From Amanita rubescens (taxonomy: Eukaryota; Basidiomycota; Agaricomycetes; Agaricales; Amanitaceae), in assembly GCA_015039365.1 (NCBI GenBank), contig WION01000090.1, forward strand, positions 1-64,000: a DNA stretch of 64,000 nucleotides, written 5' to 3'. The translations under genes were made by a program, and so were the position numbers. The notes below the pieces were generated by a model that was not told where the DNA came from, did not search any database, and saw only the letters and a program-made list of their open reading frames with translations. Of this stretch, positions 1 to 64,000 are shown piece after piece; the stretch's first letter is position 1; each line of letters starts with the position of its first letter.

Positions 1-33
1 TTTTTTCACCCGATGGTCAGCAACCGAATTGAA

Positions 34-2876
34 TCAGGAAAATAGATAAAATGAAAAACGGTGCGCACCATTCCATTCAACTGAAGCAATGGGCAAGTCC
101 AGGAAATGAGAGACATCGAGTGAGCCTGGAACAAATCCAAAAATTTCGTGAAAGATGCACGGATCCTCCATTGTATCAAGCGCTGCTTTCCGTGCCCTCA
201 AGAAGATTTTCGACTGACAAGGTTCGCGCAGTCCCAATACAAGCATGTCAGATGGACTGAGACGTTCCAACCCTTCGGAATCCTTTGCCCAGAACCAACG
301 TATTTCAGACACGTCATCAACGTCCTGAAGGTCTTGAACAAATAAATAGACTGCCTCTGGGGCCTGGAAGGACTTGAATGACGGAGAAAAGTGGCTCTGG
401 AAGAAGATATTACACTCCACGCGTGTCACTAATTAGTGTATCTCATTACACCGTCATTTTCCCCTGATTTGGGTTGCATACCTAGTGCCATTACTTGCTC
501 CGAGAAACTGCTGCACTTCAATTTGATTTGAGATATGATTCTTTCGCTTTGGGCCAGCCACGTCATTAAATACAGTCGGGAAGCATCAAACGCTGAATAG
601 CAGTGGATAGTGCCCAGTTTGATAGAAACTTTATGGGGTATCGTGAAACTTTAGGAGGTTCAATAGTCATTTCAATAATCGCCTTCTGAACTTACCGCGT
701 CCAAGAGAAATTCTCGACAGTTATGCGAGACATGTTAATGGCCCGCCCTGAAACATCCCATCCGCTCCATGTAAAGCGACATTCATGGTTGAAAGTGAGT
801 CGCGCAGCCCTGACACACCTCAAGGGAGATATCAATATGAATTGACTCTCTTGGACCAATGGGGGAAAAGAAAAGTGTTTCATGATTATAAAGTCATAGA
901 TCGCAAGCAAACACGCTTTTTTGTCGATATGATGGCCATCGGGTATAGTTCCGTGGGGTACTAATGTGTTCCTGATTGCTGCCACGTGATGGAGGGAAAG
1001 GTTTGGAAAAATGTCATATGAGAGGAACCCTAGCCGACGAGCGATGAGCGGAGCTTCCTGATGGAAGAAATATCTATGTTATGGAAAGTCAGATGTCGTG
1101 ATCGAGGAACGTACAATGGATACTTGTAAATGCTGTGAATTGTCCACATAGAGGCGGCAGGAGCAATTACTAAAATTAATGACACCGGTAGGCAGCACGC
1201 AGACCTCTCCACCGAAATTGTCAATGAATTGACCCTCCTGTGTCAGGAAATCACAAGCAGAGTCAAGAAGCCGATGCTCTCGCATCAGGTAGCAAAAAGC
1301 AGTCTTATTGCAGGAAGTTCAGATCAAATTTTGCGGATGCTGTGATACCAACCTGGCATTCCTCATACTGTATGTGGTATTATTGATTGCCGATAAGTGA
1401 CATGAGGACATACAATCTGTAATAGTCGACACAACTTGTCTAGCGAGCTCAGATCCCACCCAATCAAACCAGTTTCATCCAAATATCGAAGGTCTCCATA
1501 TAAGTGTCAGAAGCAAGCTGTCAATCCGAAGTTTAGAAGAGATCGCACCCCCATGAAATACAAGTGTAGGCACTTTGCTCGATGAGCACATTCCAAAAAG
1601 TTGAAGAATATGTGGATGTCTTAATGTATCGGTGAGAGGTTGGGTCTCGGCTGATGATTGTGACAACACTTGCCGAAAATTGTGTTCCAAAATCACCTTA
1701 ACATCGTCCTTAAAAGTCTACAACAATAAAAGAGGTATCAAAGCCAAGCTTGCAGTGGTGCTCACTTGCAAAGCGGATTTCCCTTTGTATGTTCTAGCAG
1801 TCATGATCTGATTTTGAACACGAACAGTGTACTCCTGCGGTACATCTTGTTCATGATCATCATCCAGCAGGATGTTTCGATATCTCCGTGGCGCGCTGAC
1901 GGCTCGAAGATCACCATACTTAAGGACTCTGTACTGTTGCATATTAGCCGATATAGCAATGCGCACGGCAATGATCATTGATAAGCGTACATCCGAGAAA
2001 TCAAGATCATCTATTCTCTCTACCGACACCTGCTCAGCACTCGTCTGGTCGGGGAAAGTTCGAATATCCGCGGTTACATGGCCATGGAAGATCTACAAAT
2101 GACGTTTTTAGCATCATATGGACTGGGAACGCCCCGCATACATATTGGTTGCCTCCAATATCTGTGAACGTTGATCCCGTAATTGTGGTATTCCTAGCAT
2201 TTGAGAATATATCGGTCGACGATGTTAATGGTGAAGAAAGTGTCAATGCCTGTCGTTTCATTTAGTAACATTCATAATCAGATTTCTACGCTCATACCTG
2301 TACATCGCTATGCAAAGACCTGACTCGAAATTGGTACGAAGATAGAACAGTTTGGTATGCCTTCGCTTTCTGAGAGCGCCGCTCAAACATCTGCTCCATT
2401 TCGGATTGCATGGATGATATAGTGCTAATGGTTTACGGTCAGCGAGCATGAATACCTGGAACGGTGAATATACTGACCGGAGGAAATTATCGCACATCCT
2501 TCTGTATCTCTCGGACGCTGACTCGCGCTCCCTTGCATACAGGACAACCGACTCGATAAGGCTTCCGATCTCATCGGTGATCACATAAAACTTATCCCTA
2601 TCTTTTTTCATTCCCTTTGAAGAATGAGCACATTACGCACGCAGAACAAGTTGCTAAACTCACTTGAAGCCGTTCGAGCATCCGCGTAAAAATCTCTGCG
2701 ATGCCTTTGATAGATGGAACATGCTCAAGGTCATCAGCCATCGCGGCGCGTCTTGCAATGTCCAGAGCGCTCCAGAACCAATCGTCAGGAGCTGATCCGG
2801 ACGTTGCTGATGTAGCTGAAGGCGTATCTCGCTTGGAAGAAGTACGGGTGGCTCTGACCTTGCTGACTGGGGGCAT
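34..2876 (-). CDS. Four-helix-bundle / pseudokinase-like protein, copy 1 (multi-exon)
   Basis: Multi-exon gene read from 2876 down to the stop at 34. The N-terminal part (2876 to about 2290) contains VPSIKGIAEIFTRMLERL, then helices with ITDEIGSLIESVVLYARE and EQMFERRSQKAKAYQ. This resembles the N-terminal helical bundle with brace of mixed-lineage kinase-like (MLKL) proteins found in many Agaricomycete proteins. Next comes the linker ITGSTFTDIGGNQY (about 2150), then a kinase-like N-lobe with TARTYKGKSA and LRHPHILQLFGMCSS. I see no HRD or DFG motif, so it looks like a pseudokinase. The C-terminus (34-429) carries RWFWAKDSEGLERLSPSD, a segment recurrent in this family. Start chosen at 2876 because the frame runs without stops into the helical region. 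Its paralogue lies at 9863-12611 in the same orientation. Exon ends were read by eye. A membrane-acting or signalling role is inference. Confidence 0.72.
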
Positions 2877-5194
2877 GGTAGTAAGAGTTTGAGCGCTCAA
2901 AGCGGTGCTGCAGGCACGAGCCGAATTTGAGCAGAGTTGGCACTTTCCATACCAGTGGGAACGACCTTTGCTCAGCACTGCCGCTTCATATTCGGTTCTT
3001 TGCGCTATCGAGGAGCACGCATTGGGTCGTTTTCGTTTGGCCGGTTCGTTGGCGCGTCACATACTAGTACTACACTTCAATGTAAAGCTTCGGTGTTTCG
3101 GCCCGGTCTACGAACGGCTCTGACTTTGGGCGGAGTCGGTAGGTTCCACAACAAGCGAGATGACAACTTGAAGCTGGGGAATGACCTCTGCTCATTCGTT
3201 GGAACACGTCGGGGTGTCAGATAGATGTGGCAGAGGCTTGGGGCTTCTGCTGGTCGTCAGGGGCGCGAAACATGTTGCGATCTCAGATCACATGCGTAGA
3301 ATTGTAGGGTGGATAGCGTTCACTCAAGTTTTCGGAGTCAGAGAAACACCGGTAGCCTCAGCGATACCTAAAACATGCGGGCAGCCACATGAAGGGGCGG
3401 TAAGAGCCTCAGCAACCCAAGACGAGCCGCCAGTGAGTAGTCCAGGGCTACAGGATGACATCAAGGCTACTAGTACAGCGGCACTGGCGGCAAACGGGCC
3501 ACATAACGTTGAAACTTGAAACGGCAAGTAGTACTGCATCAACCGCCCTTCCTGTCATCGATTCGCCTCCCATGCAAAAGCTGGGCCCGCTGCCACTTCC
3601 GACATTTGCGAAGGAGCCGCTCAATGAAACTACGCCACGTATACTAGTGGCTGTGCAATCCATTGGCTCGCGCTCCACGAAGCAGAAGTATTAGTAACAA
3701 GTTAAGCCGTTTCATTGACCGCCGATACTACTGACACGAAACACAAAAGTAGGTATTACTACAAGTCACTGCAAATTCGACGCCCAAGCCAGCTCAGCCT
3801 CATGATCCCGAAACCGTGATTCAGACCTCCACCACGGCTACAAGGACCATGGACCCCGATGGCTTGCTATCCCCAATCGATGGTCCTTTCTCGAACATCT
3901 CAGGTGGATCCCAGCAAGAAGTGCAGCCGGATACTCAGCCATGGGGAGGAAAATGGTCCCCATCAACTCTACGGTGAGCCATACGTTATAACAAGCTCTG
4001 TAATATTTATTTGTGTATTTATGCAGCAACCTGTGCATCAAGAACCCTAACGGAATACGGGAACAATTTGGTACTTACTGGAAGTCTATCGAAGGAACGG
4101 CGGAACATACGGTACGTCTCCACATCGTCAAATCATACTTCTGATGACTTGCTATTTCTAGCGCTTCATCCACGAATCTAATGCACGGGCACTGAAGACG
4201 AAGAAACAGTGTGCATAGGATTGGATACAGTATGGCTGGCTAGAGCTATGATTCACGACATGACACGATGCAGCACGACTGGGCACGACTGTGACCTACC
4301 AGCATTTAGAATTACATTACATTTCACCATTTTCTAATTTAGGCTGTCTCGTGAATCATCTGAAATCGTGTCATATGATTATCTAGGCCTGTCTGGACAG
4401 CTATGGTGGGCCCAACATGTCGTGCTAGAACATTGGAGAACTGGGGAAATATAGGAAGGCTCGGCTAACACGATCCTACGGGATGCAACACGTTCTCGAT
4501 ATATAAAAAATCTAGCTATTCTATTTCTTCGTTTGACATCTAGCGGAGTCGCGTTGTTTGATGGAAACAAGATTTGGCGCTATCTGAGACCGTACCCCAC
4601 GACGGACTTTCCACTGGGAGCTTGAAGCTTAAGTTTAAGGAGTCGGAATATGCACTTGACCATGTTATTGTTTGGCGTGGCCGCCCAGCTAACGGAGGTG
4701 CGCAGCGAGTAAGTGTCAAGTTTTAGAATAATTTAGTCTGCGCACCATGTATTGTCCTCCTGCCAGTTAGTCCTTGGATTGATTTGCGCGCACGGAGTGA
4801 GGCTTGGACTTGCGTGCTGTCTGGACGATTTTCCTAGTCTAGCGATTCATTTTAGCACCTCAAGCTAAACGGCTTAGGTAAAGGAAAATATCCTTACGTC
4901 GTATGTTTGAGAAGGCTGTAGCGTGTCGAAGGGTATCGATTCATGAAGCTGGCAAGGCATCGACGTATTGGACTCTGACGTTGACGTCGGTATTTCTTGC
5001 GGCATCTGGTGGGGCGATGTGTTCTGAATGGAGATCGTGCGGATAAAACATTCCGCCGGCGTGTCTGAGAAAATAACGGGATCGTGGCCCTATGCAGCCC
5101 ATTTTAGCATCCTGAGATAATAAGTTACTGTCATCAAGGACGAAACGCTCACGAAATATAATACGGGCGCGGACGGTGGGACCATCTAATTACA
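2877..5194. other. Mostly non-coding stretch with a decayed plus-strand gene
   Basis: About 2.3 kb between two minus-strand kinase-related genes. Plus-strand pieces at 3181-3519, 3510-3694 and about 3770-4219 read like coding sequence (the last includes NLCIKNPNGIREQFG and ends in a stop after plausible introns at about 3974-4025 and 4111-4160). They lie in different frames and cannot be joined cleanly, so this may be a broken gene of unknown family. From 4220 to 5194 I see nothing recognisable. Confidence 0.25.
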
Positions 5195-6730
5195 TTAGTT
5201 GCGTATTGGTATCTGAAAGAAAATACTCACTGATGGTTCGGGGACGTCGACAACCGATGAGGCGCGAGACGACACAGCCATCAAGCGTTCCATGACATTT
5301 TTCATTCTCGGTCGTTTCGAAGGTTTCTTCACCCAGCACTGCTGAATCAATGCCCACGTCTTATTACTCAAAGTTGGGCTATCGCGTCGTTGTGGACGTT
5401 GACCTCGAAGGAGGGCCACAATGATTTGTAGTCCTTGTTTGTCAGCAAAAGGCATCCTAGCATAATAGATCTAGCCCATTCAGCAAGGAGATCCGCACTT
5501 TTATCACAACTCACTTCATAACAAAGGCATCCAAATGCATAAACGTCTGACATTTGCGTTCTTCCAGCCGAGGCGTCGTCGAGGTACTCCAATAACTCTG
5601 GTGCTGCAAAGTTGAGATGTAGCGCTCCTGATCGGGTATTCGTGGCTTCTGAGAGCCGGGTTAATCCAAAGTCAGCGATTTGAACATGAAATTTGTTATT
5701 CAAGAGGACGTTCTCCTGAAGATAAGAGTCACCATGTAGCATGGCGCGCTTCAGTTAACTGGGAATAATACCCCGCGAAGATCTCCATGAACTACGCCCT
5801 CTGAATGAATGTATTCCAACCCTCTCGCAACTTCGAGTAACTTCCGTCAGGATGAGTATTCGACGGAAACTGGAAGGAAGTAAAAGTAAGACCTACCCGA
5901 TCTTCTATCTCGGCTATCGACGGGTTCACCTGCTTCCGCCAGCGGGATAAAGTCCCATTCTTCATATACGGCGAGACGAGGAATAATTGTGGTTCCGTTC
6001 CGCCTTTGATTTCATGGATTCCTAAAAATGGTAGTACAAATTTATGCTTGAGGGATCGCCACATTAGCGCCTCTCTGCAGAAAGCCTTTTGGGAGCGGAA
6101 TCGATAATCATGTCATGGGAACAACATGAAGGGACGTACAACCTGGTTCTCAGACCTGTACAATACTTTTAGCGCAACTACTGCCCCCCGCAGTTCTCCC
6201 TTGAAAACGCGTCCGAATCCACCACTGCCGATGTAATCGCGTCCTGCTGGCATGGTGACTCCCGTCACAATTAAGGATGGCGGTATGATGGAAATATTTG
6301 AGATAATTTTGAGCATAAGCCGCCGCGCTCGGAGGCTAATGTCCGGCCTGGCATCGCGATGCGAAAAGCGGCGATCACGAAGAAAGTTAAGTATGAAGTC
6401 GATCAGATTCTTCACGTCTGAAGTCTTCGTTAGCCCCTTTGCATCACAGCAGTAGTCCTCCTTGGATAACAATTTGTGTAGAAGATCGATAGTCGTCGCA
6501 TTTAGGAAGGATGTGACGGAAGATGATCCAGGCTACGGGCTCTCTATTGGAGTATACTTTATGCTTTGAAATGACGCGCACCTCCTTGCTGTTGAGTATA
6601 GAAAGTAAGGATGAGAGGGGGTCGCTGCCGCCGAGACTACGCTGCATGTGAATGTCTTGAGGCTTGGAGTTATAGTAGTTGTGAAGAACGTTTTCAGCGC
6701 TTCGCCGTGTGAATGGTGGCTGTAGGGCAT
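5195..6730 (-). CDS. TKL-type protein kinase
   Basis: Multi-exon protein kinase with all key motifs. The first exon starts at 6730. The glycine-rich loop GSGGFG and lysine motif VALK lie at about 6180-6240. The N-lobe continues with LKHKFVLPFLGI (about 6030). The catalytic loop HGDLRG is completed by ENVLL across an intron at about 5700-5775. ADFG follows at about 5670, then AAPELL and the C-lobe motif KTWALIQQCWVKKPSKRPRM (about 5300-5370). The HGDLRG form of the catalytic loop and the CW...RP ending are typical of TKL-like kinases expanded in Agaricomycetes. The region before the kinase domain (about 6240-6730) has no recognised domain. It lies between two pseudokinase-like paralogues and next to two decayed copies of itself. 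Probably cytosolic and catalytically active; its substrate is unknown. Confidence 0.8.
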
Positions 6731-7204
6731 GCCATACTGGTAAACCTAACCCTAACGCCAGTAGGAATCCCTGGCTGCCCCTTCACCTCTCAGCATGCTC
6801 CTGGCTAGCCAGCCCCATCTCCTCCCACCAAAACTGACACGTTTGAAATCAAAAAGGAAACGCGACCGTGAATGGCCAGCGTGCGGTCTCCGGTGAGTGG
6901 TGATGGTCTTTGGCATCGTTCTGGACTGGTCGACGGCATGTGTTACATTGCGATTGACGCGTAGGCCTCAGTACTGAGTTGATCTATCCGTCGAAATGCC
7001 ATATCGATGCCAGCGTTTATAGACAAATACCAGTTTCGATGAGTCTGAAGCCTACCGATTATGCTCAATTTATGAATTTAATGCACATATTGCGTTCCTT
7101 CACATGTTGACATGAAGGCAGCCCTTGAGCAAAATACACTTCCCCGGGGAGTTACGGTCTGCTTTATCAGAAGAAAATAAGATGAATTGAATATTTATCA
7201 TACA

Positions 7205-7885
7205 TAAACATCGGACTCATGTCTTCAGAGTTTCCGCAACATCTTTCATTCTTGGCCGTTTCGATGGTTGCTCTTCCCAGCAACGCCGAATCAGGTCCCA
7301 CGTCCACCATGAATAACGAGACACAAGATCTGCATCGTTGGTATACTGAAAAAGGGCCTTTTATTGTAATGGATCTATGAAATTCAGCAAAAGTGTGACA
7401 CGGCATGTTTACTATAACTCACTTCATCATACAGACATCCGAAAGCATAGACGTCTGACATTTGCGTTGTGGCCAGAGCAGGGACATCATACTTGGAGAT
7501 TTCGAATAATTCTGGTGCAGTAAATTCGAGATGCGCCCCTCCTGATCCGGTAACCGTAGCTCCAGCAGGTTGGGTCGATGCAAAGCTAGCAATTTGAACA
7601 TGGAGATTGGCATCTAGGAAGACGTTGGTCTAAACAAATTATCAGAATTTCAAAAAAAGCCATTGTTTACAGAGAAACAAGGAACAATTGCGACGTTAAC
7701 TCGCCTATATAAATTCCTAAAAATGGGGGCACAAATTTGTGCTTCAGAAAGTACCACATCAACGCTTCCAGACAAGTTAAGGACTGCGGGAAATGAGATC
7801 AAGTATGAGGTCATAACAACAATAAAGGAACTCACGACGTCAGCGCGACTGCTGAGCCTCGGAGTTCGCCCTTAAAAACAAGCCC
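7205..7885 (-). pseudogene. Decayed TKL kinase fragment (DFG lost)
   Basis: A degenerate copy of the kinase at 5195-6730. Fragments in order are FKGELRGSAVAL (about 7870), LKHKFVPPFLGIY (about 7720), NLHVQIASFASTQP (about 7590), FTAPELFEISK (about 7510), TQMSDVYAFGCLYDE (about 7450) and IRRCWEEQPSKRPRMKDV (about 7250). The DFG motif is replaced by SFA, the glycine loop is missing, and the region between the N-lobe piece and the activation segment lacks the catalytic loop. It abuts the next kinase copy at about 7885, where the C-terminal RPSW of one runs into the N-lobe of the other. This looks like unequal recombination within a tandem array. Confidence 0.65.
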
Positions 7886-8925
7886 AACTTGGTCGCTTCG
7901 ACGGTTCCCTCGCCCAGCACCGTTGAATTACCCACCATGCCTCATCACTAAAGGGTGGCTCAGCTAATCGAGGTGGACGTTTATCTCGAAAGATGAGAGC
8001 CATGATCTGTATTTCCTGTTTCCCGGCGAAAGGTATACTGTCGTAATGAACCTATGAAAGTCAGAAAGAAGAATCAGAATGATCGTTATGACTTGCTTCA
8101 TAATAAAGACATCCGAATGAGTAGACGTCTGACATCTGTGTTCTAGGAGGAATGTCGTCGGACTCGTCGTCGTCCGAATCTTCTGAGACTCCAAATAATT
8201 CCGGGGCTGCAAAGTTTAGATGCCGGGCGTCAGACCGGGTACTCGTAGCACCCGAGAGTCGGGTTAATCCAAAATCGGCAATTTGAACATGAAGGTTAGA
8301 ATCTAGGAGGACATTTTCCTGGAGGGTGGTCAGTATTCTGAGATAGGGCATTTCGGGTAAGGTACCCCACATAGATCGCCGTAGACTATGCCTTCAGAAT
8401 GAATGTATTCGATTCCCTGGGCAACTTCCAATACCTTTAGGAAAAGGTGTGAACGTCTATAGTGAGCTGAAGATAGAAAAGCCATACACGATGTTCTATC
8501 TCGGATTTACTTTGTTTCTCCATTGCGCAAGAGTGCCGTTTGCCATGTAGGGAGAGATGAGGAAGAGTTGTGATTCCTTTCCATCTTCGAATTCGTAGAT
8601 TCCTAAAAATGGCAGAACGAACTTATGCTTCAGGGATCCCCACATCAGCGCCTCTCGACAGAAGGCCGCTAAAACAAAAGTCAATATTGATGTTATAAGC
8701 ATGACATGAAGGACATACCGTGTTGCTATCGGACTCGTTGACTATAGACATCTGCGACGAGAGGACATCGCTGTTGGGAGCATGCTGCATCTTCTGGATA
8801 TTCTTCCGTTGGGCAGCTACTGCTTCGATTCGGCTTGACGAAGTCGGACGGCGTGATGTGATCCTGAGCCTCAAAGATTTCTTAACCGTGCAGATGACAG
8901 TCCAACTGAGGGTTGCCAATGCCAT
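7886..8925 (-). pseudogene. Partial TKL kinase copy lacking the glycine loop
   Basis: A second copy of the neighbouring kinase. It keeps LKHKFVLPFLGIYEF (about 8610), LFLISPYMANGTL (about 8550), HSEGIVYGDLCG (about 8365-8395), NLHVQIADFGLTRL (about 8270), AAPELFG and RTQMSDVYSFGCLYYE. The glycine-rich loop and the VALK lysine are absent. The exon at 8720-8925 is unlike the N-lobe of the intact copy and does not join in frame to the next one. The catalytic HGDLRG has become YGDLCG. The acidic stretch EDSDDDESDD (about 8170) is not in the intact copy. Probably a pseudogene; a catalytically dead expressed protein cannot be excluded. Confidence 0.6.
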
Positions 8926-9862
8926 ATGGACTGAACGCCAAGTTCAAGATTCAGTGACAGATGATGTAAGCGGCTGCCAAGTTTGAAGTAGCGTACGTCT
9001 CATTCCGGCCCGGTCCGGCTAGGTCTTGCAACGCGCCCCGCGTACTCTTTTTCAATATACCATCCTTCAATATTTCCTCAGGGATTTCAACTACGATGTC
9101 ACACTTTCAAGGGTTCACTTTCATTTTTGAGTAACAGGGCCATCATGTCTAATCGGCTAAGGGGTTAACTTATGTGTGGAGTGGACGGTGCTGGCCCAAT
9201 TTCGGAATCTTGTGCGCATCCAAGTTTTGTCCCATTTATCTATATCTCATTTGCATCCCACCCGCAGCCAGCGGGGGACATTGGCACGAACAGGCACGTG
9301 AATATAGTGGTACGAAGTAATCGGCACGGTGAAAGACCCTACCAGCCTTGCGTGTTCCAATTAAGCCCAGATCATGTCGACTCTTCGCGGCGATCCCTCG
9401 ACTTCCATGTGTAGCCCCTCGCCTTTGGTGTGATCAAGAATTATATGGACAGTATTTCTTTGTTTCCTGCATTCTATCCTGTCTTGCTTCCCGCCCGACC
9501 CCGTTACTGCGTGACCGCGATAGATTTGGGCGATATTAACATGCTTCCCAGCTTTGATGAACGAAAATTATGATTTGATTTCATCCGAGTCAAGTCGTGC
9601 CTTAACGTTGATAGCAAACCCTCTAGCTTAGCACCAAGATAAAAGGCATAACTCGTTCATTGAAGCTGCCAACCGGATAAGATTACAAAGATCAGGGTAT
9701 CGCAAATCTAACATGAATATGCCTACAATCATCCATTCGAATGGCGCTAGGCGTCCATAAAACGATCTAGCTCCTCAACATAATCACTAGGGTTCCACAC
9801 GAATAACTCCCAAGGCGTTAAAGGCCCATTTTCATCTCCTATGATTTGCACCCAGTCGTCAG
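8926..9862. other. Intergenic, nothing recognised
   Basis: About 940 bp between the kinase remnant and the second pseudokinase-like gene. Short open frames are present (for example plus 9172-9414) but show no family motif, no plausible splice partners and no repeats. Confidence 0.4.
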
Positions 9863-12611
9863 TCACAAAACTGAATCAGGATAAAAACGCGCACCATCCC
9901 ATTCAAGTGAAGCAACGGGCAAATCCAAGAAATGACAAATTTCAGGCGAGTCCGGAGCAAATCCAAAAAATTCATGAAAGATGCGCGGATCCTTATCAAC
10001 CGCCGTGTTCCGCGCCCTAAAGAAAATTTTCGACCGACGAGGCTCGCCCAGTCCAAATACGAGCATGTCAGCTGGGCTGAGACGGTCCAACCCTTCTGAA
10101 TCCTTTGCCCAGAACCATGGTATTTCAAACAAGTCATCTACATCCTGAAGGTCTTGAATAAATAAATAGACTGCGTCTGGTGCTTGGGAGGACAATGACG
10201 TAGAAAAGGAGATATCGCACTCCACGAGTGTTACTAATCAGCGCATCTAGTTATTCTCGCTGCAGCTTGATTTGGTCTGCATACCTAGTGCCATTACGTG
10301 CTCCGGGGAACTCCTGCACTTTGATTTGATTTGGGACATGATTCTTTGGCTTTGCGCCAACCACATCATGAGATACAGTGGGGAAGCCTCAAACTCCGAA
10401 TGGCAGCTGATACTGATGTGGTCTCCTTCTGTAGAAGCGTTATGGTGTATCGTAAAACTTTAAAGAGGTCAATAGGCGATTCCAACAATCACGTTCAATC
10501 TGAACTTACCGTGTCCAAGAGGTATTCTCGACAGTTGTGTGAGACTTTTCAATGTTCGGTCCAATCGGAAACGAAAAACGCCATCCTTTCCATGTAAAGC
10601 GACATTCACGGTTAAAAGTGAGTCGTGCAGCTCTGAGATGTCTCGTTGGAGAGATCAATATGAATGGAGTCTCTTGGATCACGGGGGAATAAAAACATTT
10701 GTTTACCATGACTATATAGTCGTAGATCGCGAGCAAACATGCTTTCTTGTCGACAAGATGATGATCTGGTATAGTTCTGCGGGTTACTAATGCAGTCTTG
10801 ATTGTTTTCACGTCACATAAGGAAAGCTTTGGAATTGAGTAACCTGTGTAGAACCCCGGTCTACGAGTAACGCGTGGGGCTTCCTGAGTGCAAAAGAAAT
10901 CCATGTCATGGGGAATTGGATGCGGTTGATCGAGGAACGTACGATGGATACTTGTAAATGCTGAGAATCATCCACGTAGAGATGACAAGAGCAATTACTG
11001 AAAGAAATGTCGCCGGTAGGCAACGCGTAGACATCATAAAAATCGTCAATGAATTGACCCTCCTGTGTCATGAAATCGCACGGAGAGTCACGAAGCCCGT
11101 GTTCTTGCATCAGGTAGCAAAAAGCAGCCTTGAGGAAATTCAGGTCAAAATTTGCGCATGATATGATACTAACCTGGCAATCCTCATACTGTACATTTTC
11201 GTATGTAGGTTATGACTGCTGATAAGTGACACAAGGACATACCATCTGAAAAAGTTGACACCACTCGTCTCGCGATTCCAGATCCCAACCAATCGAATCG
11301 GCTTGATTCAAATCTTTAAGGTCTCCATACAAGTGTCAGACGCAAGTTGTCAAGAAGCGATGATCATACCTCCATGGAATACCAGTGTAGGCACTTTGTT
11401 CGATGAACACACTCCGAAAAGTTGAAGAATATATGGATGTCTTGATGTATCAGTGAGAAAGGCAGGATCTCGGCTGACGAAACATTACCGAAAATTGTGT
11501 TCCAAATGCACCTTGACGTCCCCTTTGAAAGACTAATAACGATATGGTTATCAAAACGAAGCTTGCAATAGTACGCACTTGCAAAGCAGAACTTCCTTTG
11601 TACGTTCTAGCAGTCATGGTCTGATTTTGAATACGAACGGTGTATTCCTGCGGTACATCTCGTTCGTATCCGTCGCCCAGTAGGACGCTTCGATCTCTCT
11701 TCCATGGTACACTGATGGCTCGAAGATCACTATATTTAAGGACGTTGTACTGTTGCATGTTAATCGATATAAGCAATCCACACGACGATAGACGTACGTC
11801 CGAGAAATCAAGATCATCTATTCCGCTCGTCTGGTTGCGTTGAATATCCGCGGTTACATTCGTGTGGAAAATCTACAAATGACGTTGTTAGCGTCATGAT
11901 ATGGACTGGGAAAGTTCGGCATACATATTGGTTGCCATGAATCTCTGTGAAGGTTGATCCTGTAACTGTGATATCCCTAGAGTTTGAGAATATTCCGGTT
12001 GATGATGCCAATGCCTGCCATGTATTTTGTTAAGAAATTTACAGTAGATTTTCAATTATTGGCACCTGGAGATCGCTACGCAGGGACTTGAATCGGAATT
12101 GGTACGAAGATAGAACCGTTTGGTATGCTTTCGCTTTCGGAGAGCGCTTTTCAAATATATGCTCCATTTCGGATATAGTGCTGATTGTTTACCGTCAGCG
12201 AGCATGGATGCCCGGAGCGGTGAATATACTGACGAGAGGAATTCATCGCATACCACTTTATATTTCTCAGACACTGGTTTGTTCTCCCTTGCGTACCGAA
12301 CAACCGACTCGATAAGGCTTCCGATCTCATTACTGATTACACAAAAGTCGTCCCTATTTTTTTCGATTCCCTTTCAAGAATGAGCTAGTGCATACACGCG
12401 CAGAACAACTTGTTCAACTGACTTGAAGCCGTTCCAGCATCCGGGTAAAAGTGTCCGCGATACCTTTGATAGATGGAACATGCTCAAGGTCATCAGCCAT
12501 TGCGGCGCGTCTTGCAATGTCCAGAGCGCTCAAGACCCAATCTGATGGCGTATCTCGTTTGGCTCTCAGATTTGATAGTTTCCATGTGAAGCGAGAACGG
12601 CCTCCGCTCAT
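9863..12611 (-). CDS. Four-helix-bundle / pseudokinase-like protein, copy 2 (multi-exon)
   Basis: Paralogue of the gene at 34-2876 with matching exon order. It starts at 12611 with a shorter N-terminus, then VPSIKGIADTFTRMLERL (about 12440), the linker ITVTGSTFTEIHGNQY (about 11950), TARTYKGSSALQ (about 11580), SRHPYILQLFGVCSS (about 11430) and, at the C-terminus, PWFWAKDSEGLDRLSPAD (about 10090). As in copy 1, no HRD or DFG motif is visible. The spacing of conserved blocks matches copy 1, so the two are a tandem duplication now about 10 kb apart with the TKL kinases between them. Its first codon lies only about 50 bp from the truncated eIF3m gene on the opposite strand. Exon borders are by eye. 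Function inferred only from architecture. Confidence 0.7.
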
Positions 12612-12659
12612 GGTTTGTCGTCACGAAATACATGTTTACATTTATTTGTACGGACAGTC

Positions 12660-13305
12660 ATGTCTTCTGACGCTGCAATCAGCGCAATCTCAGATGCACT
12701 ACGCAATCCAACCGTCTTCAATTTCGATCCACTCTTCAGACAGAACGCAGTGGTAGCCTTAAAAGGCCACGAACTCTTCTCTCTTTTGCAAATTTTCGCA
12801 AACGATGATTTATTGGAATTTCAAGCTTGGATGGAAAGTCATCCCGGTGTAGTCGAAAACTACGGTACGTATGTCTACACGTTGTTAATACACACGGTAT
12901 TCATCGTATTTGGGCAGATCTCGACAAGTCGCAGCTCGAGCGCAAAATTCGTCTTCTTTCAATCTGTACTCTAGGATCCAAATACATCGGGAAAGACCTG
13001 CCCTATTCAAAAATATCCGAAAAGCTGCAAATAGACGTATCTCAAGTTGAGAGTTGGATTATCGATGGTGCGTGTTGCGTCGACGCCGGTCTTTACGAGT
13101 CTGACCCTCCGTAGTTATAAGAACTGGTCTGTTATCGGGTAAGATGTCGCAAACGACTCAATCCATACATGTTGTGAGATGTACATCGCGGGTATTTGAA
13201 AAGGAGCAATGGGAAGCGCTAGAAAAACGAGTATTGGCTTGGAGAACGAGTTTAGCTGGAGTTATGGAAGTTGTTGAAAGCGCTAAAAGAGTTGTTGTTG
13301 CTTAG
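12660..13305 (+). pseudogene. 5'-truncated eIF3m (translation initiation factor 3 subunit M), C-terminal third
   Basis: Three exons (12660-12864, 12918-13067, 13115-13305) joined by canonical introns give 181 codons in frame. They match the C-terminal half of eIF3m: ALRNPTVFNFDPLF, ELFSLLQIFANDDLLEFQAW, LERKIRLLSICTL, then the winged-helix part with WIIDVIRTGLLSGKMSQTTQ and a terminal helix ending in KRVVVA. The PCI domain of eIF3m binds other eIF3 subunits. Full-length fungal eIF3m is roughly 400 residues or more, so the N-terminal HEAT-like region is missing. Immediately upstream is an intron-like tract ending in CAG at about 12657, then the 5' end of the divergent pseudokinase-like gene. 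The exons are undamaged, so the truncation looks recent, or the fragment is still expressed. Confidence 0.85.
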
Positions 13306-13361
13306 TTAAGTTAAACAGAAAATGCCGTAATTTAAATGCCGTAAAAATCAACACTCTCCCA

Positions 13362-16300
13362 ATGCCGCCTCGGATGTCGCTCAGCCCGCACGACCCAGCT
13401 CCTGCCTCACCTCGAGCACCCTCACCTTCATCAGGTCTCTCACATTTTCTCTCAAAGTCTTCAAAATGGTTTTCTCGCAGTGCTTCAGCTTCGAAAGTAG
13501 CAGCAGCATCTACCGAACCAAGATCAAGTACAAGTTCGACTAGGAAACATAAAATCTCGCGTCCGACTGATCCCAGGCCCATCCTCGACGGTTACGCTGC
13601 TGGAGGCAGTCGGCAAGTTTTCACTTTGCGCGCGATTTCACTCGTTGATTGTTTTTTGAGCAGCTCAGTCCTTGATTTGCGCGGCGGTTTACCTCCAAGT
13701 GTCCCTTCGAGTCCAACAGCGCCCTCCATGGGCGACCTACGCAATGTGTCGCGTAGGGCCTGGTCCAGATCAGCAGACGACCTCAGTCAAATGTCCTCTT
13801 CCTCGACCGGGTTCATCAACCCCACTTTTCAAGATAAGGTACAACAGTACAGGGCTCGAAGCGGGAGCTCAGCCAGCATGGCCAGACCCACCACTCCCCT
13901 CTCCATTTTGTCTTCTCAACCGTCCGCTGGTCATGGTAGCCCTAACGCTCGCCATCCATTCCCAACAATTCAAACAACCAACCTTTCGCCCATTCCACCC
14001 GTCCCCGTCTCCGCATCCCCAAGTAGCACAACCAGTAGCCTTCCCACAGTCTCAATCACCGCGGACGACGCTTCAAACTCGGCCGTACACACGCGATCCC
14101 ACTCCTTTACACCGAAACTCTCCTCCAAACTCGCCAGTCAGCGTTTCATGCCTTCCAGCCCAAAAAGGAAAGGATCCGCAGCTTCAGAGCGAGAACTCGA
14201 CGCTCACAGTAGCCAAGATGCACGACTCCCACCTTCTCCTCGCTCCGCGTTCCATTTCGGCTTGGCTGCAAAATCCTCTGCAGCCGAATTGGGAAGTCCT
14301 AGTCACGGTCACGTTGGTCACGCAACCTCTCCGCTGGCAGTGGTGGGTTCTTCGTTGTTGGCTCCTCCACCTGCGATTATCGAACCTGGTGGTGGTCATC
14401 ATCATCAACATCACCATCATCACCACAGAAAGGAAGAACAACACCAAGACGAGAATCAAGACGATGCCGTGGGGTACAAGGACCAAAAGAGGGCTTCTCA
14501 AATCATGTATTATAGCGGGTTTATCAACCGCCTCGCGGATAATCAACACCAGTATGTGAATCTGTCTTCGGCAAAGGGTTGGAAGCCGTTCAAGATGGAA
14601 CTCAAGGGTTCCAAGTTGTATTTTTATAAACCCCCGCATGATCGGGCTGCGTCGGTCAAGGAGCTTTTTCCGACCGAAATCGTGCCTGCTTCCGGGGAAC
14701 CTGGCGAAGAAGAGGCAGAAGCCGAGTTTCTGCTCGTATCCAGCCCGAACGAGGATAATCCCGCTAGGAGGGAAGGTTTGGGTACGATTGGCAGGAAGAA
14801 GCGCGTTTTTTGGGGACGACGAACTCATCCCGAGTTGGTGAGAGGTTTAGAGGGTGTGGAAAAAGGATCGTATGAAGCGCTCGTTCACGAAACCGTGTTT
14901 GCGACGACTTTTGAAGTTGTGCCCGTTGTTATACAGGAAGGTGAGGAAAACGAAGAGGAAAACGAGGAAAAGGAAGGCGTACTACAGGAAGATCAACAAC
15001 AGCAACATCATACGCGGAGTCAACCTTGGAGAGATTTCGCGTCGTCCGTTATTCTATGCCTCCCCATTCTCATCGGTCGTCCCAAATTTGAATCCGAATT
15101 CCTCCGCTGCTGCTCGTACCTCGTCTCCGGTGCAGCAGACGATTCCTCCAAATCAGATGCACAAACCCACGTGACGTGGCTCGCTATGGAATACTTGCGA
15201 TACCACGGCTCTCCGCTCGACTCCACCGCATGGGAAGAATGGAAAACCGAAACTCTTCCAGGCGTGTCCCTCTCCCTAAGTGTTCTAGAAGGAAATTGGG
15301 ATTCGGGTGGGATGGGAATGCCTACTTCTGCGTCTATGCAAGCTTTGTATGTTCCTACACCTATGATGGGACCTGGTTCGCCTAGGTTTGGAGGGCCGGG
15401 GGGCATGTTTTCGCCGAGGCCGGAAGATGGAGTGAATCTCGTGTCGTTGGTGCAGGCTTTGGAAGGGTTGAAGATCCAGGGGGTGCCTGGATCCGGTGCG
15501 GGTGGGAGTGGGAGCGGGGCTGGAGCGGCTGTTGCTGTTGCTGTTACTCCGAGGGTGCCTTGGGCTGCCCTTGAGAAGGAAGGTCTTTCAAGGGACGTGT
15601 TGCTCGCTTCGGATCCTCGCGTCGTTGCGCAAAGTTTGACGTTGTACCATCGAACGGTGTTGGAACATGCGCCGGATAATGTGACGGCGGCGTCTATTCT
15701 TTCTCCTGGAGATTCAGGGGAGAGCGAGTTTGACGTGCCGAGTTTGAGGCCGTTGTTTGGGACGGAGGAGCAGCCGCATTGGTTGACCAAGTTGGTTTTG
15801 TTGCAAGTGTTGGGGAGCGATACGTCGACGGGGTTGGTGTCTGCGGCCGTTTGTGCTTCTTCTTCATCGATACCGACGCCGATATCACCTACTGGGTGCC
15901 CTCGCAGATCTGAAGACCGGAATCCTACGTCGTCTCAGTCTCATCCTCAACCTCCATCTCGACCCCATGTGCCTTCCCGATCGGATGTGATCTCTGCGTG
16001 GATAAGGATAGGCGAGCTGTGTCGTCAAGCTGGGGATGAGTGCTCGTGGCGTGCTATTTTGAGCGCGCTTTGTTCTCGGCCGGTTGCGAGGCTTGATAAG
16101 GTCTGGAGGAGAGTTGATTTGCAAGCGTTGGGGTTGGTTGAAGGGTGGGTTCACCCTCCAGATACAGAGGGAGAAACGACGACAACAACAACAACGACGG
16201 TACAAGTCGGAGAGCCGTCTAGTACGCCGTGGGGTGGGGATGTCAAGATTAGGTTGAAGGAAGAGTTGGATAGGGCGAGGGTTGAAGGTTCCTTGGCGTC

Positions 16301-19300
16301 AACAGAGGAGGCGTTCAGAGTCGAGACGATGGACAGGGCGAGGATCATTTTTGAAAGGTTCCGAACTTCGTTTTTACTTTGCCCGCGCAAGACGTTTGTT
16401 GTGGACGGGGAATTGGATCAAGACGTGAGGTGGATGGTAGGCTTTTGGCGTACGTTGGCGAATGACGGTGGAGGTGTTGGTGGGTTTGCGGCAAAGTTAC
16501 AAAGGCAAGTTTCGTTTTTCTTCGGTCTCAGAGAGCAAAGATTGACGATATAATTAAGAGTTGAGCAGTTTATGAGTCTTTCGCTTGCGGCAGAGCCGAG
16601 GAGAAGAGGTCTTTTTGAACCATTTTATTGGGCTCCAAAGTCATCAGCAAGTCAAGCACCAGGACAATTATTGTTCCCTGTTCTTTTCCCGGAACCTTTG
16701 CCCTCCTTGCATCTATTGGACCGTACTCAACTCGTACGCGGTCGCGTGGACAGCGATGCTTCAGAAGTATTTAATATCCGCGCAAGCCCTGACCATCAGC
16801 GTTCTGGCAGTAACGCAACTCAGCAACAGCAACAGCCGCAGCGCAACCGAACCCTCTTAAGTCAACAAGGAACCGTGATACCGGTTTACAACGGCGAGCT
16901 GCTTCTCGTCGTTCAAAAAGGTCCTGCAGAGTCAACGCCCAACTCGCGTCCCACGTCGTACGCGACTTCCCGCCATTCGAGCAGTATAGACGACGCGTCT
17001 GTCGTCCCTGAAAAGACTGTCAGCCGGAATCCTTCTATTCGCGTTAAACCTGGCTCTTCTCAAGGTCTTGAGCGTAAAGCGAGCATGGCAAAACGGAGCT
17101 CGCTTCCTTCCCTTTCTCATAGGCCCAACTTTGTCATCACTGAGCCATCGACGAATCCACCGTTGAGGGTCGTCGTTCGGGCTGGGACGCTCCCGGTTTT
17201 AGTCAAGATTTTGGTACAGGGGCTTTTAGGGGTTTCGGTTTCGGTTGCAGACGATAACGGGGAGATGTCGCTTCGGGAGGGAATCTCTCGAGAGTTGGTT
17301 TTGGACCGGAACGAGTTTGCAAAAGTGTGGTGGAACGTCTTTAGGAGTTTTGTTACGCCTTTGGCGTTCTTTGAGGTATGTGTTTTGAGTATTCGTCTTT
17401 TTTTTTTTTTGCTGGTGGTTGACTGTATGTTTGAAAGGCTTTGAGAAAGATTTATGTTGGTTGTCAAACTCCCAGTTCGTCCCCGTCCGTTGGGGACTAT
17501 CTTCATGTGGCAAATCAGCGTGGACAGGTTTTAGGGACCATTCAGGAATGGTTGGCATCGGGAGGAGGGGCGCAGGACGTCCTGGACGATGCACAGCTTT
17601 ACACCGCTATTCGAGCTTTCCTCCATAGCATGACGGACCATGCTGTCCTGGAGTCTTCTCATTTCTCGGATCCGATGGTTCACCAGGCGTGGGATGCGTT
17701 GCGGCGCACGAGGAGAGCCCTCGAGTCGTTCTTTGTGTCGCAGACGATGAGGCCAAGGATGGTCAAGGGTTCGTTGGGGCAGCATATGAGGGTGGGAACT
17801 AGGTCGAAGCAGCAAGGGCAACAGGGACCGCAACAGCAGGCAAGTCAGACTGCGCGGGAGAGGGAGCCTCCGGATGTGGATCGTGCTAACCCGGAGGAGT
17901 TTATGGATAGCTTGGATGGGATGGCAGCTGCGGTGTTTAGTAATATCACCGAAGAGGTATGCTATTGTGTGGTGTAATTCAGGGTTGTTTTCGCTAACGC
18001 TTATATGGTGTAGGATTTGTATGTCCTCGCAGATTTGCTTGAAGTCCAGACGGCAGACAAGACTGGGTGGTTCTGGCATAAAGAAGTGGGGACAGTCGAC
18101 GATGTCGTGGAGATTCAAACCATGTACACGCATGTTCAAGATGTCGAGCCGTCTCCGCTTATCCCCGAGTTAGGGCACGAGAGCCTGTACAGGCTGTTGC
18201 CCACGAGTGTGCGGGGCTGCATTCGGGCGTACAGCTTACTCCGCAAGTGGCTTATCTCCAAGTTGATTTCACCCCGTCTTGGTGTACGTGGCCGGCAGAC
18301 TAGGATGGAGTTTCTTCTCCAGGTTATCGAGGTGGCGCGGTTGAGGAATATGGAACGGGTAGAGCCGGGCCAGGTTGCTGCGCAGCCTTGCGTGAGGTCA
18401 TTTGTGGAGGCTGTGGTGTCATCAGCTTTGATCAGCGTCGAGAGCCGCATACATCAACGAGCGTGGCAGTGCGTGGCGGTGAATCGGGGTGTGATGCACG
18501 ATTCGCTCGTTTCGTTTTTGAGTCGGCCGTTCAATGAGAGGGCGACGAGTGGGCATGAGCTGACAGTGGACGTGGGTTGGTTGATCGAGCGCATGTTGGA
18601 GGTGATCGTGGCGCCTGACGTGGTTGATTCGGCTGTTAGTGAGGGTCAGACGTTGGTTAATTTTGATAAACGGAGGTAAGCTCACGTTTTGTGCGGGTGT
18701 TGAAGGGTACTGATGCAGGGGTACAGGCAGTTGCATAATCTCGTCAGTCAGAGTCATTGGTCCCCGCTTATACAGCGACATGGTCAATTAGAAGATACGA
18801 ATCGACGGGGCTTTGAGCGTCTCAGTCTTGTTGAGAAGGAAGTTTTGCACATCCAGTTCGACGTTCGCGGGATCAAGGAGGAAGCAACAAGAGAAGCGAT
18901 GCACGCTTCCGCTGGTGTAAACCAGTCTGCCAAAAAAGCCGGGAAGCCGTTCAACAAGCTCGTGGCGTACCAGATGGAGAAAAACCGGCGGGATAAGAAT
19001 CTTCGAGCACGGTTGCAGAAGGAGAAGCTCTACGAGCAGGCGAGGTTCGAGAAGAGGGAGGACGTGTTTAATAAAGCTTTGAGGTCGAGGAAACCTGTGC
19101 CCGTCGTTCAGAAACAACATCGGAACAAGAAGTCTATGTCGGCTTTCCTCAACTTTATGCGGCCCCTCTCGAGCGCGTTTGGCACGGACGCGTTCCAAAC
19201 ACCTGGGTTGAAGCGTACAGCGTCTGAATTGGATTTCAAGACGACGGGCAAGCCTGCACAGGTGCTGAGCCTGATGGACGCGCGTGTGGCCCCGTTCGTG

Positions 19301-20590
19301 AACAACGAGCGTTCGTATACGTTCAAGCTCGATACCGAGGATGGCGGACATTACATTCTTCAAGCGATGAGCAAGCGCGAACTTGGCAAGTGGTTGGAAA
19401 CGATTAGCCGCGTGGCGAGGAGCGCGACGAAGCGTCGGTTGACGTACCTTGGAAATTCTCCCAAACCGATGCTATCGGATCATCTACACGTTGAGCCAGT
19501 TAGTGCGTCACGCGATCCAACAGCTGGTAAGTTCCGTGATTTATGGGTTGCGTTATTGCGGACTTAGACTGGGAATGAACAGTATTTGGCGTTGAGCTTG
19601 AGGTACTTTTGCAACGGGAAGCCGGCGGAGGAGTTGTATCACCGGGCACTGTTCCACATGTTATCGATGAATGTCTATCACAAGTCGAGTCTCGTGGTTT
19701 ATCCGAGGTTGGAATATGTGAGTTGCATGTTCAGTTTGGGCGATCTGCGCTGATAAAAGTTTTGTAGACCGTATTGCAGGTGCAGCTACCGAAATCAATG
19801 CCCTCAAGGATGCGTTCAACAGAGGTATGATCTAATTATCTCATTCGGCATTCGTATCGCTGACAGCCCGTCTAGGGGAGAGCCCTATTCGACCGGAAAC
19901 GGATATTCATGCCGTTTGCGACTTGGTCAAATCATGGTTTCGCGTATTGCCAGAGCCGGTCTTCCCGCCTTCGTCTTATCACGAGATTATGCAGAAGATG
20001 CGTAAGTCTTAGCGTTTTCGTCATCTACGTGCGCCTTTTTGATCGGTGTCGATGATAGAACTGGAAAGATTGGAGGATCGGCTCACAGCTATCAGAAACA
20101 TTGTTCAAAAGCTCCCTCAAGCCAACTTCAACTTGCTGCGGAGGGTATCTGAGCATTTGGACAAGTAAATGTCGCGTCGAATGCTTCTTTGAAATTGTTT
20201 GACGCGTTTCTTTTTAGAGTGACTGATTATGAAGAACAGAATCAGATGACCGCAGAAGCACTCGCGATCGTCTTTAGTCCTAATCTATTGCGTGCCCCCC
20301 AAAACGATTTTGTTATGATTCTTGCCAATATGGGGCACACCCATAAACTTGTAAAAGCTCTCATCACGCATGTAAGTTTCCCATTTGCTGCGTGGCTATT
20401 TCGTGATTCTCACATCCTCTTCTAGTATCACGTTATATTCGACGCCGAAGCCGAGGCACATTCAGAGGATGAATACGAGGCACCTATACCCGAAGAAGAT
20501 GAAGAGGAAGAAGCGGAAGAAGACGCAGGCGATGAGTTCCGCGCTCGGACATCTGAAGATGAGCGTCATGCCACTGATCACGACTCATGA
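13362..20590 (+). CDS. BEM2-like RasGEF / PH / RhoGAP protein
   Basis: Eleven exons: 13362-16508, 16569-17375, 17438-17956, 18014-18675, 18727-19526, 19583-19717, 19768-19824, 19876-20001, 20059-20164, 20218-20371, 20426-20590. They sum to exactly 2,226 codons. Residues 1-370 are Ser/Pro-rich and end in a His-rich run. A PH-like domain is near 380-530 (SGFINRL, WKPFKMELKGSKLYFYK). A RasGEF-like region lies at about 1250-1750 (ITEEDLYVLADLLEVQTADK). A second PH domain is near 1850-1945 (ELGKWLETI), and the RhoGAP domain at about 1980-2170 has the arginine-finger motif VGIYRIAG and AIVFSPNLL. The C-terminus is acidic. This order is that of yeast Bem2, a GAP for Rho GTPases acting in bud emergence and actin polarity. 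The GAP arginine is present; the RasGEF part is probably non-catalytic as in Bem2. The first intron uses a weak donor (GTTTCG). Confidence 0.9.
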
Positions 20591-20946
20591 GATTGCATAT
20601 ACCTCACGAACATTCCGTTACATTTGTACGCATACCTGTATCGACATTGCTTTTCGTTGGACTTTTACTCTAATATCTTGCTCACTGTCACTCATTGTCA
20701 CGCTTAATAAGCATCGGCTCATCCGCATCGATTTACAATGCAGAGTCCACTAAGCTATAAAGGTATGATAGCCTGATGAACAATGTCGACAGAGTCCTGG
20801 TAAGATACCATCCTTAGATTTAAAGTGGAAATGTTGTTGGGACGATGTCATAGTGGTCACATGTCACACATCAGTATCGGCGTGCATACACCAGTTGAGC
20901 AACTTTCTTCTGACAGTATATATTCAATAAGGATAACAATACTATC

Positions 20947-22804
20947 CTAACGGCCGGGCTCTCCCGATCCTCGTCCCAAAATAGCTTTTACACTATCACC
21001 GACAGTGTCGCTCCATCCTACCTGGAGACCTCCAGATTGGGCTTGGGCACTTCCTTGTGTATCCATGACGACACTTCCGTTTATAGCCCTGACGGACCTG
21101 GAATACGACGAACCTCCTGATGTCTCGTCAAATTGATCAGAGGTATCACCGTAGGAGTAAGAAGAGCCGCCGGTGACGGAGAAGTAGTGTCCCGTTCCCC
21201 ACTGTTTCGTGTTCAGCTCCATAGGGCCAGAAACGAGAGTGAAAGTCGATATGCCAAGTCCTCCCGTAGACGTAATCTCAAGACCGCGAGATACAGAAGC
21301 GTCAATCTGCAAACTCTTATTCGTACTGGAAAATGTCGAATTGACTTCGACTGGGTAATTGAAATCGGTATTGGTCTGCGCCTTGCCGGTAAGCGCTGCG
21401 ACTAGTTGACCTTGAGTGTTCTGCTTGTTCCACTGGCTGAAGCCTTCTTGAGTAAGAAGACCGTCGTTGGTGTAGGAAAGGGCTTGGCTCCACGAAAAGC
21501 CAGGAGAGGTGATGGAAAGCGTTCGCTTGGCCGTGACGGAGTACGCGAGAGAAATATTGGCACCTGTCTTCGGATCTTGGATGAGTTTCCTCGTCGTACT
21601 GAACGTGGGTTCTGGCGCAATGATCTGAGGGAGGCTACCCTTGGAAGAACCGCCGTCGGCGCCTCCATCCAGGTACAAGAATATGGTGCCAGTTACGAGC
21701 CAGTACGAGCCGATGCTATCGGAAAGGGTTGCAGTTCCATCTGCTTGGACGTCGAGGCCGGCTATTTTGATTTCAAAAGAATGTGAATTGCCGTCTGTCA
21801 GCAAAGGGAGGAATGGAGTTATGTCGATTTCTGGCATTCGCAAGTCAAATGCGTCGATACCAACAATTGGCCGCCAAAGTCCTGGGACAACTCCGCCCGT
21901 AAAAATGATTGGGAAAGGCCAGACTACTCCGGCAAGGGTTCCATCAATGTAAAGCTGGACTTCACGGAAAGGAGATGATCCGTATAATGGACCCAAGGTG
22001 CTGTTGAATGCATATATGTCCTGGGAAAAAACGTTTGAAAACCAAAATTCTTCTTGGATCTGTCCGCATGCGGAAATAGATACCACGGCACGTGAAGTCG
22101 TTGCCGGGACATTAACGGTCACAGCAGCATTGTCGGACGGCACGGTGAATACACTAGACAAATTACTAGCTGACCGCTTCGCCGAAATTGGCAGGATCAC
22201 GTCCGGCGTCTTCACGTTATTTTGCTTGGAAAAAGAGGCAGTGAGTGTCGTATTGTAAGGACCGGTGTATATATTGTTGATCAAGTTGCCGAGATCGAAT
22301 ATCAAATTTTGAGGCTGCTTCCACAAGGCATTGTACTGCGACGTGTCTTTGATATAGGTCCAGACAATCCCGTTAGCAGTTGGTTCCGCTGTCGACGTTC
22401 TGAAAATTTCTATGTCGCCCAAGAACATGAGTGCGATCCTGTCAAACTGGCGTCCCACGGAATTAACAGAGAAATTGATTCTGACGGTGTCGAAGTCGCA
22501 CTGTGGTGGCTCGTAATCCCCTGCAAATGCCATTATGAGGTGCTCCACCAAAGAATTAAACTTGAACCGTACCGACGAATGGTTTCCCATAGCTGAACGC
22601 AAATTGGTGTTCCATAAGCAGAAATTCTTGATTACAATCGGATCCCTGGGGCGCGAATTCTACCGGCTGGTAGGTCTGAAAAACATTCAAAATAGCCGTG
22701 GAATCGCCTTGATGCTCGCGACTGAGAACGCTCTCATACGAAAAGACGAGAGAGAAAAAACTGGATAACACGAAAGCAAGACAGAAAGCGAACTTGAGAA
22801 GCAT
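20947..22804 (-). CDS. Secreted PNGase A-like peptide-N-glycosidase
   Basis: Two exons (22804-22573 and 22520-20947) give 601 residues. The start at 22804 opens a signal peptide (LLKFAFCLAFVLSSFFSLVF), so a longer frame upstream was not used. The first part of the mature protein has CDFDTVRINFSVNSVGRQFD and ALMFLGDIEIFRTSTAEPT, followed by TYIKDTSQYNALWKQPQNLI and NIYTGPYNTTLTASF. These match the N-terminal domain of the peptide-N4-(N-acetyl-beta-glucosaminyl) asparagine amidase A family, which cleaves N-glycans from glycoproteins. The length matches the family. The C-terminal half is beta-rich and Ser/Thr-rich. Expected to be secreted. It is convergent with the BEM2-like gene, about 350 bp away. 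Confidence 0.85.
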
Positions 22805-23298
22805 CCTTAATGACCACGAATACGTTGGTATCGCGAAGACGACGTGGAATGCGGCCCCTAGAGCCCTTGGAACCACTTTCCATCAGAATCACAATATCCG
22901 AAACAAAAAATTGATAAGGCTGTACCTTTTAAATTGGGTATCTGTTAAAAAACAGGGAAATCGACGTAGAGACAGAAATTAGGGAGCTGGGTAACCATTA
23001 CGCTTCTTCGGTTGCTGAAATTGTTGAAACGCTGGCATGTTGCGGCGGCCCGAGCCGGCGCTGGAATATTTGAAACTCCGTCGCGCAGGAATGCTTGACT
23101 TCATTTCTTTCTGCTCACCTCCTTGCAACGCGTATCTATAATCTCGTAACTCTACTCCTTAAAATATGTCTTTCTTCCCTGGACCAAGTAATTTTCAAGC
23201 AAGAATTAATCAGCCATACATGTATACCCCTCAGACTCAGGTTATACTCACCGCTCCCGAAACTTGCGATACTAATAAAATTCTAATTGTAGTATTAT
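22805..23298. other. Divergent intergenic region
   Basis: About 490 bp between the amidase gene (minus) and the 379-aa gene (plus). It would hold both promoters. I see no clear TATA element or repeat. Confidence 0.4.
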
Positions 23299-24539
23299 AT
23301 GCCTATGAATAATATCAGGAACAATATCAACACGTCCTCAAATGTCGATGTTACTAGATTACTTAGCTCTGCCACTGGGGAAATGTTACTTCAAGCCGGA
23401 AACCAGGCATACATTCAGTTGCAAACGGAAATTTGGATGCTGCGGTACGTTCGCGTATTGGCCCATAGGATCGCCTTACCTATCTCTATACAAAGGAATC
23501 AGCGCTTTGGTGCACAGTTAACTCAGCGAATTTCTGATAATAATACCCTAATCAAGTGCGTGGTTAACATATGCGCGTCATATATGCGTTCCTGAATGTC
23601 GTTAGCGCAAAACTCGATGCTTTGAATGATAAATTAATTACGCAAGTATACCCCGAACCCACTCCAGGGTCCACTCCATCGTTCATACTAGGCACCAACG
23701 ATCCCGCTCAGGCGATTATAAGGCGCAACGCTTTCCTCAAATATGCGTTCCCACTAGCGCATAATCATGAAAATATCATTCTCAATCAGCAAGACTATCC
23801 AGCGGTCAAGTTTTGGACAGCCGAGTCTTTCAGGTCATGGCTCTCGCAGCAATCAAAGGGCGAGAAACGCGTCCATCACGGCGAAATGTCTAAAAAGGAT
23901 TATTTCCTCGAAGATAGGAACGGAAATTTAGTCCATTATAGCACGATCCTCAGTATTCGGCAATACCTCAGAGACGCATTCGCTAGAGTTAAGCATCAGA
24001 TGCCAGGGCTCCTCGCGCCGTCATGCGGCAGGGTCGATCAAGCTCTTTTAAACGCTATCTGTCACGAACTACGCATTATGCATCCGCAGCTTGCTCTTTG
24101 TGCTCATGACTGGAAAGTGCTTGACCTTCTGTCACGTTGGTACTCACACTGGAACAAGAAAAGGCCTGGTAGAGCCGAAGGCGAGGATTACTTTAGCGAA
24201 AGCGACGAAGACGAACAAGATAGCGGGGGCTGTACTAGTCCTACTGGAGAAGCCTCGGCGAGCAATGTTTCTGCTGCGATGAAACGTGGTCTACCGGAGG
24301 AAGCAACATCTATGGCTTTCAAGAAGGCGAAGGTCGAAGACCCCGTAGGATATCCACTGCAAACTGTACGGAAGGCTCCAAATGGAACTGTCAAATTTGA
24401 GAATGTCGATCAAGCAACTCTACCTGATATAACGATGCAAATGCCGAGGAAAAGGAGAGGAGAACCCGGAAGCAGACGGCAAAAAGTCACTTCTTCTTTC
24501 GAACCACGGTCAACTAGTTCGGCGTCTATCCTGATTTAA
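23299..24539 (+). CDS. Uncharacterised protein, 379 aa
   Basis: Three exons (23299-23444, 23496-23555, 23606-24539) sum to exactly 380 codons. The protein has no motif I can name. Conserved-looking blocks are FWTAESFRSWLSQQSKGE, FLEDRNGNLVHYSTILSIRQ, FARVKHQMPGLLAPSCGR and CAHDWKVLDLLSRWYSHW. The C-terminal third is low-complexity, with an acidic tract (SESDEDEQDS) and several basic clusters (KKAKVE, PRKRRGEPGSRRQK) that could be nuclear localisation signals, so a nuclear protein is possible. The middle block is well ordered and not repetitive, suggesting a folded domain. It ends four bases into a possible convergent minus-strand frame. Confidence 0.72.
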
Positions 24540-24988
24540 AACCTGACTTTGTTCATAGTAATCTCTGTGCTAAAGACTGGAAGACGTTGCATCCAAACGG
24601 AACTACGAACGAATTCAGGGCGTATTGGAGTTCCCTCGGAGCCAATGGGCAAGCGGTTGTTAATTTTCTCTCGATATTTCTTCATTATTCTGACGTGATT
24701 TAGAAATGGACCAAGATATCGGTTGAGATGAAGGTATTCGAACATTTTTATTCCCATGTATACTATTGACTCGTCGTTCCAGGCTAAACAACAAGGTTCG
24801 TCGTAGGGATAGGAGAACGACTGTCTCGAGCTGCAGCTTGAAAATAATAACAAGAATGGAATTGATATCCAGGTTACCTGCGTGAATGGAGACTTAGAAC
24901 ATTGAGAGACTTGCGTTTGTCCGGTGGGTGGCGGATTTTGTTGCCCCGTCCGATGTGTAAAGAGCGATCGGACATTATAATTAGCCAC
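24536..24988 (-). CDS. Doubtful small gene or non-coding open frame
   Basis: A minus-strand frame of 150 codons convergent with the 379-aa gene. The distal half (RPEFVRSSVWMQRLPVF, CLAWNDESIVYMGIKMFEY) looks like protein, but there is no recognised family. A possible intron (GTAACC to CAAG, about 24840-24880) would change the frame. It may be real, or chance in the 3' flank of the neighbour. Confidence 0.2.
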   Translation of the reverse strand: MANYNVRSLFTHRTGQQNPPPTGQTQVSQCSKSPFTQVTWISIPFLLLFSSCSSRQSFSYPYDEPCCLAWNDESIVYMGIKMFEYLHLNRYLGPFLNHVRIMKKYREKINNRLPIGSEGTPIRPEFVRSSVWMQRLPVFSTEITMNKVRF

Positions 24989-25315
24989 GCCAACAGTTTG
25001 GCTGACCTTCCTAGTTAGGAAGCTTAACTGCCCGTTTTGTCCAAAACAAGCCAGCTCTTACAGACCATTTGGGCTTCACGTACTGGTAGGTAAAGCCACA
25101 TCATCAAACTCACCTGCACATCATCTGTCACCTGAGTGCTGGCCTTGGACTATCCCACGTGAAGTGGTGGCCTGCACCTGACAATTGGCTCTTGCCGAAT
25201 CCAGCTAGCAGGGGCAGTCCGGCGATACTACTTGCGGATCCATGTGCAAACGACGTCAAATAGCCGCGTTCTTTAAGAGTCGACATTTGTCCAAAGGCTC
25301 GTTTCGCTAACTACC

Positions 25316-26224
25316 ATGGCTAACGACAAGGAAGCCGTTCCGAACACCAACGATACCGCTCCTATGAGCGAAGCGCTTATGGACATCTCATCACTGTTGT
25401 ACCCTCCAAGCCCCATACCAGGCTCTCCTGAACCTCCGTCTGCGCTTGCACCGCCTCGCCCAAGGATCCCCGTCATGGACCCCGACGATTTCCGCGCGCG
25501 ATATAAGGCCAACGACGTTATCCTAGCGCGAGCCGCACGGCTTCAAAATTCCGCCGTCAAGGTGAGTATTCTTTAAATAAGGTCTAGTTCTTTTCGCTGA
25601 CCATCCTCCTAGTGTGATAACTGCAAGAAGGCTCGAAAACTTGGCTTCTGCGCCCTCGACTCGCACTACCCCGAAGGGAAATGTCTCCGGTGCAAGGGCC
25701 ATCGAATCACGGGATGTAATCACGAGAACCGCGACTCCGAGGACTATGTCACCCAGCTCCCTCCCATGGAAATGTTGGAGGAGGAGGGGAATAAAACCGT
25801 TGTCATCGAACGCAGGAGTTCTAGGGCGAGTAAAGGAAGCGCCAAAAAGAGGGCCCGCGATGACGAGGAGTCCGAGGTCGAGGCACCGCGTAGGCCGTCC
25901 GCCCGCATCAAAGGGAGGTCGTCGAAAGGCAAGGTCAGAGCAACGCGTAGCCCGATACCTGTTCCTTCCACTAAGATCCCGAAGCCGCCGACTCTCGACT
26001 TTGATAAGCTGTCGATGAAGAGCAGAGTCCGCCGCCAAGCCATGTACTACGCGTACACCGAAGGACTCTTTGGAGAAATCGAGGAAAAGTTAGAGGAAGT
26101 CCGTAACTTCATCCAAGAAGTCGCGCGCTTCGAATACCGACTTGGGAGGCGAGAGGGAAGAGAAGCCGTGCGCCGGGTTGTCGAAGAGTCCGAAGAGGAT
26201 GCAGAACTTGGACGACGTTATTAG
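25316..26224 (+). CDS. Cys-rich, Zn2Cys6-like basic protein, 285 aa
   Basis: Two exons (25316-25561 and 25613-26224) give 286 codons in frame; the intron is 51 nt. Just after the splice lies a six-cysteine cluster: CDNCKK, then GFC, GKCLRC and GCNH, with spacing C-x2-C-x8-C-x10-C-x2-C-x7-C. Fungal Zn2Cys6 DNA-binding domains normally have x6 after the second cysteine, so this is a variant or a related zinc knuckle. It is followed by a highly basic region (SRASKGSAKKRARDD, RIKGRSSKGKVRATR) and a C-terminal helix rich in Glu and Arg that may form a coiled coil (EEKLEEVRNFIQEVARFEYR). A DNA- or chromatin-binding nuclear protein is likely. No transcription-factor middle homology region is visible. 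Confidence 0.75.
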
Positions 26225-26491
26225 CGTAAATTAGTGTAATTTTTTCACAATCGAAATGCACTCTCATTGCACAGAAAGTCATTGTACTTGTTATATAGTG
26301 CCAAGACCTAGGCGTTCAAGCGAAATTATTTCTCACTTGTTTAACCTTTCTTACTATCTAAATACAATCTTGAGCCCTAGGGTCCACTATTATTCGAGAA
26401 AAGCCCGACAAGTAACCTATAGGTAAAACAACTACAATGGGGATATAGCCTACAAAAGACCCAGTACGTGTGGAATCACGATCAAAGAAAG

Positions 26492-28021
26492 TTAAAGTCG
26501 AGAGAACGAGCTTAGGTCAAGGAACTGAACGTACACAGGTGGATCTATGAGTCCCTTGATCATTAAGAAGTCATTGATACTCATGCCACCGATGTCACCT
26601 CTCTCGAAGGAACCAGGGATTAGAGGGAGGGGCTCTGGCGCGGATTCGGCAACTTGTTCATACCATGATAAGATATCTGAAGACGAGGGGCCAGTTGGAG
26701 GTTTTTCCTCGACGTCCTCCATGGCATCGATGTCGTCGGAAGTCTCTGTGCCCTCGATGGTCTGAACATCCCAAGCCTCGCATGTTACTGGTAAGCTCAT
26801 GGCGTCAGTAACGATTTCCTTGTCTGCGTGTTGCACATCCCCCGTCTCCGCTAACCTATCCGAGTACCCGGGTGTGAGCAACAGCTCATCTCCGTCCCGG
26901 GAGAAGGAAGGGGTCGTTCCAAGTAAAATCTGGCCTGAGGGAAGCTCAAAGGTGGGCGCATCCTGGTTGCGATTGCGGTTAGAAGAGTGCGTGGTCGGAG
27001 TGCCATATGTAATAATGGGTTGCTTTGTTAAGAATGTGGTACCATCGCGGGATTGATGATTTATAGGATAGGGTTTGGCACCTCGAGTGCTGTCATACTG
27101 GTTTGCGGCATTTTTCTGAAGACGGATTTCCTCCGATTTTTTGATCAGGTCGGGCGGCGGATCCCACCACCACAAGCTTACAATTTCGGAGCCCATTGTA
27201 ATGAGTTGCTGTTGGTAAAAACTGATTGGCACAATTCCAGCCAAGCGAGGAAGGTTGTGGAGAAGGGAGAACGGTATAGAAAGGAGGGTATTGATGATAG
27301 GGAATGCCGTCTGACTGGTTGGGTTATCGATGCCAGGACAATCCCGGTGAAAATAGATATGAATATGGTCGTTGCCCGCATCCCTTATGAAAGTGGGAAA
27401 GTTGTCTGCGACGTGGTAGCGATGTAGTGTGGATTGTGTACCACCGAATGCCTGAAGTACCAGTGAGGCATGACACCGAATGAATGAAGACGACTGCTGG
27501 CCTCTTCGTATGTTGGTCTGCCAGGGTCACTCCGCCCAGCTTCCAGCTCTGCAATTCTCCACTGATGTAGGTCCTGCTCGTAGGCAAGAGTGCGTGCCAA
27601 GACATCTTCGTGAAGGAAGAGCGTCGCGCGCGGCGGCCACTCATCCACAGCTTTGTGGTGGTTGGGCGTAACTTGGCCTAGTCAAAATTCAACCTATTTG
27701 AAAAGAAATAAGGATGTACGTGGAACAATATTTTCCTGCACTTCAGCGGCATGTCGGGGATGTCGATCCTGACGCAGTTTGCGCGTAAGCATTTGTGAAA
27801 GCTAATAGGTACATCTTCAGCATCATCGCACAGGATAAAATGAGAGATTGACTCACACGTCTATTGCTGGGATGTAGGGTTGCGTCCAGGGTGTGAGACC
27901 ATTCCACGCCCTCCAACACCAACGTGATGACACATCTTTTGCCGTCGTAAAAATTTGTCATTGCGTCGAGCTCACTCTGAGGGTAGACGTGGGTGATCGT
28001 TCGGACTGATGGGGTTGTCAT
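26492..28021 (-). CDS. Uncharacterised protein, 453 aa
   Basis: Four exons (28021-27857, 27801-27720, 27677-27477, 27405-26492) sum to exactly 454 codons, all with GT-AG introns. The start at 28021 gives TTPSVRTITHVYPQSELDAM. Other blocks are RCVITLVLEGVEWSHTLDAT, TLFLHEDVLARTLAYEQDLH, PRLAGIVPISFYQQQ and SLWWWDPPPDLIKKSEEIRL. The C-terminal half is acidic, Pro/Ser/Thr-rich and probably unstructured (TETSDDIDAMEDVEEKPPTG). No signal peptide, membrane segment or known domain. The third intron could be placed slightly differently, but the chosen borders restore one open frame through all exons. Confidence 0.68.
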
Positions 28022-29721
28022 AATGAATGAATTCAAGTGAAGATATGAACAACGAATGGTAAATTCCACCTGTACAGGTGGTAGTCGGTGGCGGTACGAA
28101 GCGCCTTAGGTAAGCTATCGGTGCGCGTAGTCCAAACACAATTGGCAAATGCCAGCTTCCCAGTCTTGTCTGACGTTGGACGTCTTGACAATGTTTATGT
28201 AGGTTCTGTGTCGAGTACAGGGCACTAAACATGGGCTGGAGATGATCACACAATCACAACCAGTCATTGCAAGCTGCAAATGAGGAGATCGTAGGAAAGG
28301 GAGCCAGGTAAAAAACAATGTCTTTTCAGGAGTCAGGTCCTTGCAATGCAAAGGTGCTGTTGGCCTCGGGGGAGATGACATCTGACGGTTATGATCTAGC
28401 GGTGGCGTTATCGCCTGGCTCAAAAGGCCTGGACGACCGAATATAGGAACCACCTTGTGTGAGCACTGAGGGACAAGGCTAGCAAGGATTTAAATCGGCC
28501 ATCGTTCAAGGTTCGTGGTTCTCTCAACTCGGTTGGAGCCCAAAGGAAAAGAGCAGGAGAATCCGAAAGCGCCCGCCATGGATTACCCGAAGTGTACTAG
28601 GACTCGATGAAACCCAAAAAAGGTTTACCTCCCGATCCAATCGATCTCGCGCCTCGAAACCGTTCTTGCACAAGTTGGCATGGAGAGGCTACCCTTCATT
28701 TCATTCAGGGTGTACCGCGTTCCTTCTTCCGTCTCAGAAACTTTCAAGCTCGGAGTCTCTGATGTTTTCCAACACTGCCGATTCGGCTCTCGCCTATCTA
28801 GTTCTTCATCACGGTCTTTCACTCCACAAGTTGCCCCATAAAGCTGGTGAGAGACCCAGCGTGGGCCCCCTTCGGCAAGATGTTTGTCAAGTCTGTGGCG
28901 GATCGGATACTGACGAGTCTGGGTCGAGAGACGAAAGAGGCGCTCGAGTTGAACGCGGTGTATAGCTATTGGAGGTCGCGAGAATGGATCATGAATTCAA
29001 TGAACAGATGCACAGGACGAGGAGGATATGGACCGAATTAACTGCATCGGGCAGCTCTTCCGTCTCCTGCCTCAGGCCCTCAGTAGACAACTTCGTTGGT
29101 AATCTACCAGTCTTCTGGGTGCCCTTGTCTTATTCATGCCTTTTGGCTCGGTTATAAAATTGGTTAGATTGCGATGGACGGCGGAGACGCGAATAGAAGG
29201 TGGTTGGGCAGCGTGCGCGGAACGACCGTCCCGAGAGTCCGGAATACCATCAGGTCGGTTACCGAATTCCAAATGCGTATGACGGCTCGAGAACAACGTG
29301 GTGCCTGTCAGTGCTGACTGTGAACTTATAGTCCTGCATGCTCTCACACCCCTTGAGCAGAACGCACCATTCGATTTCGCTCGTATCCGCCGCTCACATC
29401 GCTGCGCACTGTCTTGACCAAACGCATCGTGATTCGTTTCTTGGAGCCTGTCTCACGGTCACCTGACGCGTGACCGTTGTCTATAATCTCGACCAGGCTA
29501 CTAGTGTGCCCAGTAGGTCAACCACATCAATGATCATCTAACTCACACTGTTGCCTCTGATATGTCCAGACACATCACCCATTGCCTCTATCAAGTCCAG
29601 TATACTTCTTTTTTCCACACCCAGTTATCCAAATTGCTTTTTTCCATTATCTCTGGTGTGCATTACTCCCTCATCTTGATGGGAGAGCTTCAGTGACCCT
29701 GTTTTCTAGCTGGTCCTCAAA
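28022..29721. other. Intergenic region with possible coding remnants
   Basis: About 1.7 kb upstream of the G-domain gene. Plus-strand frames around 28630-28830 (ERLPFISFRVYRVPSS) and 28847-29041 (AWAPFGKMFVKSVADRI) look protein-like but carry no family signature and do not join cleanly, so they may be remnants of a broken gene. From about 29480 the base composition turns AT-rich and stays so through the next gene. Confidence 0.25.
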
Positions 29722-32700
29722 ATGCAAAATGAGCAACATGGAAAAGGAAATGTTATTGGCTCAATACTGGGAAAGTTGGCCAAGACATTCAACAAGCAGG
29801 ATTTGGCGAGCACCTCAATACTAGGCAAGACAACTCACACACAAACTCATGTTCCTAGCAGAACATCAGTCATGGCAGCTACAACTGGTGCACCTTCTTT
29901 GAGTAGGCTAATTCATGTTTCTCAGCATTGCTCTGACCATGACACATATCAGATGAAACACATGATGTTCAAATGCCTTTGCAGCAACCCCTTGTTAAAC
30001 AACCTCATCATGATTCTAGCACAACATCAATCATGGCTACTACAATTGGTGCACCTTCTCTGAGTAGGCTAATTTATGTGTTTCAGACTCTCAGTGTTGC
30101 TAATCCTTGACTGACACATATCAGATGAAACACATGTTCAAATACCCTTTCAGAAACCCCTTGTCAAACAACCTCATTGTGATTCTAGCACCACAACAAT
30201 CATGACAGTAGCTGGTGGACCTTCTTTGAGTAGGCTAATTTATGTGTTTCATTGCTAATCCTTGACTGCCAACACATATCAGATCCAGATGAGACACATG
30301 TTCAAATGCTCAGGGAACGCTATTTATGTCCATACTTTCGCATCCTTGTCATTGGGAGGGCTAATGCAGGCAAGACAACCATCCTTGAGAACTTTTGTGG
30401 TGTAGCAAAAGGGACAAAGCCCATCATATATGACAAGGATCGTAAGTCAGTCTGAGTCTTGTGCTTTCTAAATTGACTGTTGAGTTTCTTGCAGGTAATC
30501 AGCTTGAGCAGTCTGTGAATCATTTGATCCCATCAGTTGATGTGAGTCAGATCATGATGATGTATAGATGTACCCTCACATACAATGATAACAGAGAGGC
30601 CTGCATGATATTGAGCATGAAATCACATACCCTGGAAGTAACTTTATCTTCCATGACTCTAAGGGTTTTGAATCTGGTTCAACTGAGGAATTGGAGATTG
30701 CATGGAAGTTCATTAAAAAGAAGTCTACAGAAAATGAGCTGAAGAATCAGCTACATGCAATTTGGTATCTTGCCTTATTCCTTTACAGTACTGGCTGACC
30801 TGACTTCCTGCAGGTACTGTATACCCATGGACAGCCCTCGTCCTATTTTACATGCAGAACTTGAATTCTTCAATAAAGGGACAGGCAGAGGTAAGTCCTA
30901 ATGAATTCATATATCATCTTGTTGCCCTGGAGAGATTACCGTTAACTACATATATGTACATACCTTCTTTCCAAAGTTGGCTCAATTGACACAAAATCTA
31001 CTAGTACTGACTAGTCAATATTTCCTTTACAGTTCCTTTGGTGGTTGTATTCACTAAATTTGATGGTCAAATAACCAGTGAATTTGTCAAGTTGAATAAG
31101 GCAATGGATAAAAATAAGCGGTGGAATAGAGCCAGGGAAATTGCTGAAATCACTTTTCAGAATATTTATCTTCCCAAAGTTTTGGATGCCAAATATCCTC
31201 CCAAGGCATGTGTGCGATTGGAAGGTGATGATGAGGATCTCTTCCTAAAAAATGGGAGTAACTTTGTTTCATAGACATTGATTTACCAACGAATAATTGT
31301 GCTCAATTAACTCAGAAAACTGCAGATGTGATAGATGATGGCATACATCAGCTGTTTGTTTCAACACAGATGAATGATCTAGACCTTTCTGTTAAATCTG
31401 CACTTCAGTGAGGATCACATTCAAAACATTACTTACTGACATTGACATTGTTCAGACATGTTCTGAAACATAAACATTGGACATGGGAGAATGTTATTCT
31501 CATAGTTTTTTCAAAATTTTCACATTTCTGGGTATGATTTTTTGTCAAACTACACATTAACAATTAAATAGCAATAGGTGGACAGAGAGGTAGGCGTCTT
31601 TCAAATGGAATGCTAAATAATTTCAAAAAGTTAATCAGGAGGTAAGTAACACTTCAATGCCTTCACATGAAAACTATATTAGTATTACTTCAGATGGTCA
31701 ATAAACAACTGGATGAAGCACATGTTAGTACATACATATTCTTGCTGGCAGCATCTGATGTGTTTTATATCAGTGGGTAAGTGACATTGGACTAGCATAG
31801 ATCTACAGTACATATTGTCTTGGCATGACAACAGTTTGTAAGTAATGCTTCTTTTTGTGATCAGCTGTCTTGTCTCATAATTTATAGGAAGTAAGTGACA
31901 TGATAATTTTGATTTTTCATAAATGATCCCATGGTGCATCATATGACCAATAGAAAGTGAGTTAATCTAACATTGTGAGCAGACTTGTCAATCCAGTGTC
32001 TCATCAACAGGGAGTGAGTAATAAAATGCTGCCTCACACCACATCTGACCTGCTTAAAGAAAGTAAGCAACATTAATGTTGGAGTGCAGTTTATCAGACA
32101 TATATTAATGAACAACAGAAAGTTAGTGACATCCTGCCATTATCTGAGAGAGTGTGCCTCAACAATTTCCATTGAATTAACAACAGGAAGTAAGTGTCAC
32201 TTCCTTTCTGTCTGCTTATAAGCATTACATCTTATCCCAAAACAACAGACAGTAAATATTTCTCTTTTTCAGAGCCTCTTCACAGGCAATTAAATAACAA
32301 ACAGGATGTATGTGATACTTTTGTGAGATGCAAATTCATCATATGAAATACTATGGAAAAAGATAGTCAGTGGCATTGTTTTCTTTCTTCTGACCCCATT
32401 ACATATGTTCATTTCATTCTAAAAGGAAGTGAGTGATGCTGGCCACTCAGCTGCAAGACATTATGAAGACATTATTTTGCTCAACAGATGGTGAGTGATA
32501 CTACAAGTCTTATGAAAAGCAGTAAATATTTTCCTATAAACATAGAAGGTTAGCAGCATGTGATACTAGTTTCATGGTTCAAAAGATGACCTTATCCTAT
32601 GGCCAACAGTATGTGAGTAACATTGCAAATATGTCTGGAAAGCTTTTTTATCTATTTTCTATGACTGACAGGATGTGAGCAACATTGAAGACTTTTGTGT

Positions 32701-34894
32701 AATGCAGTCTCATCACATCTTTTCCTATGACCAACAGCAAGTGAGTGCATTTTGTGAAAGAACATCTCATCACATCTTTTTCTATCACCAACAGGAAGTG
32801 AGTGACATTGCACATTTTTTCACATCTTCTCCTATGACCAACAGGAAGTGAGTGACATTACACAAGTTGTGAAAGTCTCACCACATCCTTTCCCATGACC
32901 ATTAGGGAGTGAGTAAACATTGCACATTTTGTGAAAGGCAGTTACCTTATCATATGACCAACAGGTTGTGAGTGACATCACATATCTTGTGAAAGGCAGT
33001 CTTATCACATATTTTTCCTGTGATCAACAGTTTGTGAGCAACATTGCACATTTTGTGACAGGCAGTCTCTCATCACATGTTCCTATGACCAACAGCTTGT
33101 GAGTAACATTGCAGAATTTGTGGAGGTCAGTCTCATCACATATTTGCCTATCACCAACAGCTTGTGAGTGATATTGCACATGTTGTGAAGGGCAGCCTAA
33201 CCACATCTTTTCCTATCACCAACAGCGAGTGAGTGACATTGCACATTTCATGAAGCAGTTTCATCACACCCTTTCATGCACATGACCAACAGTCAGTGAG
33301 TTCGGATGCACACTTTGTAAAAGGCACTCTCATCACATCTTTTCCTATCACCAACAGGGTGTGAGTGACATTGCACCTTTTGTGAAAGGCAGAGCAGGCT
33401 CATCACATCTTTTTTTATATGACCAACAGCAGGTGAGTGACATTGCACATTTTTGAAATGTGGTCTCATCACATCTTTTCCTATGTACAACAGGGAGTGA
33501 GTGACATTGCACACTTTGTGGAATGCAGTCTCATCACTCATTTTCTTATGACCAACAGCTTGTGAGTGGTATTGCACATTTTGTGAAAGGTAGTCTCATC
33601 ATATGACCAACAGCTTGTGAGTGATATTGCCCATTTTGTGAAAGGCAAGCCCATTACATCTTTTTTCATGATCAACAGCGAGTGAGTGACATTGCACATT
33701 TTGGGAACTTGGGCAGTCTCATGAGTCATGACTCTCATCACATCTTTTTCTATGACCAACAGAGAGTGAGTGACATTGCACATTAGTCTCATCACATCAT
33801 TTCTTATGACCACCAGCTTGTGAGTGATGTTGCACATTTTGTGAAAGGCAATCTTATTGTATCTTTTTCCCATAACCAACAGGTTGTGAGTGATGTTGCA
33901 CATTCTTGAAAGGCAGTCTCATTACATCTTTACTACTACTATGACCAACAGCAAGTGAGAAACTTTGCACATCATTTTGTGAAAGGAAGTCTCATCACAT
34001 CTCTATGACCAACAGGGAGTAAGTGACATTGCACATTGTGTGAAAGGCAGTTTCATCACATCTTTCCTATGACCAACAGCGAGTGAGTGACATCACAATT
34101 TTTCTTACCTGTAGTCTCACCATACATCAATTCATGAATTGTATTTAATATATTATGTACATATGTACATATATCAGAAAGTGAGCATGTTGCCATACCT
34201 TTTCCCTAGATCTTCCTTTTACCTTACTGTCATCATAGATTGTAAGATTTCATTTCAACTTGCCCACTCCCACCTCATGTGATCATTCAATTCTGTCACT
34301 TATATGACTTTCCTTGATTTCCAGGTGAGTGATGCTGGTTCATGATGTATTGATTTTCCTATCAGTTTGTATGCTAGTGTGTAGGTCTGATGATACACTG
34401 GCTTTGGATGTTTTATTCTTTCTCATAACCAGCATGAACTTTTCTCCATGTTTGGAGATATGTGGCAAGAAAACTTTGCAGTCAAGGTATTTTTGTTTTT
34501 TGTTTTGAGAGGGGGTAGTGCACAACTCATGCCATTCAAACAAGCTTACTCATTGCCAAGTCTTAGTTTGTGAATTATTCCTTTCATTTACTGTGTTTAT
34601 GCTTAAACTTTCAAGCAATTATTATCATTGCCAAGTTATCCTTTTGGATCAAGAAACCATTTGTGCCATCAGTCACTGATGCCTTTGATCAATACAAGCA
34701 AAGAGGCTATGCTCAGAAGTTGAAGACCAACATTACTCCCAGCTTTATCCGCTCTTGTCATCGACTTGATTTTGTCACATTACTCCATATGCAGGTGACC
34801 CACACTGTTGATGGTATGTACTTTGTCTAGTCATACATTACTTATGAATAATTTATTGCAGGGTGAAATGCATGACATGGTATCCAGTAGGTGA
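29722..34894 (+). CDS. G-domain (P-loop GTPase-like) protein gene with a single-codon microexon array
   Basis: The exons before the array are 29722-29902, 29953-30063, 30125-30229, 30283-30441, 30495-30541, 30595-30764, 30814-30890, 31033-31224, 31275-31407 and 31456-31531. They sum to 417 codons. They contain G1 GRANAGKTT (about 30360), G3 FHDSKGF (about 30655) and G4 VVVFTKFD (about 31045), the nucleotide-binding motifs of fungal G-domain proteins, then WTWENVILIVFSKFSHFW. A 12-nt exon (31578-31589) follows, then about 42 exons of exactly 3 nt to 34368. After these come exons 34433-34486 (HELFSMFGDMWQENF), 34636-34794 (LSFWIKKPFVPSVTDAFDQY) and 34862-34894 with a stop. All three of these enter and leave in phase 0, matching the phase before the array. 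The full model codes for about 544 residues over roughly 56 exons. The gene is visibly AT-rich compared with its neighbours. Splicing of the array is inferred from sequence only. Confidence 0.7.
29880..30310 (+). repeat. Tandemly duplicated exon-plus-intron units in the G-domain gene
   Basis: Three similar units of about 160-180 bp. Each has an exon beginning ETHVQ (ETHDVQ in the first), containing PLVKQPH in the second and third exons and ending GAPSL or GGPSL, followed by an intron starting GTAGGCTAATT and ending ACACATATCAG. The third exon start (PDETHVQMLRERY) leads directly into the G domain. All copies keep the same splice phase, so each adds about 35-37 residues without breaking the frame. 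Confidence 0.75.
31639..34368 (+). repeat. Array of ~42 intron-like repeats separated by 3-nt microexons
   Basis: Each unit runs from a 5' splice site (mostly GTGAGTGACATTGC) through about 46-95 nt to CTATGACCAACAG or a variant. The next unit begins after exactly three bases. The triplets start at 31639, 31694, 31774, 31835, 31888, 31954, 32011, 32060, 32119, 32187, 32249, 32305, 32363, 32426, 32488, 32546, 32610, 32672, 32738, 32795, 32845, 32906, 32965, 33031, 33096, 33161, 33226, 33293, 33358, 33430, 33494, 33559, 33614, 33679, 33763, 33817, 33883, 33952, 34016, 34080, 34178 and 34366. Triplets differ from unit to unit (GAA, CTT, CGA, GGA, CAA, GTT, TTT, TAT, TCA and others). None is a stop in the phase set by the flanking exons. 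The introns are near-identical from about 32700 to 34080 and diverged before that. Confidence 0.85.
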
Positions 34895-35042
34895 TGTATT
34901 GGCTGCATTGCCTTTGCATTAAGCTCATACTTATTTGTACATAGATTAAATAATGTACATCTTGTACTTATATATGTATCAACAAAGAATCATTCCCTCC
35001 TCAAAGCAGTGAAAATACTGATTGAAAGCTTTTATGTATGGC

Positions 35043-35728
35043 TGTAAGGACGGTGATCCTAATTGGGACGGAGCCCGGGAACTAAGCCGCGGACGGGGAA
35101 GGACGGAGTATAACGGAGTCCGGGACGTAGTGGGGAAAGGCTAGGCTTCAGCGTGCAAGCTGCGCCGTGCTAACGTACGTCTTGCCTAAACTTCTGGAGA
35201 ACGCTCTGGAGTCCGGGATGGAGTCCGGGACCGGAGTCCGAAGGGCGAGCAGTCTGGATGAGGTTGAGACGATGAAAGACAGGGAGTCAATACGAGTTGG
35301 GGCACAATCCAAGTCGATATTCGGACTACTGTATGAATACAAGTGAGGCCTTATATACGTAGTCCGACAAGGGGTTCTATGGCCGTGTTCTGATAAGCGA
35401 GGAAACCATAGAGATATGGAACAGGAAGTGGAGTAGAGCATATGGTACGAAGGGATAATGATACCAGTGATACCCGAGATGAAACAAGAGGTGAAACAAG
35501 TATGGAAAATATGTAGAAAGGAACTTAGCGAATATGCACGGAGTTGTGACGGAGTTGTGACGGAGTCCGTCACGGAGTTTGTCACGGAGTTGTCACGGAG
35601 TTTTCGGAGTTTTGGCATAGGCTTGATATGAGATGCGACATGGGTGGAAAGTGGTCATGGGTATAGTCAGGAGTCCATCGGGGTCCGAGGTCATGGAGTT
35701 TGGGTGGAGTCTGGAACGGGATATGACA
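35043..35728. mobile_element. Solo LTR with 5-bp target-site duplication
   Basis: A 686-bp sequence begins TGTAAGGACGG and ends GGGATATGACA, so the ends are TGT...ACA as in LTR retrotransposons. It is flanked on both sides by ATGGC (35038-35042 and 35729-35733), a perfect 5-bp target-site duplication. No internal retrotransposon domains are present, so this is a solo LTR left by recombination between two LTRs. The inside is rich in the short motif CGGAGT, including a run of near-repeats at 35540-35610. The family (Gypsy or Copia) cannot be told from the LTR alone. Confidence 0.85.
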
Positions 35729-36159
35729 ATGGCATGTCAATTAAGGAAATGGTGTAGTACCTTTTGAGACATAAAGGAAACCATGTGCAGCATATACCAT
35801 ATGCTTCATACCTACAATAACATGCTGCACTTCAAAAAGGTGCTGGGGTGGTGACTTGTGAGCACGTGTATGTAAAGTTGTAAACTCAGAGGTGAATAGA
35901 ATTACTGAGTCACCTACTACACAAGCATGAAAACTGACGAAGAGCAGCCACCTGATACCTGCGCCCCAAATGTAATTTGGACTCAAGTCGTTCGCCACTG
36001 TAATTCTACCGCACAGCCCTTGGAAATGTAAATGATTATGACACATTCCATTATTTGTTATTGCTACATTACGAGAGAAAAAAAAGATATACCGATGTGT
36101 TGTTAACTGTACAATGCTAGTAAATGTCCGTGGAGAGTGAGTCATGGCATTAAGGCAAC

Positions 36160-37804
36160 TCAGCAGATGGGAAGAAGTTGGCATAGAGACCATGCATCTC
36201 CATGCGCTTGCGGATGAAGTTGATCGATGTGACGTACTGTGCAGTCGGAGACATTGGTGTCTCCAGCGCCGCCTGTCATCAAACCAGCAATTCTACCCTT
36301 TCCATCGACGACACTCGAGCCAGAGTCGCCAGGCTCGGAGAACGGTCCCGACTTTGAGTTGCGCGGCAAGACAGACACCTCTTTCGACATCATGAGACTG
36401 ACATCGTCCTTCGGCAGATGGAACTCATCATCAAAGTAGTACCTTGCGAACGAGCGCATGGTGTTGAGCTGTCCGACGGTGAGGCCGGTGGCGTGGCCAC
36501 GCTTCATCACCATTATGGCCGGATCGTTATCGTGGCCAAGAATTTTCGGGTCCGACTTCCACATCTCTTCGTCGGGAATAAAGCCGGATAACTCATGGAG
36601 ACGATTTCCGGGATATTTGAAGGAGGGCGGGTTGCCTGCTTGGGGGAACATCCATGAGGTGAAGTTCTGCATCGTGACGTCGATGCCAAGATCTATAACA
36701 TTCCCGACGAAGTTGGTAGCGTTGATCTTGGACGCGTCAACCTTGACGACGGCCCAATCTTCAGTAAACCCGCTGTCCCCAACGTTGCAAGCAATGGGGG
36801 GAGACAGAAAGACGTGGCCGATGACTCGCTTTTTGGGGTCCTTCCAGTCCAAGTCGCGGGTGACATCCGGGAGGAATGCCTGGAGGTCTTTGATAGCCTC
36901 GTCCGCTTCCTTCAACAACGGGATAACAATATCCGTCTCTCGCTTAGCGTACGCCGGCTCCATCCGACCAGTAGCAGTAGCATTCAACCGCATCTGGAGC
37001 TGCTCAATCAAGTTCTTCGTTTCCCTGATCTCGGACGCGATGTCCTTGAGGTGCTTCTCGGCAGCGGATTCGCTGAAGAGCAGGACCTTCCGGCGGGGTT
37101 GGTTAGTGCGGTCGCACTTGACTAGCTCGTTGTCGTTGCGATTAGCCTGTATGACAACGTGACGGGCTGTTACGAGGAAGAGCTCGCCAGGGTAACGGGG
37201 GATCGGAGATGAAGAGGCCCCCAGTCCCGCTGACGGTTGGGCGGGCCTCGGTAGAGATCGGGAGACCAAGGGCGGTGGAGAAGGGTTCGATGACGCGGAC
37301 AGTGCCAACGGAGGTAGGAACTGGCTTGTACAATCTGGCGGACCGGAACACTGACGACTCACGCAGTTCGACGTCGACGTCATTGATGCCGTTCGAAGAT
37401 AGGATATTCTTGCATTGAATGGCGACATTGACGCCAGCCTCCGGAGCGAGGGTGCCAGGAAGGACACCAACCCAGATGATGGCAGGGGGGGACGAGTCAC
37501 CAGCGTACCCGATGCGGACAGGGTCGAGGCTTGAAGCCTTCACCCCTATATCATCCAAATAGCTAATCATCTGGGGGCCAACCTTGTCCTCCCAGCAATC
37601 CTCGAGAGGATGGCCAAAGCCAAAAGGACTTAGCTCCTTCGGACGAAGGTATGCCTCGGGGCCCCGAGGCTCAATCCAGAGGTAGGTGCTTGAGCGAGCG
37701 ATGAGACGGGGTTTCGAGTAAAGGCCATAGTAAAAATGCATGGCCTCGACAGACGAGGGAGGGGTTGGAGCGGTAGGGCGGTCGCTGTCCTTGGTGGTGG
37801 ACAT
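36160..37804 (-). CDS. Trypsin-fold serine protease-like protein with one frameshift
   Basis: The frame from 37804 reads through an N-terminal region (AIIWVGVLPGTLAPEAGVNV) to GGLFISD, then shifts by one base at a run of five G on the plus strand (37197-37201). The rest continues in the other frame: ELFLVTARHVVIQ (catalytic His), a helical insert KHLKDIASEIRETKNLIEQL, EDWAVVKVD (probable catalytic Asp), and GPFSEPGDSGSSVVDGKG (catalytic Ser in GDSG). The triad fits the PA clan (trypsin/chymotrypsin fold). The predicted coiled coil between His and Asp is unusual and seems shared by Agaricomycete relatives. No signal peptide is seen, so it probably acts inside the cell. The single homopolymer base may be an assembly error or a real disabling mutation. 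It lies beside a solo LTR and the HSP70 block. Confidence 0.7.
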
Positions 37805-38086
37805 TATTACACGTTGAGATCACTAGGGCGAAAGCAGCAAAGTGCTAGCAGGTAGTCTCGTACCCACGTCGAGTGGACTCTTAAATGGGAGGGGCAAAAT
37901 AGGGGTCAAACGTTATGTAATGTGCAGATGAGTCAGCGGTTTGTCAGCGTCGAAACGGCGTTGCCGTGTGAATTGGGCTGCAACAGCAGACTGGCTCAAC
38001 CCCTGGGTCACGAACGGTATGTAAATGTACATGCTAATAGTACACAGGGTTTCAATGGTATAGATCAAAGTTCCATGCCCCTCGTA

Positions 38087-40547
38087 TCATGTGGCAGGCT
38101 CAGCCATGTTATCATAGACAACCTTCGCGGAGCTCCTGCTCGCAAATCAATATAAGCCGGAAATCTCAAGGTAAAACGAACGCACCGTCTCTCGACACCC
38201 TAAATGGAGAAACAACAATATTTCGATCAGGAATCGCTCTGGAAAACATAGAAGGACAACAAACTTCACGTTTTCGGTCCACGCAAGCTGTGCTTTCAAC
38301 TCTGTCATTCCAAACAACAAGATGATATCAAACTCTTTGCGATAATACTGCATGCCATCCGCAGAGTGCCGAGTTGTCTCGGGCTCGGGTATACTAGAAG
38401 TATCAGCGACGACCGTGCATACGGGTGAATAGTTATCTGCATTAGAGAATGTGAATAATAATCACAGACACGATGTCGACGAGATTTACGCACATTGTTC
38501 GGTATCAAGCCATTTAGGATCTTCTCGACGACCACGATAACACATGATTTCTTCAGTTCTCGACCGGATAGGAACTGTTGACTCCACGTGGTACGATCTC
38601 CGGAACTCTTTTTCTTCAGAAACGCGGGTACCCTAGTGCAAGAGAGTATGTCAGTTTCAAAGAACTACGTCGATTCCCCATCAGACCCACCTTCTGCAAT
38701 ATGACATCAAAGTAATCCGGTAACACAATCCTGCCTGAAGGACGGAAGATGGCCTTATTGGACCGTGCGACATGCTCTATGTCGTTTTCGTCAAACGACG
38801 TCAGACACTCTATTCCATAGGTGGCGGTAGCAATGCGAACGCCAACACAGTGATCGATGTAGAACGATACAGCTCCATCGGCGACTGCCTTGTTCCTGTA
38901 ACACAAAAAGACATCAGTCATGCCCGACTTGGAAACATGGGGAAACGTACAAATGACCATCCGGTCTGGAAACTTGGAGATCTTGCGCTTGAAGTTGTTC
39001 TTGAACTCTGGCAAACAGGTAATCGGACGCTGCGAATCCTCCGACCAAGAATACTGCCTGAACGTGGTCAACGCGAGCTCAGCGGAAGTACTTATTGATG
39101 CACATCGTGCTTACTTTGATGGGAACGGTCGTTTGTGAGCGTTGTTCTTCGATGGCCGTCAAGATGGCCTGGAGAGACGGCTTGAATAACTCCTCGATCT
39201 CCTCGCTATAACCACGTGTTCAACATGTGTTACGCCAATCGAAAAAGGTAATACATTACCCCGCGATCTTCATTTGACCAGAGCGTATCCCCACGGTAAG
39301 ATCCTTATCCTTGCTGGTCCCAAACCTAATGAACGCGGGGGAAGCGGGGTTTCGGAAACTCAGTTTTGCGGACTTGTCAAAAACGTTGGTCATATGTTCG
39401 ACTTCATCTTTGAACTTGGACTTCTTTGAGCTTATCTAACAAAAAGTGGACGATTTCAACGCGACATCTAGAGAACATTGATGAATGATGCTCACCCTGA
39501 AGATAACTCCTCGCTCTTCGGCTAACAAAAACTGATCCTTCCAAGTGACCTATGGTGATGCAGTTAGCCGAGGTCATGCTGATGGATCGGCAATCAGTTT
39601 GACGCACATTGTGGATGCGCAATCTCCTCAAACTCGCGATGAGACTTGCAATCATAAGCGCTGACATCGATCGTGCCACCTCCGCAATCGACTATAATAA
39701 GACCTTCCCCGGGCTGTGCAGGTCATAAGCGCGTATCCATATAAATACACAATGAATGGCTTACTTTCACCGCTTCCTTTGTGATACCTTTTTGGATGCA
39801 ATAATGAAGACTGGCTTCACCTTCGGTGACAAAGGAGATTCTGTCCTGGGCCTGAGTTTCATTTGCCACTAAACCCGCCTTGAGAGCCGCCCGCCGCATT
39901 TGTGCCTGTTGTTGACCTTCCCATCCGTTTGGCAAACTCAACACGTATTCGACGTTTTTCTCCACGGATTGCCAAAAGGCAGAACCGCCGGGGTGAGTTT
40001 GTTTGATGTAGGTTTTGGTGGATTCGTGGAGGTACTTGAGAAAGTCTGCGAGGATTTGTTCTGCTGTCTTGTTCGGTGGCAATGGAGGAAGATCATCGTC
40101 GTGGATGTGGGACGAAGCTAGTGCCTTGGGGCGTAAATGAAGCTTGAACCTAGTATATAATGAACGGGAATTAACGCCGTCGTTATCGTCGAGAGCGCGT
40201 ACCATTCAACTCTAACAAATTCATTGTCTTCTGCTTCCTCTATGAAATCATCCTGAGTGGCTTCAGCTCCGACTGCGCGAACCTCGCCCTCTTTGTCGTA
40301 ATACAAGACAGTTGGGATTTTAGAATCACCACCGACTCTCTGCTGTGCTGGAAACCTATAAGAGCGTGGGATAAAGTTGGAAACATTAGGCGCAGAAAAC
40401 CGTGTACCTAGTCACTCCGTGTATTTCTGGCACGATACCGGGATCCAATAACGCGTATGATGCACCGCTGTAGGTCGTGCCAACATCGAATGCCATCACC
40501 AGCTTTCTTGCGCCCCCTGAAAACGGACCTCGCTGTTCTGGCGCCAT
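38087..40547 (-). CDS. HSPA12-like HSP70 family ATPase (free-standing)
   Basis: Multi-exon gene with start at 40547 and stop at 38087. The phosphate-1 motif is LVMAFDVGTTYSGASYALLD (about 40500). GDSKIPTVLYYDKEGEVRAV follows at about 40310, RISFVTEGEASLHYC at about 39810, phosphate-2 motif IVDCGGGTIDVSAYD at about 39690, and the adenosine motif AVFLVGGFAASDYLF at about 39020. Then come NKAVADGAVSFYIDH and a C-terminal part with TRVSEEKEFRRSYHVES, CYRGRREDPKWLDTE, FDIILLFGMTELKAQLAW and a last exon ENGVERRSSAKVVYD. This is the usual layout of fungal HSPA12-like proteins, diverged HSP70s lacking the classical substrate-binding domain. I place the final introns at about 38148-38270, which replaces a longer unspliced frame. 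It is divergent from the coiled-coil gene at 40786, about 240 bp away. Confidence 0.8.
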
Positions 40548-40785
40548 GACCGTGATCAGAGAGGAACGTCGAGTGTGAGGTGATGAAAGCACAGGTTTTA
40601 ATAAGACTGCGGGAGAAGCGTGTTCAGGCGTGTTTGTGAAACGCGTTCAAAGCTTACGTTTATCCGCAGTGCCTCAATCCAAACACGAGGCAATCCGGAC
40701 ATCAAAAAAATCGGGCATTTCACACGTTTTAAAGGTCTAAACCTCATGGAGTTCCAGCTAAGTAAGGCAGGGAAGCAACTACATC

Positions 40786-42285
40786 ATGCTCGTGAAGAAT
40801 GCCCTGGCCAACTCTCTCTCTACAGTCACAATCATCCGCATGGCTACCGTCGTTGGCGTCGTTGCGTCCCTTTGTGGAGGCGCAAAGTTCTGGTCGAATG
40901 GTTCTCGGCAAAGAAGACGTAAAGAAGTCGAAATGAAGGAGTTGCAGGAAAGGAAGGATGCGGACATTGCCAATCTCCAGCGAACTTTGGATGACACGCG
41001 TGCCCAACTGCAGGCGCGAGACGATGCGATTGCCGTTCTCAAAACTCAGACAGATAGTCTGAAAGGAACATCGTTTGACGTTCAGGAGCAATTGCAGGCA
41101 ACTGTGAGTCAACTGCAGGTGCGAGAAGCTGCGGTGGGCGCTTTAAAAACGCAAACGGATCGTCTGAAATTGGACGTGGACGAGACGCAACGGCTGTTGC
41201 TGGAGGCGCGTAATGAGACGACGGTCGCGAAAAGAGAGCTGGTAATGTTGGAGGAAAGGTTATGGCAGAGTCGGAGAGAGCTGGACGCCGTGAGGGTGAA
41301 ATACGAGCAAGCGCAGGAGTTGCTCCAGACCCGGACTGCGGAACTCAAGGCCGCTCAGGCGTTCTTGACGACCGCGGATAAACTGTCCAATGTCGATGTC
41401 GTAAACCTGGTCGACGCGCTTAATGCGGAGATACTCCAGGTTTCCGCTTTGGTCGCGGATGCATTTACGTTCGGGCCGAAGAATGGGGGAGAAGGGGATA
41501 TTAATTCAGAAGATGTCGAAGAAGCACTTGCTCGTGCTACCGAGACCGTCGGACCACGCATGGTCCAGCTGCTCACGGCTTCTGAACACAACGAGGATCC
41601 GATACTGGTCCAAATAGCCTTTCAGGGTGGCCTCTGCGCATACGTCCAATGGATCATATCATCCTGGTACTTTGAGAGCCCCTGATAACGAGCAACTATT
41701 GAGGGACGTGTACACTCATATCAGAGATTCGGGTAAGCCTTCATATCCTCGCGATCCTACCGATCTGACGATCAAATCCATCTAGAGGACCAAGCGATAT
41801 ACGGACGATGGAGGGCAATGACGAGAAAACACGTCCAGCAGATGATAGGCGAAGGGCCAGATTTGACGATGTATTTCCTGGATGCATTTGTCACGATCCT
41901 GGTTGCGGCTGGCCTGAAAAAGGAGCACTCCCACGTCGCTGATATAATACAGTCCAGGTTCTCCGGCGATGTTGAAAAGATCGTCAGAAAATCACAGGAA
42001 CTGAAAAAGGTACTGGGGGAAGACGTAACGTCATGTGAGCTTGAAATGCTCTACATTGAGCCGGATCAAGTTTACGACGAGGCCACAATGGAAGACACTT
42101 TCCAGGACCAGTCAGTAAAAGAAAACGGAGTAGCGACTGAAGGCGTGCTTTGTACGACGGATTTAGGTCTTATCCGACATGAAAAGGTTAAAGAAAACGA
42201 TTGGAAATCCTCGGTCCTCCTAAGGCCGAAAATCGTCCTGCAATCTAAACTGAATGCCATTGTCGCGAGCGATGAAGACAGTTGA
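40786..42285 (+). CDS. Coiled-coil family A protein (free-standing, one frameshift)
   Basis: Exon 1 runs from 40786 (or ATG 40840) to 41732 and exon 2 from 41786 to 42285. The start is followed by a short hydrophobic segment (TVVGVVASLCGGAKFW) that may anchor it in a membrane, then a long coiled coil (about residues 40-200). Next is the family core ADKLSNVDVVNLVDALNAEI, then GGLCAYVQWIISSWYF, IYGRWRAMTRKHVQQM and a C-terminal half ending in LLRPKIVLQ. An extra C in a run of four (41679-41682) breaks the frame before exon 1 ends; without it the sequence reads on as DNEQLLRDVYTHIRD into the splice donor. It may be an assembly error or a real lesion. The family is unknown to me. It sits head to head with the HSP70 gene. 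Confidence 0.65.
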
Positions 42286-42707
42286 GATTTGGATTCAGGA
42301 TATACTGCGTTACCATACGTTTGATAACGACGGACATGACATCAGATGCTATTTATGACTTACGATCGTGTATTTGTACATGTTTTCTAGTTGCCTTTGA
42401 TATAAACAACATGCAACTTCTATAACCTTAACCTAGACTTCTTTCACTTGTCACCATCTTCGCATGTCAAGCATGAGGTTATAGGTTATTGGCTGTGTAG
42501 AAGAAGTGACGCTGGCTTTATGTCAGTTATAGCAGGAAAGCGCGTAGGATAGTTGTATCAATGACTTATTTGGGAAGCCATCAATCATCGTTGCCGTAAA
42601 CTTTAAAGCGCCTCTGGACAGCACGCTGGCCTTGTGTCGCCTACACAGCAACTGCGCTCGTAGGGCTATTTCTAAGCCTTACGCTGCTGCGGTCTCTTTC
42701 GTTCACA

Positions 42708-43998
42708 ATGATTGTTCTCCCCGTGTTGTTGCTTTTTGTCGCAGTGCTCATCCTTTACTACGTTCTCAGGCAACAGCAGCATATACGGAGTCTACAGAGT
42801 CAATGTGACAGCTTCTCAAACGCAAATAGGGAACAGGAAAGCAAAATCGATGAACTACAGGGAGACGTTTCATCGGTAAAAGGCAGAGCGAACGATGCAG
42901 CCCGGGCCTTCAAAACGAAAGAGAATAATTGGAATACGAAGGCCACTGAAGGGCAACGCCGTATTACGAAGCTGCAGAACGACCTTGATCGGCTTCAAGA
43001 GAAATACAGCAGAGAGCTGAGAGCGGCACAAGACGAGCTTCAGGCTCTCCGTGAGCAGAGGGACGAGCTCAAGAAGCTCGTTGAGACCCAAGCCGTCGAG
43101 CTGACCGCCGCACGCGAGTTCACTTTCATGACCGACCAGGTCTCAGCAGCCGACGTTAGTCGGACAGTACAAGACCTCAATTCCGCCATATACCAAACTG
43201 CTATGCAGTTAATCTCCATCGAACAACCCACCCCTGCCACTACAACCCCCTCTGCATCACCCGCCGCGGATATGGAACGCCTGCAGGTTCAGGCACGAAA
43301 CAATACCGTCAATGTCATTGGCGAAAGATTGCTCCACCTCGCACAAACCGTTGGAAAAGAGGACGAGTCGTTCCCAATCCTCGCTTTCCAGAGCGCCATA
43401 GCCCACGTGTGCTTCTCCGTCATCTCTTCATGGGTTTTTGGGCGTGGCCACGAACCTCAGAACGAAATTCTCAACGTCACATACGAACAGATCTGGGCCA
43501 GCGGTAAGTGCCTAAATCAACGTCGACCCGCATTGCTGACGACGCGTTATAGAGAGGCAAGCCGTTGCAGGTCGCTGGAGAGCTCTGACGCATACACAAC
43601 TATCCAATATGAATGGCGATAAAGTTCAACGCGAAATCCATGGCCTCCTGTTTTGCCTCCTGCTCTCTATCGGTTGGAGTGCCGAGCCGCGGCATATTCA
43701 GGCGTTGCTTATGGAAGAGTTGAAAGAGTGCATTGACGAGATCGCCGAGTTCGTGGCCAAGACGTCCAAGATGATCCGCGAGGAGTTCGTCTCGGACGAC
43801 TTGCAGGTCACGTATGTGCGGGCTGGGCAGTACTTCAACCCATCCTTGATGGATGCAGAAGAAGGGCAAGCTTCGCCTGAGGTCCAGGCACCTGTCCTCG
43901 GTACGGTAGAGCTTGGTCTCGCGTTGCGAAATCGCGCTGGAGGACAGCAGATGTTGTTGAAACCGAGGGTAGCCCTTGATACTCCCACACCTGCTTGA
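42708..43998 (+). CDS. Coiled-coil family A protein with N-terminal membrane segment, 413 aa
   Basis: Two exons (42708-43503, 43553-43998) give exactly 414 codons. Residues 1-20 (MIVLPVLLLFVAVLILYYVL) form a transmembrane helix or signal anchor. Residues 20-140 are a continuous coiled coil. The conserved core follows: TDQVSAADVSRTVQDLNSAI, ERLLHLAQTVGKEDESFPIL, IAHVCFSVISSWVFGRG, then across the intron VAGRWRALTHTQL, MIREEFVSDDLQVTYVRAGQ and a C-terminus with LLKPRVALDT. This is the only family A copy here that is both intact and not fused to HSP70, so it shows the ancestral form. Probably membrane-anchored with a cytosolic coiled coil. Function unknown. Confidence 0.78.
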
Positions 43999-44050
43999 TT
44001 ATACGCTTCATACTACATATATACCATTACGAGACAGAAGGTAGTACATA

Positions 44051-44278
44051 TCATAGCTTCACGTTCATTACAGTAAATATCTCAATTACGACAATATTCG
44101 TCGACCCATTTATCTCCTTGACGTACAACGTCCGAGCAATTCCTATTGTCGTCGTACACATGATGGACCCAACCACCAGCTTTTGAGACTTGCCTCTGGG
44201 ATCATCCACTTGCATCTTCTCCGGATCGAATATGCTTCCGGGTGAAGGAGCAAATACCTCCACGTCATTAGTTACCAT
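44051..44278 (-). pseudogene. C-terminal fragment of coiled-coil family B
   Basis: Minus-strand remnant of about 70 residues containing DVEVFAPSPGSIFDPEKMQV, DDPRGKSQKLV and MCTTTIGIARTLYV. It matches the C-termini of the family B genes at 50948-52210 and 55936-57844. Everything upstream of this part is missing, and the fragment runs straight into the conserved upstream region of the HSP70-coiled-coil fusion. It marks the end of the first repeat unit. Confidence 0.75.
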
Positions 44279-44377
44279 ATAAACACAATCATCATAATCG
44301 TGCGTATTATGTAAATGCCCCCACTGAGAGATTTATCATCTATATACTGAGCACCAATCTACACTCAGGGCGCCAGC

Positions 44378-47227
44378 ATGTCCCGCGCGTCAAAGCCTGA
44401 TGACGGATCTCAAAGGAAACTCGTTATTGCGTTTGACATTGGCATCACGTTCAGTGCCGTCTCCTACGTATTTTTGATACCTCACGAAACGCCGGTAATT
44501 CATAGCGTTACCCAGTGAGTTGCCCTTCTAGTGGTAACCGGCGGATACCTCATCTTAGGATTCCTTTCCAGGTTCCCTGGGCAATTCCGAGTCGGCGGTG
44601 ATTCCAAGATTCCAAGTGTCGTTTGTTACGACACGTATGGTAATGTCGTTGCTGTTGGTTCGGAAACAGACGTAGATACCAATCCTGAGCTCCTGGAAGT
44701 TGAAGGTCTTGTTCGAGCGGAATGGTGTGCTCCAACTCTTTATCAGCTGCCTCTCTCCTAACAAGGTGATATAAGGTTCAAGCTACATCTTCGACCAGCT
44801 CGTCTTGTTGCAGAGCAAGGGTTCGATGATAAAGACTTACCTGCACTTCCTCGGAATAAGTCAGTTATCGACATCTTCAGCGACCTGTTGAGATACATGT
44901 ATAAATCCACGAAGGAGTATATCCGACAGAGATCAGATGACATGTTGAGATCCGTTGGGAATAACATTGAGTTTATCCTTCAGTCACCCCAACGGCTGGG
45001 AAGGCCGACAGCAATCCGAAATACGCCATGCGGCAATCAATGCAGATTTGGTCAACGCAAATGAAGCCCCGGAACGAATCAGCTTCGTCACCGAAGGCGA
45101 GGCCAATCTTCACTTTTGCCTAAACAAAATTCCTGATACTTTCAAGAAATACGTAGGTCGATTCTACTACAGTATCCGACTTGCTGAGTTGTGGTAGGCC
45201 AATGACGGAATACTAGTCGCTAACTGTGGAGAAGGAACTGTGGACATCAGTTCATATGCGCGATCGAAGTCAATGACGTCGGGGAGCAATTTCGAAGAAA
45301 TCGCTCCGGCTGAGTGTACGGGTGCTTCACCTTCCCTGACGCAACACTTACATCTCTTAGGCGTTTTGCAGGGCTCGTTGTTTGTCACCCGTAGAGCGCA
45401 AACTTTTCTTACAGGTCAGCATAACCAAGTTTGTGACGTATGTGATCTAATCATGCTTTCTAGAGAAGCTTCATCTATCGAGGTTTGGAACGGAGAGCGA
45501 CATACAAGTTATGACCAGGATATTTCGACAAAACGACGAAACCCTGCTTTAGGGAACCTTCAAAACCGCACTTTATACGTTTTGGTCGAAATGAACATGA
45601 TCCAGAACACGATATTCGGTCTGGCTGTATCAAACTCAATGGGTAAACGTTTATCATACGCTCAATGTACTATAATAAAATTTCATTGCATATAGCATCG
45701 ACATTGCGAAGTTTTTTGAACCTACCATAAAGGACATTATAAAAGCTATCGAAAAACAGACTAGGAAGACGACTACAAGGATTAGAGTACGTCTCTGAGA
45801 AAGTTGGATGTGTCATAACTAACAACTTGACGTAAAGGCTATCTGTATGGTCGGAACATTTGCTACCTCCGATTATCTGTTCTCCAAATTGGAGGATCAT
45901 TTCAAGTTGAGGGGTATCGACATCTTGAGACCGGACGCTCCTCTGTGAGCAAAAAATGCTGCGCTTCGCATCCATTAACCTAAGGCTCTTGTATCAGAAA
46001 CAACGCGGTTGCAGAAGGTGCTATAATATTCAAAATGGAACCTTTTGTGTCCTCAGGCTGTGAAGCGCATCACCGTCTTACGAAACTGCAGAACGGCTTT
46101 GACCGGCTTCAAGAGAAATCCAGCAGAGAATTGAGGGCGGCACAAGACGAGTTTGAGGCCCTCCGTGAGCAGACCGACGAGCTCAAGGGGCTCCTCGACA
46201 CGCAAGCCGTCGAGCTGACCGCCGCAAGCGAGTTTACTTTCATGACCGACCAGGCACAAGCAGAGCTTCAGGCTCTCAGTGAGCAGACCGACGAGCTCAA
46301 GAGGCTCGTCGACACGCAAGCCGTCGGGCTGACCGCCGCACATGAGTTCACCCCCATGACCGACCAGGTCTCAGCGGCCAACGTTAGTCGGACGGTAAAA
46401 GACCTCAATTCTACCATATACCAAACTTCTATCCAGTTAATCTCCATCGAACAACCCGCTCCTGCTACGGCCCCCTCTGCATCCGCCGCGGATACGGAAC
46501 GCTTGCACGTCCAGGCACGAATCTATTCCGTTGGTGTTATTGGCGAGCGGTTGCTTCATCTCGCGCAAACCGTCGGACAAGAGGACGAATCATTCCCTAT
46601 CCTCGCTTTCCAGAGTGGCATAGCCCACGTGTGCTTTTCCGCTATCTCTTCATGGGTTTATGGGCGTGGCCACGAAACTCAGAACGAAATCCTCAACCTC
46701 GCATACGAACAGATCTGGGCCAACGGTACGTCGCCCTTTTCCACAATTGGCGTCAACCGCATTGCTGACGGCGCGATGTAGAGAAGCAACCCGTTGCAGG
46801 CCACTGGAGAGCGCTGACCCATAAACAGCTATCCGATATGAGCGGCGACAAAGTTCAACGTGAAATGCATACCCTCCTGTCCTACCTCCTGATCAGTATC
46901 GGTTGGAAAGCCGAGCCGCGGCAGATTCGGGTTTTGCTCGAGGAAAAGTTGAGAGAGTGCATCGACGAGATCGCCGCGTTAGTATCCAAGGCTTCCAGGA
47001 TGATCCGCGAGGAGTTCGTCTCGGATGACTTGCAGGTCATTTATGTGCGGGCTGGGCAGCACTTCAACCCATCCTTGATGGATGCAGAAAAGGGGCAAGC
47101 TTCGCCCGAGGTCCAGGCATCTGTCCTCGGTACGGTAGAGCTTGGTCTCGCGTTGCAAAATCGTGCTGGAGGACAACAGATGTTGTTGAAACCAAGGGTA
47201 GCCCTCGATACGCAGACACCTGCTTGA
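44378..47227 (+). CDS. HSP70 ATPase domain fused to coiled-coil family A (copy 1, three 1-nt insertions)
   Basis: Exons: 44378-44514, 44572-44724, 44775-45152, 45198-45321, 45361-45414, 45464-45642, 45696-45786, 45838-45944, 45998-46725, 46782-47227. They sum to 2,397 nt. The HSP70 part has VIAFDIGITFSAVSYVFL-like phosphate-1, VANCGEGTVDISSYA as phosphate-2 (the copy at 53052 has DCGGGT), AICMVGTFATSDYLF as adenosine motif and NNAVAEGAIIFKME. It then passes without a break into HHRLTKLQNGFDRLQEKSSR, the family A coiled coil and its whole C-terminal half. The membrane segment of family A and the C-terminal part of HSPA12 are both absent. Compared with sister copies there are three extra single bases, at 44818-44821 (GGGG), 44979-44980 (TT) and about 45514-45520. 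Together they restore frame but interrupt about 230 codons. A 35-residue coiled-coil segment is duplicated internally. Confidence 0.7.
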
Positions 47228-47324
47228 TTATACGCTTTATACCATATTACTACCCAAGTTGCACAGGGTATGTATGATATACCAACTACAACGATTTCCA
47301 CACGTGTGGTCTTGCTAACAAGCA

Positions 47325-49505
47325 CTAGGATGACGAACTTATGGCAAGCCTCCTCACCCGCCGCTCTTCACCAAGTGTTGCGATCTCCTTCTGCTCGATC
47401 ACCTGGAAAGGCCACGTGAACCAATTTCCACCACTTCGCATATAAGGAAGATGCATATCCATGAGTAATGTATCCACATGTTGACACCAGCTGAATAAAA
47501 ACAAAAGATCAAAACAAAAAAAGCGACATTTATGCTGAAGAACTTACTCCCACAAGCAGAGAGCACCGCAGTAGCTCTCGTTGACGAGCATACACTCATT
47601 TGGGAACCGCTTCCTCAGCCATGCAGCATAGTACTCCCCAGCAGCCAGTGCTTCTTCTGCAGAAGACGGAAGCTGCATTATATCATTGAGGAAGTACGAA
47701 GATATCCAGTGAGCCGCAACTTCTAATGTGTAGCCAATATTGGCCCCAAACTGCAAGCATGTGTGAGAATAGATTTGATGGGTTGACGGCTTGACTACGT
47801 ACAATAGCACCGTTAATAGCAAAATCACGCCTTTCAATGTTCTTCGCGGGAACAATGCCACGATGGATCGAGGACGCCCATTGTTCGCTATCCGGATGGG
47901 CTGCCGGCGCATCCTTCAGGGTCATAAAGGACTCCCAAGCATCCTTCACCTGTATTTGTGGAGGATGCTTGTTAATCCCCAGCTCTTCTGCCGTCTCGGC
48001 TAGTAACAAGATACATAACTTTCAGCCTCACGTTCCCAAAAAACCACGATGAACAAAAACGAACCATCAAATAGACGGCTCCAAGATGATGTGAAGCCTG
48101 TGGCTAAAATGACAACATCCGCCGGCAAGCTTTCGCCCGTACTCAGAATCACAGAGCGGCCGTCCGCACCGAAGCCTTCCACATGGGTTGAAGGGAAAGC
48201 CTGGATGTCTCGCCGACTGACTGCAGCATAGAAGCTGTCTGGGCGGTATACCCCCTCATCAGTGCTGTGCATGTTCCAGAAAAGTGATTTGGTGTTTCGG
48301 AGTGGAGAGTTTTGGGGGACTTCGAGTACGTCAAGCTAATGGTGGAGTGTCAGACAGCTGGGTCGTATGATGGAGGTAACGGAAATTATGTACCGATGAC
48401 GAAGATAATGTATCCCAAACGAAATGTGTGATTTTACTCCCCAGCCAGGTCGTGTGTAAGAATCGTCTAGAGGATTATCGTGAGGAGAACGAGAGATCGG
48501 GGAAAGGTCAAAGACTGACTCTAGGCGTGTCCGTAATTCAATATGAGGGGACAGTGTGCTCAACAATCTTATTTGAACAAATTCAGTAATCAGAAGAGAA
48601 GAGCGATGACTTGCCACTTGCCGACTTCTGCGAAGATAGTTAGGGAGCGGCTTTTTGTTGGCTAGCGGGGCATCTGCTTTGTTAAACACAATGGCAACAT
48701 TTCGACCCTGATTTACCAGGTGGCAGGACGCACTACCAGAATATCAGATTCTTGGAGCGGGTGCAAGAGAACGCGATATCCTACTCTTGGGCGGATTTAC
48801 CGCCTCCTACGACGACGACGTGTTTGGGTTCACTCTCAGAGTTGGTCCGCTCAAGAATGTTATCCAAATTTGACGCAAAGTTCTTTGAATGGACGATGAG
48901 GCCGTCGAATCCAGCAGCTTCCGCAGCCGATGCCGACAAGGCTTTAGGGACACTGGGTAAATGGCAACCCTGTAAATACGCATACTTCAGAAGCTGTTCA
49001 AACATTTTCAAACCGAGTACTGACGCCGGTGCACAGGACAAGTCGGGAGTATTCAAGGGTTGTTATGGTTCCCTCGCGCTTGTCCTTGATATCCACGTTC
49101 CAGCCGCTAGGAGACCGCCGTATGTTGAGGACCTCAACCTCAAATTTGATTTTATCTTTCAAAAATGTCTCCGCAAACGTTTCCATGTAATTGCATAAAT
49201 GTTCTCCGGACAGTCGACCGCCAGTCTTTGCGGAGTCCTCGGGCAATGGCATGGACAAAGAAGAGAAGCAATACTCTCCATGGGGGCTATGGCAAATCAT
49301 TTAACAGATGAGGGACAAGCGTCCAGGTAACGTACTTGTTAATCTTCATGCCGGGATAGATACGATGCCTGGCCCAGACGCCTCCAGGAGATTTGTCCTC
49401 TGTAAGCAGCTGGACGTCAAACCCGTCTTGTATCAGGACGTGAGCAGTGATAAGACCGGCGGGACCGGTGCCAATAATTCCTACAGTATTAGCGAGGGTG
49501 GGCAT
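47325..49505 (-). CDS. Flavin-containing monooxygenase-like protein
   Basis: Multi-exon gene with start at 49505 and stop at 47325. The FAD-binding motif VGIIGTGPAGLITAHVL is at residues 8-24, followed by SPGGVWARHRIYPG. NADPH-side motif HVVVVGGGKSAQE lies at about 48800 and the conserved DVVILATGF at about 48110. The C-terminus has ANIGYTLEVAAHWISSYFL, then after the last intron HVDTLLMDMHLPYMRSGGNW. The layout matches Agaricomycete FAD/NAD(P)-binding monooxygenases related to FMOs, which oxygenate small molecules; the substrate is unknown. It sits inside a repeated HSP70/coiled-coil unit, with its 3' end about 35 bp from duplicated sequence. It therefore arrived by insertion or the module grew around it. 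Exon borders between 48000 and 49300 are approximate. Confidence 0.78.
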
Positions 49506-49599
49506 TGCGGAGGTAGGAAGGTGAAGAAGCGAAAGAGTTCCGAACCCCAGCCAGTCATTTCAACCTCCGCGTGTACAGTCAACTCGTAACCCAAACCCT

Positions 49600-50815
49600 G
49601 GACTCTAGAACGTGATTGACAGGAGATGAATTAATCAAGTCCGCCAGCGTGTCACATCCTGTCACATAACGCACGATCATCTTATCCGGCCCTGCAACGT
49701 CTATGGCGCACTGGAAAGCGAGGATCTGGAATGATTCGTCCTCTTGTCCGACCGTTTGCGCAAGGTGAAGCAATCGCTCGCCAATGACACTAACGGAATA
49801 GATTCGTGCTTGGACCTACAAGCGTTCCGCATCTGCAGAGGGGGCCGTAGCAGGAGCGAGTTGTTCGATGGAGATTAACTGGATAGAAGTTTGGTATATC
49901 TTTTACCAAACCCGCCAGTCAGCTTGGCATTCCGCGCCTTTATGCCGCTCCCGAAATTATTTTCGGGGAACCTGTTCCTGCTGGGCCACCAACGAACATC
50001 TGTGCACTGGGACTAGGTGGAAGGCAAACGGCACCGGTTCGTCGTCATTGGGCCTGAGCTTGTTGACGAGTGTTTCGAGGGGGGAGATTTTCAGGGATGG
50101 TGATAGTGCGATCTCGCCGTCAACGTCAGACACAAACTGGACTATGACATTAGATGCTTGCTTTGTGAGCTCCTGCTTAGGTTCTGGTGAAGTTTTTTAC
50201 GTTTTGGAGGGGGAAAGAGAGTTGCCACATCATATAGTGAAGGTGGAGGAGACGCCCACGCAATCTCTTCATGGGTTTTTGGGCGTGGCCACGAACCTAA
50301 AAAATGAAATTCTCAACGTCACATACGAACAGATCTGGGCCAGCGGTACTTGCCTAAAATTTCCACAATCAACATCGACCGCATTGTTGACGACGCGCTA
50401 CAGAGAAGCAAGCCGTTGCAGGAGAGCTCTGACACATACATGACTATCCAATATGAATGGCGATAAAGTCCAACGCGAAATCCATGGCCTCCTGTTTTGC
50501 CTCCTGATCTCTGTCGGTTGGAGTGCCGAGCTGCGGCACATTCAGGCGTCGCTTGGGGAAGAGTCGAGAGAGCGCATCGCCGAGTTCGGCCAAGACTTCC
50601 AAGATGATCCGCGAGGAGTTCGTCTCGGATGACTTGCAGGTCACGTATGTGACTTCAACCCATCCTTGATGAACGCAGAAGAAGGGCAAGCTTCACCTGG
50701 GGTCCAGGCACCTGTCGTCGGTACGGTAGAGCTTGGTCTCGCGTTGCGAAATCGTGCTGGAGGACAACAGATGTTGAAACCAAGGGTAGCCCTCGATACG
50801 CAGACACCTGCTTGA
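49600..50815. pseudogene. Rearranged coiled-coil family A pseudogene (halves in opposite orientation)
   Basis: The core segment LLHLAQTVGQEDESFQILAF lies on the minus strand at about 49684-49890. The following part (the splice donor after WASG, then the NGDKVQREIHGLLFCLLISVGW-like sequence to the C-terminal LKPRVALDTQTPA) lies on the plus strand from about 50258 to the stop at 50813-50815. Between them, 49890-50257 is unlike other copies. A deletion near 50655 and a missing codon pair near 50775 add further damage. The copy was broken by an inversion. The 3' flank (50816-50890) matches that of copy 1 at 47228-47290. Confidence 0.75.
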
Positions 50816-50947
50816 TTATACGCTTTATACCATATTACTACCCAAGTTGCACAGGGTATGTAAGATATACCAACTACAACGATTACGAGACAGAAGGCAG
50901 TTCCATAGTACGTATCATATCTTTGCGTTCATTACAACAACGGTATC

Positions 50948-52210
50948 TCAATCGTCAAAGTTCACGACAACGTTGGCTCGAGATAGCACGTTGTAGTCCT
51001 CTTCGTCGACCCATCTATCCCCTTGACGCCGCCGGATGTACAACGTCCGAGCAATTCCTATTGTCGTCGTGCACATGATGGGCCCAGCCGCCAGCTTCTG
51101 AGACTTGCCTCTCGGATCATCCACTTGCATCTTCTTCGGATCGAATTCGCTTCCGGGTGAAGGAGCAAATACATCCACGTCACCCGAAACGTAATCTCCA
51201 TACATCATTTTCCGAAGATCCACCGTCTTGTTGACGAGTTCTGAAAAGTCCTCCTCGGACATGGACTGAAGTTGTTTTTCCGGAAAACCATACAAGCGTG
51301 ACAGACGGCGTATTAGCAGACTGAAAAGAGATTGTTGGTCCTGCTTCAAGATCCGACTAGCCTCATTGTCCGAGTATACCAGCGCTCTCCACCGAGCTGA
51401 GACAGCTTTCGGTTCTGTAACGCAGACGATCAGATGGGTCATAGGGAGAGGAAAGCGCTTATTTACGTGACGCCTTTATAGCATCAGAGATTTGTTGGAG
51501 CATCTGCGTTTTCTCTGGATTAACGATGGAATCGAATTCGGAGGATAGAACTAGAACGCAAAAGTGGTTCATACAAGCTTGAAGCGAAACCAAGATTCTT
51601 GGATGTGTCGAGTTTTGTTTGGCATCCACTACGAAGTTGCACAAGGATTCGCCAAAGAATGATTTCGTGTTGCTGCTCGGTTGATCCTTCGAAAGCTTGA
51701 TGGCGTTATCCTGATGTGCGTCTGCAATCCCAGAAGCCAACTGGTAGATGCAGTCGTTCAGGGCGTTCACTTTGGTTATAATGTCCGTCTCCGAGACGAC
51801 GTCAGCTTTGTTACCAAAGACCCTATTCGATTCGAGCTCTTGCTTTGTCAAGCTCAATTCTTTCTTGGTACGGTCGAGTTCGAGTTGTAACTGATCGGCG
51901 CGCCGCTGTAGTTGGAGGACCTGGACCTGGAAAGCTCTTAGTGATTCTACCAAAGAACGATGGTTGCATTTTGTCACCCTCACCTGATCCGCTTTTGCAG
52001 ACCTTCTATTCGCGCGTGTTGGGTCCCGGTCAGGTGCCACTTGCACGAGAGCGGATGAAGGCTCTCCAGCAGATGTAGGCGAACCTATTTCATTTACGAG
52101 GGGCTATTGTCGACGTCAGCGAGGGTGTTATTCAAAGATATACGGCTTACACGTCCACTTTTGCCACCGAGCCAATTGTCTACGCGACGCAGGATGGAGC
52201 CGAAGTTCAT
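50948..52210 (-). CDS. Coiled-coil family B protein, 368 aa (intact)
   Basis: Four exons (52210-52151, 52103-51984, 51926-51467, 51414-50948) sum to exactly 369 codons. A short N-terminus (MNFGSILRRVDNWLGGKSGR) is followed by a Pro/Ser-rich linker, then the coiled coil LQLQRRADQLQLELDRTKKE. The core has SETDIITKVNALNDCIYQLA, FFGESLCNFVVDAKQ and ACMNHFCVLVLSSEFD. After the last intron come VSARWRALVYSDNEASRI, KMMYGDYVSGDVDVFAPSPG and a C-terminus ending ANVVVNFDD. The core and the RWRAL motif align with family A, so A and B are distant paralogues. Converges with a family A copy. No signal peptide or membrane segment; probably cytosolic. Confidence 0.78.
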
Positions 52211-53051
52211 GTTCGTAATTGTAAGTATCAGTAACCTGTGAGGCCACGAAGCAAAGAGAATCTAACGTCGTTGTTGTTCAATGATACGAGTTCGTCTTTC
52301 GGCAGGCATGTGCCAAGAGTCTCGGCTGAAGTGTAATGACAGGGTCGGGGGACGGGGTTGCTCTTGCTAGTTTGGACACCTGTTGTTTTGACACGTGTAC
52401 GCCTGGTAGTATTACTATTATAGTAATGCCTCACTCCAATCACACCAACTTCCGAACCAAGCCATAACATGCGAGATACTGTATACTAGAATCCTCGTGC
52501 TGTGTGACTGACACAGTACATATATATCATCGTGCCACAGTGGATAGTGCGCTCTTCTACCTTGTCTAATAATAACGATCAATGATACACGTGGCACTGG
52601 ACTCATTTACTTTCTGGCATCCAAGCTTGCTGAAATCCTGTGACTGTAAAAAATTTACCAAGAAACTGAATCATTTATCGCAGTTTTGTCGTTCCCGTTC
52701 GTATGGTGGGCGAAATCACTGAAAAGCATATAAAATTCTTCCTATCAATGAGTGTCCAAATCAAGCCAACAGATCCTGTGAAACGATGACCTGAAACCTT
52801 AGAATCTGATTCCACATGTGCGAAGCTCTTGCAGGCCATAAGAACCCATTCCATCTGAATCGCACCCTATACGTCATCTGACACTTCTTTGGGAATTGAA
52901 AGGCATGACGGTGACAAAGGCAACTCACGGTGATTCGACAGATGCGCGGGCCGATTAACTTTCAGAACGCCATTGTGCTGCGTGTGTGACCCATCCGTAC
53001 GTTGATAGCCCGCAACCCTGTTTTTGTGACTACCACATCACAATCATCATA
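52211..53051. promoter_or_regulatory. Intergenic region between module units (shared upstream region)
   Basis: About 840 bp between the divergent starts of a family B gene and an HSP70-coiled-coil fusion. Parts of it recur upstream of other copies: an AGAATCCTCGTGCT motif occurs at about 52489, 58103 and 63879, and a CACAATCATCATAAT motif before the fusion start at 44290 and 53039. It probably holds a divergent promoter that was duplicated with the genes. No coding sequence seen. Confidence 0.45.
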
Positions 53052-55839
53052 ATGGTGCGTACTAAATGCTCTCAAGAATCTAGACTAAGTACCCTCCTAC
53101 GTTCATTCAGCGTGTCCCGTATGCCTTTACCGCAAAGAAAGCCATATGACGGATTTCAAAGGAAACTCATTATTGCATTTGACATTGGCACCACCTTCAG
53201 TGGCGTCTCCTACGCATTTTTGATACCTGACAAAACGCCAGTAATTCAAGGCGTTGCCCGGTGAGTTGCCCTTCTAGTGGTAACTAGACACCTCATCTTA
53301 GGATCACTTTCCAGGTTTCCTGGGCAGACGGGCGTCGGTGATTCCAAGATTCCAAGTGCCGTTTGTTACGACAGGTATGGAAACGTCGTTGCCGTTGGCT
53401 CGGAAACGGACGTAGAGACCAATCCTGAACTCCGAGAAATACAAGGTCTTGTTCGAGCTGAATGGTGCGCCGACCTTTTATTAGTGGCCTCTCTACTAAC
53501 ATGATATAGGTTCAAGCTACATCTTCAACCAGCTCATCTTGTTGCTGAGCAAGGGTTCGACGATAGAGACATACCTGCGCTGCCTCGGAACAAGTCAGTT
53601 ATCGACATCTTCAGCGACCTGTTGAGATACACGTATAAATCAACAAACCAGTATATCCGAGAGCGACATGGAGATGACATGCTGAGATCCGTCGGGAATA
53701 ACATTGAGTTTATCCTCAGTCACCCCAACTGCTGGGAATGCCTACAGCTATCCGAAATGCGCCCTGCGGCAATCAATGCAGATTTGGTCAACGCAAATGA
53801 AGCCCCGGAACGGATCAGCTTCGTCACCGAAGGCGAGGCTAGTCTTCACTTTTGCCTAAACAAATGTCCTGATACTTTCGGGAAATACGTAGGTCAAGTG
53901 TACTACAATATCCGACTTGCTGACTGGTGATAGACCAGTGATGGAATACTAGTCGCGGACTGTGGAGGAGGAACTGTGGATATTAGTTCATATGCGCGAT
54001 CAGAATCAATGACGTCAGGGAGTAAGTTCAAAGAAATCGCTCCGGCTGAGTGTACGGGTGCCTCTCCTTCCCTGACGCAACGCTTACTTTTCTTAGGCCT
54101 TTTTCAGGGCTCGTTCTTTGTCACCCGTAGAGCGCAAACGTTTCTGACAGGTCGGCATAACCAATTTTGCGACGTAATTGATCTAATCATGCTTTCTAGA
54201 GAAGCTTCGTCGATCGACGTTTGGAACGAAGAGATACATAGAAGTTATGACCAGATATTTCGATGGAGTGACCCAACCTAACCTAACTTTAGGGAACCTT
54301 CGAAACCGTAGTACTTTATACGTTTTGGTCGAAATGAGAATGATCCAGAACACGATATTCGATCTGGCAATATCAAGCTGAGTGGGTAAATGTTTATCAC
54401 ACGTTTAATGTACCGTAATAAAATTACATTGCATATAGCATCGACATTGCGAAGTTTTTTGAACCTACCATAAAGAACATTATAAAAGCCATCGACGAAC
54501 AAACCAGGATGACGGCGACAAGGATCAGAGTAGGTCTGCAAGAAAGTTGGATGTGTCATAACTGAAAACTTGAATATAGGCTATCTTTATGGTTGGAAGA
54601 TTTTCTACCTCCGATTATTTGTTTTCCAAATTGGAGGATCATTTCAAGTCGAGGGGTATCGACATCTTGAGACTGGAAACTTATATGTGAGCAAAAAATA
54701 GCGCTGAGCTTCGCATTCATTTACTTAAGGCTCTTGCATCAGAAACAAAACGGTCGCGGAGGGTGCTATGATATTCAAAATCGAATCTTTTATGTCCAGT
54801 GAACCGCAACGCCGTCTTACGAAGAACGACTTTGACCTGCTTCAAAAAGAATACAACAGAGAGCTGAGAGCCGCGCAAGACGAGCTTCAGGCTCTCCGTG
54901 AACAGAGGGACGCGCTCAAGAAGCTCGTCGATACGCAAGCCGTCGAGCTGACCGCCGCACGCGAGTTCACTTTCATTACTGACCAGGTCTCAGCGACCGA
55001 CGTTAGTCGGACAATACAAGAGCTCAATTCCGCCATATACCAGACAGCTGTGCAGTTAATCTCCATCGAACAACCCGCCCCTCCTACAGCCCTCCCTGCA
55101 CCCGCGGCGGATACGGAACGCCTGCAGGTTCAGGCACGGATCTATTCCGTCAGTGTCATTGGCGAGTGATTGCTTCACCTCGCGCAAACCGTCGGACAAG
55201 AGGACAAGTCATTCCCTATCCTCGCTTTCCAGAGTGGCATAATCCACGTGTGCTTTTCCGCCATCTCTTCATGGGTTTTTGGGCGTGGCCACGAACCTCA
55301 GCATGGGATTCTCAACCTCGCATACGAACAGATCTGGGCCAGCAGTACGTGTCTTCCTCAAAGTCTGCTGCATGGCTAACGACGCGTTTTAGAGAAGCAA
55401 ACCGTTGCAGGCCAGCTGGAGAGCGCTGACCCATAAACAGCTATGCAATATGAGTGGCGATCAAGTTCAACGCGAAATCTATACCCTCCTGTCACACCTC
55501 CTGATCTGTATCGGTTGGAAAGTCGAGACGAGGCAGATTAAGGCTTTGCTTGAGGAAGAGTTGAGCGTGTGCATCAACGAGATCGCTACATTCGTGGCCA
55601 AGACGTCTAGGATGATCCGCGAGGAGTTCGTCTCGGACGACTTGCAGGTCACGTATGTGCGGGCTGGGCAGCGCTTCAACCCATCCTTGATGGACGCAGA
55701 AGGGCAAGCGTCGCCCGGGGTTCAGGGACCTGTCCTCTGTACGGTAGAGCTTGGTCTCGCTTTGCAAAATCGCGCTGGAGGACAATGGATGTTGTTGAAA
55801 CCGAGGCCCGTAGCCCTTGATACTCACGCATCATCTTGA
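53052..55839 (+). pseudogene. HSP70-coiled-coil fusion, copy 2 (frameshift and early stop)
   Basis: Same exon layout as the copy at 44378. Phosphate-1 is LIIAFDIGTTFSGVSYAFLI, phosphate-2 is VADCGGGTVDISSYA, and the fusion joint reads NKTVAEGAMIFKIESFMSS then RRLTKNDFDLL. Two lesions are clear against copy 3: a 5-bp tandem duplication in CCTAACCTAAC at about 54274-54284 shifts the frame, and in the family A core a TGA at 55167-55169 replaces the CGA arginine codon in IGERLLHLAQ. The HSP70 part before 54270 and the last exon (to 55839) read cleanly. Recently dead, or expressed as a truncated HSP70-like protein. Confidence 0.7.
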
Positions 55840-55935
55840 TTATACGCTTCATACTATATTACCCAAGTCACACAGGGTACGTATGATATACCAGGCGGTT
55901 CTATCTTGTTCATTACAGTAAATGAATACGGTATC

Positions 55936-57844
55936 TCAATCGTCAAAGCTTACGACAACGTTGGCTCGACATAGCACGTTGTACTCCTCTTCGTCGACCC
56001 ATCTATCCCCTTGACGTCGCTGGACATACAACGTCCGAGCAATTCCTATTGTCGTCGTGCACATGATGGGCCCAGCCATCAGTTTTTGAGACTTGCCTCT
56101 CGGATCATCCACTTGCATCTTCTCCGGATCGAATTCACTTCCGGGAGAAGGAGCAAATACCTTAATGTCACCCGAAACGTAATCTCCATACATCATTTTC
56201 CGAAGATCCAACATCTTATTGACGAGTTCTGAAAAGTCCTCCTCGAACATGGACTGAAGTTGTTTTTCCGGAAAACCATGCAGGCGTGACAGACGGCGTA
56301 TCAGCAGACTGAAAAGAGATTGTTGGTCCTGCTTCAAGATCCGACTAGCCTCATTGTCCGAGTATACCAGCGCTCTCCACCGAGCTGAGACAGCTTTCGG
56401 TTCTGTAACGCAGACGATCAGATGGCTCATAGGGAGGGGAAAGCGCTTATTTACGTGACGCCTTTATAGCATCAGAGATTTGTTGGAGCATCTGCGTTTT
56501 CTCTGGATTGACGATGGAATCGAACTCGGAGGATAGAACTAGAACACAAAAGTGGTTCATACAAGCTTGAAGCGAAACCAAGATTCTTGGATGTGTCGAA
56601 TTTGCTTTAGCGTCTACTACAAAGTTGCACAAGGATTCGCCAAAGAATGATTTCGTGTTGTTGCTCGGTTGATTCTCCGAACACTTGAAGACATTATCCA
56701 GATGTCCATCTGCAATCGCAGAAGCCAAACAGTAGATACAGTCGTTCAGAGCATTCACTTTGGTTATAATGTCCGTCTCCGAGACGACGTCAGATTTGTT
56801 ACCAAAGACCCTATTCGATTCGAGCTCTTGCTTTGTCAAGCTCAATTCTTTCTCGGTGCGTTCGAGTTCGAGCTTTAACTGATGGAGGTGCTGCTGTAGT
56901 TGGACGACCTGGAAGACTCTAAGTGCCTCTGTCAAAGAACACGGCCACCATATCGTACCTCCGGACTTGCATTAGTAATCTGTAGGAACGAGTTAGAAAT
57001 TCAACGCTCTCGAAATGGCACTTTGTCAAAGTCACCTCAGCTCTTGGGGTCCTTCCATTTTGGCTTCGTGGTTCGGTTGCCACAGGTGCCGCCGGCACTA
57101 GAGCAGATGACGTTGGTTCAATGGTCATAATGTCCGTCTTCGAGACGATGTCAGCTTTGCCACCAAAGACACTATTTGATTCGAGCTCTTGCTTTGTCAT
57201 GCTCAAGTCTTTCTTGGTACGTTCGAGTTCAAGTTGTAACTGATCGGCGAGCTGTTGGACCCGGAAAGCTGTTAGTGATTCCGTCAAAGAACATCGCCAC
57301 CGTATCATACCTTCTTGGTACGTTCGAGTTCGAGTTGTACCTGATCGACGCGCTGCTGTAGTCGGAGGACCTGGAAAGTTCTTAGTGATCTGTCAAAGAA
57401 CATGGTCACCTATCATACCTTATTAGTGCGTTCGAGTTCGAGTCGTAACTGATCGGCGCGCTGCTGTAGTTGGAGGACCTGGAAAGATCTTAGTGATTCT
57501 GTCAAAAAACATGGCCACCATATCATGCCTCCGGACTCGGATCGATAATCTGTAAGAACCGATTAGAAATTTAACGGCATCGACGGTTGAACTTTGTCAG
57601 GCTCACCTGGTATGCCGGTCTTACGGGCCTGCCAAAAGCGCACCTTGGGACAGGTGCCACTCGCACGAAAGCCTCGGATGAAGGCCCTCCAGCAGATATA
57701 GGCTGATCTATTTCATCCACGGGCTATTGTTGACGTCAGCAAGGGTTTTTATTCGAAGCAAAATATACAGCTTACACGTTCACTTTTGTCACTCAACCAG
57801 TTCTCTGCGCGACGCACAAAGGAGTCGATGCTCGTGATGTCCAT
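55936..57844 (-). CDS. Coiled-coil family B protein with multiplied coiled-coil exons, 494 aa
   Basis: Exons: 57844-57776, 57723-57607, a 21-nt exon (IIDPSPE) at about 57530-57550 using a GC donor, 57478-57419, 57370-57311, 57251-57036, a 21-nt exon (ITNASPE) near 56955-56975, 56908-56455 and 56402-55936. The sum is exactly 495 codons, all phase-compatible. Compared with the 368-aa copy it has two extra 60-nt exons (LQLQQRADQLRLELERTNK and a near copy) and a partial duplicate of the N-terminal half (LADQLQLELERTKKDLSMTK to KTDIMT). The core and C-terminus match: SETDIITKVNALNDCIYCLA, SARWRALVYSDNEAS, ANVVVSFDD. In the fifth exon the usual acceptor CAG has become CGG and the next AG, nine bases on, keeps the frame. 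Function unknown. Confidence 0.68.
57241..57530 (-). repeat. Tandem 60-nt exon plus ~50-nt intron repeats
   Basis: Three units of about 108 bp, each containing a coiled-coil exon that begins GTCCTCC and encodes QQRADQLQLELERT-like sequence, then an intron beginning GTATGATA and ending in TTTCCAG. The same unit also occurs twice at 61375-61590 in the decayed family B copy. Confidence 0.8.
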
Positions 57845-58639
57845 GATCGTCGGTGTCAGCAATCTGAGGAAGAGAATCTAACTTCGTCGTTGTTCGGTGG
57901 TACGAGTTCGCCTCTCGGCGGGCATGTAGAGTCTCGGTTGAAGGGTTATGTCAGGGTCGGGGAACGGGGTTTTCGCCGTGAGGCTCGTCTGCCAGGTTCA
58001 GTGTTCAATTGACACATGTACGCCTCGGGGGGCCCTCGTGCCTGACTTCCATTAAAGAACCTTCCCAATAAGTATCCAAACCAAGCGATACGATGAAGAT
58101 AGAATCCTCGTGCTAAGTTCCTTTGGACCCCATGTGCACCAGGGTACAGTCCAATGAGCAGGTAAGCTATTGTAATTCAGTATCAGGACACGTGGCACTG
58201 AACTCATGGACGTTTTTAGTATTTTTCTTCAAATCAGAAATCTGATGCGAGTCCTGTAACCATGTAAATATGTCAATAATGCACTATGAAGCCAAATCTT
58301 CCTTCCCGTTAATAACGTGAGCGAAATCAACAAATGTTACAGTTGGGGTCCACGCGTGTGCGACCGATTTCCATCCAAATCGCATCCTATACATCATACG
58401 ATGATAGTCGGTTGATAAGACGAAAGGAAACCTAGGTTGGCAGCCTTGATCGAACGATCTTGTGCTTGTGGACCAACACCGTGACTATGATCCTCGGAAG
58501 GCCGTCGTACTGCGCAACTGCCAATGTCACCATTCTCAAGTTATGATAAGGATAGCCCCGGGCCCTAGCCCTGTTTTGTGATCACCGTATTAACACAATC
58601 ACCATAACCGTACGTATTAAATGCTACAGTATCTGGATT
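57845..58639. other. Intergenic region between module units
   Basis: Shares blocks with 52211-53051 and with 63811-63980, for example GAAGATAGAATCCTCGTGCT at about 58093 and 63871. No gene seen. At about 58630 the conserved upstream region jumps directly into the middle of an HSP70 exon. Confidence 0.45.
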
Positions 58640-60521
58640 GCTGACTCTTGCCGCTGACTGTGGAAGAAGAACTGTGGTCATTAGTTCATATGCGCGATCG
58701 AAGTTAATGACGTCGGGGAGCAAGTTCAAAGAAATCGCTCCGGCTGAGTGTACTGGTGCTCCTTCTTCTGCAACGCATACTTACGTTTCCTAGGTTTTTT
58801 GCAGGGCTCGTTCTTTGTTACCCGCAGAGCACAAACCTTTCTAGCAGGTCAGCATAACCAAATTTGCGACGTAAGTGATCTAATCATGCTTTCTAGAGAA
58901 GCTTCGTCGATCGACGTTTGGAACCAAGAGAGACATAGAAGTTATGACCAGATATTTCGATGGAGTGACCCAACCTAACTTTAGGGAACCTTCGAAACCG
59001 TACTTTATACGTTTTGGTCGAAATGAGAATGATCCAGAACACGATATTCGATCTGGCAATATCAAGTTGAGTGGGTAAATGTTCATCATACGTTTAATGT
59101 ACCGTAATAAAATTACATTGCATATAGCATCGACATTGCGAAATTTTTTGAACCTACCATAAAGAACATTATAAAAGCCATCGACGAACAAACCAGGATG
59201 ACGGCGACAAGGATCAGAGTACGTCTCCAAGAAAGTTGGATGTGTCATAACTGAAAACTTGAATATAGGCTATCTTTATGGTTGGAAGATTTTCTACCTC
59301 CGATTATTTGTTTTCCAAATTGGAGGATCATTTCAAGTCGAGGGGTATCGACATCTTGAGACTGGAAACTTATATGTGAGCAAAAAAATAGCGCTGAGCT
59401 TCGCATTCATTTACTTAAAGCTCTTGCATCAGAAACAAAACGGTCGCGGAGGGTGCTATGATATTCAAAATCGAATCTTTTGTGTCCAGTGAACCGCAAC
59501 GCCGTCTTACGAAGAACGACTTTGACCGGCTTCAGGAAGAATACAACAGAGAACTGAGAGCGGCGCAAGACGAGCTTCAGGCTCTCCGTGAACAGAGGGA
59601 CACGCTCAAGAAGCTCGTCGATACGCAAGCCGTCGAGCTGACCGCCGCACGCGAGTTCACTTTCATTACTGACCAGGTCTCAGCGACCGACGTTAGTCGG
59701 ACAGTACAAGAGCTCAATTCCGCCATATACCAAACAGCTGTGTAGTTAATCTCTATCGAACAACCCGCCCCTCCTACAGCCCTCCCTGCATCCGCGGCGG
59801 ATATGGAACGCCTGCAGGTTCAGGCACGGATCTATTCTGTCAGTGTCATTGGCGAGCGATTGCTTCACCTCGCGCAATCCGTTGGACAAGAGGACAAGTC
59901 ATTCCCTATCCTCGCTTTCCAGAGTGGCATAATTCACGTGTGCTTTTCCGCCATCTCTTCATGGGTTTTTGGGCGTGGCCACGAACCTCAGCATGGGATT
60001 CTCAACATCGCATACGAACAGATCTGGGCCAGCGGTACACGTCTTCCTCAAAGTCTGCTGCATGGCTAACGACGCGTTTTAGAGAAGCAAACCGTTGCAG
60101 GCCCCACTGGAGAGCCCTGACACATAAACAGCTATGCAATATGAGTGGCGATCAAGTTCAACGCGAAATCTATACCCTCCTGTCACACCTCCTGATCTGT
60201 ATCGGTTGGAAAGTCGAGACGAGGCAGATTAAGGCTTTACTTGAAGAGTTGAGCGTTTGCATCAACGAGATCGCTACATTCGTGGCCAAGACGTCTAAGA
60301 TGATCCGCGAGGAGTTCGTCTCGGACGACTTGCAGGTCACGTATGTGCGGGCTGGGCAGCACTTCAACCCATCCTTGATGGACGCAGAAGGGCAAGCGTC
60401 GCCCGGGGTCCAGGCACCTGTCCTCTGTACGGCAGAGCTTGGTCTCGCTTTGCAAAATCGCGCTGGAGGACAACGGATGTTGTTGAAACCGAGGGTAGCC
60501 CTTGATACTCACGCATCTTGA
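58640..60521 (+). pseudogene. HSP70-coiled-coil fusion, copy 3 (5' deletion and early stop)
   Basis: The first three HSP70 exons are missing. The upstream region at about 58630 joins a damaged phosphate-2 exon (DCGRRTVVISSYA). From there the copy follows copy 2 closely and shows the undamaged form of the segment around 58965 (TQPNFREPSKPYFIRFGRNE). The fusion joint is intact (NKTVAEGAMIFKIESFVSS). In the family A core a TAG at 59743-59745 replaces the CAG glutamine codon seen in sister copies (TAVQLISIEQ). The C-terminal exon to 60521 is otherwise open. A pseudogene from the deletion and the nonsense change. Confidence 0.75.
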
Positions 60522-60648
60522 TTATACGCTTCATACTATATTACCACTCAAGTCGCACAGGGTACGTATGATATACCAACTACAACGATTACGAGACAGA
60601 GGCCATTCCATAGTAAAATATCTTCGTGTTTTCAATAAATACGGTATC

Positions 60649-61855
60649 TCAATTGTCGAAGCTTACGACAACGTTGGCTCGAGATAGCACGTTATGCTCC
60701 TTTTCGTCGACCCGTTCACCTCCTTGACCTCGTCGGATATACAACGTCTGAGTGATACCTCTTGCCGTCGTGCACATGATGGGCCCAGCCGCCGGCTTCG
60801 GCGTCCTGCCTGTCGGGTCATCCGCTTGCATCTTCTCCGGATCGAACTCACTTCCTGGTAAAGGAGCAAATACCTTCACGTTACCCGAAGCGTAATCTCC
60901 ATGCATCATTTTCCGAAGATCCATCGTCTCGTTAATAAGTCCTCCTCGAACACGGACCGAAGTTGTTCTTCTGGAAAACCATACAAGCGTGACAGATGGC
61001 GTGTCAGCAGGGCGAAAAGAAACTGTTGGTCCTGCTTCAGCGCTTGGGTGTCCGAGTATGCTCTCCGCCGAGCTGAGGCAGCTTTCGGCTCTGTAATGTA
61101 GAGGATCAGATAGGTCATAGGAAGGGGGGAAATTGCTTATTTACGTGACTCCTTTATAGCATCAGATACTTGTTGGTGCATCTGCGTTTTCTCTGGATTA
61201 AGGATGGAATCGAATTCGGAGGATAGAACTAGAACACAAAAGTGCCAACTGGTAGATGCAGTCGTTCAGAGATTTCACTTTGTTTATAATGTTCGTCTCC
61301 GAGACGATGTCAGCTTTGTTACCAAAGACTCCATCCAATTCGAACCCTTGCTTTGTCAAGCTCAAATCTTTCTTGGTACGTTCGAGCTCGAGCTGTAACT
61401 GATCGGCGCGCTGCTGTAGTTGGAGGGCCTTGGAAGCTCTTAGCGATTCTGTCAAAGAATGCGGCCACAGTATCATACCTGCTTGGTACGTTCGAGTTCG
61501 AGTTGTAACTGATCGGCGCGCTGCTGTAGTTGGAGGACCTGGAAGGTATTAGTGATTCTGTCAAACAACGGGGCGCCGTATCATACCTCTGGACTTGGAC
61601 AAGTATTCTGCAGGAAACGATTAGAAAGTTAACGCTATCGACGGTTGCACTTTGTCAGGCTCACCCGGTCTTCTGGTCTTACGGACCCTCCATTCGTGCG
61701 CCTTAAGTCAAGTTCCGCTTGCATCAGAGCCGTAATGGGATTTATCGCATTCACGGGCTATTATTGATGTCAGCGAGAGTGTTATTCAAAGCAAAATATA
61801 CAGCTTACACGTCCACTTTTGGCACCGAACCAGCTTTCTACGCGTAAGAGTCAGC
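60649..61855 (-). pseudogene. Coiled-coil family B, copy 3 (decayed)
   Basis: Counterpart of the genes at 50948 and 55936. The start region is altered: the sequence before VESWFGAKSGR lacks the ATG seen in the others. An internal deletion near 61243 joins CIYQLA to the HFCVLVLSSEFD region out of frame, removing about 70 codons. A 10-bp deletion near 60938-60950 shifts the frame again after SVFEED. Two tandem coiled-coil exon units remain at 61375-61590. It converges with fusion copy 3. Confidence 0.75.
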
Positions 61856-62062
61856 AATATGTGGGGCCACGAAGAAAAGAGAACCTAACTTCGTAGCTGT
61901 TCGGCGGTACTCGAAGTTCTGTCAGCAGGCATGCCAGTCTCGGGTTAGGGGTAATCTCAGGGGCACGATTTTCGCCGTGCTCTGGGCCAGAACACTGTGG
62001 CGTCTAATGATTGTTTTTGTTGAACAGATTCGTTCGGAGATAGAAGGCTGAGAGTAAGATTG

Positions 62063-63185
62063 CATCTACAAAACGGCTCGAACATGGATCAGTGGCTGTG
62101 CCCCTGGCCAGGCCGGTTCCAGGCTGGGCCCTGCCTGGCAAGGGTGATCCCAGCCTCGCATCCGCCTGGCAAGGCTTGTTAGCAGGCTGGCGGCCCTATT
62201 TTAGCAATAGCTACTAAAGGAGCTATAGTCATGTTGGGATCTACCATGAACCTGAATTGCAGAACGTATCCGGGAGCGATACGGAGTCCGATCCTGGACC
62301 AGATCCAATATACGCCATCGAGATCCAGCGCGAGCGCCGTCGTCGTGAACTTGAAGAACTTGAAGCAACCAACAACAACCACGAAGACATTCCCATCGAT
62401 CCCCAGCTTCTTCAAAACGAACGTCGTCGTGAACTTGAAGAACTTCTTGAAGCAGCAAGCAACAACCAAGACGTTCGTCACGTTCCCATCGACCCCCTGC
62501 TTCTTCAAAATGAAAATCCGCCGTGCCCGCCGGATCAACCAGCCAGTACCAGCAACCAGGACGGCCATGACCATCAACCTCAAAATGCGCCCATCAATGG
62601 TCAAGATCAAGTGCCAGATGAAGGTGGATGCGACACTGGGAATCAAGTCACACCGCCATCTTCACCCCTAACGGACCTAGACAGAAACCGGCCAGGAGCA
62701 AGGAGCAGTGCGAGTGGATTGAGGGCAACCGGGGCCCATCAAAAGCGCCAAGCAGGCTCTGACAGCACAGGGTCGACGCAGAGCAAAAAACCAAAAGCGG
62801 TTCCCGTCCACACTATCCGCCGCAGCCAGAGGAGAAGGAGCTGAAAAGGTAAATGGTACTATTAGTATTACTACCTTCTTACGGGTTTCTGAACTAACTT
62901 CTCTCAGCGGCGCATTTGCATTATCTAGTCGAAATTTGATACAATATAAAAATATACAATTTATTTATTTATTGTAAAAAACGAGTGATCAGGACAAGCC
63001 TTGAGACAGCCTCGTAAGGCACGCCCCAGGCTCGGGTACCCATGGCAAGGGTATGCCAGGCTTGTAGGTTTCCCGAGGCCTCGAAAGCCTCCCGAGACTT
63101 TCGAGGCATGGGCGAAATTCTGAGCCTTGGTGATGCCTTCCCAGGCCTTGGGGGTCCTGGCCAGGCACGTGCCGTTTTGTAGATG
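62063..63185. mobile_element. Element with 15-bp terminal inverted repeats and a gag-like ORF
   Basis: A perfect 15-bp inverted repeat CATCTACAAAACGGC is at 62063-62077 and, inverted, at 63171-63185. Inside each end is GC-rich sequence with repeated CCTGGC or GCCAGG words. The centre carries the open frame at 62257-62844. No transposase is present, so it would be non-autonomous or decayed. I see no clear target-site duplication. Confidence 0.5.
62257..62844 (+). CDS. Low-complexity ORF inside the TIR element
   Basis: An open frame of 195 codons without an ATG at its 5' end; the same frame stays open upstream to about 62223 (HEPELQNVSGSDTESDP). It contains two repeats of ERRRRELEELEAT...IPIDPQLLQN type, then a Pro/Ser/Gln-rich part and a basic C-terminus (KKPKAVPVHTIRRSQRRRS) like a nuclear localisation signal. 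No zinc knuckle, protease or transposase motif. It resembles N-terminal regions of transposon-encoded fungal proteins only in composition. May be an exon of a longer, lost gene. Confidence 0.35.
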   Translation: MQNVSGSDTESDPGPDPIYAIEIQRERRRRELEELEATNNNHEDIPIDPQLLQNERRRELEELLEAASNNQDVRHVPIDPLLLQNENPPCPPDQPASTSNQDGHDHQPQNAPINGQDQVPDEGGCDTGNQVTPPSSPLTDLDRNRPGARSSASGLRATGAHQKRQAGSDSTGSTQSKKPKAVPVHTIRRSQRRRS

Positions 63186-63206
63186 TGAGGCACACGACTA
63201 CTAATA

Positions 63207-63710
63207 AGGGCCTTTTCGGAAAACGGGCTAGGTTACGGTTAGGTTAGCCCTAGCCAGGTTAGCTTCCTAATTAGGAAGGTCCCACGCAGCTGGCCTAACC
63301 TAGCCAGAAAAACCGTTCGGCACGTCGTAGTTAGGTTAGTTAGCTGTCACACCTCCCATATTGGGATCATAAAAAAGAAGTGAACACACCGGGAATTGAA
63401 CCCTTGATCTAATAAAAAATAATATACAATTTATCCACTCAGCCATACTGTCTGGCAATAGTGTTTCTGCAATCATCCTGATATAGACCAATACCAGCCT
63501 GGACCAATTGCCAAATTTCATGTACTAACATTGCAAACTCCCCGGAACCTAAAGGCTCTAAGATACCAGGATGCTGTAATGTCATCCAAGTGTGAGTCTG
63601 TGACTAATATGTGACCAACTAAGTCACTTGGTTAGTGACACAGGCTGGCTAGGGCTAACCTGGCTAGGGCTAACCTAACCGTAACCTAGCCCGTTTTCCG
63701 AAAAGGCCCT
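63207..63710. mobile_element. 504-bp MITE-like element with 57-bp perfect terminal inverted repeats
   Basis: The left end AGGGCCTTTTCGGAAAACGG at 63207 begins a 57-bp tract whose exact reverse complement is at 63654-63710. The repeats contain GGTTAGG/CCTAACC words. There is no coding capacity. The interior holds a tRNA-like sequence on the minus strand. Flanks (CTAATA and AATTAT) do not show an obvious target-site duplication. Confidence 0.75.
63381..63452 (-). tRNA. tRNA-like sequence (probable pseudo-tRNA) inside the MITE
   Basis: The 72-nt minus-strand sequence starts GACAGTATGGCTGAGTGG, with a good A box (TGGCTGAGTGG, the serine/leucine type), and has a B box GGTTCAATTCC. The length and box spacing fit a tRNA. 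The T stem keeps three G-C pairs, but the acceptor stem pairs only in part and the anticodon region is an A/T run with no clear loop. Probably a decayed tRNA or a tRNA-derived internal promoter. Confidence 0.45.
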
Positions 63711-63810
63711 AATTATGCCCGTGTGATAGTAGATGATGATTAGATGTCTTAGATAAGTAGGCTATTTATAGAGTGTAAGATGTTATGCCTTGTTTGGCCG
63801 GCCGAGGATT

Positions 63811-64000
63811 GCCGAACGTAGAGCGTCGTTCCATCAGAGAACCTTCCAAATATCCAAACCAAGGGATGAGATGAAGATAGAATCCTCGTGCTGTGAAATG
63901 AGACTCAAGGTGCACCGGGGTACAGTCCAATGAGTAGGTAAGCTATTCTGAATCATATCATGTGTACAATAACGGCTAATGGCAATAGTATCACTATCAG
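63811..64000 (+). repeat. Upstream region of a further HSP70/coiled-coil unit
   Basis: Matches 58040-58190 (AGAACCTTCC, ATCCAAACCAAG, ATAGAATCCTCGTGCT, GGTACAGTCCAATGAG, AGGTAAGCTATT in the same order). In the other units this region leads into the HSP70 start, so a further unit probably begins beyond the right edge. Confidence 0.65.

What the first reader, a model, noticed from the sequence alone, without database searches (positions are those of the whole stretch)
31578..34486. Array of about 42 consecutive single-codon (3-nt) microexons in one gene
Seen: for 2.7 kb the sequence alternates between intron-sized spacers with GTGAGT-type donors and CAACAG-type acceptors, and exactly three bases. 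The exon before the array ends in phase 0 and the first exon after it is open in phase 0, so every triplet reads as one whole codon; none is a stop. Inference: because each microexon is one codon in phase 0, any subset can be skipped without losing frame, so one gene could make a huge set of variants of one loop or helix. Most fungal introns are recognised across the intron, which could allow such tiny exons. I know of no described array like this.
Basis: partly seen in the sequence, partly recalled or inferred. Interest (0 to 1): 0.97.

Follow-up and report, generated by a model that had tools for sequence, protein, structure and literature searches.

The report
Gene spliced one codon at a time
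In the mushroom Amanita rubescens, a gene of a large GTPase family has 42 three-base pieces, each set between intron-like stretches, and sequences of sister genes that apparently come from mRNA show such pieces joined in order, so part of the protein is likely assembled one codon at a time, a gene layout that none of our literature searches turned up.

Summary
The window (Amanita rubescens) contains a GTPase gene model with 54 exons, 42 of them exactly 3 nt. All 53 introns are GT-AG, the array is phase 0 throughout, and 430 codons read without an internal stop. The decisive test was possible on sister genes. P0122, a spliced and apparently mRNA-derived protein, maps onto A. rubescens contig C67 with 27 consecutive residues, each from its own 3-nt exon, 27 of 27 identical. 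P0025, from a related fungus, aligns in order with 49 of 50 microexons of C737 (31 identical; score 142, best of 2,000 shuffles 62). The genome has well over a hundred related loci, and 29 of 30 checked carry the array start. One strict motif gives 1,084 three-base cases against 13 two-base and 6 four-base cases, 17 of these 19 on two contigs with decaying arrays. Some arrays are young tandem repeats of a codon-plus-intron unit; in others the introns resemble each other hardly more than shuffled ones, yet the triplets persist. The array encodes a variable linker between a GTPase domain and a C-terminal helical domain. The closest known kind is the flatworm micro-exon gene.

The parts
30306..31531 (+). 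Seven ordinary exons of the GTPase domain (30306-30441, 30495-30541, 30595-30764, 30814-30890, 31033-31224, 31275-31407, 31456-31531); P-loop GRANAGKTT; ends ...FSKFSHFW in phase 0. The true start may lie further upstream.
   Evidence: Continuous frame; public protein P0002 of Amanita rubescens on a contig of the same length covers most of it
31578..31589 (+). 12-nt exon VDRE
   Evidence: Phase-0 GT-AG exon; the proteins P0001, P0003 and P0080 read VDR after FPHFW, FPHLW and FPHYW
31639..31641 (+). 3-nt exon GAG (E)
   Evidence: GAG, GTG or AAG at this place in 21 of 24 distinct paralogues, TAG in the other 3
31694..31723 (+). 30-nt exon MVNKQLDEAH
   Evidence: Matches MANKQLSEAQ of the spliced protein P0044; in frame
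31774..34368 (+). Run of 41 single-codon exons. First bases: 31774 31835 31888 31954 32011 32060 32119 32187 32249 32305 32363 32426 32488 32546 32610 32672 32738 32795 32845 32906 32965 33031 33096 33161 33226 33293 33358 33430 33494 33559 33614 33679 33763 33817 33883 33952 34016 34080 34178 34239 34366. Decoded WFEKGKKETDIEMKYDQEEGVFLLRSGQGLLRRLVQGRKIF
   Evidence: spliced proteins P0003 and P0044 match the first part
34433..34486 (+). First ordinary exon after the array, HELFSMFGDMWQENFAVK, phase 0
   Evidence: Conserved in paralogues and in spliced proteins as ELFSVFG (P0050, P0121) and GPLLSLFGD (P0122)
34545..34569 (+). 25-nt exon LTHCQVLV plus one base
   Evidence: By homology to the 25-nt exon that P0122 gives on C67; in frame
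34616..34830 (+). Last exon, C-terminal helical region, stop codon 34828-34830
   Evidence: resembles the C-terminal end of P0050 and P0121

Best explanation
This is a large-GTPase gene of Amanita rubescens in which a protein linker is written as 42 separate three-base exons, and the spliceosome likely joins them one codon per exon, as apparently mRNA-derived sequences of sister genes show for their own arrays. SHOWN: the exon-intron anatomy, the uninterrupted frame, well over a hundred related loci, spliced sequences that carry such triplets in order, and young arrays made of near-identical codon-plus-intron units of about 56 to 65 nt. INFERRED: this locus is spliced like its sisters; the spliced contigs derive from RNA; the array grows and shrinks by tandem duplication or deletion of a codon-plus-intron unit, so each step adds or removes exactly one residue in frame; and the outcome is a hypervariable linker between a GTPase domain and a C-terminal helical domain of predicted immunity-related GTPase-like (IRG-like) fold. 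What the variation is for (for example self/non-self recognition) is a guess.
For: (1) Anatomy: 42 triplets, 53 of 53 introns GT-AG, phase 0 through the array, 430 codons without internal stop; exon length 3 in 37 cases against 0 to 2 at other lengths; a parse with exon lengths 1 to 12 on equal terms gives 488 of 514 exons of 3 nt in 10 array stretches, some of them near-copies of one another. (2) Spliced sequence of a gene in this genome: P0122 (285 aa on a 1,099-bp contig) is identical to C67 over the first 131 of 131 residues, then uses 27 consecutive 3-nt exons, 27 of 27 identical, one with a GC-AG donor; score 275 against at most 112 in 40 order shuffles, which reach at most 18 of 27 identities. 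(3) P0025 (378 aa on a 1,494-bp contig) aligns in order with 49 of the 50 triplets decoded from C737 (31 identical; 7 residues of P0025 face gaps; score 142; 2,000 shuffles mean 34.7, max 62; frame-shifted triplets 28 and 21) and with 47 of 47 of C73 (29 identical; score 124; shuffles max 69); it then reads into a retained intron as VCDIAQFSE, where both genomic copies read VCEMPQFSE after an unusual GTGTGT donor. (4) P0003 and P0044 match the start of the window's array (0 of 2,000 shuffles as good for each). (5) Conservation: 29 of 30 G-domain loci carry the second triplet of the array (TTT) in its splice context; in 24 distinct ones TGG, TTT, GAA, GGA and the third AAA are invariant; 18 of 27 triplet columns are invariant against 25% of 413 intron-interior columns (Fisher p 2e-5). 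(6) Genome-wide CCAACAG-N(k)-GTGAGTGACATTG: k=3 1,084; k=2 13 (3 in C13, 10 in C749); k=4 6 (1 in C13, 3 in C749, 1 each in C254 and C599). (7) Array ages: interiors of adjacent introns are 0.935 (C769) and 0.877 (C13) identical, against 0.546 and 0.559 in C67 and C73, where shuffled interiors give 0.522 and 0.530; yet C67 is the gene whose spliced product uses the 27 triplets. (8) Splice-site positions diverge less than intron interiors in three pairs of copies (0.006/0.013, 0.019/0.039, 0.026/0.117; Fisher p 0.42, 0.047 and 4e-8).
Against: No transcript of this very locus was found. The spliced contigs carry only the source label jgi; that they are cDNA is inferred from the missing introns (a processed retrocopy would also have passed through mRNA). 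P0122 has 20 mismatches to C67 over 285 residues: some are artefacts at its end, five fall in a short exon before the array that my alignment did not place, and a stretch after the 27 triplets does not match. Inside arrays the triplets change as fast as intron interiors (0.026, 0.021, 0.117), so codon identity there is weakly constrained, and the splice-site contrast is not significant in the window's own pair. Two arrays carry frame-breaking pieces (C13 2 and 4 nt, C749 1, 2 and 4 nt). P0050 and P0080 matched none of nine decoded arrays clearly. Only one of 12 array peptides is a significant amphipathic helix. Tandem duplication as the growth step is read from repeat similarity, not observed.
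Confidence: 0.9

Rival explanations
1. Combinatorial splicing: single-codon exons are skipped or kept in many combinations, so one gene makes a large repertoire of linker variants.
For: Every microexon is one codon in phase 0, so any subset keeps the frame; an intron is retained at the end of P0025, so splicing is not perfect; flatworm micro-exon genes are described in print as making proteins that differ by a single residue through exon skipping (passage of PMC7653826).
Against: P0122 includes all 27 triplets of its run; no two isoforms of one locus were available; P0050 and P0121 also differ outside the array (about 95% identical there), so they are different genes or alleles, not isoforms.
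Confidence: 0.15
2. Neutral ratchet: a short intron-plus-codon unit multiplies like satellite DNA because splicing hides it and a flexible linker tolerates extra residues; the variation has no use.
For: Near-identical units in C769 and C13; triplets inside arrays diverge as fast as introns; most of the array-encoded part is predicted with low confidence; decaying arrays exist (C749).
Against: The first triplets are conserved across 24 distinct paralogues; splice sites and length 3 are kept in arrays whose introns hardly resemble each other any more; of 19 frame-breaking cases of one motif 17 lie on two contigs.
Confidence: 0.35
3. Non-coding tandem repeat inside one long intron; the triplets are accidental gaps between repeat units.
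For: Public gene models stop before the array (P0002) or jump over it (P0077); the later part of the window array is a recognisable 65-nt tandem repeat.
Against: Spliced sequences of sister genes contain the triplets in order; exon length is exactly 3 and the frame continues on the other side; paralogues conserve the first triplets more than the introns.
Confidence: 0.03
4. Recursive splicing: the triplets are ratchet points and end up excluded from the mRNA.
For: Acceptor and donor lie close together at each unit, as at recursive splice sites (recalled, no call).
Against: The triplets are in the spliced products of sister genes; recursive sites are recalled to leave no residue between acceptor and donor.
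Confidence: 0.02

Closest known systems
Micro-exon genes (MEGs) of schistosomes and tapeworms
   Same: Runs of short exons with lengths divisible by three, so single residues can in principle be gained or lost without a frame shift; hard for standard annotation (passages of PMC7653826).
   Different: Here a run of 41 exons (84 in an automated parse of contig C3) is exactly one codon each; in some copies the units are tandem repeats of codon plus intron; the host is a mushroom and the protein is a GTPase. The exon sizes of flatworm genes were not seen here beyond the definition (under 70 nt).
Single 3-nt or 1-nt microexons (RPS24 in human; APC11 and VPS55 in plants)
   Same: Exons of three bases or fewer are reported in real genes (listings; passages of PMC8831610).
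   Different: Isolated or a few together in what I saw; no tandem array.
Fungal microexons (Xlr2 of Trichoderma virens)
   Same: A microexon in a filamentous fungus.
   Different: One regulated microexon; [quoted passage not shown]
Introner-like elements of fungi
   Same: Near-identical introns multiply in a fungal genome.
   Different: [quoted passage not shown] other kinds of intron duplication, tandem duplication within a gene among them, gave under 1% of single intron gains in Zymoseptoria tritici (passages of PMC4457414). Here the copies sit within the same gene and carry a codon along.
Immunity-related GTPases (Irga6, Irgb6, IRGB10, GM4951) and dynamin-like proteins

Membership tests
Micro-exon gene (operational definition in PMC7653826) | At least seven exons | tested here: met
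   54 exons in the model
[quoted passage not shown]
   42 exons of 3 nt, plus exons of 12, 30 and 54 nt, of 54 exons
[quoted passage not shown]
   41 consecutive 3-nt exons in the model; a spliced sequence shows 27 in a row in a sister gene
Micro-exon gene (operational definition in PMC7653826) | Protein variants by exon skipping | not testable with these tools
   No isoforms of one locus available; the one same-gene spliced sequence skips none of 27
Introner-like element | Near-identical introns inserted in many unrelated genes | tested here: inconclusive
   Near-identical introns exist, but 21 of the 26 array clusters that I compared by eye between the capped listings and those lie within about 8 kb downstream of a listed member of this GTPase family; 5 were not resolved (C3:127 kb, C12, C26, C31, C35:173 kb)
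Immunity-related GTPase (IRG) | IRG-like arrangement of N-terminal helix, G domain and C-terminal helical domain | tested here: inconclusive
   [not shown]
Immunity-related GTPase (IRG) | Role in cell-autonomous immunity | not testable with these tools
   No functional data

The most novel reading that the evidence does not exclude
A mushroom genome runs a one-codon-per-exon writing system: several thousand codon-plus-intron units in well over a hundred immunity-type GTPase genes, in which tandem duplication edits the protein one residue at a time in the germ line and the spliceosome can further vary the readout, giving a non-self recognition repertoire.
Probability: 0.2. Interest if true: 0.99.

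Novelty: new variant of a known kind. Interest (0 to 1): 0.94.

Why it matters
It shows that a spliceosome can likely handle dozens of consecutive three-base exons in one transcript, which bears directly on how introns and exons are recognised (intron definition taken to its limit). It also suggests a way for genes to evolve in which an intron and one codon are duplicated together, so that a protein segment can lengthen, shorten and change without losing frame. Public models of these genes that I saw stop before the array or skip it, so many of them are probably mis-annotated. If the variation is used, it would be a new source of protein diversity in fungi.

Tried and rejected
Coiled-coil reading: the decoded C8 peptide looks heptad-like and is significantly amphipathic (6 of 1,000 shuffles as high), but the other 11 of 12 peptides tested are not (the next lowest 57 of 1,000), so a coiled coil is not claimed. 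Stop avoidance as proof of translation: CCAACAG-TRA-GTGAGT occurs 2 times (both TGA) against 565 CRA and 17 TYA, and a relaxed parse finds 3 stops in 544 triplets where independent positions predict 31.9; but TTA is rare too (1 against 9.4 expected), so I use this only as support. TAG was not counted genome-wide, nor were spacings other than 2, 3 and 4. Triplet conservation inside arrays: triplets diverge as fast as intron interiors in three pairs of copies, so it cannot be used as evidence there; the fourth pair (C33, C437) is nearly identical and says little. The age test used 10 arrays and the helix test 12 peptides, not every array fetched. A protein search with the window's own decoded linker and C-terminal end found only P0001. 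P0003, P0025 and P0121 have no near-identical gene among the rows listed (no exon above 89%, 90% and 79%), so they come from related fungi or unlisted copies. The longest array (C3: 89 exons parsed in 126257-132094, of which 84 consecutive are 3 nt) has no G-domain match in the 10 kb before it, unexplained. The estimate of about 4,600 triplets in the genome scales the strict motif by sampled arrays and is rough. The number of related loci rests on 236 matches, of which 150 rows are listed; matches are exons, some loci may be second copies of one gene in a two-nucleus assembly, and only 30 loci were checked for the array start. One search used coordinates 3 bases off for the 30-nt exon; the triplet counts are not affected. 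One search had one exon end wrong by 10 bases; one search replaces it. Literature: ten searches of an open-licence library showed no array of single-codon exons in the titles and abstract starts listed; I saw only the top 10 of 119 papers, none of which mentions Amanita. The original schistosome paper (PMC2909574) is not held.
Full report
WHAT IS THERE. In 31000-34600 the pattern acceptor-N(k)-donor occurs 37 times with exactly three bases and 0 to 2 times with any other length from 0 to 12. I built a complete gene model. Seven ordinary exons encode a GTPase domain with the P-loop GRANAGKTT. A 12-nt exon (VDRE), a 3-nt exon (GAG) and a 30-nt exon (MVNKQLDEAH) follow, then 41 consecutive 3-nt exons from 31774 to 34368, then HELFSMFGDMWQENFAVK (34433-34486), a 25-nt exon and a last exon that stops at 34830. 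That makes 54 exons, 42 of them 3 nt, and 53 introns, all GT-AG. The frame is phase 0 throughout the array, and 430 codons are free of internal stops. The 41-codon run decodes as WFEKGKKETDIEMKYDQEEGVFLLRSGQGLLRRLVQGRKIF. Some splice sites at both ends of the array are weak; an unbiased parse keeps 35 of the triplets, and I placed the rest with the help of paralogues and spliced relatives.

SPECIES AND FAMILY. A protein search with the GTPase domain returned annotated proteins of Amanita rubescens; P0002 lies on a contig of 174,126 bases, the length of the window's contig C777. The public model P0002 stops before the array, and another A. rubescens model, P0077, jumps from FPHYW to the C-terminal part. 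The genome has 236 matches to the first GTPase exons, 150 of them listed, nearly all of these covering the same exon at separate places; some may be second copies of one gene.

THE ARRAY IS NOT UNIQUE. One strict version of the junction (26 bases, three of them free) occurs 920 times in the genome and 0 times read backwards. With a slightly shorter motif, three-base spacing occurs 1,084 times, two-base 13 times and four-base 6 times; 17 of those 19 off-length cases lie on contigs C13 and C749, whose arrays also hold frame-breaking pieces when parsed (2 and 4 nt in C13; 1, 2 and 4 nt in C749) and look like arrays under relaxed selection. A parse that treats exon lengths 1 to 12 alike finds 488 of 514 exons of 3 nt in ten array stretches, which include near-copies of one another. 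Of 30 G-domain loci, 29 carry the TTT triplet of the array start in its splice context; among 24 distinct ones five of the nine triplets compared are invariant, a sixth is invariant in 23, and 18 of 27 triplet columns are invariant against 25% of 413 intron-interior columns (Fisher p 2e-5). Three of the 24 read TAG at the first triplet (GAG here), so that exon may be lost there.

SPLICED SEQUENCES. The protein database contains proteins predicted on short contigs labelled jgi whose reading frames run through positions where the genome has introns. I take them to be cDNA; the label does not say so. P0122 (285 aa on a 1,099-bp contig) is identical over its first 131 residues to the gene on C67. 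Spliced alignment to C67 gives 285 residues, 53 exons and 20 mismatches. In it, the residues WFETAKNRAKSYSHEDHYFAFGYFRGA come from 27 consecutive 3-nt exons at C67:52339-53986, 27 of 27 identical, one with a GC donor; the score is 275 against a maximum of 112 in 40 shuffles of residue order, whose identities reach at most 18 of 27. Not all of P0122 fits: one short exon before the array and a stretch after the 27 triplets differ, and the last residues were not placed well. The second, inverted copy on C67 fits worse (32 mismatches). P0025 comes from a related fungus and aligns in order with 49 of the 50 triplets decoded from C737 (31 identical, 7 residues of P0025 facing gaps; score 142 against a mean of 34.7 and maximum of 62 in 2,000 shuffles; 28 and 21 when triplets are read one base off) and with all 47 of C73 (29 identical; 124 against a maximum of 69). 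It ends in a retained intron that reads VCDIAQFSE; the two genomic copies read VCEMPQFSE there, after the same unusual GTGTGT donor. P0003 and P0044 match the start of the window's array better than any of 2,000 shuffles. P0050 and P0080 matched none of the nine arrays clearly.

HOW IT LIKELY CHANGES. In C769 and C13 adjacent intron interiors are 0.935 and 0.877 identical, in the window 0.632, and in C67 and C73 0.546 and 0.559, little more than shuffled interiors give (0.522, 0.530). The arrays are therefore likely of very different ages, and the old ones keep exact three-base exons after the repeat similarity has all but gone. Near-identical neighbours suggest growth by tandem duplication of a codon-plus-intron unit. 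Splice-site positions are less diverged than intron interiors in three pairs of copies (Fisher p 0.42 for the window's pair, 0.047 and 4e-8 for the others), but the triplets are not. C737 has, for example, two triplets (V, N) that C73 lacks. Two related full-length spliced proteins, P0050 and P0121, are 94.7% and 94.3% identical before and after the array part but 42% within it, with lengths 54 and 71.

COMPARISON. Micro-exon genes of flatworms are the closest kind; by the operational definition in PMC7653826 (passages read) this gene model qualifies. It differs in that nearly every micro-exon is one codon, in the length of the run, in the tandem codon-plus-intron unit, and in the host and protein. 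In filamentous fungi a 2024 abstract says functional microexons had not previously been described (PMC11121469, abstract and passages read). Introner-like elements are described in unrelated genes, with other kinds of intron duplication, tandem duplication within a gene among them, rare in Zymoseptoria tritici (PMC4457414, passages read). Single 1-nt and 3-nt microexons are known in plants and animals (PMC8831610, passages read; listings). None of the listings of ten searches of the paper library showed an array of single-codon exons.

VERDICT. The idea that subsets are skipped to make many variants from one gene is possible but untested.

Noticed in passing
G000:C749 (L058) and G000:C13:579500-586500 (L039): Two arrays with frame-breaking pieces (1, 2 and 4 nt in C749; 2 and 4 nt in C13) among similar units; natural examples of arrays that seem to have lost constraint.
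   Followed up: partly
G000:C3:126257-135774: Longest array seen (84 consecutive 3-nt exons parsed at 126809-132093), then a C-terminal exon match and what looks like a second array, with no GTPase-domain match in the 10 kb before it.
   Followed up: partly
G000:C67:54574-54588: A 15-nt exon HAQQR containing CCAACAG, which looks like two triplets whose intron shrank to nine bases and became coding; the spliced protein P0122 reads HAQQR there.
   Followed up: partly
window 29940-30251: A 169-bp tandem repeat (1.8 copies) just upstream of the GTPase gene that seems to duplicate its first-exon region.
   Followed up: no
window 35060-35700: G+C-rich stretch after the gene with repeated CTGGAGTCCGGGA-like and CACGGAGTTGT units.
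   Followed up: no
window 46139-46368 and 57257-57530: Tandem repeats of 114 bp and 108 bp; the first lies inside an open reading frame (46035-46781).
   Followed up: no
window 36160-37500, minus strand: Open reading frame of 446 codons; not identified.
   Followed up: no
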